64,000 nucleotides of DNA, from positions 10,275,501 to 10,339,500 of the forward strand of contig NZ_CP086136.1 of the NCBI RefSeq assembly GCF_017565645.3. Direction: 5' to 3'. The notes beneath the pieces were generated by a model. That model saw only the letters and a program-made list of their open reading frames with translations, searched no databases and had not been told where the DNA came from. Every line of letters begins with the position of its first letter. Positions within the stretch are counted from its first letter, which is position 1. Shown here in pieces: positions 1 to 64,000 of the stretch. Origin of the DNA: Bradyrhizobium barranii subsp. barranii. Lineage in GTDB: Bacteria; Pseudomonadota; Alphaproteobacteria; Rhizobiales; Xanthobacteraceae. The position numbers were made by a program, and so were the translations under genes.

Positions 1-563
1 TGAAGCAGCCGGGCATCCAGGTGAACCCGATTGGGCAGATCACCGGCCAGTACGAGTTCAACGAGGTCGTCTTCACCGATTTCTTCGTGCCCGATGATCA
101 CGTGCTCGGTGAGGTCGACGGCGCCTGGAAGCAGGCGACGAGCGAGCTCGCCTATGAGCGTTCCGGCCCCGAACGTTTTCTGGAGACCTATTACGTGCTG
201 ACCGAGCTGGTGCGCGCGGTCGGCCCCAATCCGGATACCCGCAGCGCCGAAGGCATCGGCCGGCTCGTGGCGCAGCTCCACACCATGCGGCGCATGTCGG
301 TCTCGGTTGCGGGCATGCTGCAGGCCGGCAAGGAGCCGGTGGTGGAGGCGTCCATCGTCAAGGACATCGGCACGGTCTGGGAGCAGCAGCTTCCGCACCG
401 CGTGCGCGATCTCGCCGCCTTCGTCGAGGAGACCGCGACCAACCGCGAGACGCTGGAGCGGCAACTCGACTTCGCCATCAAGACCGCACCGAAACTCACC
501 ATCCAGGGCGGCACCACCGAGGTGCTGCGCGGCATCATCGCGCGCGGACTGGGTCTGCGCTAA
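1..563 (+). CDS. Acyl-CoA dehydrogenase, C-terminal part (gene starts before the window)
   Basis: The reading frame is open from the first bases of the window to the TAA at 561-563, so only the C-terminal ~187 residues are present. The fragment matches the middle and C-terminal helical domains of acyl-CoA dehydrogenases: a VFTDFFVPDDHVLG block (the conserved strand before the C-terminal domain) and a final segment IQGGTTEVLRGIIARGLGL, where the GGTTE/GGxxE stretch binds FAD and substrate in this family. These enzymes put a 2,3 double bond into acyl-CoA thioesters. An enoyl-CoA hydratase gene starts 17 bases downstream, which fits two consecutive beta-oxidation-like steps in one operon. The substrate cannot be told. 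Confidence 0.88.
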   Translation, partial: KQPGIQVNPIGQITGQYEFNEVVFTDFFVPDDHVLGEVDGAWKQATSELAYERSGPERFLETYYVLTELVRAVGPNPDTRSAEGIGRLVAQLHTMRRMSVSVAGMLQAGKEPVVEASIVKDIGTVWEQQLPHRVRDLAAFVEETATNRETLERQLDFAIKTAPKLTIQGGTTEVLRGIIARGLGLR

Positions 564-580
564 TTCAATCGAGGATCGTC

Positions 581-1393
581 ATGAGCACCTATAAAGATAT
601 CGGCGTCGAAAAAGTTGGCCACGTCGGCACCATCGAGATCCGCCGCCCGCCGCTGAACTTCTTCGATATCTCGCTGATCAACCAGATCGCGGATGCACTC
701 GACGAGTTCGATCGCGACATCGAGATCCGCGCATCCGTGCTGTCGGCACAAGGCAAGGCATTCTGCGCCGGCGCCAATTTCGGCGATCCGGCGCGGCAGG
801 CGCAGGAAGCGCGCGAGGCCGAGAAGAAGGGCGACCCGGCCGACAACCTCGGCCCGATCAACCATCTCTACATCCAGGCCGTGCGCATCTTCCGCGCCAA
901 GAAGCCGATCGTCGCGGCCGTGCAGGGCGCGGCCATCGGCGGCGGGCTCGGTCTCGCAGTGTCGGCCGACTTCCGCGTCACCTGCCCGGAAGCGCGCTTC
1001 TCCGCCAATTTCACGAAGCTCGGTTTCCATCCCGGCTTCGGCCTGACCGTGACGCTGCCCGAGCTGATCGGCAAGAACAACGCTGAGCTGATGTTCTACA
1101 CCAGCCGCCGCGTCACCGGCGAGGAGGCAGTGAAGTGGGGCCTCGCCAACGAGCTGGTGCCGCAGGACCAGGTGAAGGCAGGCGCGATGAAGCTCGCCGC
1201 CGAGATCGCCGAATGCTCCCCGCTCGGCCTCCTCTCCACCCGCGCCACGATGCGCGCCAACCTCGCCGACCGCGTGATGGCCGCGACCAATCACGAGCTC
1301 GCCGAGCAGACGCGCTTGCGCGCGACTGAAGATTTCAAGGAAGGCGTCAAGGCCACCGAAGAGCGCCGCGCGGCGAATTTCAGGGGAAGGTAG
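581..1393 (+). CDS. Enoyl-CoA hydratase/isomerase family protein
   Basis: A 270-residue crotonase-fold protein. The FCAGANFGDPA segment (about residues 64-74) and the AAIGGGLGLAVSADFR segment (about 112-127) form the oxyanion hole and CoA-binding core of the family. It would hydrate or isomerise an unsaturated acyl-CoA. The ATG at 581 follows the dehydrogenase stop by 17 bases, so the two are probably co-transcribed. It converges on the VOC gene at 1594, with a palindromic repeat in the gap. The exact substrate is not evident; crotonase families include hydratases, isomerases and hydrolases. Confidence 0.9.
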   Translation: MSTYKDIGVEKVGHVGTIEIRRPPLNFFDISLINQIADALDEFDRDIEIRASVLSAQGKAFCAGANFGDPARQAQEAREAEKKGDPADNLGPINHLYIQAVRIFRAKKPIVAAVQGAAIGGGLGLAVSADFRVTCPEARFSANFTKLGFHPGFGLTVTLPELIGKNNAELMFYTSRRVTGEEAVKWGLANELVPQDQVKAGAMKLAAEIAECSPLGLLSTRATMRANLADRVMAATNHELAEQTRLRATEDFKEGVKATEERRAANFRGR

Positions 1394-1458
1394 TCTCCCC
1401 CTCTCCCTTTGTGGTGACGTCTCCCTATTCTTCCTTGAGCGGCCGCACTCTCAGACCC

Positions 1459-1582
1459 GTCATCCTGAGGTGCGAGCTGCGCGGTGCGCAGCACCGTGCG
1501 GAGAGCCTCGAAGGATGAACGGCCCCGCCGGTAGCCGTCGCCCTTCGAGGCTCGCCAAAGAGGCGAGCACCTCAGGGTGACG
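1459..1582. repeat. Palindromic intergenic repeat (CATCCTGAGG family)
   Basis: The element begins GTCATCCTGAGG and ends CCTCAGGGTGAC. Inner arms around CCTCGAAGGATGAA and CCCTTCGAGG also pair, so it can fold as one long hairpin. It lies between two convergent genes, where it may act as a transcription barrier. A related element with the arms in the other order is at 30538-30677. Confidence 0.8.
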
Positions 1583-1593
1583 GATCACTGAAA

Positions 1594-2331
1594 TCAACTG
1601 ACGCGGAACGTCACCCCGCCGAGCAGAAACTCGTTCCCCGCAACCGCGAGCCCCTTCGCCTTCGCGGCATGCAGCACGCTCGCGACATCCGCCACCTGAA
1701 ACTCCAGCGCGCTCATGATCTCGCTGGCGCCCTTCACGAAGCGGAAGGTGGCATTGGGCAGTTTCAATTCGGCGCCGCCACTCGGTACGATCCCGATGAT
1801 CTTCCCCCAATGTTCAGCGAGCGCCTGAGGATCCGGGCTCTGCATCTCCACGCCCGTCAGCGCCTGCGTCACATCCTTGCGGATGAACTTTTGCCAGTCC
1901 GGCCCTGCCGGCGGATACGCCCCCAGAATATCGTCGCTGCCTTTGGTATGGTTGAATTCGATGAAGGCGGCGCGGCAGTCGCGGGGGTGGAGCTGCACGC
2001 CGTGATAGGGCGCGTGGTCGATCACGTTGGCGGTGCGCACGCCCATCGCATTGGCGTTGCGGCCGCGTTCGTCCGGATCGTCACAGCAGAAGATCGCCAT
2101 ATAGCCGCCGCGGCCGCCGGTCTTCTCGATGAAGCGGCCGGCGGTGGTGCCGCCCTTGAACGGCGCGACCACCTCCAGCAGGATCGTGTCGACCGGGAGC
2201 AGCGCGTTCTCCAGGCCGTATTTGGCGACATTGCCATCGCGGTAGCAGACGTCGAGGCCCATGATCCCGGCGATGTCGGAGACCACAGGCGCGAGCTGCG
2301 GCGCGACGAGGCAGATCTGCCGGAGCCGCAT
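1594..2331 (-). CDS. VOC-family (glyoxalase-like) protein
   Basis: 245 residues with two related halves typical of vicinal-oxygen-chelate proteins: an N-terminal half (LRQICLVAPQLAPVVSDI onward) and a C-terminal half beginning near TGVEMQSPDPQALAEHW. The length and the two-module layout fit glyoxalase-like Pfam families of no fixed substrate. It lies 15 bases after the stop of the upstream enoyl-CoA hydratase on the same strand, so the two are likely co-transcribed. Its role in acyl-CoA metabolism (for example an epimerase or a lyase) is inference from context only. The start at 2331 is the only good ATG before the conserved N-terminal strand. Confidence 0.7.
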   Translation of the reverse strand: MRLRQICLVAPQLAPVVSDIAGIMGLDVCYRDGNVAKYGLENALLPVDTILLEVVAPFKGGTTAGRFIEKTGGRGGYMAIFCCDDPDERGRNANAMGVRTANVIDHAPYHGVQLHPRDCRAAFIEFNHTKGSDDILGAYPPAGPDWQKFIRKDVTQALTGVEMQSPDPQALAEHWGKIIGIVPSGGAELKLPNATFRFVKGASEIMSALEFQVADVASVLHAAKAKGLAVAGNEFLLGGVTFRVS

Positions 2332-2346
2332 ATAGGGCGCCTATCG

Positions 2347-3135
2347 TCATGCGCCCTTGAAGGTCGGCTTGCGCTTCTCGACAAAGGCCTTCGCGGCTTC
2401 CTTGTGGTCCTCGGTGTCGCTGCAACGGGTGTGATGGATCGCTTCGCCGTCGAAGCAATCTTCCAGCGCCAGATGCTCGGCGTTGTTGATGTTGCGCTTG
2501 ATGAAGCCGAGCGCGATCGATGGGCCCTGCGCCAGCGACAGCGCGAGCTCGTGCGCGGCCGTGTCGATCTCGGCATCGGGCACCACCTTCGTCACCATCC
2601 CGATCGCATGCGCCTCCTTCGCCGTGAGCACCGGCGACATAAGATAGAGCTCGCGCGCCCGCGCGCTGCCGAGCAGCTGCGTCAGGAAATAGGTGCCACC
2701 GTAGTCGCCGGAGAAGCCGACCTTGGCGAAGGCGGTCGTGATCTTGCAGGATTCGCTCGCGATGCGCAGGTCGCAGGACAGTGCCATCGAAAGGCCGGCG
2801 CCGGCTGCCGCGCCGTCGAGCTGCGCCACCACGGGCTTCGGCATCTGGTGCAGGATGCGCGAGACCTCCATGCCGCGGCGCAGGTTCGCCATTTTCACCT
2901 CGAACGGCAGCGGCGCACGGCCAGCCGCCATCGACTTGACGTCGCCGCCGACGCAGAACGAGCCGCCCGCGCCTTTGAACAGCACCGCGCGCACCTCGGG
3001 ATCGTCGGCCGCGCGCCGCGCGGCCTCGACCAGCCCCGCGACCATGTCGGGGTTGAGCGCGTTCTTCCGCTCCGGGCGATTCATCGTGATGGTGAGCAGC
3101 CCGCCTTCGAGCTTTTGCAGGACCATGTCGTTCAT
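2347..3135 (-). CDS. Enoyl-CoA hydratase/isomerase family protein (second copy)
   Basis: 262 residues of crotonase fold: FCVGGDVKSMA (about residues 60-70) and DGAAAGAGLSMALSCDLRIA (about 105-124) are the CoA and oxyanion-hole segments. The usual acidic residues of hydratases are not clearly in place, so isomerase activity is as likely. An AGGGAGACGTC stretch precedes the ATG at 3135. It lies between the VOC gene and the periplasmic binding protein gene on the same strand, suggesting an uptake and breakdown unit for an acid degraded as a CoA ester. It is not closely alike to the plus-strand hydratase at 581. Confidence 0.88.
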   Translation of the reverse strand: MNDMVLQKLEGGLLTITMNRPERKNALNPDMVAGLVEAARRAADDPEVRAVLFKGAGGSFCVGGDVKSMAAGRAPLPFEVKMANLRRGMEVSRILHQMPKPVVAQLDGAAAGAGLSMALSCDLRIASESCKITTAFAKVGFSGDYGGTYFLTQLLGSARARELYLMSPVLTAKEAHAIGMVTKVVPDAEIDTAAHELALSLAQGPSIALGFIKRNINNAEHLALEDCFDGEAIHHTRCSDTEDHKEAAKAFVEKRKPTFKGA

Positions 3136-3172
3136 GGGACGTCTCCCTTGTTGTTGTTTTGCTCGGGCCTCA

Positions 3173-3240
3173 GCGACGAAGCAATCCAGACCGTCTCTGC
3201 GGAAACATCTCTGGATTGCTTCGCTTCGCTCGCAATGACG
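3173..3240. repeat. Intergenic hairpin repeat (GAAGCAATCCAGA family)
   Basis: GAAGCAATCCAGA pairs with TCTGGATTGCTTC across a short spacer, followed by a CGCTCGCAATGACG tail. It lies in the 109-base gap between the binding-protein stop and the hydratase start. No other copy was seen in the window. Confidence 0.7.
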
Positions 3241-3244
3241 ATCT

Positions 3245-4453
3245 CTATTTCTTCACCAGCGGGCAGCGCGACTGCTCGAGCGACTGGAACGCCTCGTTGC
3301 CGGGCACGGTGGCGAGCAGCTTGTAGTCGTCCCAGCGGCCCTTGGACTCAGACGGCTTCTTGACCTCGAACAGGTACATGTCGTGGATCATGCGGCCGTC
3401 CTCGCGGATCTTGCCGTTCTTGGCGAAGAAGTCGTTGATCGGTGTCTCCTTCATCACCTTGATGACCGCGGCCGAGTCGGTCGTGCCCGCCGCCTTCACG
3501 GCCTTCAGGTAATGCGTGACGGACGAATAGACGCCGGCCTGCGCCGAGGTCGGTACGCGCTTGGTGCGCTCCATGAATCGCTTCGAGAACGCGCGCGTAT
3601 CGTCGTTGAGGTCCCAGTAGAAGGCTTCGGCGAGCAGCAGGCCCTGCGCGGTCTCCAGCCCGATCGAATCGATGTCGGAGACGAAGGCGAGCAGCGGCGA
3701 GACCTTCTGGCCGCCCTTGGTGATGCCGAACTCGGCCGCCTGCTTGATGGCGTTGACGGTATCGCCGCCGGCGTTGGCAAGGCCAATCACCTTGGCCTTG
3801 GACGCTTGAGCCTGGAGCAGGAACGACGAGAAATCCGACGTGTTGAGCGGATGGCGCACGGCGCCGAGCACCTTGCCGCCGGTCTTGGTGACGACGGCGC
3901 TGGTGTCCTTCTCCAGGTCCTGGCCGAAGGCGTAATCGGCGGTGAGGAAGAACCAGCTGTCGAGGCCGGACTTCACGGCGGCAAGACCGGTCACGTTGGC
4001 CTGGCCATAAGTGTCGAACACGTAGTGAATGGTGTAGGGACCGCAGGCCTCGTTGGTGAGACGGATCGAGCCTGGGCCGTTGAACATGATGATCTTGTTG
4101 CGCGCTTTCGCGATCTCGCCGGCGGCGAGCGCAGTGGCCGAGGCCGCGACGTCGTAGATCATCTCGACGCCCTGGTTGTCGAGCATGTCGCGGGCGATGT
4201 TGGCGGACAGGTCAGCCTTGTTGAGATGGTCGGCCGCTAGCACCTGGATCTTGCGTCCCAGCACCTCGCCGCCAAAATCTTCGACGGCCATCTTGGCCGC
4301 GGTCTCGCTGCCGGGGCCGGTGATGTCGGCATAGAGGCTCGACATGTCGAGGATGCCTCCGATCTTCAGCGGCGGCTTGTCCTGGGCCTGCGCGGCGGCG
4401 CTCGCACTCAGGGCAAACGCTGCGGCAAAAATGCCCGACAAAATATTCTTCAT
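3245..4453 (-). CDS. ABC transporter substrate-binding protein (branched-chain amino acid/aromatic acid type)
   Basis: 402 residues with a clear Sec signal peptide (MKNILSGIFAAAFALSASAAAQA). The mature part opens with PPLKIGGILDMSSLYADITG, the typical first strand of Peripla_BP_6/LivJ-like binding proteins. A late cysteine (SRCPLVKK) lies near the C-terminus. It would deliver a solute to a Liv-type ABC permease, but no permease gene is adjacent. It stands upstream of the minus-strand hydratase/VOC pair, so the ligand may be an acid degraded through CoA esters (inference). RBS-like AGGGAGGTC lies before the ATG at 4453. Confidence 0.88.
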   Translation of the reverse strand: MKNILSGIFAAAFALSASAAAQAQDKPPLKIGGILDMSSLYADITGPGSETAAKMAVEDFGGEVLGRKIQVLAADHLNKADLSANIARDMLDNQGVEMIYDVAASATALAAGEIAKARNKIIMFNGPGSIRLTNEACGPYTIHYVFDTYGQANVTGLAAVKSGLDSWFFLTADYAFGQDLEKDTSAVVTKTGGKVLGAVRHPLNTSDFSSFLLQAQASKAKVIGLANAGGDTVNAIKQAAEFGITKGGQKVSPLLAFVSDIDSIGLETAQGLLLAEAFYWDLNDDTRAFSKRFMERTKRVPTSAQAGVYSSVTHYLKAVKAAGTTDSAAVIKVMKETPINDFFAKNGKIREDGRMIHDMYLFEVKKPSESKGRWDDYKLLATVPGNEAFQSLEQSRCPLVKK

Positions 4454-4521
4454 CGAAAAAGACCTCCCTTATCGCGCCGTACTCTGATGGCGGCTTGGTT
4501 ATTGCTCTTGGTTATTGCTGT

Positions 4522-4590
4522 TGCCGCAATCATGCCGCATGCGCAAGTGCGCAGCAAGCGCGAGGGCGTTGCGGGCGCATGATTGCCGCA
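4522..4590. promoter_or_regulatory. Imperfect inverted repeat upstream of the binding-protein gene
   Basis: TGCCGCAATCATGC at 4522-4535 is matched by GCATGATTGCCGCA at 4577-4590, with one mismatch in the arms. It lies 70-140 bases upstream of the minus-strand binding-protein start, inside the 4454-4867 gap. A short direct repeat (TTGGTTATTGCT, about 4497-4520) lies beside it. It could be an operator or leader hairpin; no regulator gene is adjacent. Confidence 0.4.
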
Positions 4591-4710
4591 CATGTTTTCC
4601 GCAAAGCGGAATGGCATGTTGCGGCGAAATGTTTCCACCGTCATTGCTGTGCAAGTTCATTAATTCGCTGATCGAGTGTGAGGCAATGGCGACGCGTCAC
4701 GCGAACTGCC

Positions 4711-4803
4711 GTAGGGTGGGCAAAGGCGCGCTCTTCGCGCCGTGCCCACGAGCCCGCGCGACAAATCAAAGACGTGGGCGCGCTTCGCTTTGCCCACCCT
4801 ACG
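4711..4803. repeat. Palindromic intergenic repeat (GTAGGGTGGGCAAAG family), copy 1
   Basis: Begins GTAGGGTGGGCAAAGGCGCG and ends CGCTTTGCCCACCCTACG, so the ends are inverted copies and the whole can form a hairpin. Other copies are at 8579-8667 and 52542-52635. The copies differ in their inner spacers. Confidence 0.85.
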
Positions 4804-4867
4804 ATAGCCTTCGCGGTTCGCCACGTTTGCGTTAGAACTAGAGCACAACGCAACCTTTCCGGGCACC

Positions 4868-4958
4868 GTGACGCGACTGCTTCATCTCATCGTCGCACTT
4901 CCTCTCGTCGCCGGTCACAGAGCTGGCCCCGGTTGTTTGGACAGCGCCCCGCTGGATT
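4868..4958 (+). pseudogene. Probable 5' remnant of the thermonuclease-like gene cut by the IS element
   Basis: A GTG at 4868 opens a frame reading VTRLLHLIVALPLVAG, a plausible start of a Sec signal peptide, on the same strand as the thermonuclease-like sequence that resumes after the insertion sequence at about 6252. The two parts are not in the same frame across the ends I assign, so either the ends are a few bases off or the junction has decayed. The link is inference from orientation and position. Confidence 0.45.
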
Positions 4959-4998
4959 TAAGTGGATTCCTGCCGGGTTATGCTGAACGCGGGGCTTT

Positions 4999-5055
4999 AC
5001 GGTTTTGTCGTTGCGTCGGGAGGGCGTAGCCCGACCAGAGCGACGACAAAACCGT
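4999..5055. terminator. Strong hairpin at the 3' end of the IS element
   Basis: ACGGTTTTGTCGT pairs with ACGACAAAACCGT (13 bp), with an inner GTCGGG/CCCGAC stem. It follows the orfB stop within the IS. No T-run follows, so it is a candidate transcript-end or insulating structure and not a classic intrinsic terminator. Confidence 0.5.
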
Positions 5056-5064
5056 CGGCGACGG

Positions 5065-5892
5065 TCATGCGGCCATCACCATAGCTTGCGTGCCGAAGTA
5101 AGCCTCGTCGGGCGTGCGCCCGTCAAGGCTCGAGTGAGGGCGTCCCTGATTGTAGAAGGCCAGATACTTGGCAATTGACGCTCGCGCCTCGGACACGCTG
5201 TCGTAGGCGCGGAGATAAACTTCTTCGTATTTGACCGTGCGCCAGAGCCGCTCGACAAACACGTTGTCGCGCCAGGCGCCCTTGCCGTCCATGCTGATGG
5301 CGATCTTCGCGTCCAGCAGCACATCGGTGAACTCGAGGCTGGTGAACTGGCTGCCCTGATCCGTGTTGAAAATCTCGGGCCTGCCGTGCTTCGCCAACGC
5401 CTCCTGGACCGCTTCGACGCAGAAGGCCGCCTCCATTGTGATCGAGACGCGATGGGCCAGGACCCGTCGGCTGAACACATCGACGACCGCCGCGAGATAG
5501 ACGAAGCCACGCCGCATCGGAATGTAGGTGATGTCCATTGCCCACGCATGGTCGGGCCGCTCGATCTTCAATCCGCGCAACAGGTACGGGTAGATCTTGT
5601 GACCCGGAGCCGGCTTGCTCGTGTTCGGGCGACGATAGACCGCCTCGATCCGCATGCGCTTCATCAGCGTCGCGATGTGGCGGCGACCGGCGTATACGCC
5701 CTCCCGCCGCAGCAACGATCGCAGCATACGCGCTCCCGCGAAGGGATAATCGAGATGCAGCTCATCGAGCCGACGCATCAAGGCAAGGTCCTCGGCCGAA
5801 ACTGGCCGAGGTTCATAGTAGACCGTGCTGCGAGCCAGCTTCAGGACCTTCGCCTGGCGCACGATAGAAAGATCATGATCGCGGTCGATCAT
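5065..5892 (-). CDS. IS3-family transposase orfB (integrase catalytic domain)
   Basis: 275 residues with the rve/DDE integrase core: first Asp in WAMDITYIPM, second in NTDQGSQF, and Glu in NVFVERLWRTVKYE, the D,D(35)E arrangement of IS3 transposases. A HTH_21-type region (LDELHLDYPFAGARM) lies before the core. Its ATG overlaps the orfA stop (ATGA at 5889-5892), but the frame is open upstream as far as the slippery site at 5934-5940, so the working enzyme is probably an OrfAB fusion made by frameshifting. No inactivating change is visible, so the element looks competent. Confidence 0.93.
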   Translation of the reverse strand: MIDRDHDLSIVRQAKVLKLARSTVYYEPRPVSAEDLALMRRLDELHLDYPFAGARMLRSLLRREGVYAGRRHIATLMKRMRIEAVYRRPNTSKPAPGHKIYPYLLRGLKIERPDHAWAMDITYIPMRRGFVYLAAVVDVFSRRVLAHRVSITMEAAFCVEAVQEALAKHGRPEIFNTDQGSQFTSLEFTDVLLDAKIAISMDGKGAWRDNVFVERLWRTVKYEEVYLRAYDSVSEARASIAKYLAFYNQGRPHSSLDGRTPDEAYFGTQAMVMAA

Positions 5893-6194
5893 CGCTTTGC
5901 GCTCAGCAGGCCCGCCTTGGTGAGCGCGCCGGACAAAAAATCGTTTTCCAACGCCAGCTCGCCGATCTTGGCATGTAACGCCTTCAAATCGACCGGCGTC
6001 TCGGCCGATGTCTTGTCATGCCCAAACACGCCGGCGGCGCCTTCCAGGAGCTGGTTTTTCCAGATCGTGATCTGGTTCGGATGAACATCAAACAGTTGCG
6101 CCAGCTCCGCCAGTGTCTTGTCGCCTTTGACCGCAGCCAAAGCAACCTTCGCCTTGAATGCCGGAGAATGCGTCCGGCGGCTCTTCTTCGTCAT
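5889..6194 (-). CDS. IS3-family transposase orfA (HTH)
   Basis: 101 residues starting MTKKSRRTHSPAFKAKVA, the HTH_Tnp_1 domain that binds the terminal repeats (AELAQLFDVHPNQITIWK is the helix-turn-helix). The C-terminal part, from about residue 60, is a coiled-coil/leucine-zipper-like stretch. The longer frame reaches 6248, but the start at 6194 fits the family length and leaves room for the IS end. It contains T TTT TTG in the zero frame at 5940-5934, a classic -1 slippery heptamer leading into orfB. Confidence 0.92.
   Translation of the reverse strand: MTKKSRRTHSPAFKAKVALAAVKGDKTLAELAQLFDVHPNQITIWKNQLLEGAAGVFGHDKTSAETPVDLKALHAKIGELALENDFLSGALTKAGLLSAKR
5934..5940 (-). promoter_or_regulatory. 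Programmed -1 frameshift heptamer (T TTT TTG)
   Basis: On the coding strand the orfA frame reads GAT TTT TTG, so the heptamer fits X XXY YYZ exactly. After a -1 slip the frame stays open and runs through the orfB ATG at 5892. This is the usual way IS3 elements make OrfAB. Confidence 0.75.
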
Positions 6195-6251
6195 CTTCGC
6201 TCCTGATTCGCAGCAAGAATCCTCGCCGCTGTCAGGCAGAAAATCCACTCA

Positions 6252-7005
6252 AGCTACTGTCCGAATTTGCGGGGCCAGCTCTCACACCGCGTTCGCCGCA
6301 CCGTGCCAGTTCGAGTCCCAAGGCGACGGCCGCGTCGCCGCAATCGTCGATGCGCGTGGCGTGCGTCTCGACGACGGCCGCGAGGTGCGCCTCGCCGGGA
6401 TCGAGCCAACCGCAACGACGAAGCAGGCGCTGACGTCGCTGCTCACCGGACGCGACGTCACGCTGCGCGGCACCGGCGACACGCCCGACCGCTACGGCCG
6501 TCAGGGCGCACTCATCTTCGTCGGCGAAAGCGAGGCCCCCATCCAGGCTGTGCTGCTCGCCCAGGGCGCCGCCCTCGTCTCCGCCGAGATCGCGGACAAG
6601 GACTGCGCGGCGGCCCTGATGGCGGCGGAGACCGAGGCACGGCGCCAAAAAAAGGGCAACTGGGCTGACCCGTCGGCCATAAAAAACGCGGAAAGTCCGG
6701 ACGATATTTTGGCGGGGATCGGGCGCTTTATGGTGGTCGAGGGCAAAGTCCTGTCGGTCCGGCAAGCTGGGGCAATGACCTACCTCAACTTCGGACGAAA
6801 CTGGACACGCGGCTTTGCCGTGACTATTTCAAAGCGCACGCAACCCGCGTTCGAAAACGCCGGGATTACTCTTAAGTCCCTGGAAAATCGACGCATTCGC
6901 GTCCGGGGCTGGGTCGAGGGGAATACAGGGCCGCGCATCGATGTGCGCCTTGCGGGACAGGTCGAGTTGCTGGGCGCAAACGAGCCGACAGGGGTAAGGC
7001 CCTAA
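6252..7005 (+). pseudogene. Thermonuclease-like (SNase-fold) gene, 3' part separated from its start by the IS
   Basis: The segment GDGRVAAIVDARGVRLDDGR followed by EVRLAGIEP is the opening of the staphylococcal-nuclease fold; GRDVTLRG and DTPDRYGR continue it, and a second domain (ILAGIGRFMVVEGKVLSVR) follows, as in alphaproteobacterial thermonuclease-family proteins. The first residues after the IS border (ATVRICGASSH) do not look like a start. The open frame continues back into the IS as far as 6118 but is antisense to orfA there, so a fused start is unlikely to be native. The secretion signal is probably lost, although an internal start could still give a cytoplasmic product. The next gene is 26 bases downstream. 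Confidence 0.75.
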
Positions 7006-7031
7006 AAGGGGCCAGGCACGGATTAAGCGAC

Positions 7032-8531
7032 GTGGATGGGGTGCTAGAACGGCACGTATCGAGTGAACGCCGCCGCCTGCGGGCTGCGCCGGCAGCGCTG
7101 TGCCTCGTGCTGGGCTCAGCCCTTGCCGGTTGCGGCGACATGAACCGGTTCCAGACCGCAGCAGCCCCGCCGACCGTGGCGATGCCCAAGCCGAAACCGG
7201 CCGTCGCGCAGACCCCCGCCACCGAAAAGGAGCACGAGCGCATCCTGGCGAGCTATGGCGGCACCTATGACGACCCCAGGCTCGAATCGCTCGTCAGCAA
7301 GACCGTCGACCGACTCGTCGCGGCGTCCGACCGCCCCGACCAGGGCTACAAGGTCACCATTCTCAATTCCGGCGCGGTGAACGCGTTCGCGCTGCCGAAC
7401 GGCCAGCTCTATGTCACCCGCGGCCTGCTCGCGCTCGCCAGCGACACCTCGGAATTGTCCTCCGTGCTCAGCCACGAGATGGCGCATGTGCTGTCCAAGC
7501 ACGCCGCGATGCGCGAGGACCAGGCGCGCCAGGCTGCGATCGTGACCCGCGTCGTCACCGACATGAGCAACGATCCCGATCTCACCGCGCTTGCACTGGC
7601 CAAGACCAAGCTCACCATGGCGAGCTTTTCGCGCAACCAGGAGTTCGAGGCCGACGGCATCGGCGTCGGCCTTTCCGCCAAGGCACATTTCGACCCCTAT
7701 GGCGCCGCCCGCTTCCTGTCGGCGATGGAGCGCAATGCCGAGCTCAAGGTCGGCAAGACCTCGCTCGATCCGCGCGCGCAGGATTTCACCTCGTCGCATC
7801 CGGCCACCCCCGAGCGCGTGCAGAATGCGCAGACCATCGCACGGCAATATGCGGCGCCCGAGGGCGCCGAGCGTGACCGCGAGACCTACCTCGCCGCGAT
7901 CGACAACCTCGTCTATGGCGAAGATCCCAGCGAAGGTTTTGTGCGCGGCCGGCGTTTCCTGCACCCGAAACTCGGCTTCACCTTCCAGGCGCCGGACAAT
8001 TTCACGCTCGACAACACCGCGCAGGCGGTGATCGGCGTGCGCGACGGCGGCTCGCAGGCGATGCGCTTCGATGTCGTGAGGGTGCCTGCCGAGCAGTCGC
8101 TGGGCGATTACCTGAATTCCGGCTGGATGGAGGGCGTCGAGAAGGCCTCCACCGAAGACATCACCATCAACGGCTTTCCGGCTGCGTCCGCCACCGCCAA
8201 GGGCGATCAGTGGCAGTTCAAGGTCTATGCGTTGCGCTTCGGCAGCGACGTCTATCGCTTCATCTTCGCGGCTCGGCAGAAATCGACCGAGAGCGAGCGC
8301 AACGCGCGCGAGACCGTCAATTCATTCCGCCGCCTGACGCTCGACGAAATCCAGGCCGCGCGCCCCCTGCGCATCAAGGTCATCACCGTGCAGCCCGGCG
8401 ACACCGTGGAATCGCTCTCCCACCGCATGGCCGGCGTCGATCATCCCGCCGAACGCTTCCGCGTGCTCAACGGGCTCGATCGCACCGCGCAGGTGAAGGT
8501 GCGGGATCGCGTGAAGGTCGTGGCGGATTGA
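7032..8531 (+). CDS. M48-family metalloprotease, lipoprotein, with C-terminal LysM-like domain
   Basis: 499 residues from a GTG. A lipobox-like LGSALAGC ends near residue 34, pointing to an outer-membrane or periplasmic lipoprotein. The zinc site HEMAH at about 148-152 is in SHEMAHVLSKH, and the second zinc glutamate is in FEADGIGVGL, as in BepA/Loi-type M48 proteases. The last ~55 residues (IKVITVQPGDTVESLSHRM onward) resemble a peptidoglycan-binding LysM fold. The likely role is envelope protein quality control. Start choice is uncertain: the N-terminal arginine-rich part is long for a lipoprotein signal, and an inner GTG could serve. Confidence 0.87.
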   Translation: MDGVLERHVSSERRRLRAAPAALCLVLGSALAGCGDMNRFQTAAAPPTVAMPKPKPAVAQTPATEKEHERILASYGGTYDDPRLESLVSKTVDRLVAASDRPDQGYKVTILNSGAVNAFALPNGQLYVTRGLLALASDTSELSSVLSHEMAHVLSKHAAMREDQARQAAIVTRVVTDMSNDPDLTALALAKTKLTMASFSRNQEFEADGIGVGLSAKAHFDPYGAARFLSAMERNAELKVGKTSLDPRAQDFTSSHPATPERVQNAQTIARQYAAPEGAERDRETYLAAIDNLVYGEDPSEGFVRGRRFLHPKLGFTFQAPDNFTLDNTAQAVIGVRDGGSQAMRFDVVRVPAEQSLGDYLNSGWMEGVEKASTEDITINGFPAASATAKGDQWQFKVYALRFGSDVYRFIFAARQKSTESERNARETVNSFRRLTLDEIQAARPLRIKVITVQPGDTVESLSHRMAGVDHPAERFRVLNGLDRTAQVKVRDRVKVVAD

Positions 8532-8578
8532 CGCGCGCTTAGCGCGAACGCGGGATCTCGGGCCACAAAGACAGTGCC

Positions 8579-8667
8579 GTAGGGTGGGCAAAGGCGCGTA
8601 GCGCCGTGCCCACGATCCGTAATGATAGCGACAGATGGTGGGCACGCTTCGCTTTGCCCACCCTACG
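8579..8667. repeat. Palindromic intergenic repeat (GTAGGGTGGGCAAAG family), copy 2
   Basis: GTAGGGTGGGCAAAGGCGCG at the left and CGCTTTGCCCACCCTACG at the right are inverted copies. It fills the gap between the convergent M48 protease and cytochrome c genes. Same family as 4711-4803 and 52542-52635. Confidence 0.85.
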
Positions 8668-8684
8668 AGACCTGCTCTGCCGAC

Positions 8685-9098
8685 CTACCGCGCCTTTTCC
8701 TTCAGAAACGCGATGATATCAGCACGATCCCGCGCGTCCGGGACGTCGAAAAACATCTTGGTTTCCGGCACCATGGCCTGCGGTCCGGCCAGCCATTTGT
8801 CGAGATTGTCCTCGGTCCAGACGATCCCTGAGTTCTTCAGATCGGCCGAATAGTCATAGTCGGGCACGCTGCCCGCCTTGCGACCGACCACGCCCTTGTG
8901 CATCGGGCCGACAGCGTTCTCATTGATGGAGTGACAATCTGCGCAGCCCTTGTAGAGCGTTTGGCCGCGCGCGGCGTTGCCGGTGGCGTGGGCAAGCCCG
9001 GTCGAGAAAGCGATCGCGACGATGGTGAGGACCAGGCTTACGGTGAGGACTAGGCTTGCAAAACTTTGCTGGTGGACGGGATTGGACCGGACGTTCAT
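8685..9098 (-). CDS. Class I cytochrome c (c2-like), exported
   Basis: 137 residues with a long hydrophobic N-terminal signal or anchor (about residues 13-38, ending GLAHA). The haem site CADCH is at 52-56 and the likely axial methionine is in VPETKMFF near 116. The last residues DIIAFLKEKAR are the usual C-terminal helix. It is a periplasmic electron carrier of the c2 or membrane-anchored type; whether the signal is cleaved is not certain. It ends beside the palindromic repeat and is separated by 72 bases from the MFS gene upstream on the same strand. Confidence 0.88.
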   Translation of the reverse strand: MNVRSNPVHQQSFASLVLTVSLVLTIVAIAFSTGLAHATGNAARGQTLYKGCADCHSINENAVGPMHKGVVGRKAGSVPDYDYSADLKNSGIVWTEDNLDKWLAGPQAMVPETKMFFDVPDARDRADIIAFLKEKAR

Positions 9099-9170
9099 GA
9101 GATCTCCTGCTTGCGTCGCCGCAAACAGGATCGTCCGGCCTGAATTTTATTCCCGTCCGCTGGACGCGGT

Positions 9171-10499
9171 TTAAGCGCCCGCGTCCATGTCGCCCGCCTC
9201 GCGCTGGCCGCTGAGCCAGAGTGCGAGCAGCGTCCAGAACGCGCCTGACAGCAGATACGCACCCGACGCGATGACGCCGAGATTGGTGGCGAGCAGAAGC
9301 GCCACCAGCGGCGCGAAGCCGGCACCGAACAGCCAGGCCATATCCGAGGTCAGCGCGGACGCCGTGTAGCGGTACGCCTGCCGGAAGTTCGAGGCGATCG
9401 CGCCCGAGGACTGGCCGAAGGAGAGACCCAGCAGGATGAAACCGATCACCATGTAGATGGTCTCACCGAACGCGCCGGCATCGAGCAGCTGCGGAGCAAA
9501 ACCGCTGTAGATGGCGATCGCGATTGCCGATCCCATCAGCAGCGATTTGCGGCCGACGCGGTCGGCGATGATGCCGGAGGCCACGATCGCCGCGACGCCG
9601 AACACGGCGGCGACGATCTCGATGATCAGGAAGCGCACCGGGCTTTCGCGGGTGAACAGGAACACCCAGGACAGCGGAAACACCGTGACCATGTGGAACA
9701 GCGCGAAGCTTGCGAGCGGCGCGAATGCACCGAGCATGATGTTCTGGCCTTCGCGCGCGACGGTCTCGGAGATGCGCGCGGGCTGCAATTCGCGGGTCTC
9801 GAACAACGAGGCATATTCTTCCGTCGTCACCATGCGCAGGCGCGCGAACAGCGCCACGACGTTGATGGCGAAGGCGACGAAGAACGGATAGCGCCAGCCC
9901 CAGTCGAAGAAGTCGTCGGCCGAGAGGTTACCGGCGAAATAGGCGAACAGCGCGCTCGCCACGATCAGGCCGAGCGGGGCGCCTAATTGCGGAACCATCG
10001 CATACCAGCCGCGCTTGGAGGGCGGCGCGTTCAGGGCCAGCAGCGAAGCCATACCGTCCCAGGCGCCGCCCCAGGCCAGACCCTGCGCGATACGCGCCAG
10101 CGCCAGCAGCCAGATCGCGGCGCTGCCGATGTCGTGATAGCCGGGCAGAAACGCGAGCGCGACTGTGGCGGTGCCGAGCAGAAACAGCGCCGAGACCAGC
10201 TTGGCGGTTTTGCCGTACTCGCGATCGACCGTCATGAAAATGACGGTTCCGATCGGCCGGGCCACGAATGCTAGCGCGAAGATCATGAAGGAATAGAGGG
10301 TGCCGGTCAGCTCGCTGGTGAACGGGAACACCAGGCGCGGGAATACGATCACCGAGGCGATCGCGTAGACGAAGAAGTCGAAGAATTCCGAGGTGCGGCC
10401 GATGATGACGCCGATGGCGATTTCGCCGGGACTGGCCTGGTCGTGGCCATGCTCGCCCGAGTGGAGGTCTGCCATTGCGGGGGTCTGTGCCGTCGCCAT
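9171..10499 (-). CDS. MFS transporter, metabolite:H+ symporter type
   Basis: About 442 residues with 12 predicted membrane spans. The first span, FFDFFVYAIASVIVFPRLVF, and the RPIGTVIF and GRKSLLMG loop motifs fit the MHS (sugar/dicarboxylate-like) branch of the major facilitator superfamily. The longer frame reaches 10652, but the segment before 10499 crosses the palindrome at 10592-10614, and the ATG at 10499 gives a normal N-terminus (MATAQTPAMADLHSGEHGHD, His-rich). It is divergent from cyoA, so the 182-base gap holds both promoters. The substrate is unknown. Confidence 0.85.
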   Translation of the reverse strand: MATAQTPAMADLHSGEHGHDQASPGEIAIGVIIGRTSEFFDFFVYAIASVIVFPRLVFPFTSELTGTLYSFMIFALAFVARPIGTVIFMTVDREYGKTAKLVSALFLLGTATVALAFLPGYHDIGSAAIWLLALARIAQGLAWGGAWDGMASLLALNAPPSKRGWYAMVPQLGAPLGLIVASALFAYFAGNLSADDFFDWGWRYPFFVAFAINVVALFARLRMVTTEEYASLFETRELQPARISETVAREGQNIMLGAFAPLASFALFHMVTVFPLSWVFLFTRESPVRFLIIEIVAAVFGVAAIVASGIIADRVGRKSLLMGSAIAIAIYSGFAPQLLDAGAFGETIYMVIGFILLGLSFGQSSGAIASNFRQAYRYTASALTSDMAWLFGAGFAPLVALLLATNLGVIASGAYLLSGAFWTLLALWLSGQREAGDMDAGA

Positions 10500-10591
10500 T
10501 CGTGCGCCCTTAACGTCCTGAAAACCAAAGCCGACCGCCCGGCGGGGCGCCAGGCAATCTGCCCCTGTCTGACCCAACATTCCGCACTGCA

Positions 10592-10614
10592 ACATTGGAC
10601 AAATTGTCCAATGT
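10592..10614. promoter_or_regulatory. Perfect 23-bp palindrome between the MFS gene and cyoA
   Basis: The arms ACATTGGACAA and TTGTCCAATGT flank one central A and match perfectly. It lies 68 bases upstream of the proposed cyoA GTG and 93 bases upstream of the MFS start, where a shared operator would sit. It resembles the symmetric sites of dimeric repressors, but I cannot assign a regulator. Confidence 0.6.
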
Positions 10615-10681
10615 CCGGATTGCTGCGCCGCAGCTACCCCTTGGGCCCGCAAAGGAAACTCATTCTCATAAGGCTCGGCCC

Positions 10682-11842
10682 GTGTCCCGTCTCAAGATCC
10701 TGGCGCTGCTACCCCTGGCAGCTGCGCTCAGCGGCTGCAACTACGTCGTGCTGGCGCCTGCCGGCGATATCGCAGCGCAACAGCGCGACCTCGTCATCAT
10801 CTCCACCGTCCTGATGCTCCTGATCGTCGTCCCCGTGATGGCGTTGACGGTGCTGTTCGCCTGGCGCTACCGCCAGTCCAACACCTCGGCCCGCTACGAG
10901 CCGGATTGGGACCACTCGACCAAGCTTGAGCTGGTGATCTGGTCGGCGCCGCTGCTGATCATCATCTGCCTAGGCGCGCTGACCTGGATGGGCACGCATC
11001 TGCTCGACCCCTATCGCAACATCGGCCGCATCCATGCGGAACGCGCCGTGGACCAGTCCAAGGCTCCGCTCGTCGTCGATGTCGTCGCGCTCGACTGGAA
11101 GTGGCTCTTCATCTACCCCGATTACGGCATCGCTACCGTCAACGAGCTCGCCGCGCCGGTCGACCGCCCGATCAACTTCCACATCACCGCCTCCTCGGTG
11201 ATGAACTCGTTCTACATCCCCGCACTCGCCGGTCAGATCTACGCAATGCCGGGCATGGAGACGTCGCTCCACGCCGTGATCAACCACGCCGGCACCTACA
11301 AGGGTTTTTCGGCGAACTACAGCGGCGCCGGCTTCTCCGGCATGCACTTCAACTTCAAGGGCCTCGACGACAAGGGCTTTGACGCCTGGATCGCGCAGGC
11401 CAAATCAGCCGGCGGCTCGCTCGGCCGCGCCGAATATCTCCAGCTCGAAAAGCCGAGCGAGAACGAGCCGGTGCGCCGCTGGGGCACCGTCGATTCCGAC
11501 CTCTACCGCCTGATCCTCAACATGTGCGTCGAGACCGGCAAGATGTGCCAGAGCGAGATGATGGCGATCGACGCCAAGGGCGGCAACGGCCATGAGGGCC
11601 TGAACAACACCCTGCCGCTGGCCTACGACAAGTACGCCCGCCGCGGCAGCCCGCTCGGGCCGGAGCCGACCTTCGTCGCCGGCACCTGCACGCCCGATGC
11701 GCCGCAGGGCAGGACCACCGCCTCCATCACGGCACCCGCCGACACCGCGCCGCTGCTCGGTGCCGGCCTGAAGCGGCCGATCTTCACGCCGCTGAAGTCC
11801 TCGTCCTTCTTCCTCGGACAACGTCCGAAGTCAGACTCCTAA
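10682..11842 (+). CDS. cyoA: Cytochrome o ubiquinol oxidase subunit II
   Basis: About 386 residues from a [22 protein letters not shown] is a lipoprotein signal with lipobox LSGC. Two transmembrane helices follow (about 30-60 and 75-98), then the cupredoxin domain. Where cytochrome c oxidases carry the CuA cysteines, this protein reads [13 protein letters not shown] with no cysteine pair, so it is a quinol oxidase. The C-terminal COX-aromatic region is present. A longer frame starts at 10595 inside the operator palindrome and would place about 30 odd residues before the signal, so the GTG is preferred. First gene of cyoABCD. Confidence 0.92.
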
Positions 11843-11853
11843 AGAGAGCTCGC

Positions 11854-13851
11854 ATGTCTCCTGATCTTCTCAAGCTCATCTTCGGCCGTCTCGGCCTCGA
11901 TTCGCTGCCGCTGCACGAGCCGATCCTGGTCGGCACCTTCGTGATGGTGGCGCTCGGCGGCGGCGCACTGTTCGCCGGCATCACCTATTTCCGCCTCTGG
12001 GGCTATCTGTGGCGCGAGTGGTTCACCACCGTGGACCACAAGCGCATCGGCATCATGTACATGATCCTCGGCATCGTGATGCTGCTGCGCGGCTTCGCAG
12101 ACGCGCTGATGATGCGCGCACAACAAGCACTCGCGTTCGGCGGCTCCGAAGGCTTCCTCCCCGCCCATCACTATGACCAGGTCTTCACTGCCCATGGCGT
12201 GATCATGATCTTCTTCGTGGCGATGCCGCTGGTTACGGGCCTGATGAACTATGTCGTACCGCTCCAGATCGGGGCACGCGACGTTTCATTCCCGTTCCTG
12301 AACAATTTCAGCTTCTGGATGACGGTCGGCGGCGCGGTGCTGGTGATGGCTTCGCTGTTCATCGGCGAATTCGCCCGCACCGGCTGGCTGGCCTATCCGC
12401 CGCTGTCGAACATCGGCTACAGTCCTGACGTCGGCGTCGACTATTACATCTGGGCGCTGCAGGTCGCAGGCGTCGGCACGACCTTATCCGGCATCAACCT
12501 GATCTGCACCATCGTCAAGCTGCGCTGTCCCGGCATGACCATGATGAAGATGCCGGTGTTCACCTGGACCGCGCTCTGCACCAACATCCTGATCGTCGCC
12601 TCCTTCCCCGTCCTGACCGTCGTGCTCGCGCTGCTCTCGCTTGACCGCTACGTCGGCACCAACTTCTTCACGAACGATTTCGGCGGCAGCCCGATGATGT
12701 ACGTGAACCTGATCTGGATCTGGGGTCATCCCGAGGTCTACATTCTGGTTCTCCCCGCCTTCGGCATCTTCTCGGAAGTGACCTCGACCTTCTCCGGCAA
12801 GCGGCTGTTCGGCTACACCTCGATGGTCTACGCCACGGTGGTCATCACCATCCTGTCGTACCTGGTCTGGCTGCACCACTTCTTCACGATGGGCTCGGGC
12901 GCCAGCGTCAACTCGTTCTTCGGCATCACCACGATGATCATCTCGATCCCGACGGGCGCGAAGATGTTCAACTGGTTGTTCACGATGTATCGCGGCCGCA
13001 TCCGCTTCGAGCTGCCGATGCTGTGGACGATCGCCTTCATGCTGACCTTCGTGCTCGGCGGCATGACCGGCGTGCTGCTCGCAGTGCCGCCGGCCGACTT
13101 CGTCCTGCACAACAGCCTGTTCCTGATCGCGCACTTTCACAACGTGATCATCGGCGGCGTGGTGTTCGGCGCGTTCGCCGGCATCAACTACTGGTTCCCG
13201 AAGGCATTCGGCTTCAAGCTCGATCCGTTCTGGGGCAAGCTGTCGTTCTGGTTCTGGGTCACCGGCTTCTACATGGCCTTCATGCCGCTCTATGTGCTCG
13301 GCCTGATGGGCGTGACCCGCCGCCTGCGCGTGTTCGACGATCCGTCCTTGCAGATCTGGTTCGTCATCGCCGCGATCGGCGCCGGCCTGGTCTTCCTCGG
13401 CATCCTCTGCATGCTGATGCAGTTCGCAGTCAGCTTCCTCAAGCGCGAGCAGCTCAAGGACGTCACCGGCGATCCCTGGGATGCACGCACGCTGGAATGG
13501 GCGACCTCCTCGCCCCCGCCGGACTACAACTTCGCCTTCACCCCCGTCGTTCACGACAATGACGCGTGGTGGGACATGAAGAAGCGCGGCTATCAGCGTC
13601 CGCTCTTGGGGTTCAAGCCGATCCACATGCCCAGCAGCACCGGCACCGGCATCATCCTCGCCGGCCTCGCCACCGCGATGGGATTCGGCCTGATCTGGTA
13701 CATCTGGTGGCTTGCCGCCGTGAGCTTCATCGCGATGCTCGCCGTCGGCATCGGTCACACCTTCAACTATCACCGCGACTTCGACATCCCGGCCGACGAC
13801 GTCATCCGGACCGAGGACGCGCGCACCAAACTGCTCGCCGGAGCCAAGTAA
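11854..13851 (+). CDS. cyoB: Cytochrome o ubiquinol oxidase subunit I
   Basis: 665 residues of the haem-copper oxidase subunit I family. The low-spin haem ligand is in [11 protein letters not shown]. CuB ligands are in [15 protein letters not shown] (with the cross-linked tyrosine) and WLHHFFT, and the high-spin haem ligand and last low-spin ligand are in [12 protein letters not shown]. The K- and D-channel regions look intact. It pumps protons while passing electrons from ubiquinol to oxygen. It starts 11 bases after the cyoA stop with GAGAGCTC before the ATG. The length is the usual one for CyoB. Confidence 0.96.
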
Positions 13852-14481
13852 ATGACTGTCGCTGTCAATCCTACCCAAACCGGCGAGCCGGTCTTCTATC
13901 TCGCCGACGAACACCCGCATCCGGAAGGCTACAGCACCCCGCTCGGCTTCTGGATCTACCTGATGAGCGACTGCCTCATCTTTGCGATGCTGTTCGCCGC
14001 CTTCGGCGTGCTCGGCGGCAACTACGCCGCCGGCCCCGCCCCGAAGGACCTGTTCGAGCTGCCGCTGGTCGCGGTGAACACCTCGATGCTGCTGCTATCG
14101 TCGATCACCTATGGCTTTGCCATGCTGACGATGCAGCAGAACAAGATCGCCCAGACCCAGATGTGGCTGGCGATCACCGGCCTGTTCGGCCTCACCTTCA
14201 TCGGCATCGAGCTCTCCGAGTTCGCCCACATGATCCATGAAGGGGCGACCCCGCAGCGCAGCGCCTTCCTGTCCTCGTTCTTCACGCTGGTCGGCACCCA
14301 CGGCCTGCACGTCTCCTGCGGCCTGATCTGGCTGGTGACGCTGATGGTGCAGGTCTGGAAGTTCGGCCTGATCGAAGCCAACCGCCGCCGCCTGATGTGC
14401 CTGTCGATGTTCTGGCACTTCCTGGACGTGGTCTGGATCGGCGTCTTCACCTTCGTCTATCTCCTGGGAGTTCTGCGATGA
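13852..14481 (+). CDS. cyoC: Cytochrome o ubiquinol oxidase subunit III
   Basis: 209 residues with five predicted transmembrane helices, the length of CyoC and not of the seven-helix CoxC. THGLHVSCGLIW and WHFLDVVWIGVFTFVYL are family signatures. The ATG directly abuts the cyoB stop (no gap) and its TGA overlaps the cyoD ATG in ATGA at 14478-14481, so translation is tightly coupled. Confidence 0.95.
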   Translation: MTVAVNPTQTGEPVFYLADEHPHPEGYSTPLGFWIYLMSDCLIFAMLFAAFGVLGGNYAAGPAPKDLFELPLVAVNTSMLLLSSITYGFAMLTMQQNKIAQTQMWLAITGLFGLTFIGIELSEFAHMIHEGATPQRSAFLSSFFTLVGTHGLHVSCGLIWLVTLMVQVWKFGLIEANRRRLMCLSMFWHFLDVVWIGVFTFVYLLGVLR

Positions 14482-14858
14482 ACACCGATACCCACGCCGC
14501 CCACGCGGACGGCCATCACCACGGCGACGACCACGCCCACGGCACGTTCTCGACCTACATGCTCGGCTTCGTGCTCTCGGTCGTGCTGACCGCGATCCCG
14601 TTCTGGCTGGTGATGAGCGGCGCGCTGCCGAGCAAGCAGATCACCGCACTGGTCATCATGGCCTTCGCGGTCGTGCAGATCGTCGTGCACATGATCTACT
14701 TCCTGCATATGAACACCAAGTCCGAGAACGGCTGGAGCATGATGGCGCTGATCTTCACCATCGTCATGGTGGTGATCGCGCTGTCCGGTTCGCTGTGGGT
14801 GATGAACCACCTCAACAGCAACATGATGCCGATGCACCAGATGACGGGAATGAAGTGA
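14478..14858 (+). CDS. cyoD: Cytochrome o ubiquinol oxidase subunit IV
   Basis: 126 residues with a His-rich N-terminus (AHADGHHHGDDHAHG) and three membrane helices, as in the COX4_pro/CyoD family; the YFLHMNTKSENGWSMM stretch is typical. The start at 14478 overlaps the cyoC stop by four bases. Its stop lies inside the first unit of a 17-bp tandem repeat (14852-14919) that runs up to the surf1 start. Confidence 0.93.
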   Translation: MNTDTHAAHADGHHHGDDHAHGTFSTYMLGFVLSVVLTAIPFWLVMSGALPSKQITALVIMAFAVVQIVVHMIYFLHMNTKSENGWSMMALIFTIVMVVIALSGSLWVMNHLNSNMMPMHQMTGMK

Positions 14859-14919
14859 GCGCGACTCCGAAGTGAGCAGGGCTTGGAAGTGAGCAAGGCT
14901 TGAACGTGAGCAAGGCTTG
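14852..14919. repeat. Four 17-bp tandem repeats at the cyoD/surf1 junction
   Basis: Units start at 14852, 14869, 14886 and 14903 with consensus GAAGTGAGCAAGGCTTG; the first unit keeps only the first nine bases. Units 2-4 each carry a GTG (14872, 14889, 14906), in three different frames because 17 is not a multiple of three. The first unit contains the cyoD TGA, and the last holds the GTG that probably starts surf1. Confidence 0.85.
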
Positions 14920-15754
14920 GACCGTGACAGGCAGGGACAAGGGCGCGCGCCGCAAGGCTGCGCGTCCGCGCCTGTGGCTCACGGTCCTCTCGCTCACGGC
15001 CTTTGCACTTCTGATCGCACTCGGCGTCTGGCAGATCGAACGGCGCGCCTGGAAGCTGGCGCTGATCGACCGCGTCGAGCAGCGCGTCCATGCCCCGGCC
15101 CAGCCGATCCCGTCGCCCGCGGCCTGGCCGGCCGTCTCCACCGCAAACGACGAATACAGGCACGTCAGCCTCACCGGCCGCTTCCTGCATGACCGCGAGA
15201 CGCTGGTTCAGGCCGTCACCGAGGAAGGCCCCGGCTATTGGGTGCTGACGCCGCTTCAGCGCGGCGACGGCACGCTGGTCCTGGTCAATCGCGGCTTCGT
15301 GCCGTCCGAGCGGCGCGACGCATCGACGCGCCAGAACGGCAATCCGGACGGCCAGGTCGAGATCACGGGCCTGCTCCGCATGACGGAGCCGAAGGGCGGA
15401 TTCTTGCGGAACAACGTGCCCCAGCACAACCGCTGGTACTCGCGGGATGTCGCCGCGATTGCGGCAGCGCGCGGCCTCGACCATGTCGCACCCTTTTTCG
15501 TCGATGCTGACGCCGGATCACAAACCACCAGCGGCCCGATCGGCGGATTGACCGTGATCAGCTTTCCCAATAACCACCTGATCTACGCGCTGACGTGGTT
15601 TGCCCTGGCTTTCATGCTGGCGGGTAAACTTTTCGTCACATTCGGCGGCGGGCTGTTCCGCCGCAAGCGCTTCGTCCACGAACCGGCCGGCGGCTCCGAT
15701 GCCACCGCCCGCAGGACGGGATCAGATGCTGGAACGATCGTCGAATCTACCTGA
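14906..15754 (+). CDS. SURF1-family oxidase assembly protein
   Basis: About 282 residues with a transmembrane helix at each end (LWLTVLSLTAFALLIALGVW near residues 24-43 and YALTWFALAFMLAGKLFV near 228-245) and the periplasmic SURF1 domain between. YRHVSLTGRFLHD and VLVNRGFVP are family motifs. It would help insert haem into the quinol oxidase encoded just upstream. The start is at the GTG in the last tandem repeat; a TTG at 14900 is the only other nearby in-frame choice. Its end overlaps the upstream candidate starts of the sensor kinase. Confidence 0.9.
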   Translation: MSKAWTVTGRDKGARRKAARPRLWLTVLSLTAFALLIALGVWQIERRAWKLALIDRVEQRVHAPAQPIPSPAAWPAVSTANDEYRHVSLTGRFLHDRETLVQAVTEEGPGYWVLTPLQRGDGTLVLVNRGFVPSERRDASTRQNGNPDGQVEITGLLRMTEPKGGFLRNNVPQHNRWYSRDVAAIAAARGLDHVAPFFVDADAGSQTTSGPIGGLTVISFPNNHLIYALTWFALAFMLAGKLFVTFGGGLFRRKRFVHEPAGGSDATARRTGSDAGTIVEST

Positions 15755-15761
15755 CGACGGA

Positions 15762-17105
15762 ATGACGCATGACGCCGTCACGCTGCAATCGCCGGCGGAC
15801 GCGCGCAGCGAGCTGATCGGCGTTGCGCCGACCGACGACGAGACCAACCGCAAGAACATGGCGCTGCTGATCCAGCTGCGCTGGACCGCGGTGGTCGGGC
15901 AGATCGTGACCATCGGCGGCGTGCATTTTGGCCTGGGTATTCCCCTGCCATTGGAACGGATGGGCGCGGTGATCGGCGCGCTGCTGCTGCTCAACGTCTC
16001 CAGCCTCGTCTGGGTGCGCCATCGCGCCGCGATCACCAACAACGAGCTGCTGGTCGCCTTGATGCTCGATGTCGCCGCGCTGACGGCGCAGCTCTACCTC
16101 AGCGGCGGCGCCACCAATCCCTTCACCTCGCTGTTCCTGCTCCAGGTGACGCTGGGCGCGGTGCTGCTTAATGCCCGTTCGACCTGGTCGCTGGTCGCAC
16201 TGACCTGCGCGAGTTTCATCTGGCTGACCATGGCCTACCGGCCGCTCGACCTGCCGCCGAACCCGATCAGCGAGGCCTACAGTCTCACCGTGACCGGCAT
16301 GCTGCTGGGCTTCGTCCTCAACGCCGTGCTGCTGGTCGTGTTCGTCACCCGGATCAACAGGAATTTGCGCGAGCGCGATGCGCATCTGGCGGCATTGCGC
16401 CAGCATGCGGCCGAGCAGGACCACATCGTCCGCATGGGCCTGCTCGCCTCCGGCGCTGCGCATGAACTCGGCACGCCGCTCGCCTCGCTGTCGGTCATCC
16501 TCAGCGACTGGCGCCGCATGCCCGATCTCGCCGCCGATCAGGAACTTGCCGAGGATCTCGCGGAGATGGAAACCTCTCTGCAACGCTGCAAGACCATCGT
16601 GACGGGCATCCTGGTGTCGGCGGGCGAAGCGCGCGGCGAAGGCTCCTCGCCGACGACGGTGACGGCCTTCGTCACCGCGCTGGTGAACGAGTGGCGCGAC
16701 GCACGCTCGGCCCGCACGCTCTATTTCGTCAACACGTTCGGCGAGGACGTCGCGATCGTCTCCGACGTCGCGCTGAAGCAGGTGATCTTCAACGTACTCG
16801 ACAATGCCTATGAGGTCTCGCGCGAATGGGTGGAGCTGCTGGCCGAGCGCGAGGGCGACAATCTCGTGCTGTCGATCAGCGATCGCGGCCCGGGCTTTGC
16901 GCCGGAGATGCTGGCGCAACTGGGAAAACCCTATCACTCGAGCAAGGGCCGCGCCGGCGGCGGGCTCGGCCTGTTCCTGGTGATGAACGTCGTGCGCAAG
17001 CTCGGCGGCAGCGTGACCGCCGAGAACCACAGGAAGCGTGGCGCCACCGTCCGCCTGACGCTGCCGCTCGCAACGCTCGCGATCGGAGGAAATTTTGACG
17101 CCTGA
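15762..17105 (+). CDS. regS: Redox-sensing histidine kinase of the RegB/PrrB/ActS/RegS family
   Basis: About 447 residues: several N-terminal membrane helices, then the GGATNPFTSLFLLQV segment (GGxxNPF is the quinone-binding motif of RegB). The H-box AAHELGTPLASLSVI has its His near residue 234, and the conserved QRCKTIVTGIL region carries the cytosolic redox-active cysteine of RegB. N, G1 and G2 ATP boxes follow (FNVLDNAYE, ISDRGPGF, GGLGLFLV). It senses the state of the quinone pool, which the Cyo oxidase encoded upstream drains. An earlier ATG at 15726 overlaps surf1 and is the alternative start. The response regulator frame overlaps its end. Confidence 0.9.
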   Translation: MTHDAVTLQSPADARSELIGVAPTDDETNRKNMALLIQLRWTAVVGQIVTIGGVHFGLGIPLPLERMGAVIGALLLLNVSSLVWVRHRAAITNNELLVALMLDVAALTAQLYLSGGATNPFTSLFLLQVTLGAVLLNARSTWSLVALTCASFIWLTMAYRPLDLPPNPISEAYSLTVTGMLLGFVLNAVLLVVFVTRINRNLRERDAHLAALRQHAAEQDHIVRMGLLASGAAHELGTPLASLSVILSDWRRMPDLAADQELAEDLAEMETSLQRCKTIVTGILVSAGEARGEGSSPTTVTAFVTALVNEWRDARSARTLYFVNTFGEDVAIVSDVALKQVIFNVLDNAYEVSREWVELLAEREGDNLVLSISDRGPGFAPEMLAQLGKPYHSSKGRAGGGLGLFLVMNVVRKLGGSVTAENHRKRGATVRLTLPLATLAIGGNFDA

Positions 17106-17628
17106 CCGTTCGCTCATCGTCGTCGAGGACGATGCCGGCTTCGCGCGCACGCTGAAGCGCTCGTTCGAGCGCCGCGGCTACGACGTCGTCCTCGCAGCTT
17201 CGATCGAAGAGGTGCGGAAGGTGCTGGAGGAGCGATCCTTTGGACACGCGGTGGTCGATCTCAAGCTCGGCGGCGCCTCGGGCCTCGCCTGCGTCGAGCT
17301 GCTGCACACGCACGATCCGGAGATGCTGATCGTGGTACTGACCGGCTTTGCCAGCATCTCCACCGCCGTCGAGGCGATCAAGCTCGGCGCCTGCCACTAC
17401 CTGGCAAAGCCGTCGAACACCGACGATATCGAAGCCGCCTTCAACAAGGCCGAAGGCAACGCCGAAGTCGCACTCGATGCACGGCCGACCTCGATCAAGA
17501 CGCTGGAATGGGAGCGCATCCACCAGACGCTGATCGAGACCGATTTCAACATCTCGGAAGCGGCGAGACGATTGGGCATGCACCGGCGCACGCTGGCAAG
17601 AAAGCTCGAGAAGCGGCCGGTGAAGTGA
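17095..17628 (+). CDS. regR: Response regulator of the RegA/PrrA/ActR/RegR family
   Basis: 177 residues: receiver domain with the acidic pair ED (residues 11-12), phospho-acceptor Asp55 in VVDLKLGG and the conserved lysine in YLAKP. A short linker leads to a Fis-type helix-turn-helix (ISEAARRLGMHRRTLARKL). The architecture and the near-invariant HTH mark the RegA family, which switches respiration, nitrogen fixation and carbon fixation genes with redox state. The start is a TTG at 17095 preceded by a good GGAGGA, overlapping the kinase stop by 11 bases. In Bradyrhizobium the orthologous pair is called RegSR and controls nifA. Confidence 0.92.
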   Translation: MTPDRSLIVVEDDAGFARTLKRSFERRGYDVVLAASIEEVRKVLEERSFGHAVVDLKLGGASGLACVELLHTHDPEMLIVVLTGFASISTAVEAIKLGACHYLAKPSNTDDIEAAFNKAEGNAEVALDARPTSIKTLEWERIHQTLIETDFNISEAARRLGMHRRTLARKLEKRPVK

Positions 17629-17630
17629 GC

Positions 17631-18521
17631 CTAGGACGACGCCGTCGCGAGCTTGCCGACCTCGGAGAGAAGCAACTTCAGGATCGGGGATTGATTCGCC
17701 TTGTGATAGGCGACAACGAGATCAAGCTTGGGTGCTTCTCCCCGCACCGGCCGGGTGGTGATGGTCTCCGGCAAATATCGCTTCGTGTAGGCCGGCAGCA
17801 TCATGACGCCGCGCGTCGACGCAATCATCGAGATCGCGTGGACGACGTTGTGCACTTCGCGATCGGGCTTGAGGTCGATTCCGGTCCGGCTGAAATAATC
17901 CAGAACGATACGGCGAACCGCGGGAGCGGATTTGGACGGTAGGTAGAAGGTCTCGTCCCTGATCTCCTCGGGCGCCACCGCGGCTTGCGATGCCAGCCGA
18001 TGGTCGCTCGGAAAGACGAAGACCAGCGGATCGGTGCGCACGCGCCGGCAGACCAGATCTTCCATGTGCTCTTCCGACCGGATGAAGGCAGCATCGAGCT
18101 TTCGCCGCATCAGGGCCTTGGCAAGCGAGGGCGAATAATCGCTCGACAGGCGGATATCGATGCCGGGAAATGCGTCGCGCAGAATGCGATCCACCTCGGG
18201 CAGCAGGTCGATTTCGGCGCCCGACAGAAAGCCCAACGAGAAAGCGGGCTGCGGGGGCTGCGCGGCACGGAGCGCCGCTTCCTTGGCAGCCTCCGCCTGA
18301 AGCAGCGCCATTCTGGCGTGCTCGAGAAAGGCCTTGCCGGCCGCCGTCAGCGCGATGCCTTGGGCGCTGCGGTTCATCAAGGGAACGCCGACCTCCCGTT
18401 CGAGATCCCGGATTTGCCGGCTGAGCGACGGTTGCGACGTGTGCAGCTTCTGCTCGGCCGCAACAGTCAAACTGCCCGCATCGGCAACGGCGACGAAATA
18501 GCGGAGATGCCGAAGCTCCAT
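17631..18521 (-). CDS. LysR-type transcriptional regulator
   Basis: About 296 residues. The N-terminal winged HTH (LRHLRYFVAVADAGSLTVAA to VPLMNRS, residues 3-55) is followed by a co-inducer-binding domain. The start at 18521 (MELRHLRYF) is the standard LysR start; the frame stays open to 18575 but the extra 18 residues are not part of the family. The short gap of 128 bases to the divergent exported-protein gene at 18650 is the usual LysR layout, so it probably regulates that gene. It converges on regR with a gap of only 2 bases. Confidence 0.92.
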   Translation of the reverse strand: MELRHLRYFVAVADAGSLTVAAEQKLHTSQPSLSRQIRDLEREVGVPLMNRSAQGIALTAAGKAFLEHARMALLQAEAAKEAALRAAQPPQPAFSLGFLSGAEIDLLPEVDRILRDAFPGIDIRLSSDYSPSLAKALMRRKLDAAFIRSEEHMEDLVCRRVRTDPLVFVFPSDHRLASQAAVAPEEIRDETFYLPSKSAPAVRRIVLDYFSRTGIDLKPDREVHNVVHAISMIASTRGVMMLPAYTKRYLPETITTRPVRGEAPKLDLVVAYHKANQSPILKLLLSEVGKLATASS

Positions 18522-18610
18522 CGCGATCTCCCATATCTCGCAGGCATGGGGCCAGCTTACAAAGTCTTTTTCCAAGCGGCCAGCTGCCCGTATAGCCGGC
18601 GTGAACGAAG

Positions 18611-18627
18611 TCTGCCTGGCAGGCAGA
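18611..18627. promoter_or_regulatory. Inverted repeat between the LysR gene and its divergent neighbour
   Basis: TCTGCC and GGCAGA flank TGGCA, giving a perfect 6-bp inverted repeat in the 128-base divergent gap. It is a candidate LysR or repressor site, although it lies only 22 bases upstream of the ATG at 18650, which is close for an activator site. Confidence 0.35.
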
Positions 18628-18649
18628 GGCGCACGGGAGCGAGCTTCAC

Positions 18650-19321
18650 ATGCTCAAGAGCATTCAAACGTCTCTGCTGATCCTCACGCTGGCGGGATCT
18701 GGCGAAGTGGCTGCGCAATCCTCCAACACGCAGGCAAAGGCAAACAACATGGAACTGGATGTGACAGGATTGAAGCAGGCGTTGCTCGGCGACTGGGAAA
18801 GCATCGCACCGGAGGTGCGCCCGAGCGCGGCGAAGAACGCCGATGGCACGCTCAAGCCGTTCTATCTCAAGCGGGCCTTCAAATATCTCCCCTCCGACCG
18901 TTTCGAGCTCGAGATCGTCAACTCGGCCGATCCCTACAGCGCCGTGCCGCTCGCGCGGATCAGGATTGGCGGCCATATGCTGTGGAGGGGTGCGCATCCC
19001 ATCGCTCCGGGCGCGCAGAAGGTCGACTTCGTTGCCGACGAGACCTACGAGGTTACGCCGCTGGCACAGGGATTTGCCGATGTGCTCAACAAGGTCGCCG
19101 CGGTCGGATATGCACCGTGGGACGTTGGCGCGCCCCAGAGCATCTTCGGCAAGACCTTCGCTCCCTTCGGTCTCGCCGAGGCCACGAACTTCATGGAATA
19201 TGATCTCGTCTATCTCAGGGGCGACCTCCTGTTCTGGGGCGCCCGCAACATCGACGGCCGTGGCTTTGACACCGAGCAGAACCGGCCGACCAATTTGCAG
19301 ATTCCGCTGATCAGGAAGTGA
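18650..19321 (+). CDS. Exported protein of unknown function
   Basis: 223 residues with a Sec-type signal (MLKSIQTSLLILTLAGSGEVAAQ). The mature part holds no motif I recognise. It contains alternating strands such as YLKRAFKYLPSDRFELEIVN and FMEYDLVYLRGDLLFWGARN, and the total length would suit a lipocalin-like or other beta-barrel fold, but that is only an impression. Being divergent from a LysR gene, it is probably a LysR target. A hairpin terminator follows at 19441. Confidence 0.7.
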   Translation: MLKSIQTSLLILTLAGSGEVAAQSSNTQAKANNMELDVTGLKQALLGDWESIAPEVRPSAAKNADGTLKPFYLKRAFKYLPSDRFELEIVNSADPYSAVPLARIRIGGHMLWRGAHPIAPGAQKVDFVADETYEVTPLAQGFADVLNKVAAVGYAPWDVGAPQSIFGKTFAPFGLAEATNFMEYDLVYLRGDLLFWGARNIDGRGFDTEQNRPTNLQIPLIRK

Positions 19322-19440
19322 CTCGGGTCAAGTTCGTCACACTCTCCCTCGACGCGATGCCCTCAACACGGGGCCTGAACACCCGTGGCCGTGCGAACGC
19401 ATGGATTGCACCGTCACAAAGCCTGATCCGCTCAAAACAA

Positions 19441-19468
19441 AAAAGCCCGGCCAACCGGCCGGGCTTTT
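19441..19468. terminator. Bidirectional intrinsic terminator
   Basis: AAAAGCCCGGCC pairs with GGCCGGGCTTTT across an AACC loop, so A- and T-runs flank the stem on both strands. It lies between the plus-strand exported protein (stop 19321) and the minus-strand carD (stop 19498) and can serve both. Confidence 0.85.
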
Positions 19469-19497
19469 GATTGCTTGCAATCGACGCTGCGAGACGC

Positions 19498-20493
19498 TTA
19501 CGCGGCCTCGTCGGCGACGGCGGTGTCGTCGCCATCGGTATCGCCGTCGGCATCCGCCTCGCCCTCGCCGTCGGCGGCTTCCGCCTTGGCGTTGGTGCGG
19601 CGCGGGCTCTTGGCGAGCTGGGCCTCAATCTCCTTGACCGCTTCGGTCTCGGTCGAGTGCTGCACAACCGCGATCTCGCGGGAGAGACGATCGAGCGCCG
19701 CTTCATAGAGCTGACGTTCAGAGTACGACTGCTCGGGCTGCGACTCGGAACGGTAGAGGTCGCGCACGACTTCCGCGATCGCGACGATGTCGCCCGAATT
19801 GATCTTTGCTTCGTATTCCTGGGCGCGGCGCGACCACATGGTGCGCTTGACGCGGGCGCGGCCCTTCAACGTCTCCAGCGCCTTCTTCACCAGCGCGGGG
19901 TCGGACAGCTTGCGCATGCCGACGTTCGCGACCTTGGCGGTCGGCACGCGCAGCGTCATCTTGTCCTTGATGAAATTGATGACGAACAGCTCGAGCTTCG
20001 CACCGGCGATCTCCTGCTCCTCGATGGCCAGGATCTGGCCAACGCCGTGAGCGGGATAGACGACGAATTCGTTGGCCTTGAAGCCCTGGCGCTGGGTCAC
20101 GACCTTCTTTTCCTCGACCTTCGGCGCGGGTGCAGCAGCCTTCACGGCCGGCTTCGCAGCAGCAACGGGGGCTTTGGCAGGGGCGGCAGCAGCAACAGGA
20201 GCCTTCGGAGCAACGGGCTTGGCAGCGGAAGCCTTGGCAGCAGCAGGCTTGGCAACGGTCGCTTTCGCGGCCGGTTTGGCAGTCTTGTGAGGCATTGCGC
20301 TTCTTTTGTTCTTCGAGGACTTTGCAGCCGGTGCCTTAGTCGCGGTCCGACCCTTGGATGCGCTACGGCTGGCCGCGGCGACTTTTTTGGCCTCCTTATG
20401 GGAAGCCCTCGCTGAAGTACTCTTTTTACGCGTTTTCTGTGACACAGCCTGCGCGCGGAAACTGCCACGCCCCTGTTCGACATTTGGTTTCAC
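19498..20493 (-). CDS. carD: CarD-family RNA polymerase-binding regulator with long Lys/Ala-rich N-terminus
   Basis: 331 residues. The CarD/TRCF-interacting domain begins near residue 135 (FKANEFVVYPAHGVGQILAI) and is followed by the helical DNA-binding part (TMWSRRAQEYEAKINSGD, DIVAIAEVVRDLYR). CarD stabilises open promoter complexes, especially at rRNA promoters. The first ~130 residues are almost only K, A, P and S, histone H1-like, and the C-terminus is acidic (DGEGEADADGDTDGDD). An inner ATG at 20295 is a possible alternative start, but the promoter at 20544-20571 gives a leader of about 45 bases to the ATG at 20493. It is followed on its 3' side by the terminator at 19441. Confidence 0.9.
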   Translation of the reverse strand: MKPNVEQGRGSFRAQAVSQKTRKKSTSARASHKEAKKVAAASRSASKGRTATKAPAAKSSKNKRSAMPHKTAKPAAKATVAKPAAAKASAAKPVAPKAPVAAAAPAKAPVAAAKPAVKAAAPAPKVEEKKVVTQRQGFKANEFVVYPAHGVGQILAIEEQEIAGAKLELFVINFIKDKMTLRVPTAKVANVGMRKLSDPALVKKALETLKGRARVKRTMWSRRAQEYEAKINSGDIVAIAEVVRDLYRSESQPEQSYSERQLYEAALDRLSREIAVVQHSTETEAVKEIEAQLAKSPRRTNAKAEAADGEGEADADGDTDGDDTAVADEAA

Positions 20494-20534
20494 GGGAACC
20501 CAACGGGGCCAACTGGGCTGACGGGGTTCAGCTT

Positions 20535-20556
20535 AATGTGCTCAATATAGCACATT
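20535..20556. promoter_or_regulatory. carD: Inverted repeat over the -10 of the carD promoter
   Basis: AATGTGCT and AGCACATT (8 bp, perfect) flank CAATAT. On the minus strand a TATATT -10 (20549-20544) lies in the middle of the repeat and a TTGATT -35 lies at 20571-20566, spaced by 16 bases. A protein bound to the repeat would block the promoter. No other sign of the regulator is visible. Confidence 0.6.
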
Positions 20557-20639
20557 TCCTGCAAAAATCAATGATTTAGGGGTCTTGAGGGCTGGTTTTC
20601 GGCGCAGACGAAGGTATTAGGGTTAAGTTTGGGCGAGAA

Positions 20640-20978
20640 TTAGTCTCCCGAGCCCGGGTTCGGAGAAAAATATTTCTCGAACTTTCCTTCCTGGCCGTCG
20701 AATTCCTTCGCGTCGGGGGGTGATTCTTTCTTCTGGGTGATGTTCGGCCAGCTTTTGGCGTAGTCGGCGTTGACCTGGAGCCACTTTTCGAGGCCCGGTT
20801 CCGTGTCCGGCTTGATGGCGTCGGCGGGGCATTCCGGCTCGCACACGCCGCAGTCGATGCACTCGTCAGGATGGATGACGAGCATGTTCTCGCCCTCGTA
20901 GAAACAGTCGACCGGGCAGACCTCGACGCAGTCGGTATACTTGCACTTGATGCAGGCTTCAGTGACGACGTAAGTCAT
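20640..20978 (-). CDS. fdxA: FdxA-type 7Fe-8S ferredoxin
   Basis: 112 residues beginning [20 protein letters not shown]. Cysteines at 9, 12, 17, 21 and 25 and the second set at 40, 43, 46 and 50 ([12 protein letters not shown]) give the [3Fe-4S]/[4Fe-4S] pattern of the Azotobacter-type ferredoxin I family. The length and the variable acidic tail are usual for rhizobial FdxA. It is a cytosolic electron carrier. It lies between the S4 gene and carD on the same strand, with 132 bases to the S4 gene; that gap and the CarD promoter suggest partly separate transcription. Confidence 0.94.
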
Positions 20979-21110
20979 CCAACGCTCCGAAAAGCTCTTT
21001 TAAAAGTCGCGGCTTGCGTAGCGCGGATGGCCCGGCGCCGCAAGGTCGGGAACGGCCGATCATGACGGCTTTACGCGTTTGATCGACCAAGAAATGAATT
21101 CAAAGCGCAA

Positions 21111-21386
21111 TTAATTGCGCTTCGCTTCGCTCAGCTCCTCGTAGAGCACGCGGGCCGAGGCGGCATCGCCGCGGCGCTCGTTGAAAGCGGTTACTTTCAG
21201 CACGCGCACGGTACGATCGAGCGCGATGGTGATCACGTCGCCGATCTTGATCGCATGGCCCGGCGACTTCTCGCGCGTACCGTTGATGCGAACGTGGCCG
21301 GACTCAACAAGTTCGGCCGCGGAGGTGCGCGCCTTCACCACCCGCGCGTGCCACAGCCATTTGTCGAGGCGCTGCCGCTCGGTCGT
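21111..21386 (-). CDS. S4-domain RNA-binding protein (Hsp15/RlmB-associated type), probable ACG start
   Basis: 91 residues if it starts at 21386. The S4 domain opens TERQRLDKWLWHARVVK and runs through ESGHVRINGTREKSPGHAIK, as in heat-shock protein 15, which binds stalled 50S subunits. The first usual start codon is a GTG at 21341, which would cut away the first S4 helix. In the place where a homologue would have ATG there is ACG, 7 bases after a perfect AAGGAG. It begins 4 bases after the helicase stop, so the two are translationally coupled. See the finding on this start. Confidence 0.82.
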   Translation of the reverse strand, partial: TTERQRLDKWLWHARVVKARTSAAELVESGHVRINGTREKSPGHAIKIGDVITIALDRTVRVLKVTAFNERRGDAASARVLYEELSEAKRN

Positions 21387-21390
21387 GGGA

Positions 21391-24300
21391 TCACTCCTTG
21401 CGACCGGACAGCTGCTCTTTCAGCGCAGCAAGCTTTGCGAAGGGCGAGTTCGGATCGGCCGGACGATCGCGCTCGCGCGGGTTCGCGCTCGAGGCGTAGG
21501 GGCGCAGCGACGGCCCGCCCTGACGGTCGCGGCCCTTGTCGCGGTCACGACCGCGATTGTCGCGGCCCTTGTCGCGATCGCCGCCGAACTTGCCCTTGTT
21601 GCGATCGCGATCCTTGTTGTCGCGATCCTTGCCTTCGAAGCGGCGGTTCTTGTCGTCGCGCCCTTCCTGGCGCGGCGCGCCTTCGGCACCACCTTCGCGC
21701 GGCTTGCGGAAATCCTTTGCCCCATCCCTGCGATGACCGCCGCCGTGACGATGGCGCTCATTGCGCTTCTCGCCGTCGGCTGACGGCGCGGCCTCGCCTT
21801 CGGCGGGGGCGGCGCCAGCTTCGGCACCGGCCTGCTGCGGGCGCTGATTGTGGTGACGCTGATGGCGATGCCGCTCGTGGCGCGGCTTGCGATCGTCGTG
21901 ACGGCCGCCGGGACGCCAGACCTCGACGAGCTCGGGCTCGCCAGGCACAGCGGCAGCCTCGACCGGCGCGGCGGCATCGGCGGATGCAGCGGCTTCCGTT
22001 GCAGCGGCCCCGGCGGGAGCGGCTTCCACCGCCTCGGTGGGCGCAGCAGCCTCTTCCGCGGGCGGCGCGATGCCGGGGGCATCCTCGGGCGTGACGGGGG
22101 CATCAGGCGATGCTTCGAGCGCCGGCTCTTCATGCGCGGGCTCGTCGTGCTGCTCCATGCCGGGCGCGTCTTCGACGGTGACGGGCTCGGCGGCGGCTTC
22201 GATCGCGGTGTCCGCGCTTGCGGCGGCATCATCGGTCGCAGTCGGTTCAGTCGGAGCCTCTGCGCTTGCTTCGGCAGCCGGCGTCTCCGCGGCGGCAGCC
22301 ACCGGCTTCGGCGGCAGCGGCGCACGCTTCTCCATGCGATAGCCGAGCGCGCGCAACACCGAGGCGAAATCCTCGCCGGCCGAGCCGGTGAGCGAGGTCA
22401 TCGCCTGCGTCACCACAAAGCTGCGGCCGTCAAACGCGCCGGCGGGCTTTTCGCCGGGCGAGTTCTCGCGCCAGGCCAGCGCCGGGCGGATCAGATCGGC
22501 AAGGCGCTCCAGGATGTCGACGCGCACGGCGCGCTCGCCGGCCTGCTTGTAGCCGAGCACGCGATACGCATCGCGCGGCAGCTGCTTGTCGACCGGGAAC
22601 GAGGTGCGGCCCGAAGATGCCAGATGCTGCGCGCCCGACAGCGAGGACAGATCGACATTGTCCTGCTTCAGCGCCCACAGCAGTGCGGCCAGCGCGCGTC
22701 CGGCGGGCTTGAGCAGGCCGGGGAAATAGATGTGATAGGCGCCGAAACGGACGCCGTATTTGCGCAACACGGCACGCGAGGGCTGGTCGAGATCCTTCAG
22801 CTCGTTCGCAATCTTCGGCCGTTCGAGCACGCCGAGCGCCTCGACCAGCTGATAGGCGATGCCGCGGGCAATGCCGGTGACGTCCTCGGCCTTCGAGAGC
22901 TCGAACATCGGCCCGAGCAGCTTTTCGATATGCGTCTTGAGCCAGAGCTCGAGCCGGGCCTGCACCTTCTCACGCGGCGCACCGGTGAGGCGCTCGTCGG
23001 AGATGATGCGAATGCGCGGATGCAGCGCCTCCTCCGCGGCAGACAGGCGCGCCACGGCATCGCCGGTCCAACGGATCGTGCCTTCCGAGGTCAGCACGAA
23101 CTGATCGTCCGGCGCATTGCCCAGTTTTTCGGCGCGCGCGTTGATCTCGCCGGCGAGCACCGCTTGCGCTGCAGCCTGCAAGGCTTTCGCATCGGAGCCT
23201 GCTTCCGCCGCATCCGGTGCAAAGGTGAAGCCATCGAGGCGGCCGATGACATGGCCTTCGACGATGACTTCGCCGGTCTTGCCGATTTCAGTATTCAAGC
23301 TCGTGTTCTCCCGCAGGCGGCGCATCAATACACTGGTCCGGCGATCAACGAAACGCTCAGTCAAGCGTTCATGGAGCGCATCCGATAATTTATTTTCGAC
23401 CTCGCGGGCGATCCCCTGCCAGCGTTCGGGGTCTTTCAGCCAGTCCGGGCGGTTGGCGACGAAGGTCCAGGTGCGGATCTGAGCGATCCGGGCCGACAGC
23501 GTGTCGATGTCACCGTCGATACGGTCGGCCTGGTCCACCTGGGCCGCAAACCAGGAATCGGGGATGCAGCCCTTCTGCATCAGGAAGCCGTAGAGCGTGG
23601 TGACGAGCTCGGCATGGGCCGCCGGCGACAGTTTTCGGTAATCGGGGACCTGGCAGGCCTCCCACAGCCGTTCCACGGCCGCCTTGCCATGCGCGATATC
23701 GCGCACCTCGACGTCGCGGGCGGCGTGGTCGAGCACGCGCATGTCCTCGGCGATCGGCGCGCGCGTCAGAGCCTCATGGCCGGGCGACTGGTTCAGGGAC
23801 ACCTGGAGCGCGCCGAGCGAGGCGAAATCCAGCTTCGCATTGCGCCATTGCAGCATCTTCACGTTGTCGAAGGTGTGGTTCTGCAGCGCGTTGACGAGCT
23901 CGGGCTCGAACGGCCCGCAGCGGCCCGTCGTCCCGAAAGTACCGTTGCGGGTGGCGCGGCCCGCACGCCCGGCGATCTGCGCGAATTCGGCCGGCGTCAG
24001 GCGGCGGAACTGGTAGCCGTCGAACTTGCGGTCCGAGGCGAAGGCGACGTGGTCGACGTCGAGATTGAGGCCCATGCCGACGGCGTCGGTGGCGACGAGG
24101 TAGTCGACGTCGCCGTTCTGGAACATCTCCACCTGCGCATTGCGCGTGCGGGGCGACAGCGATCCCAGCACCACGGCCGCGCCGCCATGCTGGCGGCGGA
24201 TCAGCTCGGCGATGGCGTAGACCTCATCTGCCGAGAAGGCGACGATGGCGGTGCGCCGCGGCTGGCGCGTGATCTTGCGGTCGCCGGCGAATTCCAGCTG

Positions 24301-24780
24301 CGACAGGCGCGGCCGCGTGATCATGGACACGCCGGGCAGCAGCCGCTCGATGATCGGGCGCATCGTGGCCGCGCCCAACAGCAGCGTCTCGTCGCGGCCG
24401 CGGCGGTTGAGGATGCGGTCGGTGAAGACGTGGCCGCGCTCCAGGTCAGACGCGATCTGGACCTCGTCGACGGCAAGGAAGGAGACGTCGAGATCGCGCG
24501 GCATCGCCTCGACGGTCGAGACCCAATAGCGCGGGTTCTTCGGCTTGATCTTCTCTTCGCCCGTGATCAGCGCGACGGCCTCGCTGCCGACCCGTGCGGC
24601 GATCTTGTTATAGACCTCGCGCGCGAGCAGCCGCAGCGGCAGCCCGATCACGCCAGAGGGATGCGCGAGCATCCGCTCGATGGCGAGATGGGTCTTGCCG
24701 GTGTTGGTCGGCCCGAGCACTGCAGTGACGCCCGCGCCGGGTGCGCGCTCGGAGGCGAAGGGGGAGGAGGAGAAGGCCAT
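21391..24780 (-). CDS. Suv3-like DEAD/DEVQ helicase with long disordered tail
   Basis: 1129 residues. Walker A GPTNTGKT lies at 23-30, the DEVQ motif is in FLAVDEVQIASDLERGH, the SAT-equivalent is LLLGAATMRP, and motif VI is QIAGRAGRATRNG. These match the Suv3/MPH1-type RNA helicase family found in alphaproteobacteria. Beyond residue ~800 the sequence turns low-complexity: Ala/Glu-rich, then a WRPGG element, then a charged R/D/K/G-rich part (DRDKGRDNRGRDRDKGRDR) that looks like a disordered RNA-binding tail. The role is probably RNA turnover or ribosome metabolism, fitting the coupled S4 gene. It is the first gene of the minus-strand run helicase-S4-fdxA-carD. Confidence 0.9.
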   Translation of the reverse strand: MAFSSSPFASERAPGAGVTAVLGPTNTGKTHLAIERMLAHPSGVIGLPLRLLAREVYNKIAARVGSEAVALITGEEKIKPKNPRYWVSTVEAMPRDLDVSFLAVDEVQIASDLERGHVFTDRILNRRGRDETLLLGAATMRPIIERLLPGVSMITRPRLSQLEFAGDRKITRQPRRTAIVAFSADEVYAIAELIRRQHGGAAVVLGSLSPRTRNAQVEMFQNGDVDYLVATDAVGMGLNLDVDHVAFASDRKFDGYQFRRLTPAEFAQIAGRAGRATRNGTFGTTGRCGPFEPELVNALQNHTFDNVKMLQWRNAKLDFASLGALQVSLNQSPGHEALTRAPIAEDMRVLDHAARDVEVRDIAHGKAAVERLWEACQVPDYRKLSPAAHAELVTTLYGFLMQKGCIPDSWFAAQVDQADRIDGDIDTLSARIAQIRTWTFVANRPDWLKDPERWQGIAREVENKLSDALHERLTERFVDRRTSVLMRRLRENTSLNTEIGKTGEVIVEGHVIGRLDGFTFAPDAAEAGSDAKALQAAAQAVLAGEINARAEKLGNAPDDQFVLTSEGTIRWTGDAVARLSAAEEALHPRIRIISDERLTGAPREKVQARLELWLKTHIEKLLGPMFELSKAEDVTGIARGIAYQLVEALGVLERPKIANELKDLDQPSRAVLRKYGVRFGAYHIYFPGLLKPAGRALAALLWALKQDNVDLSSLSGAQHLASSGRTSFPVDKQLPRDAYRVLGYKQAGERAVRVDILERLADLIRPALAWRENSPGEKPAGAFDGRSFVVTQAMTSLTGSAGEDFASVLRALGYRMEKRAPLPPKPVAAAAETPAAEASAEAPTEPTATDDAAASADTAIEAAAEPVTVEDAPGMEQHDEPAHEEPALEASPDAPVTPEDAPGIAPPAEEAAAPTEAVEAAPAGAAATEAAASADAAAPVEAAAVPGEPELVEVWRPGGRHDDRKPRHERHRHQRHHNQRPQQAGAEAGAAPAEGEAAPSADGEKRNERHRHGGGHRRDGAKDFRKPREGGAEGAPRQEGRDDKNRRFEGKDRDNKDRDRNKGKFGGDRDKGRDNRGRDRDKGRDRQGGPSLRPYASSANPRERDRPADPNSPFAKLAALKEQLSGRKE

Positions 24781-24897
24781 GTCTGGGGATTAGGTAGTGG
24801 CGATTTGGGCGAATGTCAGTGCTGCTTTGGGGTGTGTTGAGGGCTGGGAGGTGTCGGCCATGTCTCCGAACGCTACGCTGCAGCCAAGCATTCCGCT

Positions 24898-24999
24898 GTC
24901 ATGCCCCGGCTTGCCCGGGGCATCCAGTACGCCGCGGCCTGTCCGCTCAACCACAACGGCCTCGGCGTACTGGATCGCCCGGTCAAGCCGGGCGATGAC
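24898..24999. repeat. Palindromic intergenic repeat (GTCATGCCCCGGCTTG family), copy 1
   Basis: Begins GTCATGCCCCGGCTTGCCCG and ends CGGTCAAGCCGGGCGATGAC, with inner CCAGTACGCCG and CGGCGTACTGGAT also inverted. Copies at 26671-26772, 46726-46843 and 62917-63019. It lies 117 bases upstream of the helicase start. Confidence 0.85.
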
Positions 25000-25085
25000 A
25001 CCGAGAGTGTGGGAGCGCGCTCCCCAAACCTCGCGCAACTGTCTCACTTTGCGACGCTTTTCCCGTTGGCTTTAAGCTTCGGAAC

Positions 25086-25284
25086 GACTCTAGAACGAAT
25101 CGCGGCCGAATCGCTGACTCCCGCTGAAGCCTGTTCCGTTCACGCCACATGTCGCGGGACTCTTATTGGTTGTGCACTAGATGGAGTTTTGCCCTGCCGC
25201 ACAAGCGGCGTTTCGATCACCGGTTCCTTAAAATTGGGGACGGCGCGGAGTCGAATCAGAATCGCGGAGGAGTCAAATGGATTC
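25086..25284. promoter_or_regulatory. Dense cluster of ten GANTC (CcrM) sites
   Basis: GANTC occurs at 25086, 25097, 25108, 25116, 25158, 25248, 25253, 25259, 25270 and 25280, ten sites in 199 bases, where base composition would give about one. GANTC is the target of the alphaproteobacterial cell-cycle methyltransferase CcrM. No gene is recognised under the cluster except the small candidate frame at 25277. It may be a methylation-sensitive control region. It sits in the 24781-25585 gap. Confidence 0.6.
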
Positions 25285-25381
25285 CCGGGATCACGACCCC
25301 CAAACTCATTTTCGCGAAAACAACCCCATGCACAGTAGCCAAACCATTGAAATAACTAGACCTCTTAAACCGCGAAAATGA
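25277..25381 (+). CDS. Candidate small protein (34 residues)
   Basis: An ATG at 25277 follows a strong GGAGGAG with suitable spacing and opens a 34-codon frame ending TGA at 25379-25381 (MDSRDHDPQTHFRENNP onward). The Shine-Dalgarno is the main evidence; the composition is hydrophilic and no family is recognised. It begins inside the GANTC cluster. Confidence 0.35.
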   Translation: MDSRDHDPQTHFRENNPMHSSQTIEITRPLKPRK

Positions 25382-25414
25382 CGGATCGCAGCCCGTCTGA
25401 TGCGGCGCGCTTCT

Positions 25415-25575
25415 CACCCTCCCCTGGAGGGGGAGGGTCGCGGGCATGGAGCGAAGCGAAATGCGCAGCGGGGTGGGGTGATCTCTCCCCTCGAACAGTG
25501 CCCGCATGGAGAGATCACCCCACCCCGCTCGCGCTGCGCGCGATCGACCCTCCCCCTCCATCCAGGGGAGGGTGG
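25415..25575. repeat. Long hairpin repeat (CACCCTCCCC family)
   Basis: The left arm CACCCTCCCCTGGAGGGGGA and the right arm CCCTCCCCCTCCATCCAGGG are near-complementary, as are the inner GGGTGGGGTGATCTCTCC and GGAGAGATCACCCCACCCC, so almost the whole 160 bases fold back. A relative with another loop is at 33531-33688. It lies just before the DUF3108 stop. Confidence 0.8.
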
Positions 25576-25585
25576 GCAGCGGCGC

Positions 25586-26482
25586 CTACTGCGTCTTGGC
25601 GACCTTTGGCGGCTGGGCTGAGGTGATGAAGCTGGTCGCTTCCAGCATGGCCGGGCCGAGCGGCGTCGGCACTTTCAGCCAGAACGGGACCAGGATGCGC
25701 GTGCCCGCGACGGGGGCGAAGGCGATCTCGATGTTGCGCTGGGCGGCGAGGTATTTGATCACGGGACGGTCGGGAATGTAGCCCGCCACGGGCACGAAAT
25801 AGAGCGCGCAGACCACCACCGGGCCCCTGTAGCCCTTCTCCGCCTTCACGCTCTCCATGCGCTTGAAATCGAGTTTCAGCTCGTAGCGCATGCGGCCGTC
25901 GAACACGGGTGCTGCGTTGTGGCAGGCGTCCGGCGTCACGGGGTCGCCGGTGCCGGGCACGCGCAGCAGCGAGGCCGTCATCGGATCCCAGACGCCGCGG
26001 CGATGCGCATCGGTGACGACGATGCGGTCGGCATCGACCGGCGGCTCCGGCACGATGCCGAACTCCTTCACATTGCCCTTGTCGAGCGTGATGCGGATCT
26101 CTTCGGTCTTCTTCGAGGTGGTGGTGGAGGCCTGGTAGCCGGTCGCGACCAGCGCGCCGTTGACCACCCTACCTTGCGAGGCGCCGGTGCCGGACCCGCC
26201 CGCGAACGATTTCAGCAGCCCCGTGGTGCCGCCGGAGGCCGCGGCCGCGAACACGTCGTCGCCGATGTCGATGTTCCAGGCGCCCTTGCCGACGGGAATG
26301 CCCGCCAGCGTCGCCTCATACTGGGCCTCGAGCTTGCCCTGCGCCGCGACGGGCTCCGCCCCCCACGCCACCACGAGCCCGCAAAGGGCCGCGAAGGCCA
26401 GCCGGCCGGCAGAGCGCGGACTGACTGAGCCGTGACTGACAAAGCCTTGGAGCCAAAGTCGGGGGGATGTGAGCACGAACAA
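25586..26482 (-). CDS. DUF3108-type exported protein
   Basis: 298 residues with a signal sequence (LAFAALCGLVVAWGAEPVAAQ, about residues 28-48). The mature part starts GKLEAQYEATLAGIPVGKGA and holds RYELKLDFKR and YFVPVAGYIPDRP, as in the DUF3108 family of periplasmic beta-rich proteins. The role is unknown. The N-terminus before residue 28 is long; an inner start would give a shorter signal peptide. It is followed on its 3' side by the long hairpin repeat at 25415-25575 and is divergent from rpmB. Confidence 0.78.
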   Translation of the reverse strand: MFVLTSPRLWLQGFVSHGSVSPRSAGRLAFAALCGLVVAWGAEPVAAQGKLEAQYEATLAGIPVGKGAWNIDIGDDVFAAAASGGTTGLLKSFAGGSGTGASQGRVVNGALVATGYQASTTTSKKTEEIRITLDKGNVKEFGIVPEPPVDADRIVVTDAHRRGVWDPMTASLLRVPGTGDPVTPDACHNAAPVFDGRMRYELKLDFKRMESVKAEKGYRGPVVVCALYFVPVAGYIPDRPVIKYLAAQRNIEIAFAPVAGTRILVPFWLKVPTPLGPAMLEATSFITSAQPPKVAKTQ

Positions 26483-26670
26483 TCCAATCGGGGCGCGAAC
26501 GGTTGTTACTTAAGCCAAAAACCGCGGCAAACAATGTGTCGGGGCGTCAAGGCATGCGGAACTCCATTTGATACTTCGGGGGTGAATGCGCCCTTTATGT
26601 GATGGTAAGGCACTTCAATCATTGCCGTTTTGGTGATCGGGGGTGGTAAGGTCGTGCCACTTATTCCCCT

Positions 26671-26772
26671 GTCATGCCCCGGCTTGACCGGGGCATCCAG
26701 TACGCCGCCGCCCCTCGGCTCCAGCCGCGCCGCTGGTGGAATACTGGATCGCCCGGTCAGGCCGGGGATGAC
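26671..26772. repeat. Palindromic intergenic repeat (GTCATGCCCCGGCTTG family), copy 2
   Basis: GTCATGCCCCGGCTTGACCG at the left faces CGGTCAGGCCGGGGATGAC at the right, with an inner GCATCCAGTACG/ATACTGGATCG pair. It lies in the 26483-26971 gap between the divergent DUF3108 and rpmB genes. The rest of that gap holds the rpmB leader, in which I see no named motif. Confidence 0.85.
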
Positions 26773-26971
26773 ACCGGATATGCGGCCTGAGATCCCGGGT
26801 TCGCGCTCGCGCGCGCCCCGGGACGACGGGCCAAAAACGGCCCGTCGCCTTGACGTCCCGTCCCTTCCCCCCTATACGTCCGCCCGCTCCCTGCAAGGAC
26901 ACAGAATTAGCCCCCGTGGCGCCCAGAATGGCGGCCGCAAATCGTTTGGGGGACAGAAGAGGATTTCTACC

Positions 26972-27283
26972 ATGTCTCGCCGCTGCGAACTGACGGCCAA
27001 GGGCCCCCTCGTCGGCCACAAGGTCAGCCACTCCAACATCAAGACCAAGCGCCGCTTCCTGCCGAACCTCGTCAACGTGACGTTCATCAGCGAAGCGCTC
27101 GGCCGCAACGTGCGCCTGCGCGTCTCCACCAACGCGGTCAAGAGCGTCGACCACAATGGCGGCCTCGACCCCTTCCTGCTCAAGGCCAAGGCCGACGTCC
27201 TGTCGCCGCGCGCCCTCGAGCTGAAGCGCGCCATCCAGAAGAAGGTCGGCCCGACGGCCGCGCCGGCGAAGAAGGCCAGCTAA
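26972..27283 (+). CDS. rpmB: 50S ribosomal protein L28
   Basis: 103 residues beginning [20 protein letters not shown], which is diagnostic of L28, and continuing with [19 protein letters not shown] and [13 protein letters not shown]. The extra C-terminal Lys-rich tail ([14 protein letters not shown]) is usual in this order. The ATG at 26972 follows AGAGGATTTCTACC. An intrinsic terminator lies about 72 bases after the stop. Confidence 0.97.
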
Positions 27284-27355
27284 TCCAATTTTGAAATCGG
27301 GCGGGGGCTAAGTTGCGTCGCGTGGCGTAGTCTTAGCCAGTAGAGTTTTGCGTCG

Positions 27356-27390
27356 CGGCCGGATCGAAAGATCCGGCCGTTTTTGTTTTT
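27356..27390 (+). terminator. rpmB: Intrinsic terminator of rpmB
   Basis: CGGCCGGATC and GATCCGGCCG form a perfect stem across AAA, followed at once by TTTTTGTTTTT on the plus strand. Confidence 0.9.
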
Positions 27391-27513
27391 GCGCTCAAGC
27401 AATGACTTTAAGCGCTCCGAACAAAGTCTCCGTGACGTAAGCCCTTAAGACTACCCACTTAACTCTTCCTGCGCTTGTACTTCGGCTCTTCGAGCGTCTA
27501 AATTGCAAAGAAT

Positions 27514-27539
27514 GAGGAAATCGGCAGCGAGATTTCCTC
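27514..27539. promoter_or_regulatory. Hairpin upstream of the remnant gene
   Basis: GAGGAAATC and GATTTCCTC form a perfect 9-bp stem 26 bases upstream of the ATG at 27566. The region 27400-28070 is visibly poorer in G and C than its surroundings. It may be a leader hairpin of the transferred gene. Confidence 0.4.
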
Positions 27540-27565
27540 GATAGCTCAAGGGGGAGAGCTCTGGA

Positions 27566-28068
27566 ATGGCACTAACTGCGGTAGAAGCAGAGCTTCTGCT
27601 CATACAGAAATTCAAAAAATCACAGATTAATCTATTACAGAATGGCGTCCGCCTAGTTGGCTTAGGCTCAAAGCTTTAGAGCGTTTGCGAAACTTCTGCA
27701 TTGACGAGCATCACTACTCGTTCTTCCGAGTGGGGCTTAGAGATAAGCACGAACACGCTGAGGCATACCGATTGCTTCAGAGCTTGGTCGACTTGCGCAT
27801 GATCCACCTCGTGAAATCAAGTCTTTCCGAAGCGCATGCGGTCGGCGAACGATCGGAAGTTTATATGGTAGACTTGTCTGAATATTCGGGTTCACGTCTG
27901 AAGAAAGATCTCACGGTGATCGAACTCAAGGGCGACATCTTGGTACTCCGAAAAACCGGAAAGCAGGGCAAAAGCGTTGATGCTGATACAGCTCGCAAGG
28001 TAGTGCAGATTTTCCGGACCGGACCGGAACTGAACTTAGCCACTTTTGCCGATCTTGTTTCGCAATGA
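27566..28068 (+). pseudogene. Frameshifted gene remnant of unknown family in a lower-GC island
   Basis: An ATG at 27566 opens MALTAVEAELLLIQKFKK and stops at 27677-27679. The next frame is open from 27631 (TEWRPPSWLRLKALERLRNF) and continues to 28068 with EAYRLLQSLVDLRMIHLVKS and GRSRLKKDL-type helical sequence. Read together, about residue 24 is a -1 frameshift point and the pieces make one coherent helical protein of some 165 residues. I do not recognise the family; the end resembles the winged-helix tail of an ATPase only loosely. Base composition points to transfer. A truncated DUF2235 copy follows directly. Confidence 0.5.
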
Positions 28069-28072
28069 ATTC

Positions 28073-28250
28073 CGCTATGCTCGCCCCGGTAGCATAACCG
28101 GGGAGGGGCATGCCGTGGAGCACGCGCACAAATCCGATCCGAAAAATCTCGTCATCTGCAGTGGCAGCACCGGCAACGAGATCTCCGAGAACATCTCAAC
28201 GTCCTGATGCTCTATCGCTGCCTGCGCAAGACGGACAGGATGCAGCCGCC
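28073..28250 (+). pseudogene. Truncated copy of the leader and first codons of the DUF2235 gene
   Basis: 28073-28250 aligns with 31499-31690: the CGCTAT start, the CCCCGGT hairpin, the GGGGAGGGGCAT Shine-Dalgarno, a GTG (28115) and the first ~30 codons are all kept. A one-base loss relative to the full gene (TCAACG against TCGAACG) shifts the frame into TGA at 28205-28207. The CDGTGNEIS motif of the family reads CSGSTGNEIS here, so its acidic residue is lost. It is a dead duplication or a recombination scar. Confidence 0.85.
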
Positions 28251-28351
28251 GCGCGTTAACCGTCCGTTAACCAACGCAGCCTAGCCTGCGGCAATCGTCC
28301 AGCCATCATTAGCTCGAAATGCCTTCCCGGTTTGCTCCAGGAGAAGCGCCG

Positions 28352-28966
28352 ATGTGCGTTGCGTTGTTGACGTATGCCGATCTCAGTGCCCGCCTCAATA
28401 TCTCGCGCGAGGCCGCTCGTGCCCTGGCGAGACGTCGCCGTTTGCCGCGCTCGCGGGCGGAGGACGGCAAGGCTCTGGTGAGCGTTGATCTCTCCGAGCT
28501 CCGCTACACGCCCCGCCCGCGGCGGGCCCGCCGGGCGGACCCCCTCGATGCCTCCCTGGCAAAAGTCGAGACATTGGAGCCATTTCCGTTCCGACGAGAT
28601 CGGAACGGGGCTCCAGATTCCTGTTCTGACGCGTTTTCCTTGCGCGAACCGGTACCCACTTCGCTCGAAAACGCTATGGAGACCGAAGCATTCAAGGCGG
28701 AGATCGCGCGGCTCGAAAATGTCGCCGCCGCCTACAGGGCAGTTTTCGAGCGCGAGCGCGAGCGTGCCGATCGCCTGGCCGTCGAGTTGCTGCAGGCGGC
28801 CGCCGAAACGGCGGCAGCCAATGCGTGGGCGGCACGACTGGAAGACGAAGTGGCGGACTTACGGACCGGTCGCCAGGCTGGCGGCGCGACCGCGGGACAA
28901 GCCGCACGTCGATTGGGACATCTGGCCGCGGCCATCGTGGGCGCAGACCGCGCGGCTCGCAGATAG
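28352..28966 (+). CDS. HTH plus coiled-coil protein carrying an in-frame palindromic repeat
   Basis: 204 residues from the ATG at 28352, which follows CCAGGAGAAGCGCCG, a better start than the ATG at 28319. Residues ~6-35 ([20 protein letters not shown]) look like a helix-turn-helix. Residues ~110-175 are a coiled coil ([20 protein letters not shown]). Between the two, codons at 28616-28680 are a copy of a genomic palindromic element and read [20 protein letters not shown]. FtsZ-like follows 50 bases downstream, so the two are probably one operon. The function is unknown; a DNA-linked partner of the FtsZ paralogue is a guess. Confidence 0.72.
28616..28680 (+). repeat. Palindromic element inside a coding sequence, copy A
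   Basis: It shows the core GACGCGTTTTC ... GAACCGGTA ... CACTTCGCTCGAAAACGC with GCGTTTTC/GAAAACGC outer arms. About 83% identical, same orientation, to 59291-59355. It is fully in frame in the 28352 gene. Confidence 0.8.
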
Positions 28967-29016
28967 CACTCGAACCCTTCTCCATCCCGGCCTGCCGGAG
29001 CAATCGCGAGGACAGA

Positions 29017-30279
29017 ATGACTGGCATGACCGATATTCACGAGATGAAGGCGCGCATTGTCGTGTTCGGAGTCGGCGGCGCCGGCGGCAATGCCGTCAAC
29101 AACATGATCACGTCCGGGCTGCAGGGGGTCGACTTCGTCGTCGCCAATACCGACGCGCAGGCGCTTGCCATGTCGAAGGCGCCGCGCCTGATCCAGCTGG
29201 GCACCCAGGTCACCGCAGGCCTCGGCGCCGGCTCGCAGCCCGAATTGGGACGCGCCGCAGCCGAGGAGGTCATCGATACGATCCGCGATCAGTTGACCGG
29301 CGCGCACATGGTGTTCGTGACGGCCGGCATGGGCGGCGGCACCGGCACCGGGGCCGCACCCATCATCGCCAGGACCGCGCGCGAGCTCGGCATCCTCACG
29401 ATCGGCGTGGTCACCAAGCCATTCTATTTCGAGGGCCAGCGCCGCATGCGCTTTGCCGAAGCCGGCATCGAGGAGCTGCTGAAGACGGTCGACACCCTGC
29501 TGATCATCCCAAACCAGAACCTGTTCCGGGTGGCCAGCGCGAAGACCACGTTCGCCGATGCCTTCGCCCTTGCCGACCAGGTGCTCTATTCGGGCGTGGC
29601 CTGCATCAGCGACCTCATCGTCAAGGAAGGCCTGATCAATCTCGATTTTGCCGACGTTCTCTCCGTGATGCGGGAGAAGGGCAAGGCCATGATGGGACGG
29701 GGCGAGGCTTCCGGCGAGAAGCGCGTGCTCGCCGCCGCCGTGGCGGCCATTTCCAATCCGTTGATCGAGAACCCCTCGATCAAGCGCGCCAGCGGCCTCA
29801 TCATCTCCATCACCGGCGGCAAGGATCTCATGCTGTACGAAGTCGACGAAGCCGCGACGCGGATTCGCGACGAGGCCGACCCGGACGCCAACATCATCGT
29901 CGGCGCCTCGTTCGACGAAAGCCTCGAAGGCATCGTCCGCGTCTCGGTGGTGGCGACCGGGATCGACAATGTCGACCCGGCGCAGCTGGCGGCGCCGGTG
30001 GAAACCGCACTCACGCAGCTCGCCGGCAGGCTGCGCGACGACAGCCGCCGCATCGCCGATCGCATCGAGCAGCGCAGTGCGCCGCTTCCGCACGTGGAAA
30101 GCCCGCCGCTCCGCCCGGCGGCCGGCCGACCCGCAGTGCAACCGGCAAGGCCCGATCCGGAATATGCGCGCCGCGCGGCGCCTCAGCCGCTCGATCCGTA
30201 CGGCCGCACCTCTCCGCGCAATATAGCCGACGAAGACCTTCTCGACATTCCGGCCTTCCTGCGCCGCTCCGCCAACTGA
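29017..30279 (+). CDS. ftsZ: FtsZ paralogue with short C-terminal linker
   Basis: 420 residues. The tubulin signature GGGTGTG is at about 106-112, the N-terminal nucleotide fold is [19 protein letters not shown], and the T7 synergy loop [10 protein letters not shown] is intact, so GTP binding and polymerisation look possible. The last residues [15 protein letters not shown] match the alphaproteobacterial FtsZ tail that binds FtsA and ZipA-like partners. The linker is much shorter than that of the main FtsZ of the genus (usually about 150 residues longer), and no dcw genes are near, so it is likely a second FtsZ. The start at 29017 has AGGACAGA before it and is 50 bases after the HTH/coiled-coil gene. 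Confidence 0.93.
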
Positions 30280-30333
30280 GCGATCGCAAGAGGGGGAGTT
30301 ACTTGCTTGGCGACCAGCGAGCCCAACAACAGG

Positions 30334-30484
30334 TCGTCATCCCGGGGCGCGACGAAGTCGCGAGCTATGATGCGCAATTGCGCATCTGAGGATCCATCGG
30401 ACCGCAGTGACTGTTGAGCAATGGATTCTCAGGTGCGCAATTGCGCACCGTAGCTCGCGCCAAGAGGCGCGCCCCGGAATGACG
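30334..30484. repeat. Palindromic intergenic repeat with two GCGCAATTGCGC modules
   Basis: GTCGTCATCCCGGGGCGCG at the left faces CGCGCCCCGGAATGACGG at the right. Each arm carries one copy of the 16-bp ATGCGCAATTGCGCAT or GTGCGCAATTGCGCAC palindrome (30370-30385 and 30433-30448), in mirror positions. It fills the first part of the 30280-30714 gap. Confidence 0.8.
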
Positions 30485-30537
30485 GAGCCGCTTGCGGGAG
30501 AGGGCTATCGCATATGACAATCTGGACAGCCTGAGCG

Positions 30538-30677
30538 CGCGCCTCGTCCTTCGAGACGACCGCTCCGCGGTCTCCTCAGGATGAGGCTAATCGGCATTGG
30601 TACCCGTTGAAACCAGGGTCGCGCACTCCGTCCTCATCCTGAGGAGCCCGCCGTAGGCGGGCGTCTCGAAGGATAGC
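30538..30677. repeat. Palindromic intergenic repeat (CATCCTGAGG family), second copy
   Basis: CGTCCTTCGAGACG at the left faces CGTCTCGAAGGAT at the right, with inner TCCTCAGGATGAGG and CTCATCCTGAGGAG also complementary. It is of the same family as 1459-1582 but with arms turned outside in. It sits between the convergent ftsZ-like and coiled-coil genes. Confidence 0.75.
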
Positions 30678-30714
30678 CGCAGGCGAGCTTCCTATCTGCG
30701 CGCGCGCCGATCGT

Positions 30715-31263
30715 TCACGCTGCCGTGCTGCGCGGGGTCTCCGCCGTTTCCCTTTTTTCCGGCTCCTTGTCGCGAGACAGCCATGCCGGGAAGCGAAGCA
30801 GGCGATCGTTGCCGTCTTTTGGCGGCTCGATGGGCGGTGCTTCATTGGCCGAACGCGGGAGGTCCAGCACGGCCTGCCCTGCCCGCACCGCATCCGCGCG
30901 CTGATCCAGTTCGCGCATCAGGGGATCGAGCACGCTGTCGATTTCGGTCGCCACCGACACGATGAAACTGTTGAGCTCGCGGGCCTCGGGCACGACGGCC
31001 GAGGCCGACTCGATCGCCCTGGAGAGACCATCGACGACGGGTGCAAACGCGCCGGCGGCTTGTTTGATTCGCGTTCTTATCGCTTCGATCTCGGCCAAGA
31101 CGCGATCACGCTCCCGCCTGGTCTTCTCTTCCGAAAGGCGGGCTTCGATTTCGGCGATCTGAGCCGTGAGAGTCGTGGCTTCGGATGCGAGTGCATCGCG
31201 GCGCAGGCGCGCACGATCGAGATCGCGGCTGAGATTGTCCACTAGATCGTCCTTCCCGAACAT
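30715..31263 (-). CDS. Coiled-coil protein of unknown function
   Basis: 182 residues from MFGKDDLVDNLSRDLDRA. Residues ~10-75 are a long heptad-rich coiled coil (DLDRARLRRDALASE, AEIEARLSEEKTRRERDRV); a second helical part runs to ~150 and a basic, disordered tail ends the protein. No membrane span or catalytic motif is visible. The frame extends to 31395 but the start at 31263 gives a normal N-terminus and leaves a shared promoter gap to the divergent DUF2235 gene. It converges on the FtsZ paralogue, so a link with it is possible but unproven. Confidence 0.65.
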   Translation of the reverse strand: MFGKDDLVDNLSRDLDRARLRRDALASEATTLTAQIAEIEARLSEEKTRRERDRVLAEIEAIRTRIKQAAGAFAPVVDGLSRAIESASAVVPEARELNSFIVSVATEIDSVLDPLMRELDQRADAVRAGQAVLDLPRSANEAPPIEPPKDGNDRLLRFPAWLSRDKEPEKRETAETPRSTAA

Positions 31264-31501
31264 GGCTTTGCTCCGTAGGACAGCCGTGACGCGAACCGCC
31301 AGCCGGTTAAGCGAACCGAAGGCTGGATCGGCCGAAAAAGGCATCAACTTCGGTCGCGTCATATGGGCCGACATGGTGACCCCCACCGTCCACATTAGGC
31401 GACGGCATGGTTAACAAGCGGTTAATGTCAACAGATGATGGAGCAATGAGGCACCATGCCGCCGACGCCGACTTCGTCTCCTCGCTGCCATCCATTTTCG
31501 C

Positions 31502-31533
31502 TATACTCGCCCCGGTAGCATCACCGGGAGGGG
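31502..31533 (+). promoter_or_regulatory. -10 plus leader hairpin that covers the Shine-Dalgarno of the DUF2235 gene
   Basis: TATACT (31502-31507) is followed by CCCGGT and ACCGGG (31511-31516 and 31523-31528) around AGCATC; the right arm overlaps GGGAGGGG at 31526-31533, the Shine-Dalgarno of the GTG at 31540. The truncated copy at 28073 keeps the hairpin with a seventh pair, suggesting selection. Confidence 0.5.
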
Positions 31534-31539
31534 CATACC

Positions 31540-32880
31540 GTGGAGCACGACGACCAGCACAAACCCAAAACCGAGCCGAAGAACCTCGTCATCTGCTGTG
31601 ACGGCACCGGCAACGAGATCTCGGAGAACATCTCGAACGTCCTGAAGCTGTATCGCTGCCTGCGCAAGACCGACAAGACGAAGCCACGGCAGATGGTGTT
31701 TTACGATCCCGGCGTCGGCACGGTGACGGAGCCTTCGACGTGGCACCGGCTCAAGGCCAACGTCAATCTGGTGCTGGGGCTCGCCACCGGTTATGGGCTC
31801 GATGACAACGTGCTGTCAGCCTATTGCTTCCTGGTCGAGCATTATGCGCCGGGCGACCGCATCTATCTGTTCGGCTTCTCGCGCGGCGCCTACACCGTGC
31901 GGGTGCTGGCGGGGCTGATCCACAAGATCGGGCTGATCTCGCCGGAGCAGGCGAACCTCGCAGGGTCCGGCCTCGTCGCCTACAAGCAATATTCCGGCAC
32001 CGGGCGCGGCAACGACATCGAGGACCTCAAGGATGTCGCCTTCGACGAGAGCGGGCCGCTGCCGAAGGACGAATTCGATCTCGCAGCCCAGTTCGCGCGC
32101 ATCACCTCGACGCGCTGGCCGACCATCCACTTCATCGGCGTCTGGGACACGGTGGCGAGCGTGATCGTGCCGCGACGCGACAATTTCTTCTTCGTGTTCA
32201 GCCTGGAGGAGCTCGCCTTCACGCTGCGCAATCCGAGCGTCAAAATCTTCCGGCAGGCGATCGCGATCGACGAGCAGCGCTGCATGTTCCGCCTCAAGGC
32301 GTACAAGGAGCCGCAGGAATATTGGCGCAACCGCTACGTGCCCGACGAGAAGAAGGAGCCGCAGGACATTTTGCAGGTGTGGTTCGCCGGCGTGCATTGC
32401 GACGTCGGCGGCGGCTATCCGGAAATCGAGAGCGGCGAGTCCAAATATCCGCTGATCTGGATGATCGAGGAAGCCGCGAAGGCCGGGCTGAACTTCAACC
32501 CGCGCACCGTGAACCAGCTCGCCTGGGGCATCCAGCGCAAGAACTCGCCGTTCCAGTATGTCGAGCCTGCCTACACCGGCAAGGTCGGCGAGCTGCACAA
32601 TTCGATGACGGCGCTCTGGCGCGTGCTGGAATATCTGCCGAAGAGCGCGAAATACAAGGAATGGCCGGAGCGGAAGGTTTTTCTGGGCTTCTACATCCCC
32701 GATTGCGAGCCGCGCGTGATCCCCGAAGGCGCCCATGTGCACGAGAGCGTGCTGAAGCGGATGGCGGTGGAGCCGGGCTACCGGCCGGTGAACTTGCCGA
32801 AGGATTATGTGACCGTGCCGATGCCGGTGAGGCCGCATGCGGAGGCTAGTGTTGAGGCTGATGAGATCGTGACGGCGTAA
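31540..32880 (+). CDS. DUF2235-family alpha/beta hydrolase (Tle1-like phospholipase fold)
   Basis: 446 residues. CCDGTGNEISENISNVLKLY opens the domain, GFSRGAYTVR at about 112-121 is the GxSxG nucleophile elbow, and FIGVWDTVASV and VHCDVGGGYPE carry the remaining conserved acidic and histidine residues. The family includes type VI secretion phospholipase effectors (Tle1) and cytosolic members of unknown role; no T6SS gene is near, so it is more likely a housekeeping or stress hydrolase. The GTG at 31540 follows a strong GGGAGGGG in a hairpin. A truncated copy of its start lies at 28073. Confidence 0.88.
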   Translation: MEHDDQHKPKTEPKNLVICCDGTGNEISENISNVLKLYRCLRKTDKTKPRQMVFYDPGVGTVTEPSTWHRLKANVNLVLGLATGYGLDDNVLSAYCFLVEHYAPGDRIYLFGFSRGAYTVRVLAGLIHKIGLISPEQANLAGSGLVAYKQYSGTGRGNDIEDLKDVAFDESGPLPKDEFDLAAQFARITSTRWPTIHFIGVWDTVASVIVPRRDNFFFVFSLEELAFTLRNPSVKIFRQAIAIDEQRCMFRLKAYKEPQEYWRNRYVPDEKKEPQDILQVWFAGVHCDVGGGYPEIESGESKYPLIWMIEEAAKAGLNFNPRTVNQLAWGIQRKNSPFQYVEPAYTGKVGELHNSMTALWRVLEYLPKSAKYKEWPERKVFLGFYIPDCEPRVIPEGAHVHESVLKRMAVEPGYRPVNLPKDYVTVPMPVRPHAEASVEADEIVTA

Positions 32881-32930
32881 TGGCGCTGCAAGCTCGTCAT
32901 TGGAGGCGGGAGCGCGCCACATGTTCAGCT

Positions 32931-33078
32931 GTCGTCCCTGCGAACGCAGGGACCCATAACCACAAGGAGCCGTTTGGCGCGGACCAGTGGCTCGGTACGC
33001 CCACCGCCGACAACCGACAGATCACGCGGTATGGGTCCCTGCGCCCCGTGCGCAATTGCGCACTAGGCAGGGACGACA
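32931..33078. repeat. Palindromic intergenic repeat (GTCGTCCCTGCG family), copy 1
   Basis: GTCGTCCCTGCGAACGCAGG at the left and CAGGGACGACAGC at the right are inverted, with inner GGGACCCATA/TATGGGTCCC. A GTGCGCAATTGCGCAC palindrome (33048-33063) is inserted in the right arm. Copies at 34271-34436, 41852-42000 and 51239-51379. It fills most of the 32881-33239 gap; nothing else is seen there. Confidence 0.85.
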
Positions 33079-33239
33079 GCGGAGATGGAGGTGGCCTCAC
33101 CCCGCTACCGGCGCTTTCTGCGTTCGCTGCTACTTTTCATTAAAATTCTCAGGCCGCCCTTAGTCGGATCGCATCAACTCTTTTCCATCATGCCGCTCAA
33201 GACCACCCGCGCCGTCCGCGGAATTGGAGGAGAGTGCCA

Positions 33240-33485
33240 ATGCATCCGCGCCGACATGCCCGCGTGAAACCGTCCGGGCTGGTGTCCCGCCAGGCCAAGA
33301 TCATCACCGACCCGCGCGCGCCGGTGATCCCCTGCACGCTGATCGACTACTCGCCCGGCGGCGCCTGCGTCGATCTCGGCGGGCAGGTGAATATCCCCGA
33401 CAGGTTCGAACTGCTCCACGTCAACACCAAGAAGCGCTGCCGCATCGCCTGGAAGCGCGGCTCGCGGATCGGCGTGGTGTTTTAG
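33240..33485 (+). CDS. PilZ-domain protein
   Basis: 81 residues: HPRRHARVKPSG at the N-terminus carries the RxxxR of PilZ, and CTLIDYSPGGACVDL contains the (D/N)xSxxG motif, so binding of cyclic di-GMP is likely. WKRGSRIGVVF ends the domain. The ATG at 33240 follows GGAGGAG with good spacing; the GTG at 33234 would overlap the Shine-Dalgarno. Confidence 0.87.
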   Translation: MHPRRHARVKPSGLVSRQAKIITDPRAPVIPCTLIDYSPGGACVDLGGQVNIPDRFELLHVNTKKRCRIAWKRGSRIGVVF

Positions 33486-33530
33486 CGGTGCTCAACGCAG
33501 CTGAATAATGCCGCTGAGCATTCCGCTCTG

Positions 33531-33688
33531 CTCCCTCCCCCCTTGCGGGGGAGGGTTGGGGAGAGGGGTGGCCCAGCAAAAGGTCTTGGCTGCGTGCGAG
33601 GTGACGCAACAGAGGCTCGCTTCATTCGATAGCGCGTGCCGTGTGGCTACCCCTCTCCCTAGCCCTCCCCCGCAAGGGGGGAGGGAAC
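33531..33688. repeat. Long hairpin repeat (CTCCCTCCCCC family)
   Basis: CTCCCTCCCCCCTTGCGGGG at the left faces CCCCCGCAAGGGGGGAGGG at the right, with GGGGAGAGGGGTGG/CTACCCCTCTCCCTAG inner arms. Related in form to 25415-25575. It lies between the convergent PilZ and membrane-protein genes. Confidence 0.8.
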
Positions 33689-33730
33689 GCGGTGTGCTTG
33701 TGGCGCGACCTTTTCCAACAGCTGTCGTAG

Positions 33731-34138
33731 CTACGCCCGCATCCTGGCTTTCGTGCCGGCGACGATCTGCATGGCGACGCCGGCGATCCAGCCGAACAAA
33801 GCGAGCCAGGTCCACGCCAGGTGCGGCTCGAGGCGGAGCACGATGACGCCGACGGAGGCGAGCGCGGTCAGCGTGGCGCAGAGTGTGCCGGCGGCGCTGA
33901 GGAATTCCGCGGCGTCGATCGCGCTGTGCGCGTCGTCGAAGGGCAGCTGCGGCGTGTCGATGCCGAGATAGAAGCCGACGAAGCCGAGCAGCATCATCAG
34001 CAGCAGGAAGCCCTGCGTGGTCAGCGGGGCGATCGACGATCCCACATAGGCGCCGACGAACAGCCCGCACGCCGCGCCTGCCATCGCGAGGCCCACGCGC
34101 TCGAAAACGTGGGCAGTCTTGCGAACACGAAACCGCAT
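33731..34138 (-). CDS. Small membrane protein of unknown function
   Basis: 135 residues with four hydrophobic segments (about 15-32 LAMAGAACGLFVGAYVG, 42-60, 80-102 and 110-128). No motif is recognised. The start ATG at 34138 lies at the beginning of a basic, positive N-terminus (MRFRVRKTAHVFERVG). It is flanked by two palindromic repeats and has no obvious operon partner. Confidence 0.65.
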   Translation of the reverse strand: MRFRVRKTAHVFERVGLAMAGAACGLFVGAYVGSSIAPLTTQGFLLLMMLLGFVGFYLGIDTPQLPFDDAHSAIDAAEFLSAAGTLCATLTALASVGVIVLRLEPHLAWTWLALFGWIAGVAMQIVAGTKARMRA

Positions 34139-34270
34139 GGCGGGCCTCCCTGAGGAGTTGGGTGCGCGAGAGGGTAGGCCAGTTTTGCGGTGCGTGGAAG
34201 GTGAGGAGAGTTACGGATGCGTGAGGGCGCGGGATAGTGAGGGCACGATGGCCCGCGCTGCCCCCACCGC

Positions 34271-34436
34271 TGTCGTCCCGGACAAGCGAAGCGCAGATCC
34301 GGGATCACCACAGGGAGAGATTTGGCGAGGACTTTAAGTTGTGCAGTGGCAACTCATACCGCGCATTATAGTGAGATCACGCGGTATGGGTCCCTGCGCC
34401 CCGTGCGCAATTGCGCACTAGGCAGGGACGACAGTT
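34271..34436. repeat. Palindromic intergenic repeat (GTCGTCCCTGCG family), copy 2, composite
   Basis: The right half (ATGGGTCCCTGCGCCCCGTG to GCAGGGACGACAG) is near-identical to copy 1 and includes GTGCGCAATTGCGCAC at 34403-34418. The left half (GTCGTCCCGGACAAGC) has diverged. It fills most of the 34139-34460 gap. Confidence 0.75.
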
Positions 34437-34460
34437 GTAATTGCAGCGCCCTCTCGCGCC

Positions 34461-35573
<1,113 letters not shown>

Positions 35574-35768
35574 GCGGGGAGTTCCGGGGGATGGAGGAAT
35601 GGAAGCGATTGCATGAAGTTTAGTAGCCCTACGGCGAATTGCCAGCTGCGCGGCGGACATGCCCGCCCGCGGCGCCATGCATTGCGCGCGTCATATGATC
35701 ACAAGGCGGAGATGCCCCGGTTGTCGCCGAAAACTCCGCTGTCATCCTGGGGCACGCGCTTCGCGCCC

Positions 35769-36470
35769 CTACTCCAGCTCCTCGAACCTGCCCGGCACGG
35801 GCTTGCCCATGCGGATGCGGCCGTCGGGCAACAGCTCGCCATCGGCTTCGGCCGAGAACTGGATCGTGTTGCCGCCGCCGTCGCGCTTGCTGACCTTGCC
35901 GAGCGGCCCGAGCTTGTCGGCGAGCGCGGTGTCGTCGAGCACGAACACGCGGTACTCGGTGAGGTGAAAACGGCGCGGCGCCTGCCATGTCAGCGCGGGC
36001 ACGGATGTGCGCATGTCGCCGTCGGTCTTGATGTCGACGCTGTGGCCGGTCACGTCGCGGAACAGATCCGGCCCGGCGACCAGCCGCGCGCGGCCGCCGT
36101 CGATGGCGTAGAGATTCAGCGTGACGATATGGCGCTCGCTGCGGAACGAGACCGCGACGGTGCGCGAGTCCTGCGACCAGGCGGCGTGGAAGGCATCCGG
36201 CGCCGAGTCCAGAATGTTGTCGTCGTTGACATTGTCGAGCGTCATCAGCTGACGATGGCCGGGCTCAGCCATCAGGTAGATACGAAAGCCTTCGCTCCCG
36301 GACTCGCCGCCGCCATGGGCTGCGACGGACAGCTTCCCGTTCGGCGCACGGCCGCCCTGGATGATGGCGTATTCGTTCTTTCCATACCGATGCTCGGCCG
36401 TGGCGAAGGCCGGCGACAGCGCGGCGAGCGTGAAAATGAGGGCGAGGGCGAGGATGGCGCGGCAGGGCAT
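35769..36470 (-). CDS. Exported protein of unknown function
   Basis: About 233 residues from MPCRAILALALIFTLAALSP, a Sec signal ending near AFATAEH. The mature part reads like a beta-propeller or beta-sandwich repeat (YGKNEYAIIQGGRAP, FRIYLMAEPGHRQ, HAAWSQDSRTVAVSFR). No family is assigned. It follows the phytase-like gene by 31 bases on the same strand and may be part of the same unit. The frame reaches 36560, but 36470 is the natural signal start. Confidence 0.7.
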   Translation of the reverse strand: MPCRAILALALIFTLAALSPAFATAEHRYGKNEYAIIQGGRAPNGKLSVAAHGGGESGSEGFRIYLMAEPGHRQLMTLDNVNDDNILDSAPDAFHAAWSQDSRTVAVSFRSERHIVTLNLYAIDGGRARLVAGPDLFRDVTGHSVDIKTDGDMRTSVPALTWQAPRRFHLTEYRVFVLDDTALADKLGPLGKVSKRDGGGNTIQFSAEADGELLPDGRIRMGKPVPGRFEELE

Positions 36471-36501
36471 GACGGTTTGTCGGAGAAGGGCGAGCGGACG
36501 T

Positions 36502-37572
36502 TCACTCCACCAGCGTGAACTGCAGCAGCAGGGTGCGCTGGAGCATCGAGAAATTGTCATCCGACACCAGCGTCAGCACAGTCTCGCCCTCGGGCGTGAC
36601 GTGGGCGTCGATGCCTTCCATGTTGTCGACCTCGTGGCCGAGATCGGCGGCGAACAGCGCAGGGCCGTCGACCAGCGCGTTGGGCGCGATGGATTTCAGG
36701 GGGATCGACCGAATGCGGATGTTGATGCCGGTGAACCAGGAGAATTTGCGTTCGAGGATGAGAAGCTCGCCGGACGGCAGCAGCACGGCATCGCTGATGT
36801 CGAATTTTTCGGTGCGGCGGACGCTGAACTGGCCGGGCGACGGACCGCCGATCAGGAACGCGACCAGATTGCCGTCGGCATCCAGCCCGCGCTCGGAGAA
36901 GGCGATCAGGGTGCCTGCCAGCGGCTGGCCTTTCGGCACGACGACCATCGCTTCGAGCCCCTTGTTGGAGGGCAGCTTGCGCACGGCGGGCGGCGTCGGC
37001 AACACCTCGCCGCGGGCGCGCGTGCCGCCTTTGGCGAAATCGAAGCGCAGGATCTGGTTGACGCGCTCAAGCCCGACATAAACGACATTGCCGTCGCGCG
37101 CGAGCGACTCGGTGTCGTACCAGAACCGCTTCTCCGTGATCGGCCGGCCCTCGGAATTGAGCATCGGGGACGCCTCGACGTCGTCGAGCCCGATCATCTT
37201 GCCGCCGGAATAGCGGATGCTGCCGGTGAACCAGCCGCCCTGGTCGGAGATCGCGAGGAAGCGCTCGCCCTTCGCATCGAGCCGGATGGCGGACAGGCCG
37301 CCGAAGCCGCGATAGGGCGAGGTCAGCACCAGGCCGCTGCGATATTGCAGCTGACCGAAGCGCACGCGCGAGCGGTCGCGCGGCTCGAAATTGGGAATCG
37401 GCCGCGCGTTCACCTCGACGCTGACCGGCTCGGTGACGGCGTGCTCGATCTGCGCGGTGCGCGGCGGCGGCTCGGTCGTCGGCTGCGCCTGCGCCAGTCG
37501 GGAGAGTGCGAGAGTGGAAAATCCCGCCGCCGCGTGGCCAAGAAAGCTGCGGCGGGACGATTGCGCGCTCAC
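36502..37572 (-). CDS. Esterase-like activity of phytase family protein, Tat-exported
   Basis: 356 residues. [20 protein letters not shown] is a twin-arginine signal. The phytase-like domain follows ([55 protein letters not shown]), the pattern of the family named for esterase-like activity of phytase. It acts in the periplasm; the substrate is not known. Its ATG overlaps the cobT stop (37569-37572), so it is coupled to cobT, although no shared function is obvious. Confidence 0.88.
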
Positions 37573-39476
37573 GAATGCAATTTGCGTCGCGGGCGACCGG
37601 CCTGATGCGTGGGCGCGGTGTTGGTCTCGCTGAACAGCTCGGCGAGCTTCTCGGTGATGGCACCGCCGAGCTCTTCGGCATCCACGATCGTCACCGCGCG
37701 GCGATAGTAGCGCGTCACGTCATGGCCGATGCCGATCGCGATCAGCTCGACCGGCGAGCGGGTCTCGATCTCCTCGATGATGTGGCGCAGGTGCCGCTCG
37801 AGATAGTTGCCGGGATTGACCGACAGCGTGGAATCGTCGACCGGCGCACCGTCGGAGATCATCATCAGGATCTTGCGCTGCTCGGGCCGGCCGAGCAGGC
37901 GCTTGTGCGCCCAATCCAGCGCCTCGCCGTCGATGTTCTCCTTCAGCAGACCCTCGCGCATCATCAGGCCGAGATTCTTCCGCGCGCGGCGCCAGGGGGC
38001 GTCGGCGGACTTGTAGATGATGTGACGGAGATCGTTGAGGCGGCCGGGATTGGCCGGCTTGCCGGCGGCAAGCCACGCCTCGCGCGATTGCCCGCCCTTC
38101 CAGGCGCGCGTGGTGAAGCCGAGGATCTCGACCTTGACGCCGCAACGCTCCAGCGTGCGCGCCAGGATGTCGGCGCAGGTCGCGGCGACCGTGATCGGGC
38201 GGCCGCGCATCGAGCCGGAATTGTCGAGCAGCAGCGTCACCACGGTGTCGCGGAACGTCGCCTCCTTCTCGTGCATGAAGGACAGCGGGTGATAGGGATC
38301 GGTCACCACGCGGGACAGCCGTGCGGGATCCAGAATGCCCTCTTCGAGATCGAAGTCCCAGGCGCGGTTCTGCTGCGCCATCAAGCGCCTCTGAAGGCGG
38401 TTGGCGAGGCGGGCGACGATGCCCTGCAGATGCGCGAGCTGCTTGTCGAGATAGGCGCGCAGGCGCTCCAGCTCGTCATGGTCGCAGAGGTCTTCGGCCG
38501 CGATGACCTCGTCGAATTTCGGCGCGAAGGCATGATATTCCGGCCCGCGCGGCTCGTTCTTGCCGTGCGCGTTCGGACGCGTCGCCTCGCCCGGCGTCTC
38601 GTCGTCGCCGAGCTCGCCGTCGTCGAACGTGTCGGAGGTCGAGGCCTGCGCGCTTTCCATCGCGCTCTCGCTCATCTCTTCGCTGGAGGCCTGCGCCTGG
38701 TCGGCGCTCATCTCCTGCGCGGCGTCGGAATCGGGCGAGCCTTCGGCGCCGGACTGGTCGTTGTCGCCGTCGCGGTTTTCCTCGTCGTCATCGTTGTCTT
38801 CGCTGTCGGCGCTGCGCTCGTCGCCGAGTTCGAGCGCGGTCAGCAGGTCATGCACGGCGTCGCCGAACCTGGTCTGGTCCTCGACCAGGCCATCGAGCCG
38901 GTCGAGCCGCTTGCCGATCTTGTCCTCGAGAATGGGCCGCCAGAGATCGACCATCTTCTTCGCCGCCGTGGGCGGCGCCATGCCGGTCAGGCGCTCGCGC
39001 ACCAGCATCGCCAGCGCATCCGCCAGCGGCGCATCGGCACGGTCGGTGATTTCGTCGAACTTGCCGCGATGGAAATGATCGTCGAGCATCGCGCTGAGGT
39101 TTTTCGCAACGCCCGCCATGCGGCGCGCGCCGATCGCCTCGACGCGGGCCTGCTCGACCGCCTCGAACACGCCGCGCGCCTGCGGATTGCCGGGCATCAG
39201 CTTGCGATGCAGCTTTGCATCGTGACAGGCGATCTTGAGCGCGATGGAGTCGGCGTGGCCGCGCACGATCGCAGCGTCACGCTTGGTCATCTTGCGCGCG
39301 GGCTCGGGCAGCCGCGCTTTGCCCGGCGCCAGACCAGGGCGCTCGGCAGCAAAACTGACCTCGAGCTCCGGCGACTTCGCGATCGCCTTCAGGCAGGAGG
39401 CCACCGAGCGCTTGAACGGCTCGGTCGGGGCTTCCTTGGTGTTACGGAATTTGGAGTTGGATGATGATGTGCTCAT
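37569..39476 (-). CDS. cobT: Aerobic cobaltochelatase subunit CobT
   Basis: About 635 residues from [19 protein letters not shown]. The N-terminal CobT domain is followed by a very acidic region ([17 protein letters not shown] and neighbours, about 210-310) and a C-terminal von Willebrand A domain with the MIDAS motif [11 protein letters not shown]. With CobN and CobS it inserts cobalt into hydrogenobyrinate diamide in aerobic B12 synthesis. The start at 39476 overlaps the GNAT stop in ATGA; the frame is open to 39719 but that stretch is antisense-like and belongs to the GNAT gene. CobS lies just upstream. Confidence 0.94.
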
Positions 39477-39883
39477 AGCGACTTCGTAAACGAGTGGCGC
39501 GTCACGCCGCCGGGATAGCCCTTGAGGGTGCCGAACTCCTCGTACCCGCAGGAACGATAGAAGCCCGGCGCCTGGAAACTCATCGTGTCGACATGGGCCT
39601 GGATCGCGCCCTGCCGTCTTGCCTCGTCCTCGATCGCCGCGATCAGCTTCGTGCCAAGACCCTTGCCGCGCTGCTTCTGGTCGATCCAGAAGTACTGGAT
39701 GAACAGAACCGTGGCCCACAGGTGTCCGACGATGCCGCCGACGATCTTGCCGCGGTCTTTCAGCGAGACCGCGATGCTCCTGACCTTCTGCTTCCCGAAC
39801 TGCTCGTCGTTATAGGCGCCGAGCCCGGCGAGCACAGCCTTCTTGGTGGTCCCAATGGTGCGCTCGACGGTGATGTTTGGCAT
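39473..39883 (-). CDS. GNAT-family acetyltransferase between cobS and cobT
   Basis: 136 residues. [20 protein letters not shown] is motif A of GNAT proteins (RGxGxG-type acetyl-CoA pyrophosphate loop) and [19 protein letters not shown] is motif B. It starts 3 bases after the cobS stop and ends overlapping the cobT ATG, so the three are in one translationally coupled run. Its acetyl acceptor is unknown; a link to cobaltochelatase is only suggested by position. Confidence 0.88.
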
Positions 39884-39886
39884 GGT

Positions 39887-40885
39887 CTAGCTGAGCGCCA
39901 CGTTGACCGCCGATTCCGGCAGCTCCGCGTTGAAGCAGCGCTGGTAGAACTCGGCGACCAGGGGACGCTCGAGCTCGTCGCACTTGTTGAGGAAGGTGAC
40001 CCGGAACGCGAAGCCGATATCGCCGAAGATATCGGCGTTCTCCGCCCAGGTGATCACCGTGCGCGGGCTCATCACCGTCGACAGATCGCCATTGGCGAAG
40101 GCGTTGCGGGTGAGATCGGCGAGGCGAACCATCTTGTTGACGATGTCGCGGCCCTCCTGGGTGCGATAGTGCTTGGCCTTGGCCAGCACGATCTCCACTT
40201 CCTCATCATGGGCGAGATAGTTCAGCGTGGTGACGATCGACCAGCGGTCCATCTGGCCCTGGTTGATCTGCTGGGTGCCGTGATAGAGGCCCGAGGTGTC
40301 GCCGAGGCCGACCGTGTTGGCGGTCGAAAACATGCGGAACGCCGGATGCGGCTTGATCACCTTGTTCTGGTCGAGCAGCGTCAGGCGTCCGGAGACTTCC
40401 AGCACGCGCTGGATCACGAACATCACGTCGGGACGGCCGGCGTCGTATTCGTCGAACACCAGCGCGATGTTGTGCTGGAGCGCCCAGGGCAAAATGCCGT
40501 CGCGGAATTCGGTGACCTGCTTGCCGTCGCGGACCACGATGGAGTCCTTGCCGACGAGGTCGATACGGCTGATGTGGCTGTCGAGGTTGACGCGCACGCA
40601 GGGCCAGTTTAGGCGGGCAGCGACCTGCTCGATATGGGTGGATTTGCCGGTGCCGTGATAGCCGGTCACCATCACGCGGCGGTTGCGGGCGAAACCGGCG
40701 AGAATGGCAAGCGTGGTGGCACGGTCGAAGCGGTAATCAGAATCGACTTCGGGCACATGAGGATCGACTTCGGAATAGGCCGGGACTTCAAGATCGCTGT
40801 CGATCCCGAACACCTGGCGCACCGACACCTTCATGTCGGGCAGACCGGAAATTTCCTCAACTTTGGACAGAGCGGCGGTCGTCAT
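39887..40885 (-). CDS. cobS: Aerobic cobaltochelatase subunit CobS
   Basis: 332 residues. The AAA+ Walker [10 protein letters not shown] is at about 75-83, Walker B is in [14 protein letters not shown], and the sensor and arginine-finger region follows ([20 protein letters not shown]). CobS is the MoxR-like ATPase that drives cobalt insertion with CobT and CobN. The start at 40885 ([14 protein letters not shown]) is the standard CobS start. The leader 40886-41182 shows no B12 riboswitch that I can recognise. Confidence 0.95.
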
Positions 40886-41182
40886 CAATCCTCCGAGGCC
40901 CCGGGCGATCCCGAGACCAGTTATTTGCACGTTGGCTGCGGCTGGGTGCGGTTGCGAACTTATCAGAGACAACGTGCCGGCAGAAGCCCGCGCCCCAATC
41001 AAAGTTCCATTGTCTTTTCATTTAGATAGGCAAGGAACGCGATTTTTGGAGGGCTGCCTTGCGAATCGCGCTCGAATTTCGGGCGGGAGGCGTGGCCTGC
41101 CCACGCGAATGGCACTTTTACCGCGTGCACCTACTTATGTAGGGTCCGAACCCCGTTGCTCCAGCCCCCCACGAAAGACGAC

Positions 41183-41842
41183 GTGACGTCCTTTCTCGAT
41201 CCCCTCATATCCTTCGTTTCAGCCCATGTATGGCTGGCCTATCTGACCCTGTTCCTGGCGGCGCTGCTCGAAGCCGTTCCGGTGGTGGGATCGGTGATCC
41301 CCGGCTCGACCATCATTCTGGCGCTGAGCGCGCCGGTTCCAGGCGGGGAATTGAAGCTGCAATGGGTGCTGCTGGCGGCGGCAATCGGCGCCGTGCTGGG
41401 CGACGGCTCGGCCTACTGGATCGGGCACCGGCGGCAGCGCGAAATCCTCAACACCTGGCCGCTGACCAACTATCCGCGGGTGGTTGCCGAGAGCGAAAGC
41501 TTCTTCCACCGCTTCGGTACCTGGGCCGTGTTCTTCGCCCGTTTCGTGCCGCCGATCCGCGCCTTCGTGCCCGTCACCGCCGGCGCGCTGGGGATGACCC
41601 CCGCGAAGTTTTATGCCGTGAATATCCCGGCGATCCTGGTCTGGGCTCCCGCGCATGTGCTGCCGGGCGTGCTGGCGGTATCGGCCTTTCACCAATATTT
41701 CGGCGTGCCGCACCATGGGCATCCGTTCAAGCACATCTGGATCTTGATGGTGGTGACCGTGGCGATCATCGGCGGCCTTGGCATCTGGTACTACCGCCGC
41801 CGGCAGAACGGCCTCGCCGCGACGTCCAAGCCGCGGGCTTAG
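41183..41842 (+). CDS. DedA-family membrane protein
   Basis: About 219 residues from a GTG. The SNARE-associated (DedA) domain carries PGSTIILALSA, the GDGSAYWIGHRRQREIL loop and the FARFVPPIRAFVPVTAGALG motif, whose arginines are typical of DedA proteins. Four to five membrane helices. The family acts in membrane lipid transport and membrane potential. The frame extends to 41156 but the GTG at 41183 matches the usual start of the family. Confidence 0.88.
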   Translation: MTSFLDPLISFVSAHVWLAYLTLFLAALLEAVPVVGSVIPGSTIILALSAPVPGGELKLQWVLLAAAIGAVLGDGSAYWIGHRRQREILNTWPLTNYPRVVAESESFFHRFGTWAVFFARFVPPIRAFVPVTAGALGMTPAKFYAVNIPAILVWAPAHVLPGVLAVSAFHQYFGVPHHGHPFKHIWILMVVTVAIIGGLGIWYYRRRQNGLAATSKPRA

Positions 41843-41851
41843 TGCGCCGGT

Positions 41852-42000
41852 GTCGTCCCTGCCTAGTGCGCAATTGCGCACGGGGCGCAGGGACCCATAC
41901 CGCGTGATCTATCGATTGCGACCGGCGGGAGTACCGAACGACCAGTCGTCGCCAAACCGCTCCCTGGGGTTATGGGTCCCTGCGTTCGCAGGGACGACAG
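41852..42000. repeat. Palindromic intergenic repeat (GTCGTCCCTGCG family), copy 3
   Basis: GTCGTCCCTGC at the left faces GCAGGGACGACAG at the right. Here the GTGCGCAATTGCGCAC palindrome (41866-41881) is in the left arm, the opposite of copies 1 and 2. It lies between the convergent DedA and citrate synthase genes. Confidence 0.85.
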
Positions 42001-42028
42001 CGGAGGACGACGCGCTCGCAGAGAGATT

Positions 42029-43240
42029 CTAACTAGCCCTTCGTCCCGGCGCCGGTCCGACATAGCGCGCCCGCGGGCGGATCAGCTTGCCGAACTGCAA
42101 TTGCTCGCTGGCGTGCGCGATCCAGCCGACGCTGCGGGCCATGGCGAACAGCGCGAGCTCGCTGCCTAGGGGCAGGCGCAGCGCGTGCACGAGGACGGCG
42201 AGCGCGTAGTCGATGTTGACGAGCTCGCCGGTCGCCTCGACGATCCGCTCCGGCACTTCGCGCGTGAATTTGCGCGGCGCGCCGGCACGCGCCAGCGCGT
42301 TCAGCAGCGACTGCGCGCGGGGATCGCCGCGCTTGTAGACGCCGTGGCCGAAGCCGGCAAAGCGCTCACCCAGAGCGACGCGCTCACGGACCATCGGGGC
42401 GACATCGCGATCGACCAGCGCCTTGACGAGCTGCGAGGCCAGCACGCCGGCGCCGCCATGCTTCGGCCCTTTCAACGCGGCGAGGCCGGCGATGACGGAG
42501 TCATAGAGGTTGAGGCCGGTCGATGCCGCGCAGCGCGCGGTGAAGGTCGAGGCGTTCAGTTCGTGATCGGCGAGCAGCACCAGCGCGCGGCGGATGAGGT
42601 CGGGCGCGTGCTTGTTGTCGGGCGCCCAGGCCTTCGCGATCTGCTGGTGCAGCGGCTCGGATGACGGCTCGGCGTTGAGCATGGTCGCGACCAGGAGGCG
42701 GACAATGCGCCCGCCGACCATCGCGCGGCCATCGGGCGCGCGGGTGAAGGCACGGGCGTCCGCGCTGGTCGCGAGCGCCAGCACTGCGATGGCACGGTCG
42801 ATCGGCGCGGCGCGGCGCGCGGCCTCAGCGATCGCGCGCATCTCGTCGGAGATCTGGGGCTGATTGTCCGGCGTGAAGGGATCGACGTCGGAGACGTCCC
42901 ACAGCAGCGTCGCCGTGTGCTCCAGCGTGTCGTTCTCGGCGAGATCGACGCAATTGACGCCGCGGTAGATCGCGCCCTCCTCGGTGATGGTCGAGATCTC
43001 CGTGTCCATGACAGGCAGGTCGGCATCGAAGCTGCGCAGGCCGCGCGGCTCCGGCGACGGCACGCGGCGCTCCTTGAGCGCGCGGACGTCCTCCGCCCGA
43101 TAGCGGTTCTTGCGCGAATCCGGCGTCGGCTCGGAGCGGATCAGGCCACGGCTGACATAGGCGTAGAGCGTGGCCGGCGAGATCGCGAGCTCGGCGGCAG
43201 CTTCCCGGGCCGACAGATAGAGTTCCTCGGAATTATTCAT
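42029..43240 (-). CDS. Citrate synthase-family protein fused to an N-terminal HTH
   Basis: 403 residues. Residues ~8-50 (SAREAAAELAISPATLYAYVSRGLI) are a MerR/excisionase-type HTH; the rest is a citrate synthase fold. Of the catalytic residues, GPKHGGAG and GFGHGVYK keep the histidines and VNIDYALA keeps the aspartate, but the usual GHRVY reads GHGVY here, so an arginine next to the second histidine is lost. It may be an enzyme, a sensor regulator, or both. It is divergent from a second citrate synthase paralogue with only 79 bases between. Confidence 0.88.
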   Translation of the reverse strand: MNNSEELYLSAREAAAELAISPATLYAYVSRGLIRSEPTPDSRKNRYRAEDVRALKERRVPSPEPRGLRSFDADLPVMDTEISTITEEGAIYRGVNCVDLAENDTLEHTATLLWDVSDVDPFTPDNQPQISDEMRAIAEAARRAAPIDRAIAVLALATSADARAFTRAPDGRAMVGGRIVRLLVATMLNAEPSSEPLHQQIAKAWAPDNKHAPDLIRRALVLLADHELNASTFTARCAASTGLNLYDSVIAGLAALKGPKHGGAGVLASQLVKALVDRDVAPMVRERVALGERFAGFGHGVYKRGDPRAQSLLNALARAGAPRKFTREVPERIVEATGELVNIDYALAVLVHALRLPLGSELALFAMARSVGWIAHASEQLQFGKLIRPRARYVGPAPGRRAS

Positions 43241-43241
43241 A

Positions 43242-43271
43242 TTGATTTATGTAATCAAGATTGATCAATCT
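43242..43271. promoter_or_regulatory. Two adjacent palindromes between the divergent citrate synthase genes
   Basis: TTGATT (43242-43247) and AATCAA (43253-43258) form one inverted repeat, and AGATTGATCAATCT at 43258-43271 is a perfect 14-bp palindrome. Both are far richer in A and T than the surroundings. They lie directly upstream of the HTH-citrate synthase start, where its own HTH could bind. Confidence 0.55.
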
Positions 43272-43319
43272 GTCGAGAGGCCTGATTTTCTCCTGGTGCA
43301 GTGCAAAGGAGATTGGGTC

Positions 43320-44423
43320 ATGAACACCCACCTCACTAAAAGCCAGATCGGGCTGGACGGCGTTCCCGCGGCCGAGACCGTGCTGAGCCATGTCGACGGC
43401 GAGCGCGGCGAGTTGATCATCGCCGGCGAGCATGTCGGCACCCTCGCAAGCCAGTCGAGCTTCGAGGGCGTCACCGCCCGGCTCTGGAATGGCGCGAGCA
43501 AGACCACGCTGAGCGAAGCCAATGTGCGGGCGAGCCTGGGCGCGGCGCGCGAACGTGCGTTCGCGCGGTTGCCGGAGCTGTTGCCGGCGACACGCGGCAT
43601 GGGCATCGTCGACGGGTTCCGCGCGGCGGTCGCGGGCCTGCGCGCGGAGAACGGGCTGGAACATGAGGCGACGATCGTCGGCGCGTTTCCGGTGATCGCA
43701 GGCGCGCTGGTCCGGCGCGCCAAGGGGCTCGAGCCGGTCGCGCCCGATCCGAATGCGAGCCATGCCGCCGATACGCTGCGGATGCTGCGCGGCGCCTCAC
43801 CGGAGCCGCGCGAGGTCGCGGCGCTGGACGCCTATCTCGTCACGGTCTGCGACCACGGCATGAACGCGTCGACCTTCACCAACCGCGTGGTGGCATCCAC
43901 CCAGGCCGATCTGTTTGCCGCCGTCACCGCCGGATACTGCGCGCTGACCGGCCCCTTGCACGGCGGCGCGCCGGAGCCGGTGCTCGAAATGCTCGATGCG
44001 ATCGGCTCCGGCGAACGCATCAAGCCATGGGTCGATGCGGCCCTCGCCCGCGGCGAGCGGCTGATGGGCTTTGGCCATCGCGTCTATCGCGTGCGCGATC
44101 CGCGCGCCGACGTGCTCAAGGCCGCGATCGAGCGGCTTTCGGCTGACGGTGCCGACCTGCCCTTTGCCGGCGAGGTCGAGGCCTATATCCGCAGCGCGCT
44201 GCGCAAGAAGAATCCGGACCGGCCGCTGGAGACGAACGTGGAGTTCTTCACGGCGATTCTGCTCGATGCTCTCGCCATTCCGCGCCAGGCCTTCACGCCG
44301 ATCTTCGCCGTGGCGCGCGCAGCGGGATGGACCGCCCATGCGCGCGAGCAACAGCGGACGGGGCGGTTGATCCGGCCGAGTTCGTCATATGTGGGGGAAA
44401 TGCCGAAGGCTTCCGGCGAATAG
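43320..44423 (+). CDS. Citrate synthase-family protein (second paralogue, no HTH)
   Basis: 367 residues from MNTHLTKSQIGLDGVPAAET, with AAAGGAGATTGGGTC before the ATG. GPLHGGAPEPV and MGFGHRVYRVRDPRA keep both active histidines and VCDHGMNASTF is in place, but the catalytic Asp of NVDF reads Glu (TNVEFF). It may be a 2-methylcitrate or citrate synthase relative with changed chemistry. It is divergent from the HTH fusion at 42029. Confidence 0.9.
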   Translation: MNTHLTKSQIGLDGVPAAETVLSHVDGERGELIIAGEHVGTLASQSSFEGVTARLWNGASKTTLSEANVRASLGAARERAFARLPELLPATRGMGIVDGFRAAVAGLRAENGLEHEATIVGAFPVIAGALVRRAKGLEPVAPDPNASHAADTLRMLRGASPEPREVAALDAYLVTVCDHGMNASTFTNRVVASTQADLFAAVTAGYCALTGPLHGGAPEPVLEMLDAIGSGERIKPWVDAALARGERLMGFGHRVYRVRDPRADVLKAAIERLSADGADLPFAGEVEAYIRSALRKKNPDRPLETNVEFFTAILLDALAIPRQAFTPIFAVARAAGWTAHAREQQRTGRLIRPSSSYVGEMPKASGE

Positions 44424-44607
44424 AGCAGAAGGGCACGACAGCCCGGCCGTTCACTCCGCTGTCGTGCCTCGCCCGGACGCACGATGACACGGCAGAGCCG
44501 TCGCGCGAGATCGTAATTGCGGGAACGCGCGCACGGTCCGGGCGACGACTTTGGAACATCTTTGGGTCTGGGGACTTAACCGTGAGCCCCCTCGGATCAA
44601 GATTCCA

Positions 44608-45654
44608 ATGCTGGACCTGTTTGGACAAGCGGACGAGGCCAGGATCGGCGAGATCGCCGCAGGCTATGCCGCCAACCGGACCGAGGCCGGCACGGATTCT
44701 GAAAGACGATTCCGCGACTTGCTGCAGGCTCTGCCGGCCGCGATCTACACAACCGATGCGGAAGGCTGCATCACCTTCTTCAATCGCGCCTGCATCGATT
44801 TTGCCGGACGCATGCCGAAGATCGGCGAGATGTGGTGCGTGACCTGGAAGCTCTATCTGCCCGACGGCACGGCGCTTCCCCACGATGAATGCCCGATGGC
44901 AATCGCGCTCAAGCAGAACCGGCCAGTGCGCGACGTCGAGGCCGTGGCCGAGCGGCCGGACGGCTCCCGGATCTGCTTCATGCCTTATCCGACGCCGCTG
45001 CGCGACGAACGCGGCCGGTTGGTTGGCGCGGTGAACATGCTGGTCGACATCACGGCTCGCAAGCAGGCCGAGCAGAGGATGATGCTCCTCACCTCCGAGG
45101 TCGATCACCGTTCCAACAACCTGCTCGCAGTGGCTCAGGCGATGCTGCGGCTGACGAAGGCGGATACCGCAGAAGAGTTCCAGACCGTGTTTGCAGGCCG
45201 GCTCAGCGCGCTTGCCAACGTGCAGAGGCTGTTCTCGGCTTCGCGCTGGACCGGCGCGAATCTGAAGACCATCGTCGAGGAGGAACTCCGGCCGTACGCA
45301 AGCCGGGACGGCGAGCGGATCACGATCGCAGGAGACGACGTCCGCCTGCCGCCTACGCTGGCCCAGTCGATCGCAGTCGCGCTGCATGAACTCGCCACCA
45401 ACGCCGCCAAATATGGCGCGCTGTCGAGGCCTTCGGGCAGGTTGGAGATCAGCTGGGAGACCAATGGCGCGGAGCCTCTCGTGCTGCACTGGTCGGAGAG
45501 CGGCGGTCCTCGGGTCAACGAGGCGCCGACGCGCAAGGGTTTTGGAATCGGCGCGGTCGACGGCATCATCCGGACCTTGCGCGGAACCATTACCCGGCAG
45601 TGGAGGCCGGAAGGACTGGTTTGCGAACTGTCCTTCCCGGAAGGCGTAGCCTAG
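44608..45654 (+). CDS. PAS-HWE sensor histidine kinase
   Basis: About 348 residues. A PAS domain fills ~33-150 (FRDLLQALPAAIYTTDAEG, then VNMLVDITARKQAE). The HWE kinase H-box is EVDHRSNNLLAVAQA, and the ATP domain shows HELATNAAKYGALS and GGPRVNEAPTRKGFG. The family is common in rhizobia and often signals to orphan regulators. No membrane span is visible, so it is cytosolic. The start is uncertain: the frame is open to 44551; 44608 (MLDLFGQADEARIG) is chosen as the first ATG before the PAS domain. Confidence 0.88.
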   Translation: MLDLFGQADEARIGEIAAGYAANRTEAGTDSERRFRDLLQALPAAIYTTDAEGCITFFNRACIDFAGRMPKIGEMWCVTWKLYLPDGTALPHDECPMAIALKQNRPVRDVEAVAERPDGSRICFMPYPTPLRDERGRLVGAVNMLVDITARKQAEQRMMLLTSEVDHRSNNLLAVAQAMLRLTKADTAEEFQTVFAGRLSALANVQRLFSASRWTGANLKTIVEEELRPYASRDGERITIAGDDVRLPPTLAQSIAVALHELATNAAKYGALSRPSGRLEISWETNGAEPLVLHWSESGGPRVNEAPTRKGFGIGAVDGIIRTLRGTITRQWRPEGLVCELSFPEGVA

Positions 45655-46283
45655 GCCTCGCGGACCACCGTCTTCAGATAATTGTAGGCCTTGATGATCT
45701 CGATCAGGCGGTCTTCGGTCGACCGGTCGCCGCCGTTGGCGTCGGGGTGGTGCTGCTTGACCAGCGCCTTGTACTTGCTCTTGACGTCGGCGAGCGTGGA
45801 ATCGGGGCCGAGGCCCATGACCTGGAGCGCCTTGCGCTCGGCGTTCATCACCTTGCGCGTCTCGGCCTTGGGCTCGGCCTGCGGCCCCTTCCGCCAGCCC
45901 GCGCGGCCGTTGATCTCACTGAACATGCTGAACGGATCGGACGCCATGTCGATCTCGGCTTCCGCACCCTTCTTGCCGCCATTGGCGCCCATCTTCCAGG
46001 TCGGGCGGTGACCGGTCAGCGCATCCTTCTGGTAGCGCGCGACGGCATCGGCATTCATGCCGGAGAAGAAATTGTAGTTCTGGTTGTACTCGCGCACGTG
46101 GTTCAAGCAGAAGTGCCAGTACTCGCGCTGGTTCTCGCGGCCCTTCGGCGCACGGTGCGCACCCTTGTTCTGACACCCGGCCCATTCGCAGTTGACCACG
46201 GCGTCGCGCGGCTTCACTTCCGGCTGCTTGCCTTTCGGCTTGACCCGGATGGAGTCGAAGAACTTTGATGAATCGATCGGCAT
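45651..46283 (-). CDS. J-domain protein with N-terminal zinc-like cysteines
   Basis: 210 residues. A C-terminal J domain runs from ~150 with the HPD motif in LVKQHHPDANGG. The N-terminal part carries CEWAGCQNKGAHRAP and HFCLNHVREYNQNYNFF, a small Cys/His set that may bind zinc. It would assist a DnaK-type chaperone, though the client is unknown. It converges on the kinase gene with a four-base overlap at 45651-45654. Confidence 0.87.
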   Translation of the reverse strand: MPIDSSKFFDSIRVKPKGKQPEVKPRDAVVNCEWAGCQNKGAHRAPKGRENQREYWHFCLNHVREYNQNYNFFSGMNADAVARYQKDALTGHRPTWKMGANGGKKGAEAEIDMASDPFSMFSEINGRAGWRKGPQAEPKAETRKVMNAERKALQVMGLGPDSTLADVKSKYKALVKQHHPDANGGDRSTEDRLIEIIKAYNYLKTVVREA

Positions 46284-46446
46284 GACTGACTTTGACTACG
46301 CAATGCAAAAACCTTCAAGTCTTGACATTGCAATTAGCTGGGAACCCGCAGCCGAAGTTTCACTCCGGCGTCTTCGAGGTACGGCCGCCGCGGCGGCCTA
46401 TGCAATTGACGGAGTGCGGCTGCGCGCTTTAATGGCACTCATGGTT

Positions 46447-46716
46447 ATGAAAGACACTATCAGCAACAAGTTGGAGGAAGCTTTCACGCCGGAAAGCCTG
46501 CAGGTCGTCGACGAGTCACATTTGCATGAGGGCCACGCCGGCCATCGGCCGAGCGGCGAAACACATTTTCGCGTTTATATTGTGTCTCAGGCCTTCAAAG
46601 GGAAGAGCCGGGTCGATCGCCACCGCATGATAAATTCGGCGCTGGCCGCGGAACTTGCCGGCAGCGTGCACGCGCTCGCGATCCACGCTCAGGCACCGGG
46701 GGAAGGCGGAACGTAA
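46447..46716 (+). CDS. bolA: BolA-family protein
   Basis: 89 residues: KDTISNKLEEAFTPESLQVV and DESHLHEGHAGHRPSGETHF are the BolA domain (the conserved His cluster binds [2Fe-2S] together with monothiol glutaredoxins). SRVDRHRMINSALAAEL is the family-specific C-terminal helix. The start may also be 46441; the frame is open to 46192 but the upstream part overlaps the J-protein gene and is not BolA-like. Confidence 0.9.
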   Translation: MKDTISNKLEEAFTPESLQVVDESHLHEGHAGHRPSGETHFRVYIVSQAFKGKSRVDRHRMINSALAAELAGSVHALAIHAQAPGEGGT

Positions 46717-46725
46717 GACTCCGCT

Positions 46726-46843
46726 GTCATGCCCCGCGAAGGCGGGGCATCCAGTAAGCACTGCTGGCGAGATTCAATCGATAGGCTGCGGCGTACTGGA
46801 TCGTCCGCCCCCGTGCGCAACTGCGCACAAGGCGGACGATGAC
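46726..46843. repeat. Palindromic intergenic repeat (GTCATGCCCCG family), copy 3
   Basis: GTCATGCCCCGCGAAGGCGG at the left and GGCGGACGATGAC at the right, with GCATCCAGTA/TACTGGATCG inner arms. A near-copy of the 16-bp palindrome, GTGCGCAACTGCGCAC (46813-46828, one mismatch), sits in its right arm. It lies between the convergent BolA and CorC genes. Confidence 0.8.
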
Positions 46844-46851
46844 ACCGTGCG

Positions 46852-48156
46852 TCAAAACGACGTTCCCGCCCGCCTGGGCTTGGCCTCTTCCATCTCCGCG
46901 TCACGCGGCACCGGTGAAATACGGAGCGCGGTGATGCGGTTGCGTTCGCGGCGGAGGACACGGAAACGGAAGCCGTGGAACGTGAAACTCTGGCCGCGGT
47001 CGGGGATCGAGCGCGCCTCGTGAATGACGAGACCGGCGACTGTCGTTGCCTCCTCATCGGGCAGGTGCCAGTCCATGGCGCGGTTGAGATCGCGGATCGG
47101 CACCGAGCCGTCGACCACGACGGAGCCGTCCGGCTGGGCGCGCACGCCGGCGACCACGACGTCGTGCTCGTCGGAAATGTCGCCGACGATCTCTTCCAAA
47201 ATGTCTTCCAGCGTCACGAGACCTTCAACCTCGCCGTACTCGTCGACGACGAGCGCGAAATGGGTTTTTCGCCGCCGGAACGCCTTGAGCTGCTCGGAGA
47301 CCGGGCGCATTTCCGGCACGAACCAGGGTGGCAATGCGATGGTGGAGACGTCGATGCGCGAGGTGTCACCGTCGGATGCACGGATCGCGCGCAACAAATC
47401 CTTGGCGTGAAGCACGCCGATGATGTTTTCCGGCTTCTCGCGCCACAGCGGAATGCGGGTGTACTCGGTCGCCAGCACCTCGCGCACCAGTTCCTCCGGC
47501 GGCAGGTCGGCGTTGATCATCATCATCTCGGTGCGGTGGATCATGACGTCGGAGACCTGCAGCTCGCGCAGATCGAGCAGGCCGCCGAGCATGTCGCGGT
47601 CCTGCTTCTCGACCTTGCCCTCGTGGTGCAGCAGGTCGACCGCGCCGCGCAGGCGCTCGGTCGGCGACAGGATCGCCTGGTGCTCGCCGGCCAGACCAAA
47701 CAAGCGCATCAGCAGACGGACGATGACCTCGACGATCCGCAGCAACGGTCCCAGCACATACATCGTCAGCCGCATCGGGCGGGCGACCGCAAGGGCCATG
47801 CGGTCGGGCGCGTTGATCGCGATGGTCTTCGGCAGCACCTCCGCGAAGATCACGACCAGCGCCGTCATCACGCCGGTGGCATAGAGCACGCCGACATCGC
47901 CGAACCAGGCCGTGAAGATGCTGGTGGCGAGCGCGGACGCGCTGATATTGGCGATGTTGTTGCCGAGCAGCAGCGCGCCGATCAGGCGCTCGCGCATGTC
48001 GAGCAGCTGCGAGACGACATCGGCGTCGTGGTTACCCTGCTTGGAGAGCCGCAGCATGCTGGCGCGCGAGGCGCCGGTCAGCGCGGTCTCGCTCGCGGCG
48101 AAGAAGCCCGAGACGAGCAGGCAGAGAATGACGATGGTGAATCCGAGCCAGTCCAT
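46852..48156 (-). CDS. CNNM/CorC (HlyC) family membrane protein
   Basis: 434 residues. An N-terminal CNNM/DUF21 domain (residues 1-190, four helices including FFAASETALTGASRASML and EVLPKTIAINAP) is followed by a CBS pair (VSDVMIHRTEMMMIN, then DLLRAIRAS) and a CorC/HlyC domain (LVVDEYGEVEGLVTLEDI, near 310-330). It is a magnesium or cobalt efflux-type transporter. The ATG at 48156 has AACCGGTTTTTGAG before it. aroB lies 29 bases upstream on the same strand. Confidence 0.9.
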   Translation of the reverse strand: MDWLGFTIVILCLLVSGFFAASETALTGASRASMLRLSKQGNHDADVVSQLLDMRERLIGALLLGNNIANISASALATSIFTAWFGDVGVLYATGVMTALVVIFAEVLPKTIAINAPDRMALAVARPMRLTMYVLGPLLRIVEVIVRLLMRLFGLAGEHQAILSPTERLRGAVDLLHHEGKVEKQDRDMLGGLLDLRELQVSDVMIHRTEMMMINADLPPEELVREVLATEYTRIPLWREKPENIIGVLHAKDLLRAIRASDGDTSRIDVSTIALPPWFVPEMRPVSEQLKAFRRRKTHFALVVDEYGEVEGLVTLEDILEEIVGDISDEHDVVVAGVRAQPDGSVVVDGSVPIRDLNRAMDWHLPDEEATTVAGLVIHEARSIPDRGQSFTFHGFRFRVLRRERNRITALRISPVPRDAEMEEAKPRRAGTSF

Positions 48157-48185
48157 GCACCACTCAAAAACCGGTTAGCCGCGCA

Positions 48186-49334
48186 TCAAGCCTTCTGCGC
48201 GAGCTTCTCTTTGAGGAAATCGCGCACCGGCGCCGGCTCGACGTCCTTCGCGATCACGGCGCGCCCGACCGCCTCCAGCAGGATGAAGGTGAGCTTGCCG
48301 CGCTTGACCTTCTTGTCCTGCGCCATCAGCGCCATCAGCACGTCGGCGTCGGCAAGCCCTTCCTGCGCGAAACCGGCGATGTCCTGCAGGCGCGTCGGCA
48401 GGCCGGCCTCGATGAGGTGACGCTCGACGCGCGCGGCATCGGCCTCGCCGATCATGCCAAGCTTCGCCGAGAACTGCGCCGCCAGCGTCATGCCGATCGA
48501 AACACCCTCGCCATGGAAGAGACGATCGGAGAAACCGGTCGCGGCTTCGAGCGCGTGACCAAAGGTGTGGCCGAGATTGAGCAGCGCGCGCTCGCCGGTC
48601 TCGCGCTCATCGCGCGAGACGACGCCGGCCTTGGCGCGGCAGGAGGTCGCGATCGCGTGCTCGCGCGCCGAGCCGCCTTTGAAGATATCGGAATGGTTCT
48701 TCTCCAGCCAGGTGAAGAAGGCTTCGTCGCCGAGCACGCCGTATTTGGCGACCTCGGCATAGCCGGCGCGGAACTGCCGCGGCGACAGCGTGTCGAGCAC
48801 GGCGGTGTCGGCAATGACGAGCACGGGCTGGTGGAAGGCCCCGAGCAGATTCTTGCCCTGCGGCGAGTTGATGCCGGTCTTGCCGCCGACGGAGGAATCG
48901 ACCTGCGCCAGCAGCGAGGTCGGCACCTGCACGAAATCGACGCCGCGGCGCAGGATCGCGGCCGCAAAGCCGGCGAGATCGCCGACCACGCCGCCGCCGA
49001 GCGCGATGACGAGATCGTTGCGCTCGACCTTCGCGGCGATCAGGGCCTCGCTGACCTTTTCGAGGCCGGCATAGGTTTTGGAGATCTCGCCTTCCTCGAC
49101 CACGATGTGCGAGGTCGGAATGCCGGCAGAAGCGAGCGACGCTTCGGTCGGCTCGAGCCAGTATTTCGCGACGGTGCGATCGGTGACGATTGCCGTACGC
49201 ACGCCGGGTCGCAAGCGCGCGACCCGCTCGCCGAGCGAGGCCAGCACGCCGCGGCCGATGACGATGTCATAGGCGCGATCGCCGAGTGCGACGTCGACGT
49301 TGACAGGATCTGAATGTTTCAACGGCGCAGTCAT
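48186..49334 (-). CDS. aroB: 3-dehydroquinate synthase
   Basis: 382 residues. LGGGVVGDLAGFAAAILRRG binds NAD, VDSSVGGKTGINSPQGKNL contains the substrate lysines, and LNLGHTFGHALEA holds zinc-binding histidines. It makes dehydroquinate from DAHP in aromatic amino acid synthesis. The start at 49334 overlaps the aroK stop in ATGA, the conserved aroK-aroB coupling. The frame extends upstream to 49412 inside aroK. Confidence 0.96.
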   Translation of the reverse strand: MTAPLKHSDPVNVDVALGDRAYDIVIGRGVLASLGERVARLRPGVRTAIVTDRTVAKYWLEPTEASLASAGIPTSHIVVEEGEISKTYAGLEKVSEALIAAKVERNDLVIALGGGVVGDLAGFAAAILRRGVDFVQVPTSLLAQVDSSVGGKTGINSPQGKNLLGAFHQPVLVIADTAVLDTLSPRQFRAGYAEVAKYGVLGDEAFFTWLEKNHSDIFKGGSAREHAIATSCRAKAGVVSRDERETGERALLNLGHTFGHALEAATGFSDRLFHGEGVSIGMTLAAQFSAKLGMIGEADAARVERHLIEAGLPTRLQDIAGFAQEGLADADVLMALMAQDKKVKRGKLTFILLEAVGRAVIAKDVEPAPVRDFLKEKLAQKA

Positions 49335-49957
49335 CGTACGGCACTCGCAACGTCGGCAGGTGATTGGGCGGCCTGTTCGCCGCGGAGATGGGCGCGCAGC
49401 GTCTCGATGCATTCCTCGACGATCTTGTCGTGCGGCACGTCGCGCGAGGCGATGGTGAGGTCGGCATGGCGATAGATCGGCTCGCGCTCGGTGAGGAGGC
49501 GCGTCACGGTTCCTTCGGGATCGGCGGTCTGGAGCAGCGGGCGGTCGGCGCGGCGGCGCACCCGGCGCATGATGACGTCAGGGTCGGCCTTGAGCCAGAT
49601 CGAGACCGCCTTGGCCGCGATGCGGTTGCGCGTCTCCTCGCGCATGAAGGCGCCGCCGCCGGTCGCCAGCACGATCGGCTCGCCGTCGAGCAGGCGCGCG
49701 ATCACCCGCGCCTCGCCATCCCGGAAATACGGCTCGCCATGGCGCTCGAAAATCTCCGGTATGGTCATGCCGGCATGAGCGACCTCGATCTCGGTGTCGG
49801 CGTCAATGAAGGGCAGCTTGAGCCGGGCCGCCATGCGGCGGCCGATGGTGGATTTGCCCACCCCCATCATGCCGACGAGCACGATCGAGCGCGTCCCGAG
49901 CGCCGACAGGATGTCGGCCTCAGGGGCAGCTTGTATCGGCAACGCGGCGTCGGGCAT
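49331..49957 (-). CDS. aroK: Shikimate kinase
   Basis: About 208 residues from MPDAALPIQAAPEADILSAL. VLVGMMGVGKSTIGRR is the Walker A motif, DADTEIEVAHAGMTIPEIF binds shikimate, and LATGGGAFMREETR and RADRPLLQ complete the site. It phosphorylates shikimate. The frame is open to 50116, but the extra segment is not kinase sequence and shares its bases with the start of the divergent small gene; 49957 is preferred. It is coupled to aroB. Confidence 0.92.
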   Translation of the reverse strand: MPDAALPIQAAPEADILSALGTRSIVLVGMMGVGKSTIGRRMAARLKLPFIDADTEIEVAHAGMTIPEIFERHGEPYFRDGEARVIARLLDGEPIVLATGGGAFMREETRNRIAAKAVSIWLKADPDVIMRRVRRRADRPLLQTADPEGTVTRLLTEREPIYRHADLTIASRDVPHDKIVEECIETLRAHLRGEQAAQSPADVASAVR

Positions 49958-50115
49958 GGGTCTCGCTCGATCTGCCGCCGGAGGCGGCATGCTTTGGCCA
50001 CCTATACGACCCCCTCGGGGCCCTCGCCAGAGGACTCTTGCCACGAAACGGCGAACATGTTGGATGATTTCATTGGTTAATTTGGACGCCTGAGACCTTC
50101 CCGAGACCTTGCCCA

Positions 50116-50262
50116 ATGCCCAGCCTGTTCCGCTTCCTGACGGTCGTCGCCGTGCTCGCCGGCATCGTCTATGGCGTGGTCTTCGCGCTGGCGAACTTCG
50201 TGAGCCCGAAGTCGCGGGAAATGACGGTGACGATCCCGCCGGATAAGTTTCTCAAGAAATAG
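50116..50262 (+). CDS. Small single-span membrane protein between aroK and xerD
   Basis: 48 residues too short to be listed as a long frame: MPSLFRFLTVVAVLAGIVYG, then VVFALANFVSPKSREM and a short charged tail ending DKFLKK. It has one hydrophobic helix (about 6-28). The ATG at 50116 follows CCTTGCCCA and the stop is 18 bases before xerD, so it may share the xerD transcript. The hydrophobicity and the operon-like spacing argue for a real gene; the function is unknown. Confidence 0.7.
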   Translation: MPSLFRFLTVVAVLAGIVYGVVFALANFVSPKSREMTVTIPPDKFLKK

Positions 50263-50279
50263 GAGCTAGCCTCCAGGGC

Positions 50280-51236
50280 ATGCGCGTACAGCCCTCAGAC
50301 AGCAAGCTCACCGGCCTGTTCCTCGACATGCTCGCGGCGGAACAGGGCGCCGGCCCCAATACGCTCGACGCCTACCGCCGCGACCTCACCGATTTCTCGG
50401 AATTTTTGGGCCGCGTCGGGCGCAGCTTTGCCGACGCCGAGACGCAGATCCTGCGCGATTACCTCGGCGATCTCGACAGCCGCGGCTTCAAATCCACCAG
50501 CGTCGCGCGGCGGCTGTCGGCGATGCGGCATCTCTACCGCTTTCTCCTGAACGAGCGCATCCGCACCGAGGATCCCGCGGCGATCCTGTCCGGCCCCAAG
50601 CGCGGCCGCGGCCTGCCGAAAGTGCTGTCGATCGCGGATGTCGACCGCATGCTCGGCCGCGCCAAGGAATTGAGCGAGGCGGAGGACGCTTCGCCCTCGA
50701 AACGGCTGCGCGCGTTGCGGCTCTATTGCCTGCTCGAGGTGCTCTACGCCACCGGCCTGCGCGTCTCCGAGCTGGTGGCGCTGCCGCGCTCCGCGGCCAA
50801 ACGCGACGCCCGCATGATCGTGGTGCGCGGCAAGGGCAACAAGGAACGCCTGGTGCCGCTCAACGAGGCCTCACGGCAGGCGATGGCCGATTATCTCGCG
50901 GCGACGGAAGCAGCAAAAGCCGACAAGAAGAACAGCGTGGCCGCCTCGAAATGGCTATTCCCATCGTTCGGCGAGAGCGGGCATCTGACGCGGCAGCATT
51001 TCGCCCGCGACCTGAAAGAGCTTGCTGTCGCCTCGGGGCTGCAGGCCCGGCTGGTCTCCCCGCACGTGCTGCGCCACGCCTTTGCCAGCCACCTCCTGCA
51101 CAACGGCGCGGATTTGCGCATCGTGCAGACCCTGCTCGGCCACACCGACATCTCCACGACCCAGATCTACACCCATGTGGTCGAGGAGCGCCTGAAGAGC
51201 CTGGTGCGCGACCTGCACCCGCTGGCTGAGAAATGA
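50280..51236 (+). CDS. xerD: Site-specific tyrosine recombinase XerD
   Basis: 318 residues. The SAM-like N-terminal domain (LDMLAAEQGAGPNTLDAYRR) binds dif, and the catalytic set is R in YATGLRVSELVAL, H and R in SPHVLRHAFASHLL, H in LLGHTDISTTQ and the nucleophile Y in IYTHV. It resolves chromosome dimers with XerC. It starts 18 bases after the small membrane protein gene. Confidence 0.94.
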   Translation: MRVQPSDSKLTGLFLDMLAAEQGAGPNTLDAYRRDLTDFSEFLGRVGRSFADAETQILRDYLGDLDSRGFKSTSVARRLSAMRHLYRFLLNERIRTEDPAAILSGPKRGRGLPKVLSIADVDRMLGRAKELSEAEDASPSKRLRALRLYCLLEVLYATGLRVSELVALPRSAAKRDARMIVVRGKGNKERLVPLNEASRQAMADYLAATEAAKADKKNSVAASKWLFPSFGESGHLTRQHFARDLKELAVASGLQARLVSPHVLRHAFASHLLHNGADLRIVQTLLGHTDISTTQIYTHVVEERLKSLVRDLHPLAEK

Positions 51237-51238
51237 CT

Positions 51239-51379
51239 GTCGTCCCTGCGAAAGCAGGGACCCATACCGCGTGATCTATCTCTGACGGGCAGTGTTAGTA
51301 CCGCAGGAAGATCGCCTCACTGCCAGTCTTAGCCAAACTTCTCCCTGTGGTTATGGGTCCCCGCGTTCGCGGGGACGAC
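51239..51379. repeat. Palindromic intergenic repeat (GTCGTCCCTGCG family), copy 4
   Basis: GTCGTCCCTGCGAAAGCAGG at the left and GCGTTCGCGGGGACGACAGC at the right. It begins two bases after the xerD stop and occupies the first half of the 51237-51559 gap. No 16-bp palindrome is inserted here. From 51380 to 51559 I see nothing I can name. Confidence 0.85.
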
Positions 51380-51559
51380 AGCGGGGGGAACGAAACCGCC
51401 TTGACTTCGGCCACATCTCCGCAGAAAGAGCCGTGGCCTCACGCATGATTTGGCGGGCTGCTTTAGAGCGCACAAGCCAACTCATTGAAGAAGCTACATT
51501 TCTTTCCGCCGATCCAAACCTGCTTCGACGCCTCGCCCCGTCCTCGCTATATTGAGTTG

Positions 51560-52522
51560 ATGCCAGATCACATGCGCAGCTATCTCGACTTCGAAAAGCC
51601 GGTCGCCGAGCTCGACTCCAAGGTTGACGAGCTGCGGACGCTTGCGGCCTCGGGCACCGATATCTCCGAGGAAATCGGGAAGATCGAGGACAAGGCGGCG
51701 CAGGCGCTGGCCGACCTCTATCTGAACCTGACGCCGTGGCAGAAGACGCTGGTCGCGCGGCATCCGCAGCGGCCGCATTTCAACGACTTCATCAAGGGCC
51801 TGATCACCGAATTCACGCTGCTCGCGGGCGACCGCAAGTTCGGCGAGGACGAGGCGCTGGTTGCCGGCTTCGGCCGCTTCCGCGGTGAGGCCATCTGCGT
51901 GATGGGCCAGGAAAAGGGCGATTCCACCGAGAGCCGCATCCGGCACAATTTCGGCATGGCGCGGCCCGAGGGCTATCGCAAATGCGTGCGGCTGATGGAG
52001 ATGGCCGAGCGGTTCGGCCTGCCCGTGCTGTCGCTCGCCGATTCCGCCGGCGCCTATCCCGGCATCGGCGCCGAGGAGCGCGGCCAAGCCGAGGCGATCG
52101 CGCGCTCGACCGATGCCTGCATGGCGCTGACCGTGCCCAACGTCGCCATCATCACCGGCGAGGGCATGTCGGGCGGCGCCATCGCCATCACCACCGCCAA
52201 CAGGGTCCTGATGCTGGAGCACGCGATCTACAGCGTGATCTCGCCCGAGGCCGCCTCCTCGATCCTGTGGCGCGACGGCTCCAAGGCGCAGGAAGCTGCC
52301 AACAACATGAAGATCACCGCGCAGGACATGCTGCGCTTCGGGGTGATCGACAGCATCTTGAAGGAGCCGGTCGGCGGCGCCCACCGCGACCCCACCGCCA
52401 TGATCGCCACCACGGGCGATGCCATCGCCAAGGCCTTTGACGAGCTCCGCGGCCTGGACGGCGACGCCATCCGCAAGCAGCGGCGGCAGAAATTCCTCGA
52501 TATCGGCCGGAAACTGGGCTGA
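51560..52522 (+). CDS. accA: Acetyl-CoA carboxylase carboxyltransferase subunit alpha
   Basis: 320 residues. YLDFEKPVAELDSKVDELR opens the family, and GRFRGEAICVMGQEKG, AYPGIGAEERGQAEAIA and ITGEGMSGGAIAI are the biotin carboxyltransferase site. With AccD it transfers carboxyl to acetyl-CoA in fatty acid synthesis. ATG at 51560 (MPDHMRSYLDFEKP) is chosen; the extra upstream codons are not family sequence. Confidence 0.96.
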   Translation: MPDHMRSYLDFEKPVAELDSKVDELRTLAASGTDISEEIGKIEDKAAQALADLYLNLTPWQKTLVARHPQRPHFNDFIKGLITEFTLLAGDRKFGEDEALVAGFGRFRGEAICVMGQEKGDSTESRIRHNFGMARPEGYRKCVRLMEMAERFGLPVLSLADSAGAYPGIGAEERGQAEAIARSTDACMALTVPNVAIITGEGMSGGAIAITTANRVLMLEHAIYSVISPEAASSILWRDGSKAQEAANNMKITAQDMLRFGVIDSILKEPVGGAHRDPTAMIATTGDAIAKAFDELRGLDGDAIRKQRRQKFLDIGRKLG

Positions 52523-52541
52523 TTCGGCCGTTTTCGGTGTC

Positions 52542-52635
52542 GTAGGGTGGGCAAAGCGAAGCGTGCCCACCATTCCAAAACAGTATGGGGAGCGAGATGG
52601 TGGGCACGGCGCTTTGCGCCTTTGCCCACCTTACG
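52542..52635. repeat. Palindromic intergenic repeat (GTAGGGTGGGCAAAG family), copy 3
   Basis: GTAGGGTGGGCAAAGCGAAG at the left faces CGCCTTTGCCCACCTTACG at the right. It stands 20 bases after the accA stop. The rest of the 52523-52964 gap holds a CCCGTTAACCCTTTTTTT run and the leader of the L,D-transpeptidase gene. Confidence 0.8.
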
Positions 52636-52964
52636 AGACCTTTCGGGCGGCCCCCGACCGCCCCGGTAACTCCCCGTTAACCCTTTTTTTGCCCAAATCA
52701 GCGATCTCTGTGCGGATTGGGCCGGAAGGCCCAAGTACGGCCCAAAGTCGCGTCCATTTAGTCTTCGTTGACCATGCCACTGGGCCAACGGGCTCGTGAT
52801 CCCAGCTCGGGTTGCGACCACATGACCCAGAGGTTAGAATTTTAATCAATGGCTTCAGGGCACAAGCGCTGGAGCGTGGTTCGAAAACGCCCGTCACGAC
52901 GGGTCCGGATCTCCGGTCGGATCATGCTTCGAGATTGGGGTTCGCGCTCTCTGCCCGGCACGGT

Positions 52965-54536
52965 GTGGGGTCCATCTTGATTTCTCGTTCGCTTGCTCGC
53001 GCGCTTTTGGCTTCGGTTGCGCTGCTGACGGCCAGTGTTCTGCTGGCCGGCTGCGACACCGACCAGGTTTCGCTCGCGACCAACGCCAAGGCCAACCAGC
53101 CGGTGCCGCCAAAGCTTCTCGCCGCGATGGTCGAGAAGGACATGGACCTGCAATCGCCGATCCTGGTGCGCCTGTTCAAGCAGGAGGCCGAGCTCGAGGT
53201 CTGGAAGCAGGCCCGCAACGGCCAGTTCGCGCTGCTCAAGACTTATCCGATCTGCCGCTGGTCGGGCGATCTCGGCCCGAAGGTGCGCGAAGGCGACCGC
53301 CAGGCGCCGGAGGGATTCTACTCGATCAATCCGGGCCAGATGAATCCGCAGTCGGCCTACTATCTCTCGTTCAACACGGGCTATCCGAACGCGTTCGACA
53401 AGGCTCTGGGGCGCACCGGCTCGCAGCTGATGGTGCACGGCGATTGTTCGTCGCGCGGCTGCTACGCGATGACCGACGAGCAGATCGCGGAGATCTATTC
53501 GCTTGGCCGCGAGTCGTTCTTCGGCGGGCAGAAGGCGTTCCAGCTGCAGGCCTATCCGTTCAAGATGACGCCGGTGAACATGGCCAAGCACCGGAACAAC
53601 CCGAACATGCCGTTCTGGAAGATGATCAAGGAAGGCTATGATCATTTCGAGGTGACGCGGCAGGAGCCGAAGGTCGATTTCTGCGAGCGCAAATACGTGT
53701 TCGACGCAACGAAGACGCCTGACGCGAAGCGCGATCCGGTGTTCGACGCGTCCGCGAAGTGCCCGGCCTATGTGATCCCCGAGAACATCGCCAGCGCGGT
53801 GCGCGACAAGGATGCGCGCGACCAGGTCGAGTACAACAAGCTCGTCGCCAAGGGCACGCCGATCGCGCGCATGAACACCGGCATCGACGGCGGCATGAAC
53901 AAGATTTTTGCCTCGAAGATTCCCGAGGGATCGACTGGACTCTCGGAGAATGCCGAAGGCTCGACCCTGGAGATGCTGGCGATGGCGAAGGCGCCGGGCA
54001 CGATCCCCGGACACGTCAATCCGCCCAAGCCCAATCTCGATGCGGTCGCCGCCGCTCCCGCGAACCAGGAGCCGGTCGTCGCCGTCAGCGCCCCCGCCGC
54101 CACCACCCGCGTCGCCGCAGCCGCGCCGGCCAGCGAGAAATCCCAAGAGAAATCGTCAGGCGGCTTCTTCTCCAACCTCGGCCGCAAGATGGGCCTCGGC
54201 GCCGCCGACACCACGGCGACCACGCCTCCCCCGCAAGCGACCGCGTCCGTGGCCCCGACCGCTGCGCCAGCAACACCACCCACCGCGACGTCGAGGCTGA
54301 AGGCCGCAGTGACCCGGTTCGTGCCTGGCCGCGACACGTCCAAGGACGCGCCGAAGCCGGCCGTCGCCGCCGCCAAGCCGGCCGAACCGGTGAAGCCGGA
54401 CACGCGCCTCGCCGCGACGCGGCCGGCGCTGAAGCCGTCGGTGTCGGATGGCGCGAGTGAAGCGACGCAGATCATGGGCGCCGCGCCGGTGGTGTCGTCG
54501 AACTCGTTCGACAGCCGCTTTGGGGCGGTGAAGTAA
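52965..54536 (+). CDS. YafK-type L,D-transpeptidase lipoprotein with proline/alanine-rich tail
   Basis: About 523 residues from a GTG: VGSILISRSLARALLASVAL leads to a lipobox LLAGC. The L,D-transpeptidase domain carries the HGDCSSRGCYAMTDE motif with the catalytic Cys in SRGCYAMTD, so it cross-links or anchors on peptidoglycan. After ~residue 350 the sequence is Pro/Ala/Thr-rich and disordered (TTPPPQATASVAPTAAPATP). The frame is open to 52812, and longer starts would give an odd N-terminus. Acts in the periplasm or at the outer membrane. Confidence 0.82.
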   Translation: MGSILISRSLARALLASVALLTASVLLAGCDTDQVSLATNAKANQPVPPKLLAAMVEKDMDLQSPILVRLFKQEAELEVWKQARNGQFALLKTYPICRWSGDLGPKVREGDRQAPEGFYSINPGQMNPQSAYYLSFNTGYPNAFDKALGRTGSQLMVHGDCSSRGCYAMTDEQIAEIYSLGRESFFGGQKAFQLQAYPFKMTPVNMAKHRNNPNMPFWKMIKEGYDHFEVTRQEPKVDFCERKYVFDATKTPDAKRDPVFDASAKCPAYVIPENIASAVRDKDARDQVEYNKLVAKGTPIARMNTGIDGGMNKIFASKIPEGSTGLSENAEGSTLEMLAMAKAPGTIPGHVNPPKPNLDAVAAAPANQEPVVAVSAPAATTRVAAAAPASEKSQEKSSGGFFSNLGRKMGLGAADTTATTPPPQATASVAPTAAPATPPTATSRLKAAVTRFVPGRDTSKDAPKPAVAAAKPAEPVKPDTRLAATRPALKPSVSDGASEATQIMGAAPVVSSNSFDSRFGAVK

Positions 54537-54645
54537 GGCCGGCGCTCGCTTAATCTCTCCGATCCATCTCAGCCTGACGCCGTCATTCCCTTTGATGAGG
54601 TATGGTGAAGAGCGCTGCGCCTCACTCAAAGACGGGCAGCGCGAC

Positions 54646-55341
54646 CTACGGCGCCAAATACCGCATCAGCTCCGGATTGCCGCGCACATCATTCGCCTGC
54701 CCTTGCAGAGCGACCCTGCCGCGGTCGAGCACGTAGGCATAGTCCGCGACGCGCAGCGCGAGGTCGAGGTGCTGCTCGACGATGATGACGGCGATGCTCT
54801 TCGCGAGCTCGATCAGGCGCTCGGTGATCTCCTCGATCACGCCGATCCAGACGCCTTCGGTCGGCTCGTCCAGCAACAACAGCTTTGGATCGCCCAGCAT
54901 CGCGCGGCCGATGGCGAGCATCTTGCGCTCACCGCCGGAGAGGGTGCCGGCGGGCTGGTCGAGGCGCTGGCCGAGTTTCGGAAAGATGGTCAGCACATGG
55001 TCCACCGCGTCGGCCTTCTTGCTGGCGAGCGAGCCGACCGCCAGATTGTCGCGCACCGACAGGCGCGCGAACACCGAATGCTCCTGCGGGACGTAGCCGA
55101 TGCCGGCGCGCACGCGCTCCTGGGTCGCGCGGCGGCTGATGTCGCGTCCATCGAACGCGACCTCGCCCTTCCATGCCGGCAGCTCGCCGACGATGGTCCT
55201 CATCAGCGTGGTCTTGCCGGCACCGTTGCGGCCGAGCACGGCGACGCCGCCGCGCCAGGGAATGCCGAGGGTGACGTCGAACAGGACCTGGCTGCGGCCA
55301 TAGCCCGCGTCGAGATGCTTGATGTCCAAAAATTCAGGCAC
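54646..55341 (-). CDS. ABC transporter ATPase (LivF/UrtE-like)
   Basis: 231 residues. Walker A GRNGAGKTTLMR, signature LSGGERKMLAIG, Walker B LLLDEPTEGV and H-loop VEQHLDLALR. The length and GYVPQEHSVF type motifs fit LivF/UrtE. It powers the amide/branched-chain type importer encoded upstream. Its ATG overlaps the end of the other ATPase gene by 8 bases. Confidence 0.93.
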   Translation of the reverse strand: MPEFLDIKHLDAGYGRSQVLFDVTLGIPWRGGVAVLGRNGAGKTTLMRTIVGELPAWKGEVAFDGRDISRRATQERVRAGIGYVPQEHSVFARLSVRDNLAVGSLASKKADAVDHVLTIFPKLGQRLDQPAGTLSGGERKMLAIGRAMLGDPKLLLLDEPTEGVWIGVIEEITERLIELAKSIAVIIVEQHLDLALRVADYAYVLDRGRVALQGQANDVRGNPELMRYLAP

Positions 55342-56068
55342 GGCGCAGATAGATCTCCTGAACGGATTTATTGGCCTGGATCTCCGACACGGCGCCTGAT
55401 GCCAGCACCTTGCCCTGGTCGAGCACGGTCAACCGATCGCAGATGTCGCGGATGAAATCGAGGTCGTGCTCGACGATGACGAGCGAGCAATGTTTCTTGA
55501 TCGGCTGAAGCAGTTCACCGGTGACGCGGCGCTCCTCCAGGCTCATGCCGCCGGTCGGCTCGTCCAGCAGCAGCAGCTTCGGCTTGCCCGCGAGCGCCAT
55601 CGCGATCTCCAGCCATTGCTGCTGGCCGTGCGACAGCGCCGCCGCCGCGTCGAAGGCGCGATCGGCGAGGCGGAACTGCGTCAGCATGGTCATGACCTGG
55701 TCGTGCAGCGCACCCCGCGTGCGTGAGAATACGAGATCGAACAGCGAGGACTGCGCCTGCAGCGCGAGCAGGATGTTGTCATAGAGCGTCAGCGTCGGCA
55801 GCACGCTGGTGATCTGGAATTTCAGGCTCATGCCGGCCCGGGCCCGTTCGGTCGGCGTGAACGCGGTGATGTCGGCGTTGATGAAACTCACTTTGCCTTG
55901 GGTCGGCACTTCGGCCCCCGCAATGCACTTCATCAGCGTGCTCTTGCCGGAGCCGTTCGGTCCGATCAGGCCGTGAAACTCGTTCTCGCCGACGGTGAGC
56001 GCGGCACCGTCGAGCGCGGTGAGCTTGCCAAAGATCTTCTTGATGCCGGCAGCTTCAAGGAGCGGCAT
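55334..56068 (-). CDS. ABC transporter ATPase (LivG/UrtD-like)
   Basis: About 244 residues from MPLLEAAGIKKIFGKLTALD. Walker A GPNGSGKSTLMK, signature ALSHGQQQWLEIAMALAG (SHGQQ in place of SGGQQ), Walker B LLLDEPTGGM. The frame reaches 56176 but the extra part is inside the permease gene; 56068 has AAGGAG six bases upstream and overlaps the permease end. Confidence 0.92.
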   Translation of the reverse strand: MPLLEAAGIKKIFGKLTALDGAALTVGENEFHGLIGPNGSGKSTLMKCIAGAEVPTQGKVSFINADITAFTPTERARAGMSLKFQITSVLPTLTLYDNILLALQAQSSLFDLVFSRTRGALHDQVMTMLTQFRLADRAFDAAAALSHGQQQWLEIAMALAGKPKLLLLDEPTGGMSLEERRVTGELLQPIKKHCSLVIVEHDLDFIRDICDRLTVLDQGKVLASGAVSEIQANKSVQEIYLRRA

Positions 56069-57200
56069 TGCGCTTCTCCTTCTCAGTCTGCTTCTCAGTC
56101 TGCTTCTCAGTCCGCTTCTCGGTCTCCTTGGGCTTGGCACCAAAGCTGCCGACCCGTTCGCGCTCGCCGAGCACAAAACTGATCAGGCCAAGCGGCCGGA
56201 ACAGGATCACGAGCAGCAGCAGCAGACCGAGGATGATCGGCCAGATCTCGCGGTAATTGTCAGAGAGCCAGAAGCTGACGCCCTCGACGATCACGGTGCC
56301 GATGACGGCGCCGATCAACGTGCCGGAGCCGCCGAACAGCACATAGAGCACGACCTGCGTCGAGACCACGACACCGACCATGTTGGGCCAGACGAAACCT
56401 TCATGGAAGGCATAAAGGCTGCCGGCAAGACCTGCGATGGCGCCGCCGATCGCGAAGATGATCGCCTTCAGGTGCTGTACCTTGTAGCCGAAGAAGGCGA
56501 TGCGCTGCTCGTTCTCGCGCAGGCCCGCAAGCGCCAGGCCGAATTGCGAGCGTACCAGGAAGCGGCAGAGCAGGTAGACCACGACGAGGATACCGAGCAC
56601 GAGATAGTAGAACGCCGGGCCCTCAGTAAATTCGTAGCCGCCGAGCGACATCGGCGCGATCGAGGGGATGCCGTTCTGGCCGCCGAGATAGTACCAGCCG
56701 CGCGCGAGGCGATCGGCGGCGTAGGAGCCGGTCAGCGTGCCCAGCGACACGAAGATGACGCTGGAGGGATGCCGTCCGAGCAGCAGGAAGCCGCCGAGCA
56801 GCAGCGCGAAGGTAAGGCCGATGATCGTGCCGGCAGGGAGCACCAGAAAGATGTTGGTGATGTCGAGATCGCGCGCGAGCAGCGCGACGCCATAGCCGGC
56901 CGAGCCGAAGAACAGGGCCTGGCCGAAGCTCATGATGCCGGCATAGCCCCAGACCAGATCGAACGACAACGCGAACAGCGCGAGGATGATCACGCGGGTC
57001 GCGAACACCGTGAGGTAGTCCTGCAGCACCAGCGGCGCGAGCAGCGCCGCGACGAGCACGACGCCCTCCACGATCGGCAGGACCTTTCGTCCTGCCTTGA
57101 CCAGTTCCTTGGCCTGTCCCGCTGCCACGCGTTCAGCCATCGCATCGTCCGCTTCGTCGCCGGCGATGGCTTCTCTTACCACAGTCATCGACTTCGGCAT
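56055..57200 (-). CDS. ABC permease (LivM/UrtC-like) with repeat-coded C-terminus
   Basis: 381 residues with about ten membrane spans. FALSFDLVWGYAGIMSFGQA and the EAA-like region (GLRENEQRIAFFGYKVQH) are typical of LivM/UrtC. The last ~25 residues are KQTE-type repeats coded by the 12-bp tandem repeat at 56079-56126. It is coupled on both sides: its stop lies inside the next ATPase gene and its start is 6 bases after the binding protein. Confidence 0.92.
   Translation of the reverse strand: MPKSMTVVREAIAGDEADDAMAERVAAGQAKELVKAGRKVLPIVEGVVLVAALLAPLVLQDYLTVFATRVIILALFALSFDLVWGYAGIMSFGQALFFGSAGYGVALLARDLDITNIFLVLPAGTIIGLTFALLLGGFLLLGRHPSSVIFVSLGTLTGSYAADRLARGWYYLGGQNGIPSIAPMSLGGYEFTEGPAFYYLVLGILVVVYLLCRFLVRSQFGLALAGLRENEQRIAFFGYKVQHLKAIIFAIGGAIAGLAGSLYAFHEGFVWPNMVGVVVSTQVVLYVLFGGSGTLIGAVIGTVIVEGVSFWLSDNYREIWPIILGLLLLLVILFRPLGLISFVLGERERVGSFGAKPKETEKRTEKQTEKQTEKEKRNAAP
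56079..56126. repeat. Four 12-bp tandem repeats at the 3' end of the permease gene
   Basis: CTTCTCAGTCTG is repeated at 56079, 56091, 56103 and 56115 (the last two with one or two changes). Read on the minus strand it codes KQTE-like units, so unit number changes keep the frame. Length variation between strains is likely. Confidence 0.85.
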
Positions 57201-57206
57201 TCCGCC

Positions 57207-58424
57207 TCAGCATTCCTTGGGATCGACGAGCCCGTCGCTGCGTCCGACGATCTCGTAGTTCCCGCCCTTGGCGACGGCGGTGTACATCTTCATCTTGCAG
57301 TGCCGCTTGCCTGGCACCATCTCGGCCGGCCCGCCCGGGCCTTCGGCGATCTTGGCGTGATCGAGCGCGGCGGCAACCGAGTCGCGATCGACCTTGCCGG
57401 CTTCCTTCACGGCCGCTTCCCAAAGCTTGAGGCCGCGATAGGTGCCGGTCGCGGCACTGCCGGCCGCGAACAGGAAGTTGCCCGGAAAGTCCTTCTCATA
57501 CGCCGCCTGGATTTTTGCGTCGAACGGGTTCTCCTTGGTCAGCACCTTGAAATAGTCGAGACAGCTTGCGAGCCCCTCGATCTCGGCGGCCTGGTTGATG
57601 TTGAGCGTGTTCTCGTCATAGTAGACGCAGGCCAGGCGCCCGCCGTTCTTGAGGAAGCCCGCTTCATAGAGCTGCTTGAAGAACGGGCCGACGCCCGGCG
57701 GAATGACGGTGTTGAAAAAGACGTCGACCTTGTTGGAGATGATGCGGTTGACCGTCGATGAGAAGTCGATCTGGTCGAGCGGGTAATATTCCTCGAACAC
57801 GACCTCGCCGCCGTTCGCCTCAATGACCTTGCGGGCGTAGACGTTGAGCGTGTGCGGCCAGACATAGTTGGCGCTCGGTAGCGCGAACTTTTTGCCACCG
57901 TTCTTGATCAGCCAGGGGATGAACTCGTCACACTGCTGCGCCGGCGTCGGTCCGGTGCAGAACAGGTAGGGCGTGCACTCCTTGCCTTCGTAGAGCTGCG
58001 GATAGATGTAGAGCGTCTTGCCGCGCGCCACGATCGGGTCCTTGATCGCGTTGCGCATCGACGAGGTGATGCCGCCCAGCACCATGTCGACCTTGTCGCG
58101 CTGGATCAGTTTTCGGACGTTGCCGACGGCGACGGATTCGTTCGAGGCAGTGTCCTCGATATAGAGCTCGAGCGGACGGCCGAGCAGACCACCGGCCGTG
58201 TTGATCTCCTTGATCACCATCTTGGCGACATTGGCGTCGGCATTGCCGGCATAGGCGATCGGGCCGGTGAGGTCGGTCGCGCTACCGACCTTGATCGGGC
58301 CTTCCGCCGCGTTCGCCCAAGGCGCCGGGATCACCCAGCTGCCGACGCCGGTCGCGACCGCGCCGGTGGTAAAGGCAAGATTGGAGAGGAAGCGGCGACG
58401 CGAAAGCTGAGTACGATCGAACAT
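57207..58424 (-). CDS. ABC transporter substrate-binding protein (urea/short-chain amide type)
   Basis: About 405 residues from MFDRTQLSRRRFLSNLAFTT, a Tat-like signal. The mature part starts AEGPIKVGSATDLTGPIAY and holds GGLLGRPLELYIEDTASNES, as in the UrtA/FmdD group (Peripla_BP_5). It would bind urea or a short amide in the periplasm and pass it to the two permeases. The frame is open to 58529, but the Tat signal start at 58424 is natural. Confidence 0.9.
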   Translation of the reverse strand: MFDRTQLSRRRFLSNLAFTTGAVATGVGSWVIPAPWANAAEGPIKVGSATDLTGPIAYAGNADANVAKMVIKEINTAGGLLGRPLELYIEDTASNESVAVGNVRKLIQRDKVDMVLGGITSSMRNAIKDPIVARGKTLYIYPQLYEGKECTPYLFCTGPTPAQQCDEFIPWLIKNGGKKFALPSANYVWPHTLNVYARKVIEANGGEVVFEEYYPLDQIDFSSTVNRIISNKVDVFFNTVIPPGVGPFFKQLYEAGFLKNGGRLACVYYDENTLNINQAAEIEGLASCLDYFKVLTKENPFDAKIQAAYEKDFPGNFLFAAGSAATGTYRGLKLWEAAVKEAGKVDRDSVAAALDHAKIAEGPGGPAEMVPGKRHCKMKMYTAVAKGGNYEIVGRSDGLVDPKEC

Positions 58425-58426
58425 GA

Positions 58427-59284
58427 CTAAACCCCTTTTCCAGCGATGAGGCCCTGTGGCCGAAATTTGATGAAGACAATGGCGAGCACGAAGACGAGGA
58501 CGTCGGCGACGACGGGCGCCATCACCCATGGCAGCGCGGCGCTGAGGGTGCCGATCACGCCGGCGCCCGCCACCGGTCCGATGAAGGAGCCGACGCCGCC
58601 GACCATCACCGCGACAAAACCCTGGATCAGGAAGCGCAGGCCGAGATCGGCGTACAGGCTGAACACCGGCACGATCAGCGCACCGGCAAGGCCGGCGAGC
58701 GCGGAGCCGAACGCAAACGTGGCGCCGTACATCAGGGGCGTGGAAATGCCTGAGGCCCGCGCCAGCGAGGGATTTTCCAGGGTGGCGCGCATGCGCAGGC
58801 CAAAACTCGTGCGCGACAGCAGGAGGTAACAGCCCGCCATCACCAGGAGCGTGATGACGATGATGGTGAAGCGCCAGGCCGAGATATGCATGGCGCCGAT
58901 ATCGATCGAGCCGCCGATCGGCTCGGGCACGGTCAGATAGAAGCCGCCGATCAGGCCGCGCACCGATTCGCGGATGATCAGGCCGAGCGCATAGGTGCCG
59001 AGCATCGCCACGATCGGCGCGGCGTAGAAGCGGCGGATGATCAGCGCCTCCAGCACGAAGCCGAGCGCACCGACCACAAACGGCGCCGCGACCATGCCGG
59101 CCCAGATCGGCAGGCCCTTGGCGTAGGCGAGATAGGTGATGTAGGCCCCGAGCAGGACGAACTCGCCTTGCGCGAAGTTGAAGATGCCCATCATGCTGGC
59201 GATGATCCCGAGCCCCAGCACGATCAGGACGATGATCGCGCCGAAGCTCAGGATCTCGAACGCCGCGACGAACGCGTTAGCCAT
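58427..59284 (-). CDS. ABC permease (LivH/UrtB-like)
   Basis: 285 residues with about eight membrane helices. GIIASMMGIFNFAQGEFVLLG and GGFYLTVPEPIGG are typical of LivH/UrtB, and the C-terminal VADVLVFVLAIVFIKFRPQG (GxxF...RPxG) is the family ending. Its stop is 2 bases before the binding-protein start, so it is coupled in the operon. A palindromic element lies in its 5' leader (59291-59355). Confidence 0.93.
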   Translation of the reverse strand: MANAFVAAFEILSFGAIIVLIVLGLGIIASMMGIFNFAQGEFVLLGAYITYLAYAKGLPIWAGMVAAPFVVGALGFVLEALIIRRFYAAPIVAMLGTYALGLIIRESVRGLIGGFYLTVPEPIGGSIDIGAMHISAWRFTIIVITLLVMAGCYLLLSRTSFGLRMRATLENPSLARASGISTPLMYGATFAFGSALAGLAGALIVPVFSLYADLGLRFLIQGFVAVMVGGVGSFIGPVAGAGVIGTLSAALPWVMAPVVADVLVFVLAIVFIKFRPQGLIAGKGV

Positions 59285-59290
59285 GCGATG

Positions 59291-59355
59291 GATTCTTGCT
59301 TTGACGCGTTTTCTCGACGCGAACCGGTATCCACTTCGCTTGAAGACGCTCTGCT
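59291..59355. repeat. Palindromic element between genes, copy B
   Basis: Same family as 28616-28680: GACGCGTTTTC, GAACCGGTATCCACTTCGCT and an outer AAGACGC end, with about 83% identity and the same orientation. Here it is in the gap between the permease start and the amidase stop and is not coding. Confidence 0.8.
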
Positions 59356-59380
59356 CCGTCCGTCTGCATTAGTTCCTCTC

Positions 59381-60895
59381 TCACATCTTCTTCCAGTCGC
59401 CGATCTGCTCGAAGGCATGGGCGGCGCGGTAGATGGTGGATTCCTCGAACATGCGGCCGACCAGCATCAGGCCGACGGGCAGGCCGTCGACCATGCCGCA
59501 GGGCAGCGACATCGCGGGGTGATGGGTGATGTCGAACGGCGCGGTGTTGGAGATCATCTCCAGCGCGCGGGCGACATAGTCTTCGCGGCTTGCGGTGGGC
59601 TCCGGCAGCTTGGTCGCCTTCATCGGCGTGGTCGGCAGCAGCAGCAGGTCGTATTCGCCGAATGCCTTGTCATAGGCCGCGGTCAAGCGACGCGAGATGT
59701 TGAGGGCCTTGCCGTAATAGCGGGGACCGAAGCTATTGTTGATGTAGGTCCCGAGCATCAGGAACAGTTTTGTCGTCTCCGACAGCGAATCCGCCTGCCG
59801 GCGCCAGCCGCGATGGAAGTCCATCAGCGAGGTCGAGTAGAGGTCGGAACGGCTCAGGCCATAGCCATCGCCATACATCATGGTCTGGGTCATGCCCTCC
59901 GTGCCGATCGGCGTCCAGATCGCGGGGCCGACGAGATGCATCGGGATCGAAACGGTCTCGACCGTGGCGCCGAGATCCTTGAAGCGCTTGGCCGCCTCGC
60001 GGACGCTTTCGTTGACGGCGGCTTCCGCGTTCGCCTGCTCAAAGCCTTCCTTGAGGATGCCGATCTTCATGCCCTTGACGCCCTGGCCGAGCGCCTTGGT
60101 GTACTCCTCGACCTTCGGCGACTTGATGCGGGGATCGTAGCCGTCGTCGCCGGCGAGCACTTCGAGCAGCAGCGCATTGTCGGCGACGGTCGCGGTCATC
60201 GGACCGGTGTGGTCGACGAAGACCTCGATCGGCATGATGCCGGTGTAGGGGACGAGTCCCCAGGTCGGCTTCATGCCGTAGGTGCCGCAGAACGAGGATG
60301 GCATGCGGATCGAGCCGCCCTGGTCGCCGCCGATCGCCATGTCGACCTCGCCGAGCGCGACGACGACGCCGGAACCAGAGGACGAGCCGCCGGCCGAATA
60401 GCCCATCTTGTGCGGATTATGCACGGCACCGACCGCGCCGGTGTGGCTGCCGCCGGACATGCAGAAGGATTCGCAATGCACCTTGCCGGCGATCTCGGCG
60501 CCGGCATCGAGCATGCGCGTGACGATGGTGGCGTCGAAATCGGGGACATAGCCCTCCAGCGTCGCCGAGCCGTTCATCATGGGCACGCCGGCGAGCATGA
60601 TGTTGTCCTTCAGCGCGACGGTCTTGCCCTTGAGCTTGCCGCTCGCCGCACCCTTCACGATCGACTTGCGGTACCAGGCGTTGCGCGGGTTCTCCTCGGG
60701 CGAGGGCCGGTAGCCCGGCGTGCGCGGATATTTGACCTCCGGCACTTCGTCCGGCATCGCGCCGACGAGATTATAGGCCTCGATCGAGCCCTGCATCAGG
60801 CCGCGGAACGAGGCGACATCGGCATCGGTCAGCGAAAGGCCGCACTGCTTGGCGACGTCAAGAAGTTGGGCAGGCGTGGGAAGGACAACTGTCAC
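59381..60895 (-). CDS. Amidase-signature family protein
   Basis: 504 residues. VALKDNIMLAGVPMMNGSAT holds the catalytic Lys, SGSGVVVALGEVDMAIGGDQ and GGSIRMPSSFCGTYGMKPTW carry the Ser-Ser-Lys triad of the amidase signature (GGSS). It hydrolyses an amide to acid and ammonia. It lies directly after the AmiC-like gene and before the permease genes on the same strand, so it is likely the catabolic enzyme for the transported amide. Regulation by the facing MarR is probable. Confidence 0.92.
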   Translation of the reverse strand: MTVVLPTPAQLLDVAKQCGLSLTDADVASFRGLMQGSIEAYNLVGAMPDEVPEVKYPRTPGYRPSPEENPRNAWYRKSIVKGAASGKLKGKTVALKDNIMLAGVPMMNGSATLEGYVPDFDATIVTRMLDAGAEIAGKVHCESFCMSGGSHTGAVGAVHNPHKMGYSAGGSSSGSGVVVALGEVDMAIGGDQGGSIRMPSSFCGTYGMKPTWGLVPYTGIMPIEVFVDHTGPMTATVADNALLLEVLAGDDGYDPRIKSPKVEEYTKALGQGVKGMKIGILKEGFEQANAEAAVNESVREAAKRFKDLGATVETVSIPMHLVGPAIWTPIGTEGMTQTMMYGDGYGLSRSDLYSTSLMDFHRGWRRQADSLSETTKLFLMLGTYINNSFGPRYYGKALNISRRLTAAYDKAFGEYDLLLLPTTPMKATKLPEPTASREDYVARALEMISNTAPFDITHHPAMSLPCGMVDGLPVGLMLVGRMFEESTIYRAAHAFEQIGDWKKM

Positions 60896-60984
60896 GGCGC
60901 TCTCCTGAAGTTTCTTGGTACGGTCCCTGCGCGCGGCCGCGATTGGCGCGACGCGCGCAGCGGCCCTGCTGAAACATTCAAAGC

Positions 60985-61020
60985 GGAAATATTTTCCTTT
61001 TCAAGTATTATTTTGAGATG
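60985..61020. promoter_or_regulatory. AT-rich imperfect inverted repeat before the amidase gene
   Basis: TTCAAGTATTATTTTGA is partly symmetric (TTCAA/TTTGA) and lies 90-125 bases upstream of the amidase start. It resembles the stronger site at 62326-62337. A second MarR site is possible but weak. Confidence 0.35.
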
Positions 61021-61046
61021 GGGCTGTCCGGATTGCCGCAGCAGGC

Positions 61047-62231
61047 TCAGACCGACTTGATCAGCTTGAAGTCGAGGCCGTCGGCCTCCGCGAGATACAT
61101 CTGCATGCGGGCGTGGCCGTTGCGAACGACGACCGGGCCGCGCGCGCCGCCATAAACGATGTTGCGACCCGCCGCGAGCATGGGCGCCATCGACAGCGAA
61201 CCTGCCTTTTTCGCCACGGCTTCGAGGAAACGCAGGCCTTCATAGCTGGACTGGCCAAGCGAGCCGATCGGCGGGGCATTCGGCCCGAACATCGCGCGAT
61301 AGCGGATCTGGAAGTCGTCATTGGCCCGCGAGCCGATGCCGGAGAAATAGCCGGATGCGCAGAACATGTTCTCGCTGTTGTCGGCGCCGATGCCGAGCAG
61401 CACCGTCTCGTCCATGGCCCCCGCCAGCCGCAGCGTCGTGGCGCCGAGCCCGCATTCGCCGAAAGCACGATTGAAGGTGACGCTGTCGGTGCCGATCAGC
61501 GAGATCAGCACGACATCGGGCCGCGCGGCACGGATGCGCGCCAAATGCGGCTCGTGATTGTCCTCGCCGAGAGGGACGAACTCCTCGCCGACGACGTGGC
61601 CGCCGGTTTCCCTGATGTAGTTCTTCACGGCGCGGTGCGACTGCCAGGGCCAGACGTAATCGCTGCCGATCAGGTACCAGCGCGACGCCTTTTTGACGTC
61701 GGCAAGCCAGTGGATCGACGGCCGGCTCTGCCAGCGCGGCGTCTCGCCGATCGCCATCACGCCGGGCGTACGCTCGCCGCCTTCGTAGACCGGCGTATAG
61801 ATGTAGGGGATGCGGTGACGCGTGGTGACGTCGCGCAAGCCGACGCGGACCGCGCTGGTGTGCAGCCCGACGATGAGATCAACCTCGTCGAATGCGATCG
61901 CCTGCTCGGCGCGGTTCAGCACCTCGTCGAGCGGCCCGCCGGCGTCGTAGATCGACAGCTCGATCTCGCGGCCGAGGATGCCGCCGCGCTTGTTGATCTC
62001 GGCAACGGCGAGTTGCGCGCTGTTGGTCGCGCAGGGGCCCCATACACCCGGCGATCCCGTGCAGCAGATGAAGCCGCCGATGCGCAGCTTGTTCGCGCCA
62101 CGCCGCCTGAGGAAAGCATGATCGCCCGGCGACAGCGAGCTATCGGCTCCCGACGACGACAGATTCCTCAGCAGCAAGGACGGCGGCATCGCCGGACTGC
62201 CGTGAGCCGGGAAGTTTACCGTCGCGTGCAC
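61047..62231 (-). CDS. AmiC-like amide-binding protein, probably cytosolic
   Basis: About 394 residues from a GTG (62231) after ACAGGAGTTGGC. The fold is Peripla_BP_5: LRIGGFICCTGSPGVWGPCA, AEINKRGGILGREIELSIYD and QSSYEGLRFLEAVAKKAG match AmiC/FmdD. No Sec or Tat signal is visible with any of the possible starts (62306, 62231, 62189). In Pseudomonas AmiC is a cytosolic amide sensor that holds down amidase expression; here the neighbours are an amidase and a MarR, which suggests a sensing role. Confidence 0.83.
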   Translation of the reverse strand: MHATVNFPAHGSPAMPPSLLLRNLSSSGADSSLSPGDHAFLRRRGANKLRIGGFICCTGSPGVWGPCATNSAQLAVAEINKRGGILGREIELSIYDAGGPLDEVLNRAEQAIAFDEVDLIVGLHTSAVRVGLRDVTTRHRIPYIYTPVYEGGERTPGVMAIGETPRWQSRPSIHWLADVKKASRWYLIGSDYVWPWQSHRAVKNYIRETGGHVVGEEFVPLGEDNHEPHLARIRAARPDVVLISLIGTDSVTFNRAFGECGLGATTLRLAGAMDETVLLGIGADNSENMFCASGYFSGIGSRANDDFQIRYRAMFGPNAPPIGSLGQSSYEGLRFLEAVAKKAGSLSMAPMLAAGRNIVYGGARGPVVVRNGHARMQMYLAEADGLDFKLIKSV

Positions 62232-62325
62232 GCCAACTCCTGTCTGGCACCAGACCTGAAAGCACAATGAGCAGGCGGCCACGGCATCCGCCCTTTTGTT
62301 AGGCAAACATCCTATTTTGAAAATA

Positions 62326-62337
62326 TTGAATATTCAA
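62326..62337. promoter_or_regulatory. Perfect palindrome between the AmiC-like and marR genes
   Basis: TTGAATATTCAA is a perfect 12-bp palindrome within a very AT-rich run (62311-62345, TATTTTGAAAATATTGAATA). It lies 74 bases before the MarR start and 95 before the AmiC-like start. A shared MarR operator is the simplest reading. Confidence 0.6.
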
Positions 62338-62410
62338 CAATTGAAGTGCATATAGAAGCAGCATTGATTGCAAGACATTCACTCATTTGGGTCAAGACGA
62401 AGTCTTAGCC

Positions 62411-62845
62411 GTGGCAAAACCGAACTCCCCGATCACCGAACACCTCGCCTACCTGCTCGCGCAAGCCAACCGGGAGATCAACCGGCAGCTGGAACTGCGG
62501 CTGAGCAAGGAAGGCGTTCCCGTCGAGCAGTGGCGCATCCTTAAGGTGTTGTCGGACGGCGATGGCCACTCAATGGGCGAACTCGCGGACGCGGTGCTGC
62601 TCAATCATCCGACGCTGACCAAGATGATCGACCGCATGGTCTCCGACACGCTGGTCTATCGCGTGCAGGACCCGAACGACCGCCGCAAGGTGCTGATGTT
62701 CATCTCCGACCGCGGCAAGGTGCTGTGCAAGAAGCTCAACTCGCTCGCGGTCGACCAGGAGGAGCACATCCTGGAAAGCTATGGCGACAAATCGACGAGC
62801 GAATTGAAGCGGCTGCTGGAGAGCTTGATCGACAGCTCGAATTGA
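62411..62845 (+). CDS. MarR-family transcriptional regulator
   Basis: 144 residues from a GTG. The winged HTH runs from ~ 25 to 100 (EQWRILKVLSDGDGHSMGEL, DAVLLNHPTLTKMIDRMVSD and QDPNDRRKVLMFISDRG, the wing with the DxRxxx motif). An upstream TTG at 62387 is an alternative start. It is divergent from the AmiC-like gene and is probably the regulator of the amide cluster. Confidence 0.9.
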   Translation: MAKPNSPITEHLAYLLAQANREINRQLELRLSKEGVPVEQWRILKVLSDGDGHSMGELADAVLLNHPTLTKMIDRMVSDTLVYRVQDPNDRRKVLMFISDRGKVLCKKLNSLAVDQEEHILESYGDKSTSELKRLLESLIDSSN

Positions 62846-62916
62846 GCGTTGGCTTGGCGCGCTCTCGCAACACTTCATCTCGTGAGGGCGTGGCGCAAAT
62901 CGCCACACACACAGCC

Positions 62917-63019
62917 GTCATCGCCCGCGAAAGCGGGCGATCCAGTATTCCAGAGACGCTAGTGATTCAACCGAGAGGCCGCGGCGTACTGGGTCGCCCG
63001 GTCGAGCCGGGCGACGACA
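62917..63019. repeat. Palindromic intergenic repeat (GTCATGCCCCGGC family), copy 4
   Basis: GTCATCGCCCGCGAAAGCGG at the left and GGTCGAGCCGGGCGACGACA at the right are inverted, with GATCCAGTATTC/GCGTACTGGGTC inner arms. It fills the gap between the convergent marR and secA genes. Confidence 0.8.
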
Positions 63020-63026
63020 GTGGAGC

Positions 63027-63051
63027 GTGAGGCGCGAGTATAGCGCCTCAC
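63027..63051 (-). terminator. secA: Hairpin after secA
   Basis: GTGAGGCGC pairs perfectly with GCGCCTCAC across GAGTATA, 26 bases beyond the secA stop. There is no clear T-run, so it is a candidate terminator only. Confidence 0.5.
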
Positions 63052-63076
63052 ACCCGCGCGACAGCGAAGCTAACGG

Positions 63077-64000
63077 CTACGCGTACCGCCCGTGGCAGTG
63101 CTTGTACTTCTTGCCTGAGCCGCACGGGCAATCCTCGTTGCGGCCGACCTTGCCCCAGCTTGCGGGGTTCTTCGGATCGCGAAGCGCTGCGTCGGAAGCC
63201 TGCGCACCGAGCGTGACGCTGGCGAGCGCCATTTCGTCCTCGCCGGTGTTGGGGTCGAACTTGTGCGCTTCCATCGGCGGCAGGACAGGAGCTTCCTGCT
63301 CCGGCGGGACGATCTCGACGCGCATCAGCTGCGCCGTGACGGCCTCGCGCAGATGCGCGCTCATCTCCTGGAAGAGATTGAAAGCCTCGGTCTTGTACTC
63401 CTGCAACGGATCGCGCTGGCCGTAACCACGCAGGCCGATGACCTGGCGCAGATGGTCGAGCATGATCAGATGCTCGCGCCAGAGATGGTCGAGCGTCTGG
63501 AGCAGAATGGTCTTCTCGACGTAACGCATCACGTCGGGACCCCATTGCCCGACCTTGGCCGCCATGTGCTCGTCGGCTTTGGTCTCGATGCGGGTGAGCA
63601 GCTCCTCGTCGGCGATGCCCTCTTCCTTGGCCCAGTCGTCGACCGGCAGGTCGAGATCGAGCACGCGCTTCAGCTCTTCCTTCAGGCCGGCGACATCCCA
63701 CTGCTCGGCATAGGCATGCTCGGGCACGTGCTTGGCGACGAGGTCGTCGATGAAGGCGTGGCGCATGTCGGTAACGGTCTCGGCGACGCTGTCGTCTTTC
63801 ATCAGGTCGACGCGCTGGTCGAAGATCACCTTGCGCTGGTCGTTCTGGACGTTGTCGAACTTGAGCAGGTTCTTGCGGATGTCGAAGTTGCGCGCCTCGA
63901 CCTTCTGCTGCGCCTTCTCGAGCGCCTTGTTGATCCAGGGATGGATGATCGCCTCGCCTTCCTTGAGGCCGAGACGCTGCAGCATGCTGTCGAGGCGATC
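63077..64000 (-). CDS. secA: Preprotein translocase ATPase SecA, C-terminal part (gene runs past the window)
   Basis: 308 residues up to the window edge; the frame is open at 64000. [40 protein letters not shown] and the long C-domain helix ([20 protein letters not shown]) are the helical scaffold and preprotein-binding end of SecA. The protein ends with [17 protein letters not shown], the SEC-C zinc motif that binds SecB and phospholipid. Confidence 0.95.

Follow-up and report, generated by a model that had tools for sequence, protein, structure and literature searches.

Why should an intergenic region of Bradyrhizobium barranii subsp. barranii hold ten copies of GANTC, the motif methylated by CcrM, within 199 bases? 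The question was raised by a first-pass annotation of the window, by which we mean the whole stretch of 64,000 nucleotides that was analyzed. All ten sites were confirmed between positions 25086 and 25284 (starts in Table 1), and the expectation of about 0.7 sites put forward in the annotation proved right as well, with the composition of the 199 bases giving 0.74 and a Poisson probability for at least ten sites of ~7e-9. GANTC is scarce across the window, occurring 99 times vs 336 times in dinucleotide shuffles, and the runner-up 199-bp count within the window is four. A sliding count over a chromosome sample of 80 stretches of 20 kb each (1,600,000 bases; 2962 GANTC, i.e., 1.85 per kb) yielded six sites in its top 199-bp window vs ten in the element. 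Thus, no equal peak was found in the 1.6 Mb sampled and the window, an outlier status that refers to the window and ~14% of the genome, with three smaller contigs outside the sample. The element holds three GANTC triplets spaced 10-12 and 10-12 bp; the 1.6-Mb chromosome sample holds none.

Anatomy of the element

The limits of the unit, termed element A, were set as listed in Table 1 because most full-length genus matches end at query positions 245-250. Within it, six GANTC sites are invariant in 22 diverse copies from the genus, except for the middle base of the first one (C or G), and in the right-hand row the sites at 25248, 25253, and 25270 are unchanged in all 22 diverse genus rows. Over all rows, the commonest spacings between neighboring GANTC sites are 11, 8, and 10 bp.

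Table 1. Features of the window around the GANTC cluster (GANTC start positions in parentheses)
Feature	Position	Strand	Remarks
Suv3-like helicase gene	21391..24780	-	Pfam DEXQc_Suv3 5e-23; constant neighbor, divergent from element
Conserved non-coding element A	25040..25284	+	reads away from helicase gene; genus matches
LexA-type direct repeat GAAC-N7-GAACGAA	25082..25099	+	GAAC 37 and 38 of 38 rows
Four GANTC phased by 11, 11, 8 bp (25086, 25097, 25108, 25116)	25086..25120	+	
Inverted half-site GTTC	25138..25141	+	36/38 rows
Isolated fifth GANTC (25158)	25158..25162	+	variable among genus rows
Right-hand GANTC row (25248, 25253, 25259, 25270, 25280)	25248..25284	+	
DUF3108 gene	25586..26482	-	Pfam DUF3108 2e-23; neighbor genus-wide, not order-wide

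The consensus core reads GGAAC-N7-GAACRAA-N7-CGAATCgcTGACTC, then TTYGTTC, with GATTC often after CGAATCgcTGACTC, a CTANAT-like block after TTYGTTC, TTAA often in front of the core, and the inverted GTTC ~40 bp beyond GAAC-N7-GAACRAA. Among 38 rows, which were found with a pattern containing GAAC, the third GANTC site is kept in 38, the fourth in 31, the first in 20, and the second in 15. For the rows from named genomes and, partly, for A4 and A5, the locating pattern contained GAAC, CGAATC, and TGACTC; because rows were located in this manner, the constancy of the core is overstated. Freer of this bias are the loci chosen by their helicase, the counts of control motifs outside the core, and the profile matches examined. 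The latter comprise 32 matches, picked by hand from 43 at helicase-chosen loci, and they carry CGAATC in 32 cases and GAAC-N7-GAAC in 24.

The surroundings of the element were inspected as well. A ~28-bp repeat with the core AACAACCCCATGCACAGTAG occupies window positions 25313-25340 and, in most rows from close members of the genus, comes after the element; at least 39 further copies exist in the genome (40 matches scored of 72 candidates, window included), one of them within the parS cluster (G000:C1:264341-264372). Two large inverted repeats flank the element at 24894-25003 and 25408-25581, featuring 46-base arms that are 85% complementary and nested arms around 25408-25581. The spacing on either side of the element differs among relatives.

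Selection for GANTC, taxonomic spread, and helicase anchoring

For the evaluation of GANTC against motifs of the same composition, we counted a zone of 161 bp to the right of the core, using seven palindromes of equal composition as controls. On order level, 19 thinned genomes from 28 reached through the helicase were considered (nine were without a core at three mismatches or fewer), giving 62 GANTC sites vs 3-13 for the control motifs. The named genomes (n = 61) gave 158 vs 12-35 and the family (n = 17 genomes) 56 vs 2-16. Since GANTC lies ~5-20-fold above equal-composition motifs beside the core, GANTC itself is selected as a unit, and the control region proposed in the first-pass annotation is supported as real, conserved, and specific for GANTC. 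Its density is ~20 per kb beside the core vs 2 further off, and at more than 340 bp from the core it is the second rarest of the eight motifs (35; others 24-58). In six rows from other orders the excess is absent (6 vs 1-5 for controls); the core is therefore shared more widely, and enrichment in GANTC is a trait of this order. Thus, the sequence by itself reveals selection for methylation sites at one defined gene in many families, with LexA as a candidate second input to the element.

Within the genus, the query 25040-25312 found matches in 142 of 146 genomes (own included). All 57 genus loci examined, again counting the own one, show the element flanked by the helicase and DUF3108 genes, in a single orientation. 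Conservation in Bradyrhizobium, which the first-pass annotation proposed to check, extends to the site number, with at least eight GANTC around the element at each of 50 genus loci (30 with the own one included, plus 20). A sequence-only profile built from the 22 diverse genus copies alone (R1) matched 133 of 149 genomes and 44 of 47 genera of the family, and, counting the own genome and the family members, 114 of 199 genomes and 56 of 99 genera of the order. When a shorter profile (R2), trained on most of the loci searched for tandem copies, was applied to 190 genomes sampled from the class, 20 gave a match; three of these (own, G328, and G367) are members of the order, leaving 17 of 187 outside. 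The helicase adjoins the match in eight of nine out-of-order R2 loci fetched, and R1 matches were obtained at 3 of 29 helicase-chosen loci from other orders (L316, L330, and L313). The pattern scan of named genomes returned at least 119 stretches, of which 80 were examined, including Mesorhizobium, Rhizobium, Agrobacterium, Ensifer, Brucella/Ochrobactrum, Nitrobacter, Rhodopseudomonas, and Bosea; in these 80, the number of GANTC sites in the densest 199 bp around the match ranges from 2 to 11. In 467 kb of the own genome R2 found the element of the window and one 9-bit match (E 0.45), and a further 1.2 Mb gave no additional match. Element B is the sole other R2 match in the own genome.

The location between a helicase and a DUF3108 gene, as described in the first-pass annotation, held for the former neighbor, which adjoins the element at 76 of the 80 named loci examined (of at least 119), and not for the latter, present at 35 of the 80. 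At the other four loci, ~0.4 kb or less separates the match from that end of the locus where the helicase would be expected. The best solved relatives of the helicase are Suv3/SUPV3L1 (mitochondrial SUV3/SUPV3L1), and no NCBIfam cut-off was passed. It was found in 60 of 61 genomes of the order; of 58 genomes sampled from the class, 43 gave a match, in some cases a weak one. The locus thereby draws attention to a little-studied bacterial relative of mitochondrial SUV3. Among the best-scoring 30 helicase-chosen loci of the order, R1 matched upstream of the helicase in 24, with no match upstream at L297 and L303-L307. R2 matched the same 24 loci, 14 of them with two or three copies on one strand; four of the loci searched for tandem copies also had weak overlapping matches on the opposite strand. 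The second and third copies are often without one GAAC and retain CGAATC, and a GAAC half-site is also lost in some out-of-order copies (L316, L330). Among the genus rows listed, a promoter-like stretch lies immediately before the helicase ATG. At the order loci L293, L288, L296, and L282, the module stands three times in tandem upstream of the helicase.

LexA-type half-sites and the methylation system

The direct repeat may link the element to the SOS response. GTTC-N7-GTTC is given as the SOS box of Caulobacter in the available text of two reports (PMC12700426, PMC6237742), and the GAAC-N7-GAAC of the element is the same box on the opposite strand. The own lexA has one GAAC-N7-GAAC upstream, on the lexA coding strand. 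Since the repeat of the element sits on the strand reading away from the helicase, a divergent transcript would suit it. Over the order loci, the distance to the helicase match varies between 35 and 765 bp, so that the repeat appears ill-suited as an operator on the helicase promoter. The extended motif TTYGTTC-N7-GTTC occurs at 19 genome sites, elements A and B among them, vs four for the reversed control. Because the genes next to LexA boxes gave no clear SOS gene (6 of 10 scanned proteins had a Pfam match), lexA itself was used as the reference. Compared with it, the element shows a GACTCTA centre and a GAACGAA flank vs an A+T-richer centre and a GAACATA flank. Half-site and spacing are the same as in alphaproteobacterial LexA operators; unlike these, the repeats of the elements often have a G+C-rich N7 centre, are set among GANTC sites, are distant from the helicase start, and occur in tandem. 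LexA is a putative binder of the element.

On the methylation side, a CcrM-type methylase with a RAMA domain was present in all 21 genomes checked, own included. In 10 of these 21 the element was undetected; with the methylase in all 21, the presence of the element shows no contrast with that of the methylase. In cultured B. diazoefficiens, 99.76% of GANTC motifs were found to be methylated, according to the accessible part of PMC4840208. The GcrA motif, given as YGAKTCK in the available portion of PMC7987155, is fitted by the invariant CGAATCG of the third site on the helicase strand, pointing towards the helicase. Over the 19 genomes this fit amounts to 32 of 46 sites in the core, a value set by the fixed CGAATCG, 17 of 62 beside the core, and 16 of 79 in the background. 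In Brucella abortus, lexA and uvrA are among the targets listed for GcrA ChIP, with GANTC enriched 4.4-4.7-fold in the peaks (PMC6813329, as far as its text was available). The element resembles promoters under GcrA/CcrM control in Caulobacter, Brevundimonas, and Brucella in carrying GANTC in a control region, and YGAKTCK fits its third site without being favored beside the core; it differs from them in fusing up to four phased GANTC to GAAC-N7-GAAC. GcrA is a candidate for binding. Another comparable system, repABC/ori2 of Agrobacterium tumefaciens, contains nine GANTC, and control by hemimethylation was proposed for this module (PMC11514494, available sections). Like the element, it has several GANTC in promoter and intergenic regions; it is, in contrast, a replication module with other neighbors, and those sections describe no GAAC array.

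Readings of the element

The LexA-type repeat, the anchoring at the helicase, and the order-wide spread are additions beyond the first-pass annotation. A published description of the element was not found in the literature listings and text passages searched. Our preferred reading, offered tentatively and with a rough probability of 0.45, is that element A is a DNA-level module in which a LexA-type operator is joined to an array of CcrM sites. It would be a control element of double-stranded DNA rather than a gene, anchored upstream of the Suv3-like helicase. LexA, or a protein sharing its half-site, would bind the GAAC repeats. This binding, or the recruitment of GcrA with RNA polymerase, may be tuned by CcrM through methylation of adenines on one helix face. 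The element may then change its state upon hemimethylation after passage of the replication fork, and upon DNA damage. Its likely output would be the helicase gene, a divergent transcript that starts within the element or next to it, or both of these. The data show the anatomy, the conservation, and the selection for GANTC as a unit, from which we infer LexA binding, methylation state, and target transcript. Several findings stand against this module, namely the 10 of 21 methylase-bearing genomes without a detected element, the missing GAAC in second and third tandem as well as some out-of-order copies, the variable helicase distance, the G+C-rich N7 centre unlike the lexA operator, the absence of a GANTC excess outside the order, and the GcrA motif being unenriched beside the core. 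The element may serve as a compact reporter for testing whether the cell reads DNA damage and methylation state jointly.

The same observations could also be accommodated by a CcrM/GcrA-controlled region in which the GAAC repeats bind another regulator of 11-bp repeats, e.g., a response regulator, with no role for the SOS response. Direct repeats of 11 bp suit response regulators as well, the GANTC enrichment is specific, the N7 centres are unlike the lexA operator, and TTAA often precedes the core; since half-site, spacing, and RAA flank nevertheless agree with the LexA repeat in front of the own lexA, we regard this reading as somewhat unlikely.

Within the LexA/CcrM module, the one-face rows of GANTC could gate the LexA-type operator, rendering the element a hemimethylation-sensing switch, a proposal that we rate as unlikely. 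If true, damage control at the locus would depend on the replication state, providing an alphaproteobacterial counterpart of Dam/SeqA logic that the order would have conserved next to a Suv3-like helicase. In the Dam/SeqA system of Gammaproteobacteria, methylation sites lie about one helical turn apart. The element differs in using GANTC in place of GATC and SeqA, and its sites are likewise spaced by about one turn.

That the element might be the promoter or body of an unstructured small RNA, reading away from the helicase and sometimes repeated in tandem, strikes us as improbable. The same-strand tandem copies at 14 of the 24 element-bearing order loci, the paralogue B elsewhere in the genus, and the CTANAT block after GTTC, which we take to resemble the rhizobial -10 consensus, would fit such a role; against it, no Rfam family reached its gathering score in the window or at 14 order loci, and no terminator pattern was seen by eye in four folded tandem loci. 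With an E-value threshold, the two inverted repeats beside the element gave nothing but microRNA-like Rfam matches, all below the gathering score. The start of a small RNA had been one suggestion of the first-pass annotation, and for a structured one covariation support was lacking. As far as covariation shows, a structured RNA is unsupported, since 4 of 31 consensus pairs had a two-sided change, 3 of these being broken in 5-6 of 22 rows. A second fold had five pairs, one of them with a two-sided change, the support for both folds coming almost wholly from invariant pairs. Pairing within the own row was no better than between swapped rows (99 rows), with 3788, 4480, 1965, and 4601 of 5000 row-swap permutations scoring as low, vs 31 and 855 of 5000 for control pairs. 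Likewise unsupported is a gene for a small protein at 25277. Of 30 close rows, 29 preserve the ATG of this frame, whose Shine-Dalgarno sequence was pointed out earlier, and AAATGGATTC stands there in 6 of 22 diverse genus rows, the start thus not being kept beyond close relatives.

A site for chromosome maintenance, acting in hemimethylation sensing, segregation, or replication control and not in transcription control, is very improbable in our assessment. The phasing of the methylation sites is reminiscent of hemimethylated pairs bound in the manner of SeqA, and the locus lies on an origin arm, ~6% of the chromosome from parS; the constant link to one gene and the tandem copies, all beside the helicase, argue against such a site, which is also not oriC. 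The earlier idea of a replication-linked site fails as far as the origin itself is concerned, the skew switch and parS being located ~656 kb away. The GC skew, mostly negative as far as 235-255 kb, changes sign at about 255-275 kb and is positive from 275 kb on. The six parS-like sites cluster there (263.8-266.6 kb), at the distance given if contig C1 is circular. A chance cluster or functionless remnant, conceivable in a neighborhood rich in dispersed repeats, has next to no probability, being contradicted by the conservation over genus, family, and order and by the Poisson value.

Element B represents a paralogue of the left part, found at eight genus loci and accompanied there by a small-protein gene (8/8), a glutathione S-transferase gene (7/8), and a cupin gene (5/8). 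The own copy (G000:C1:8409123-8409245, L106) lies near small-protein and glutathione S-transferase genes and carries the GAAC-N7-GAAC repeat together with just two GANTC.
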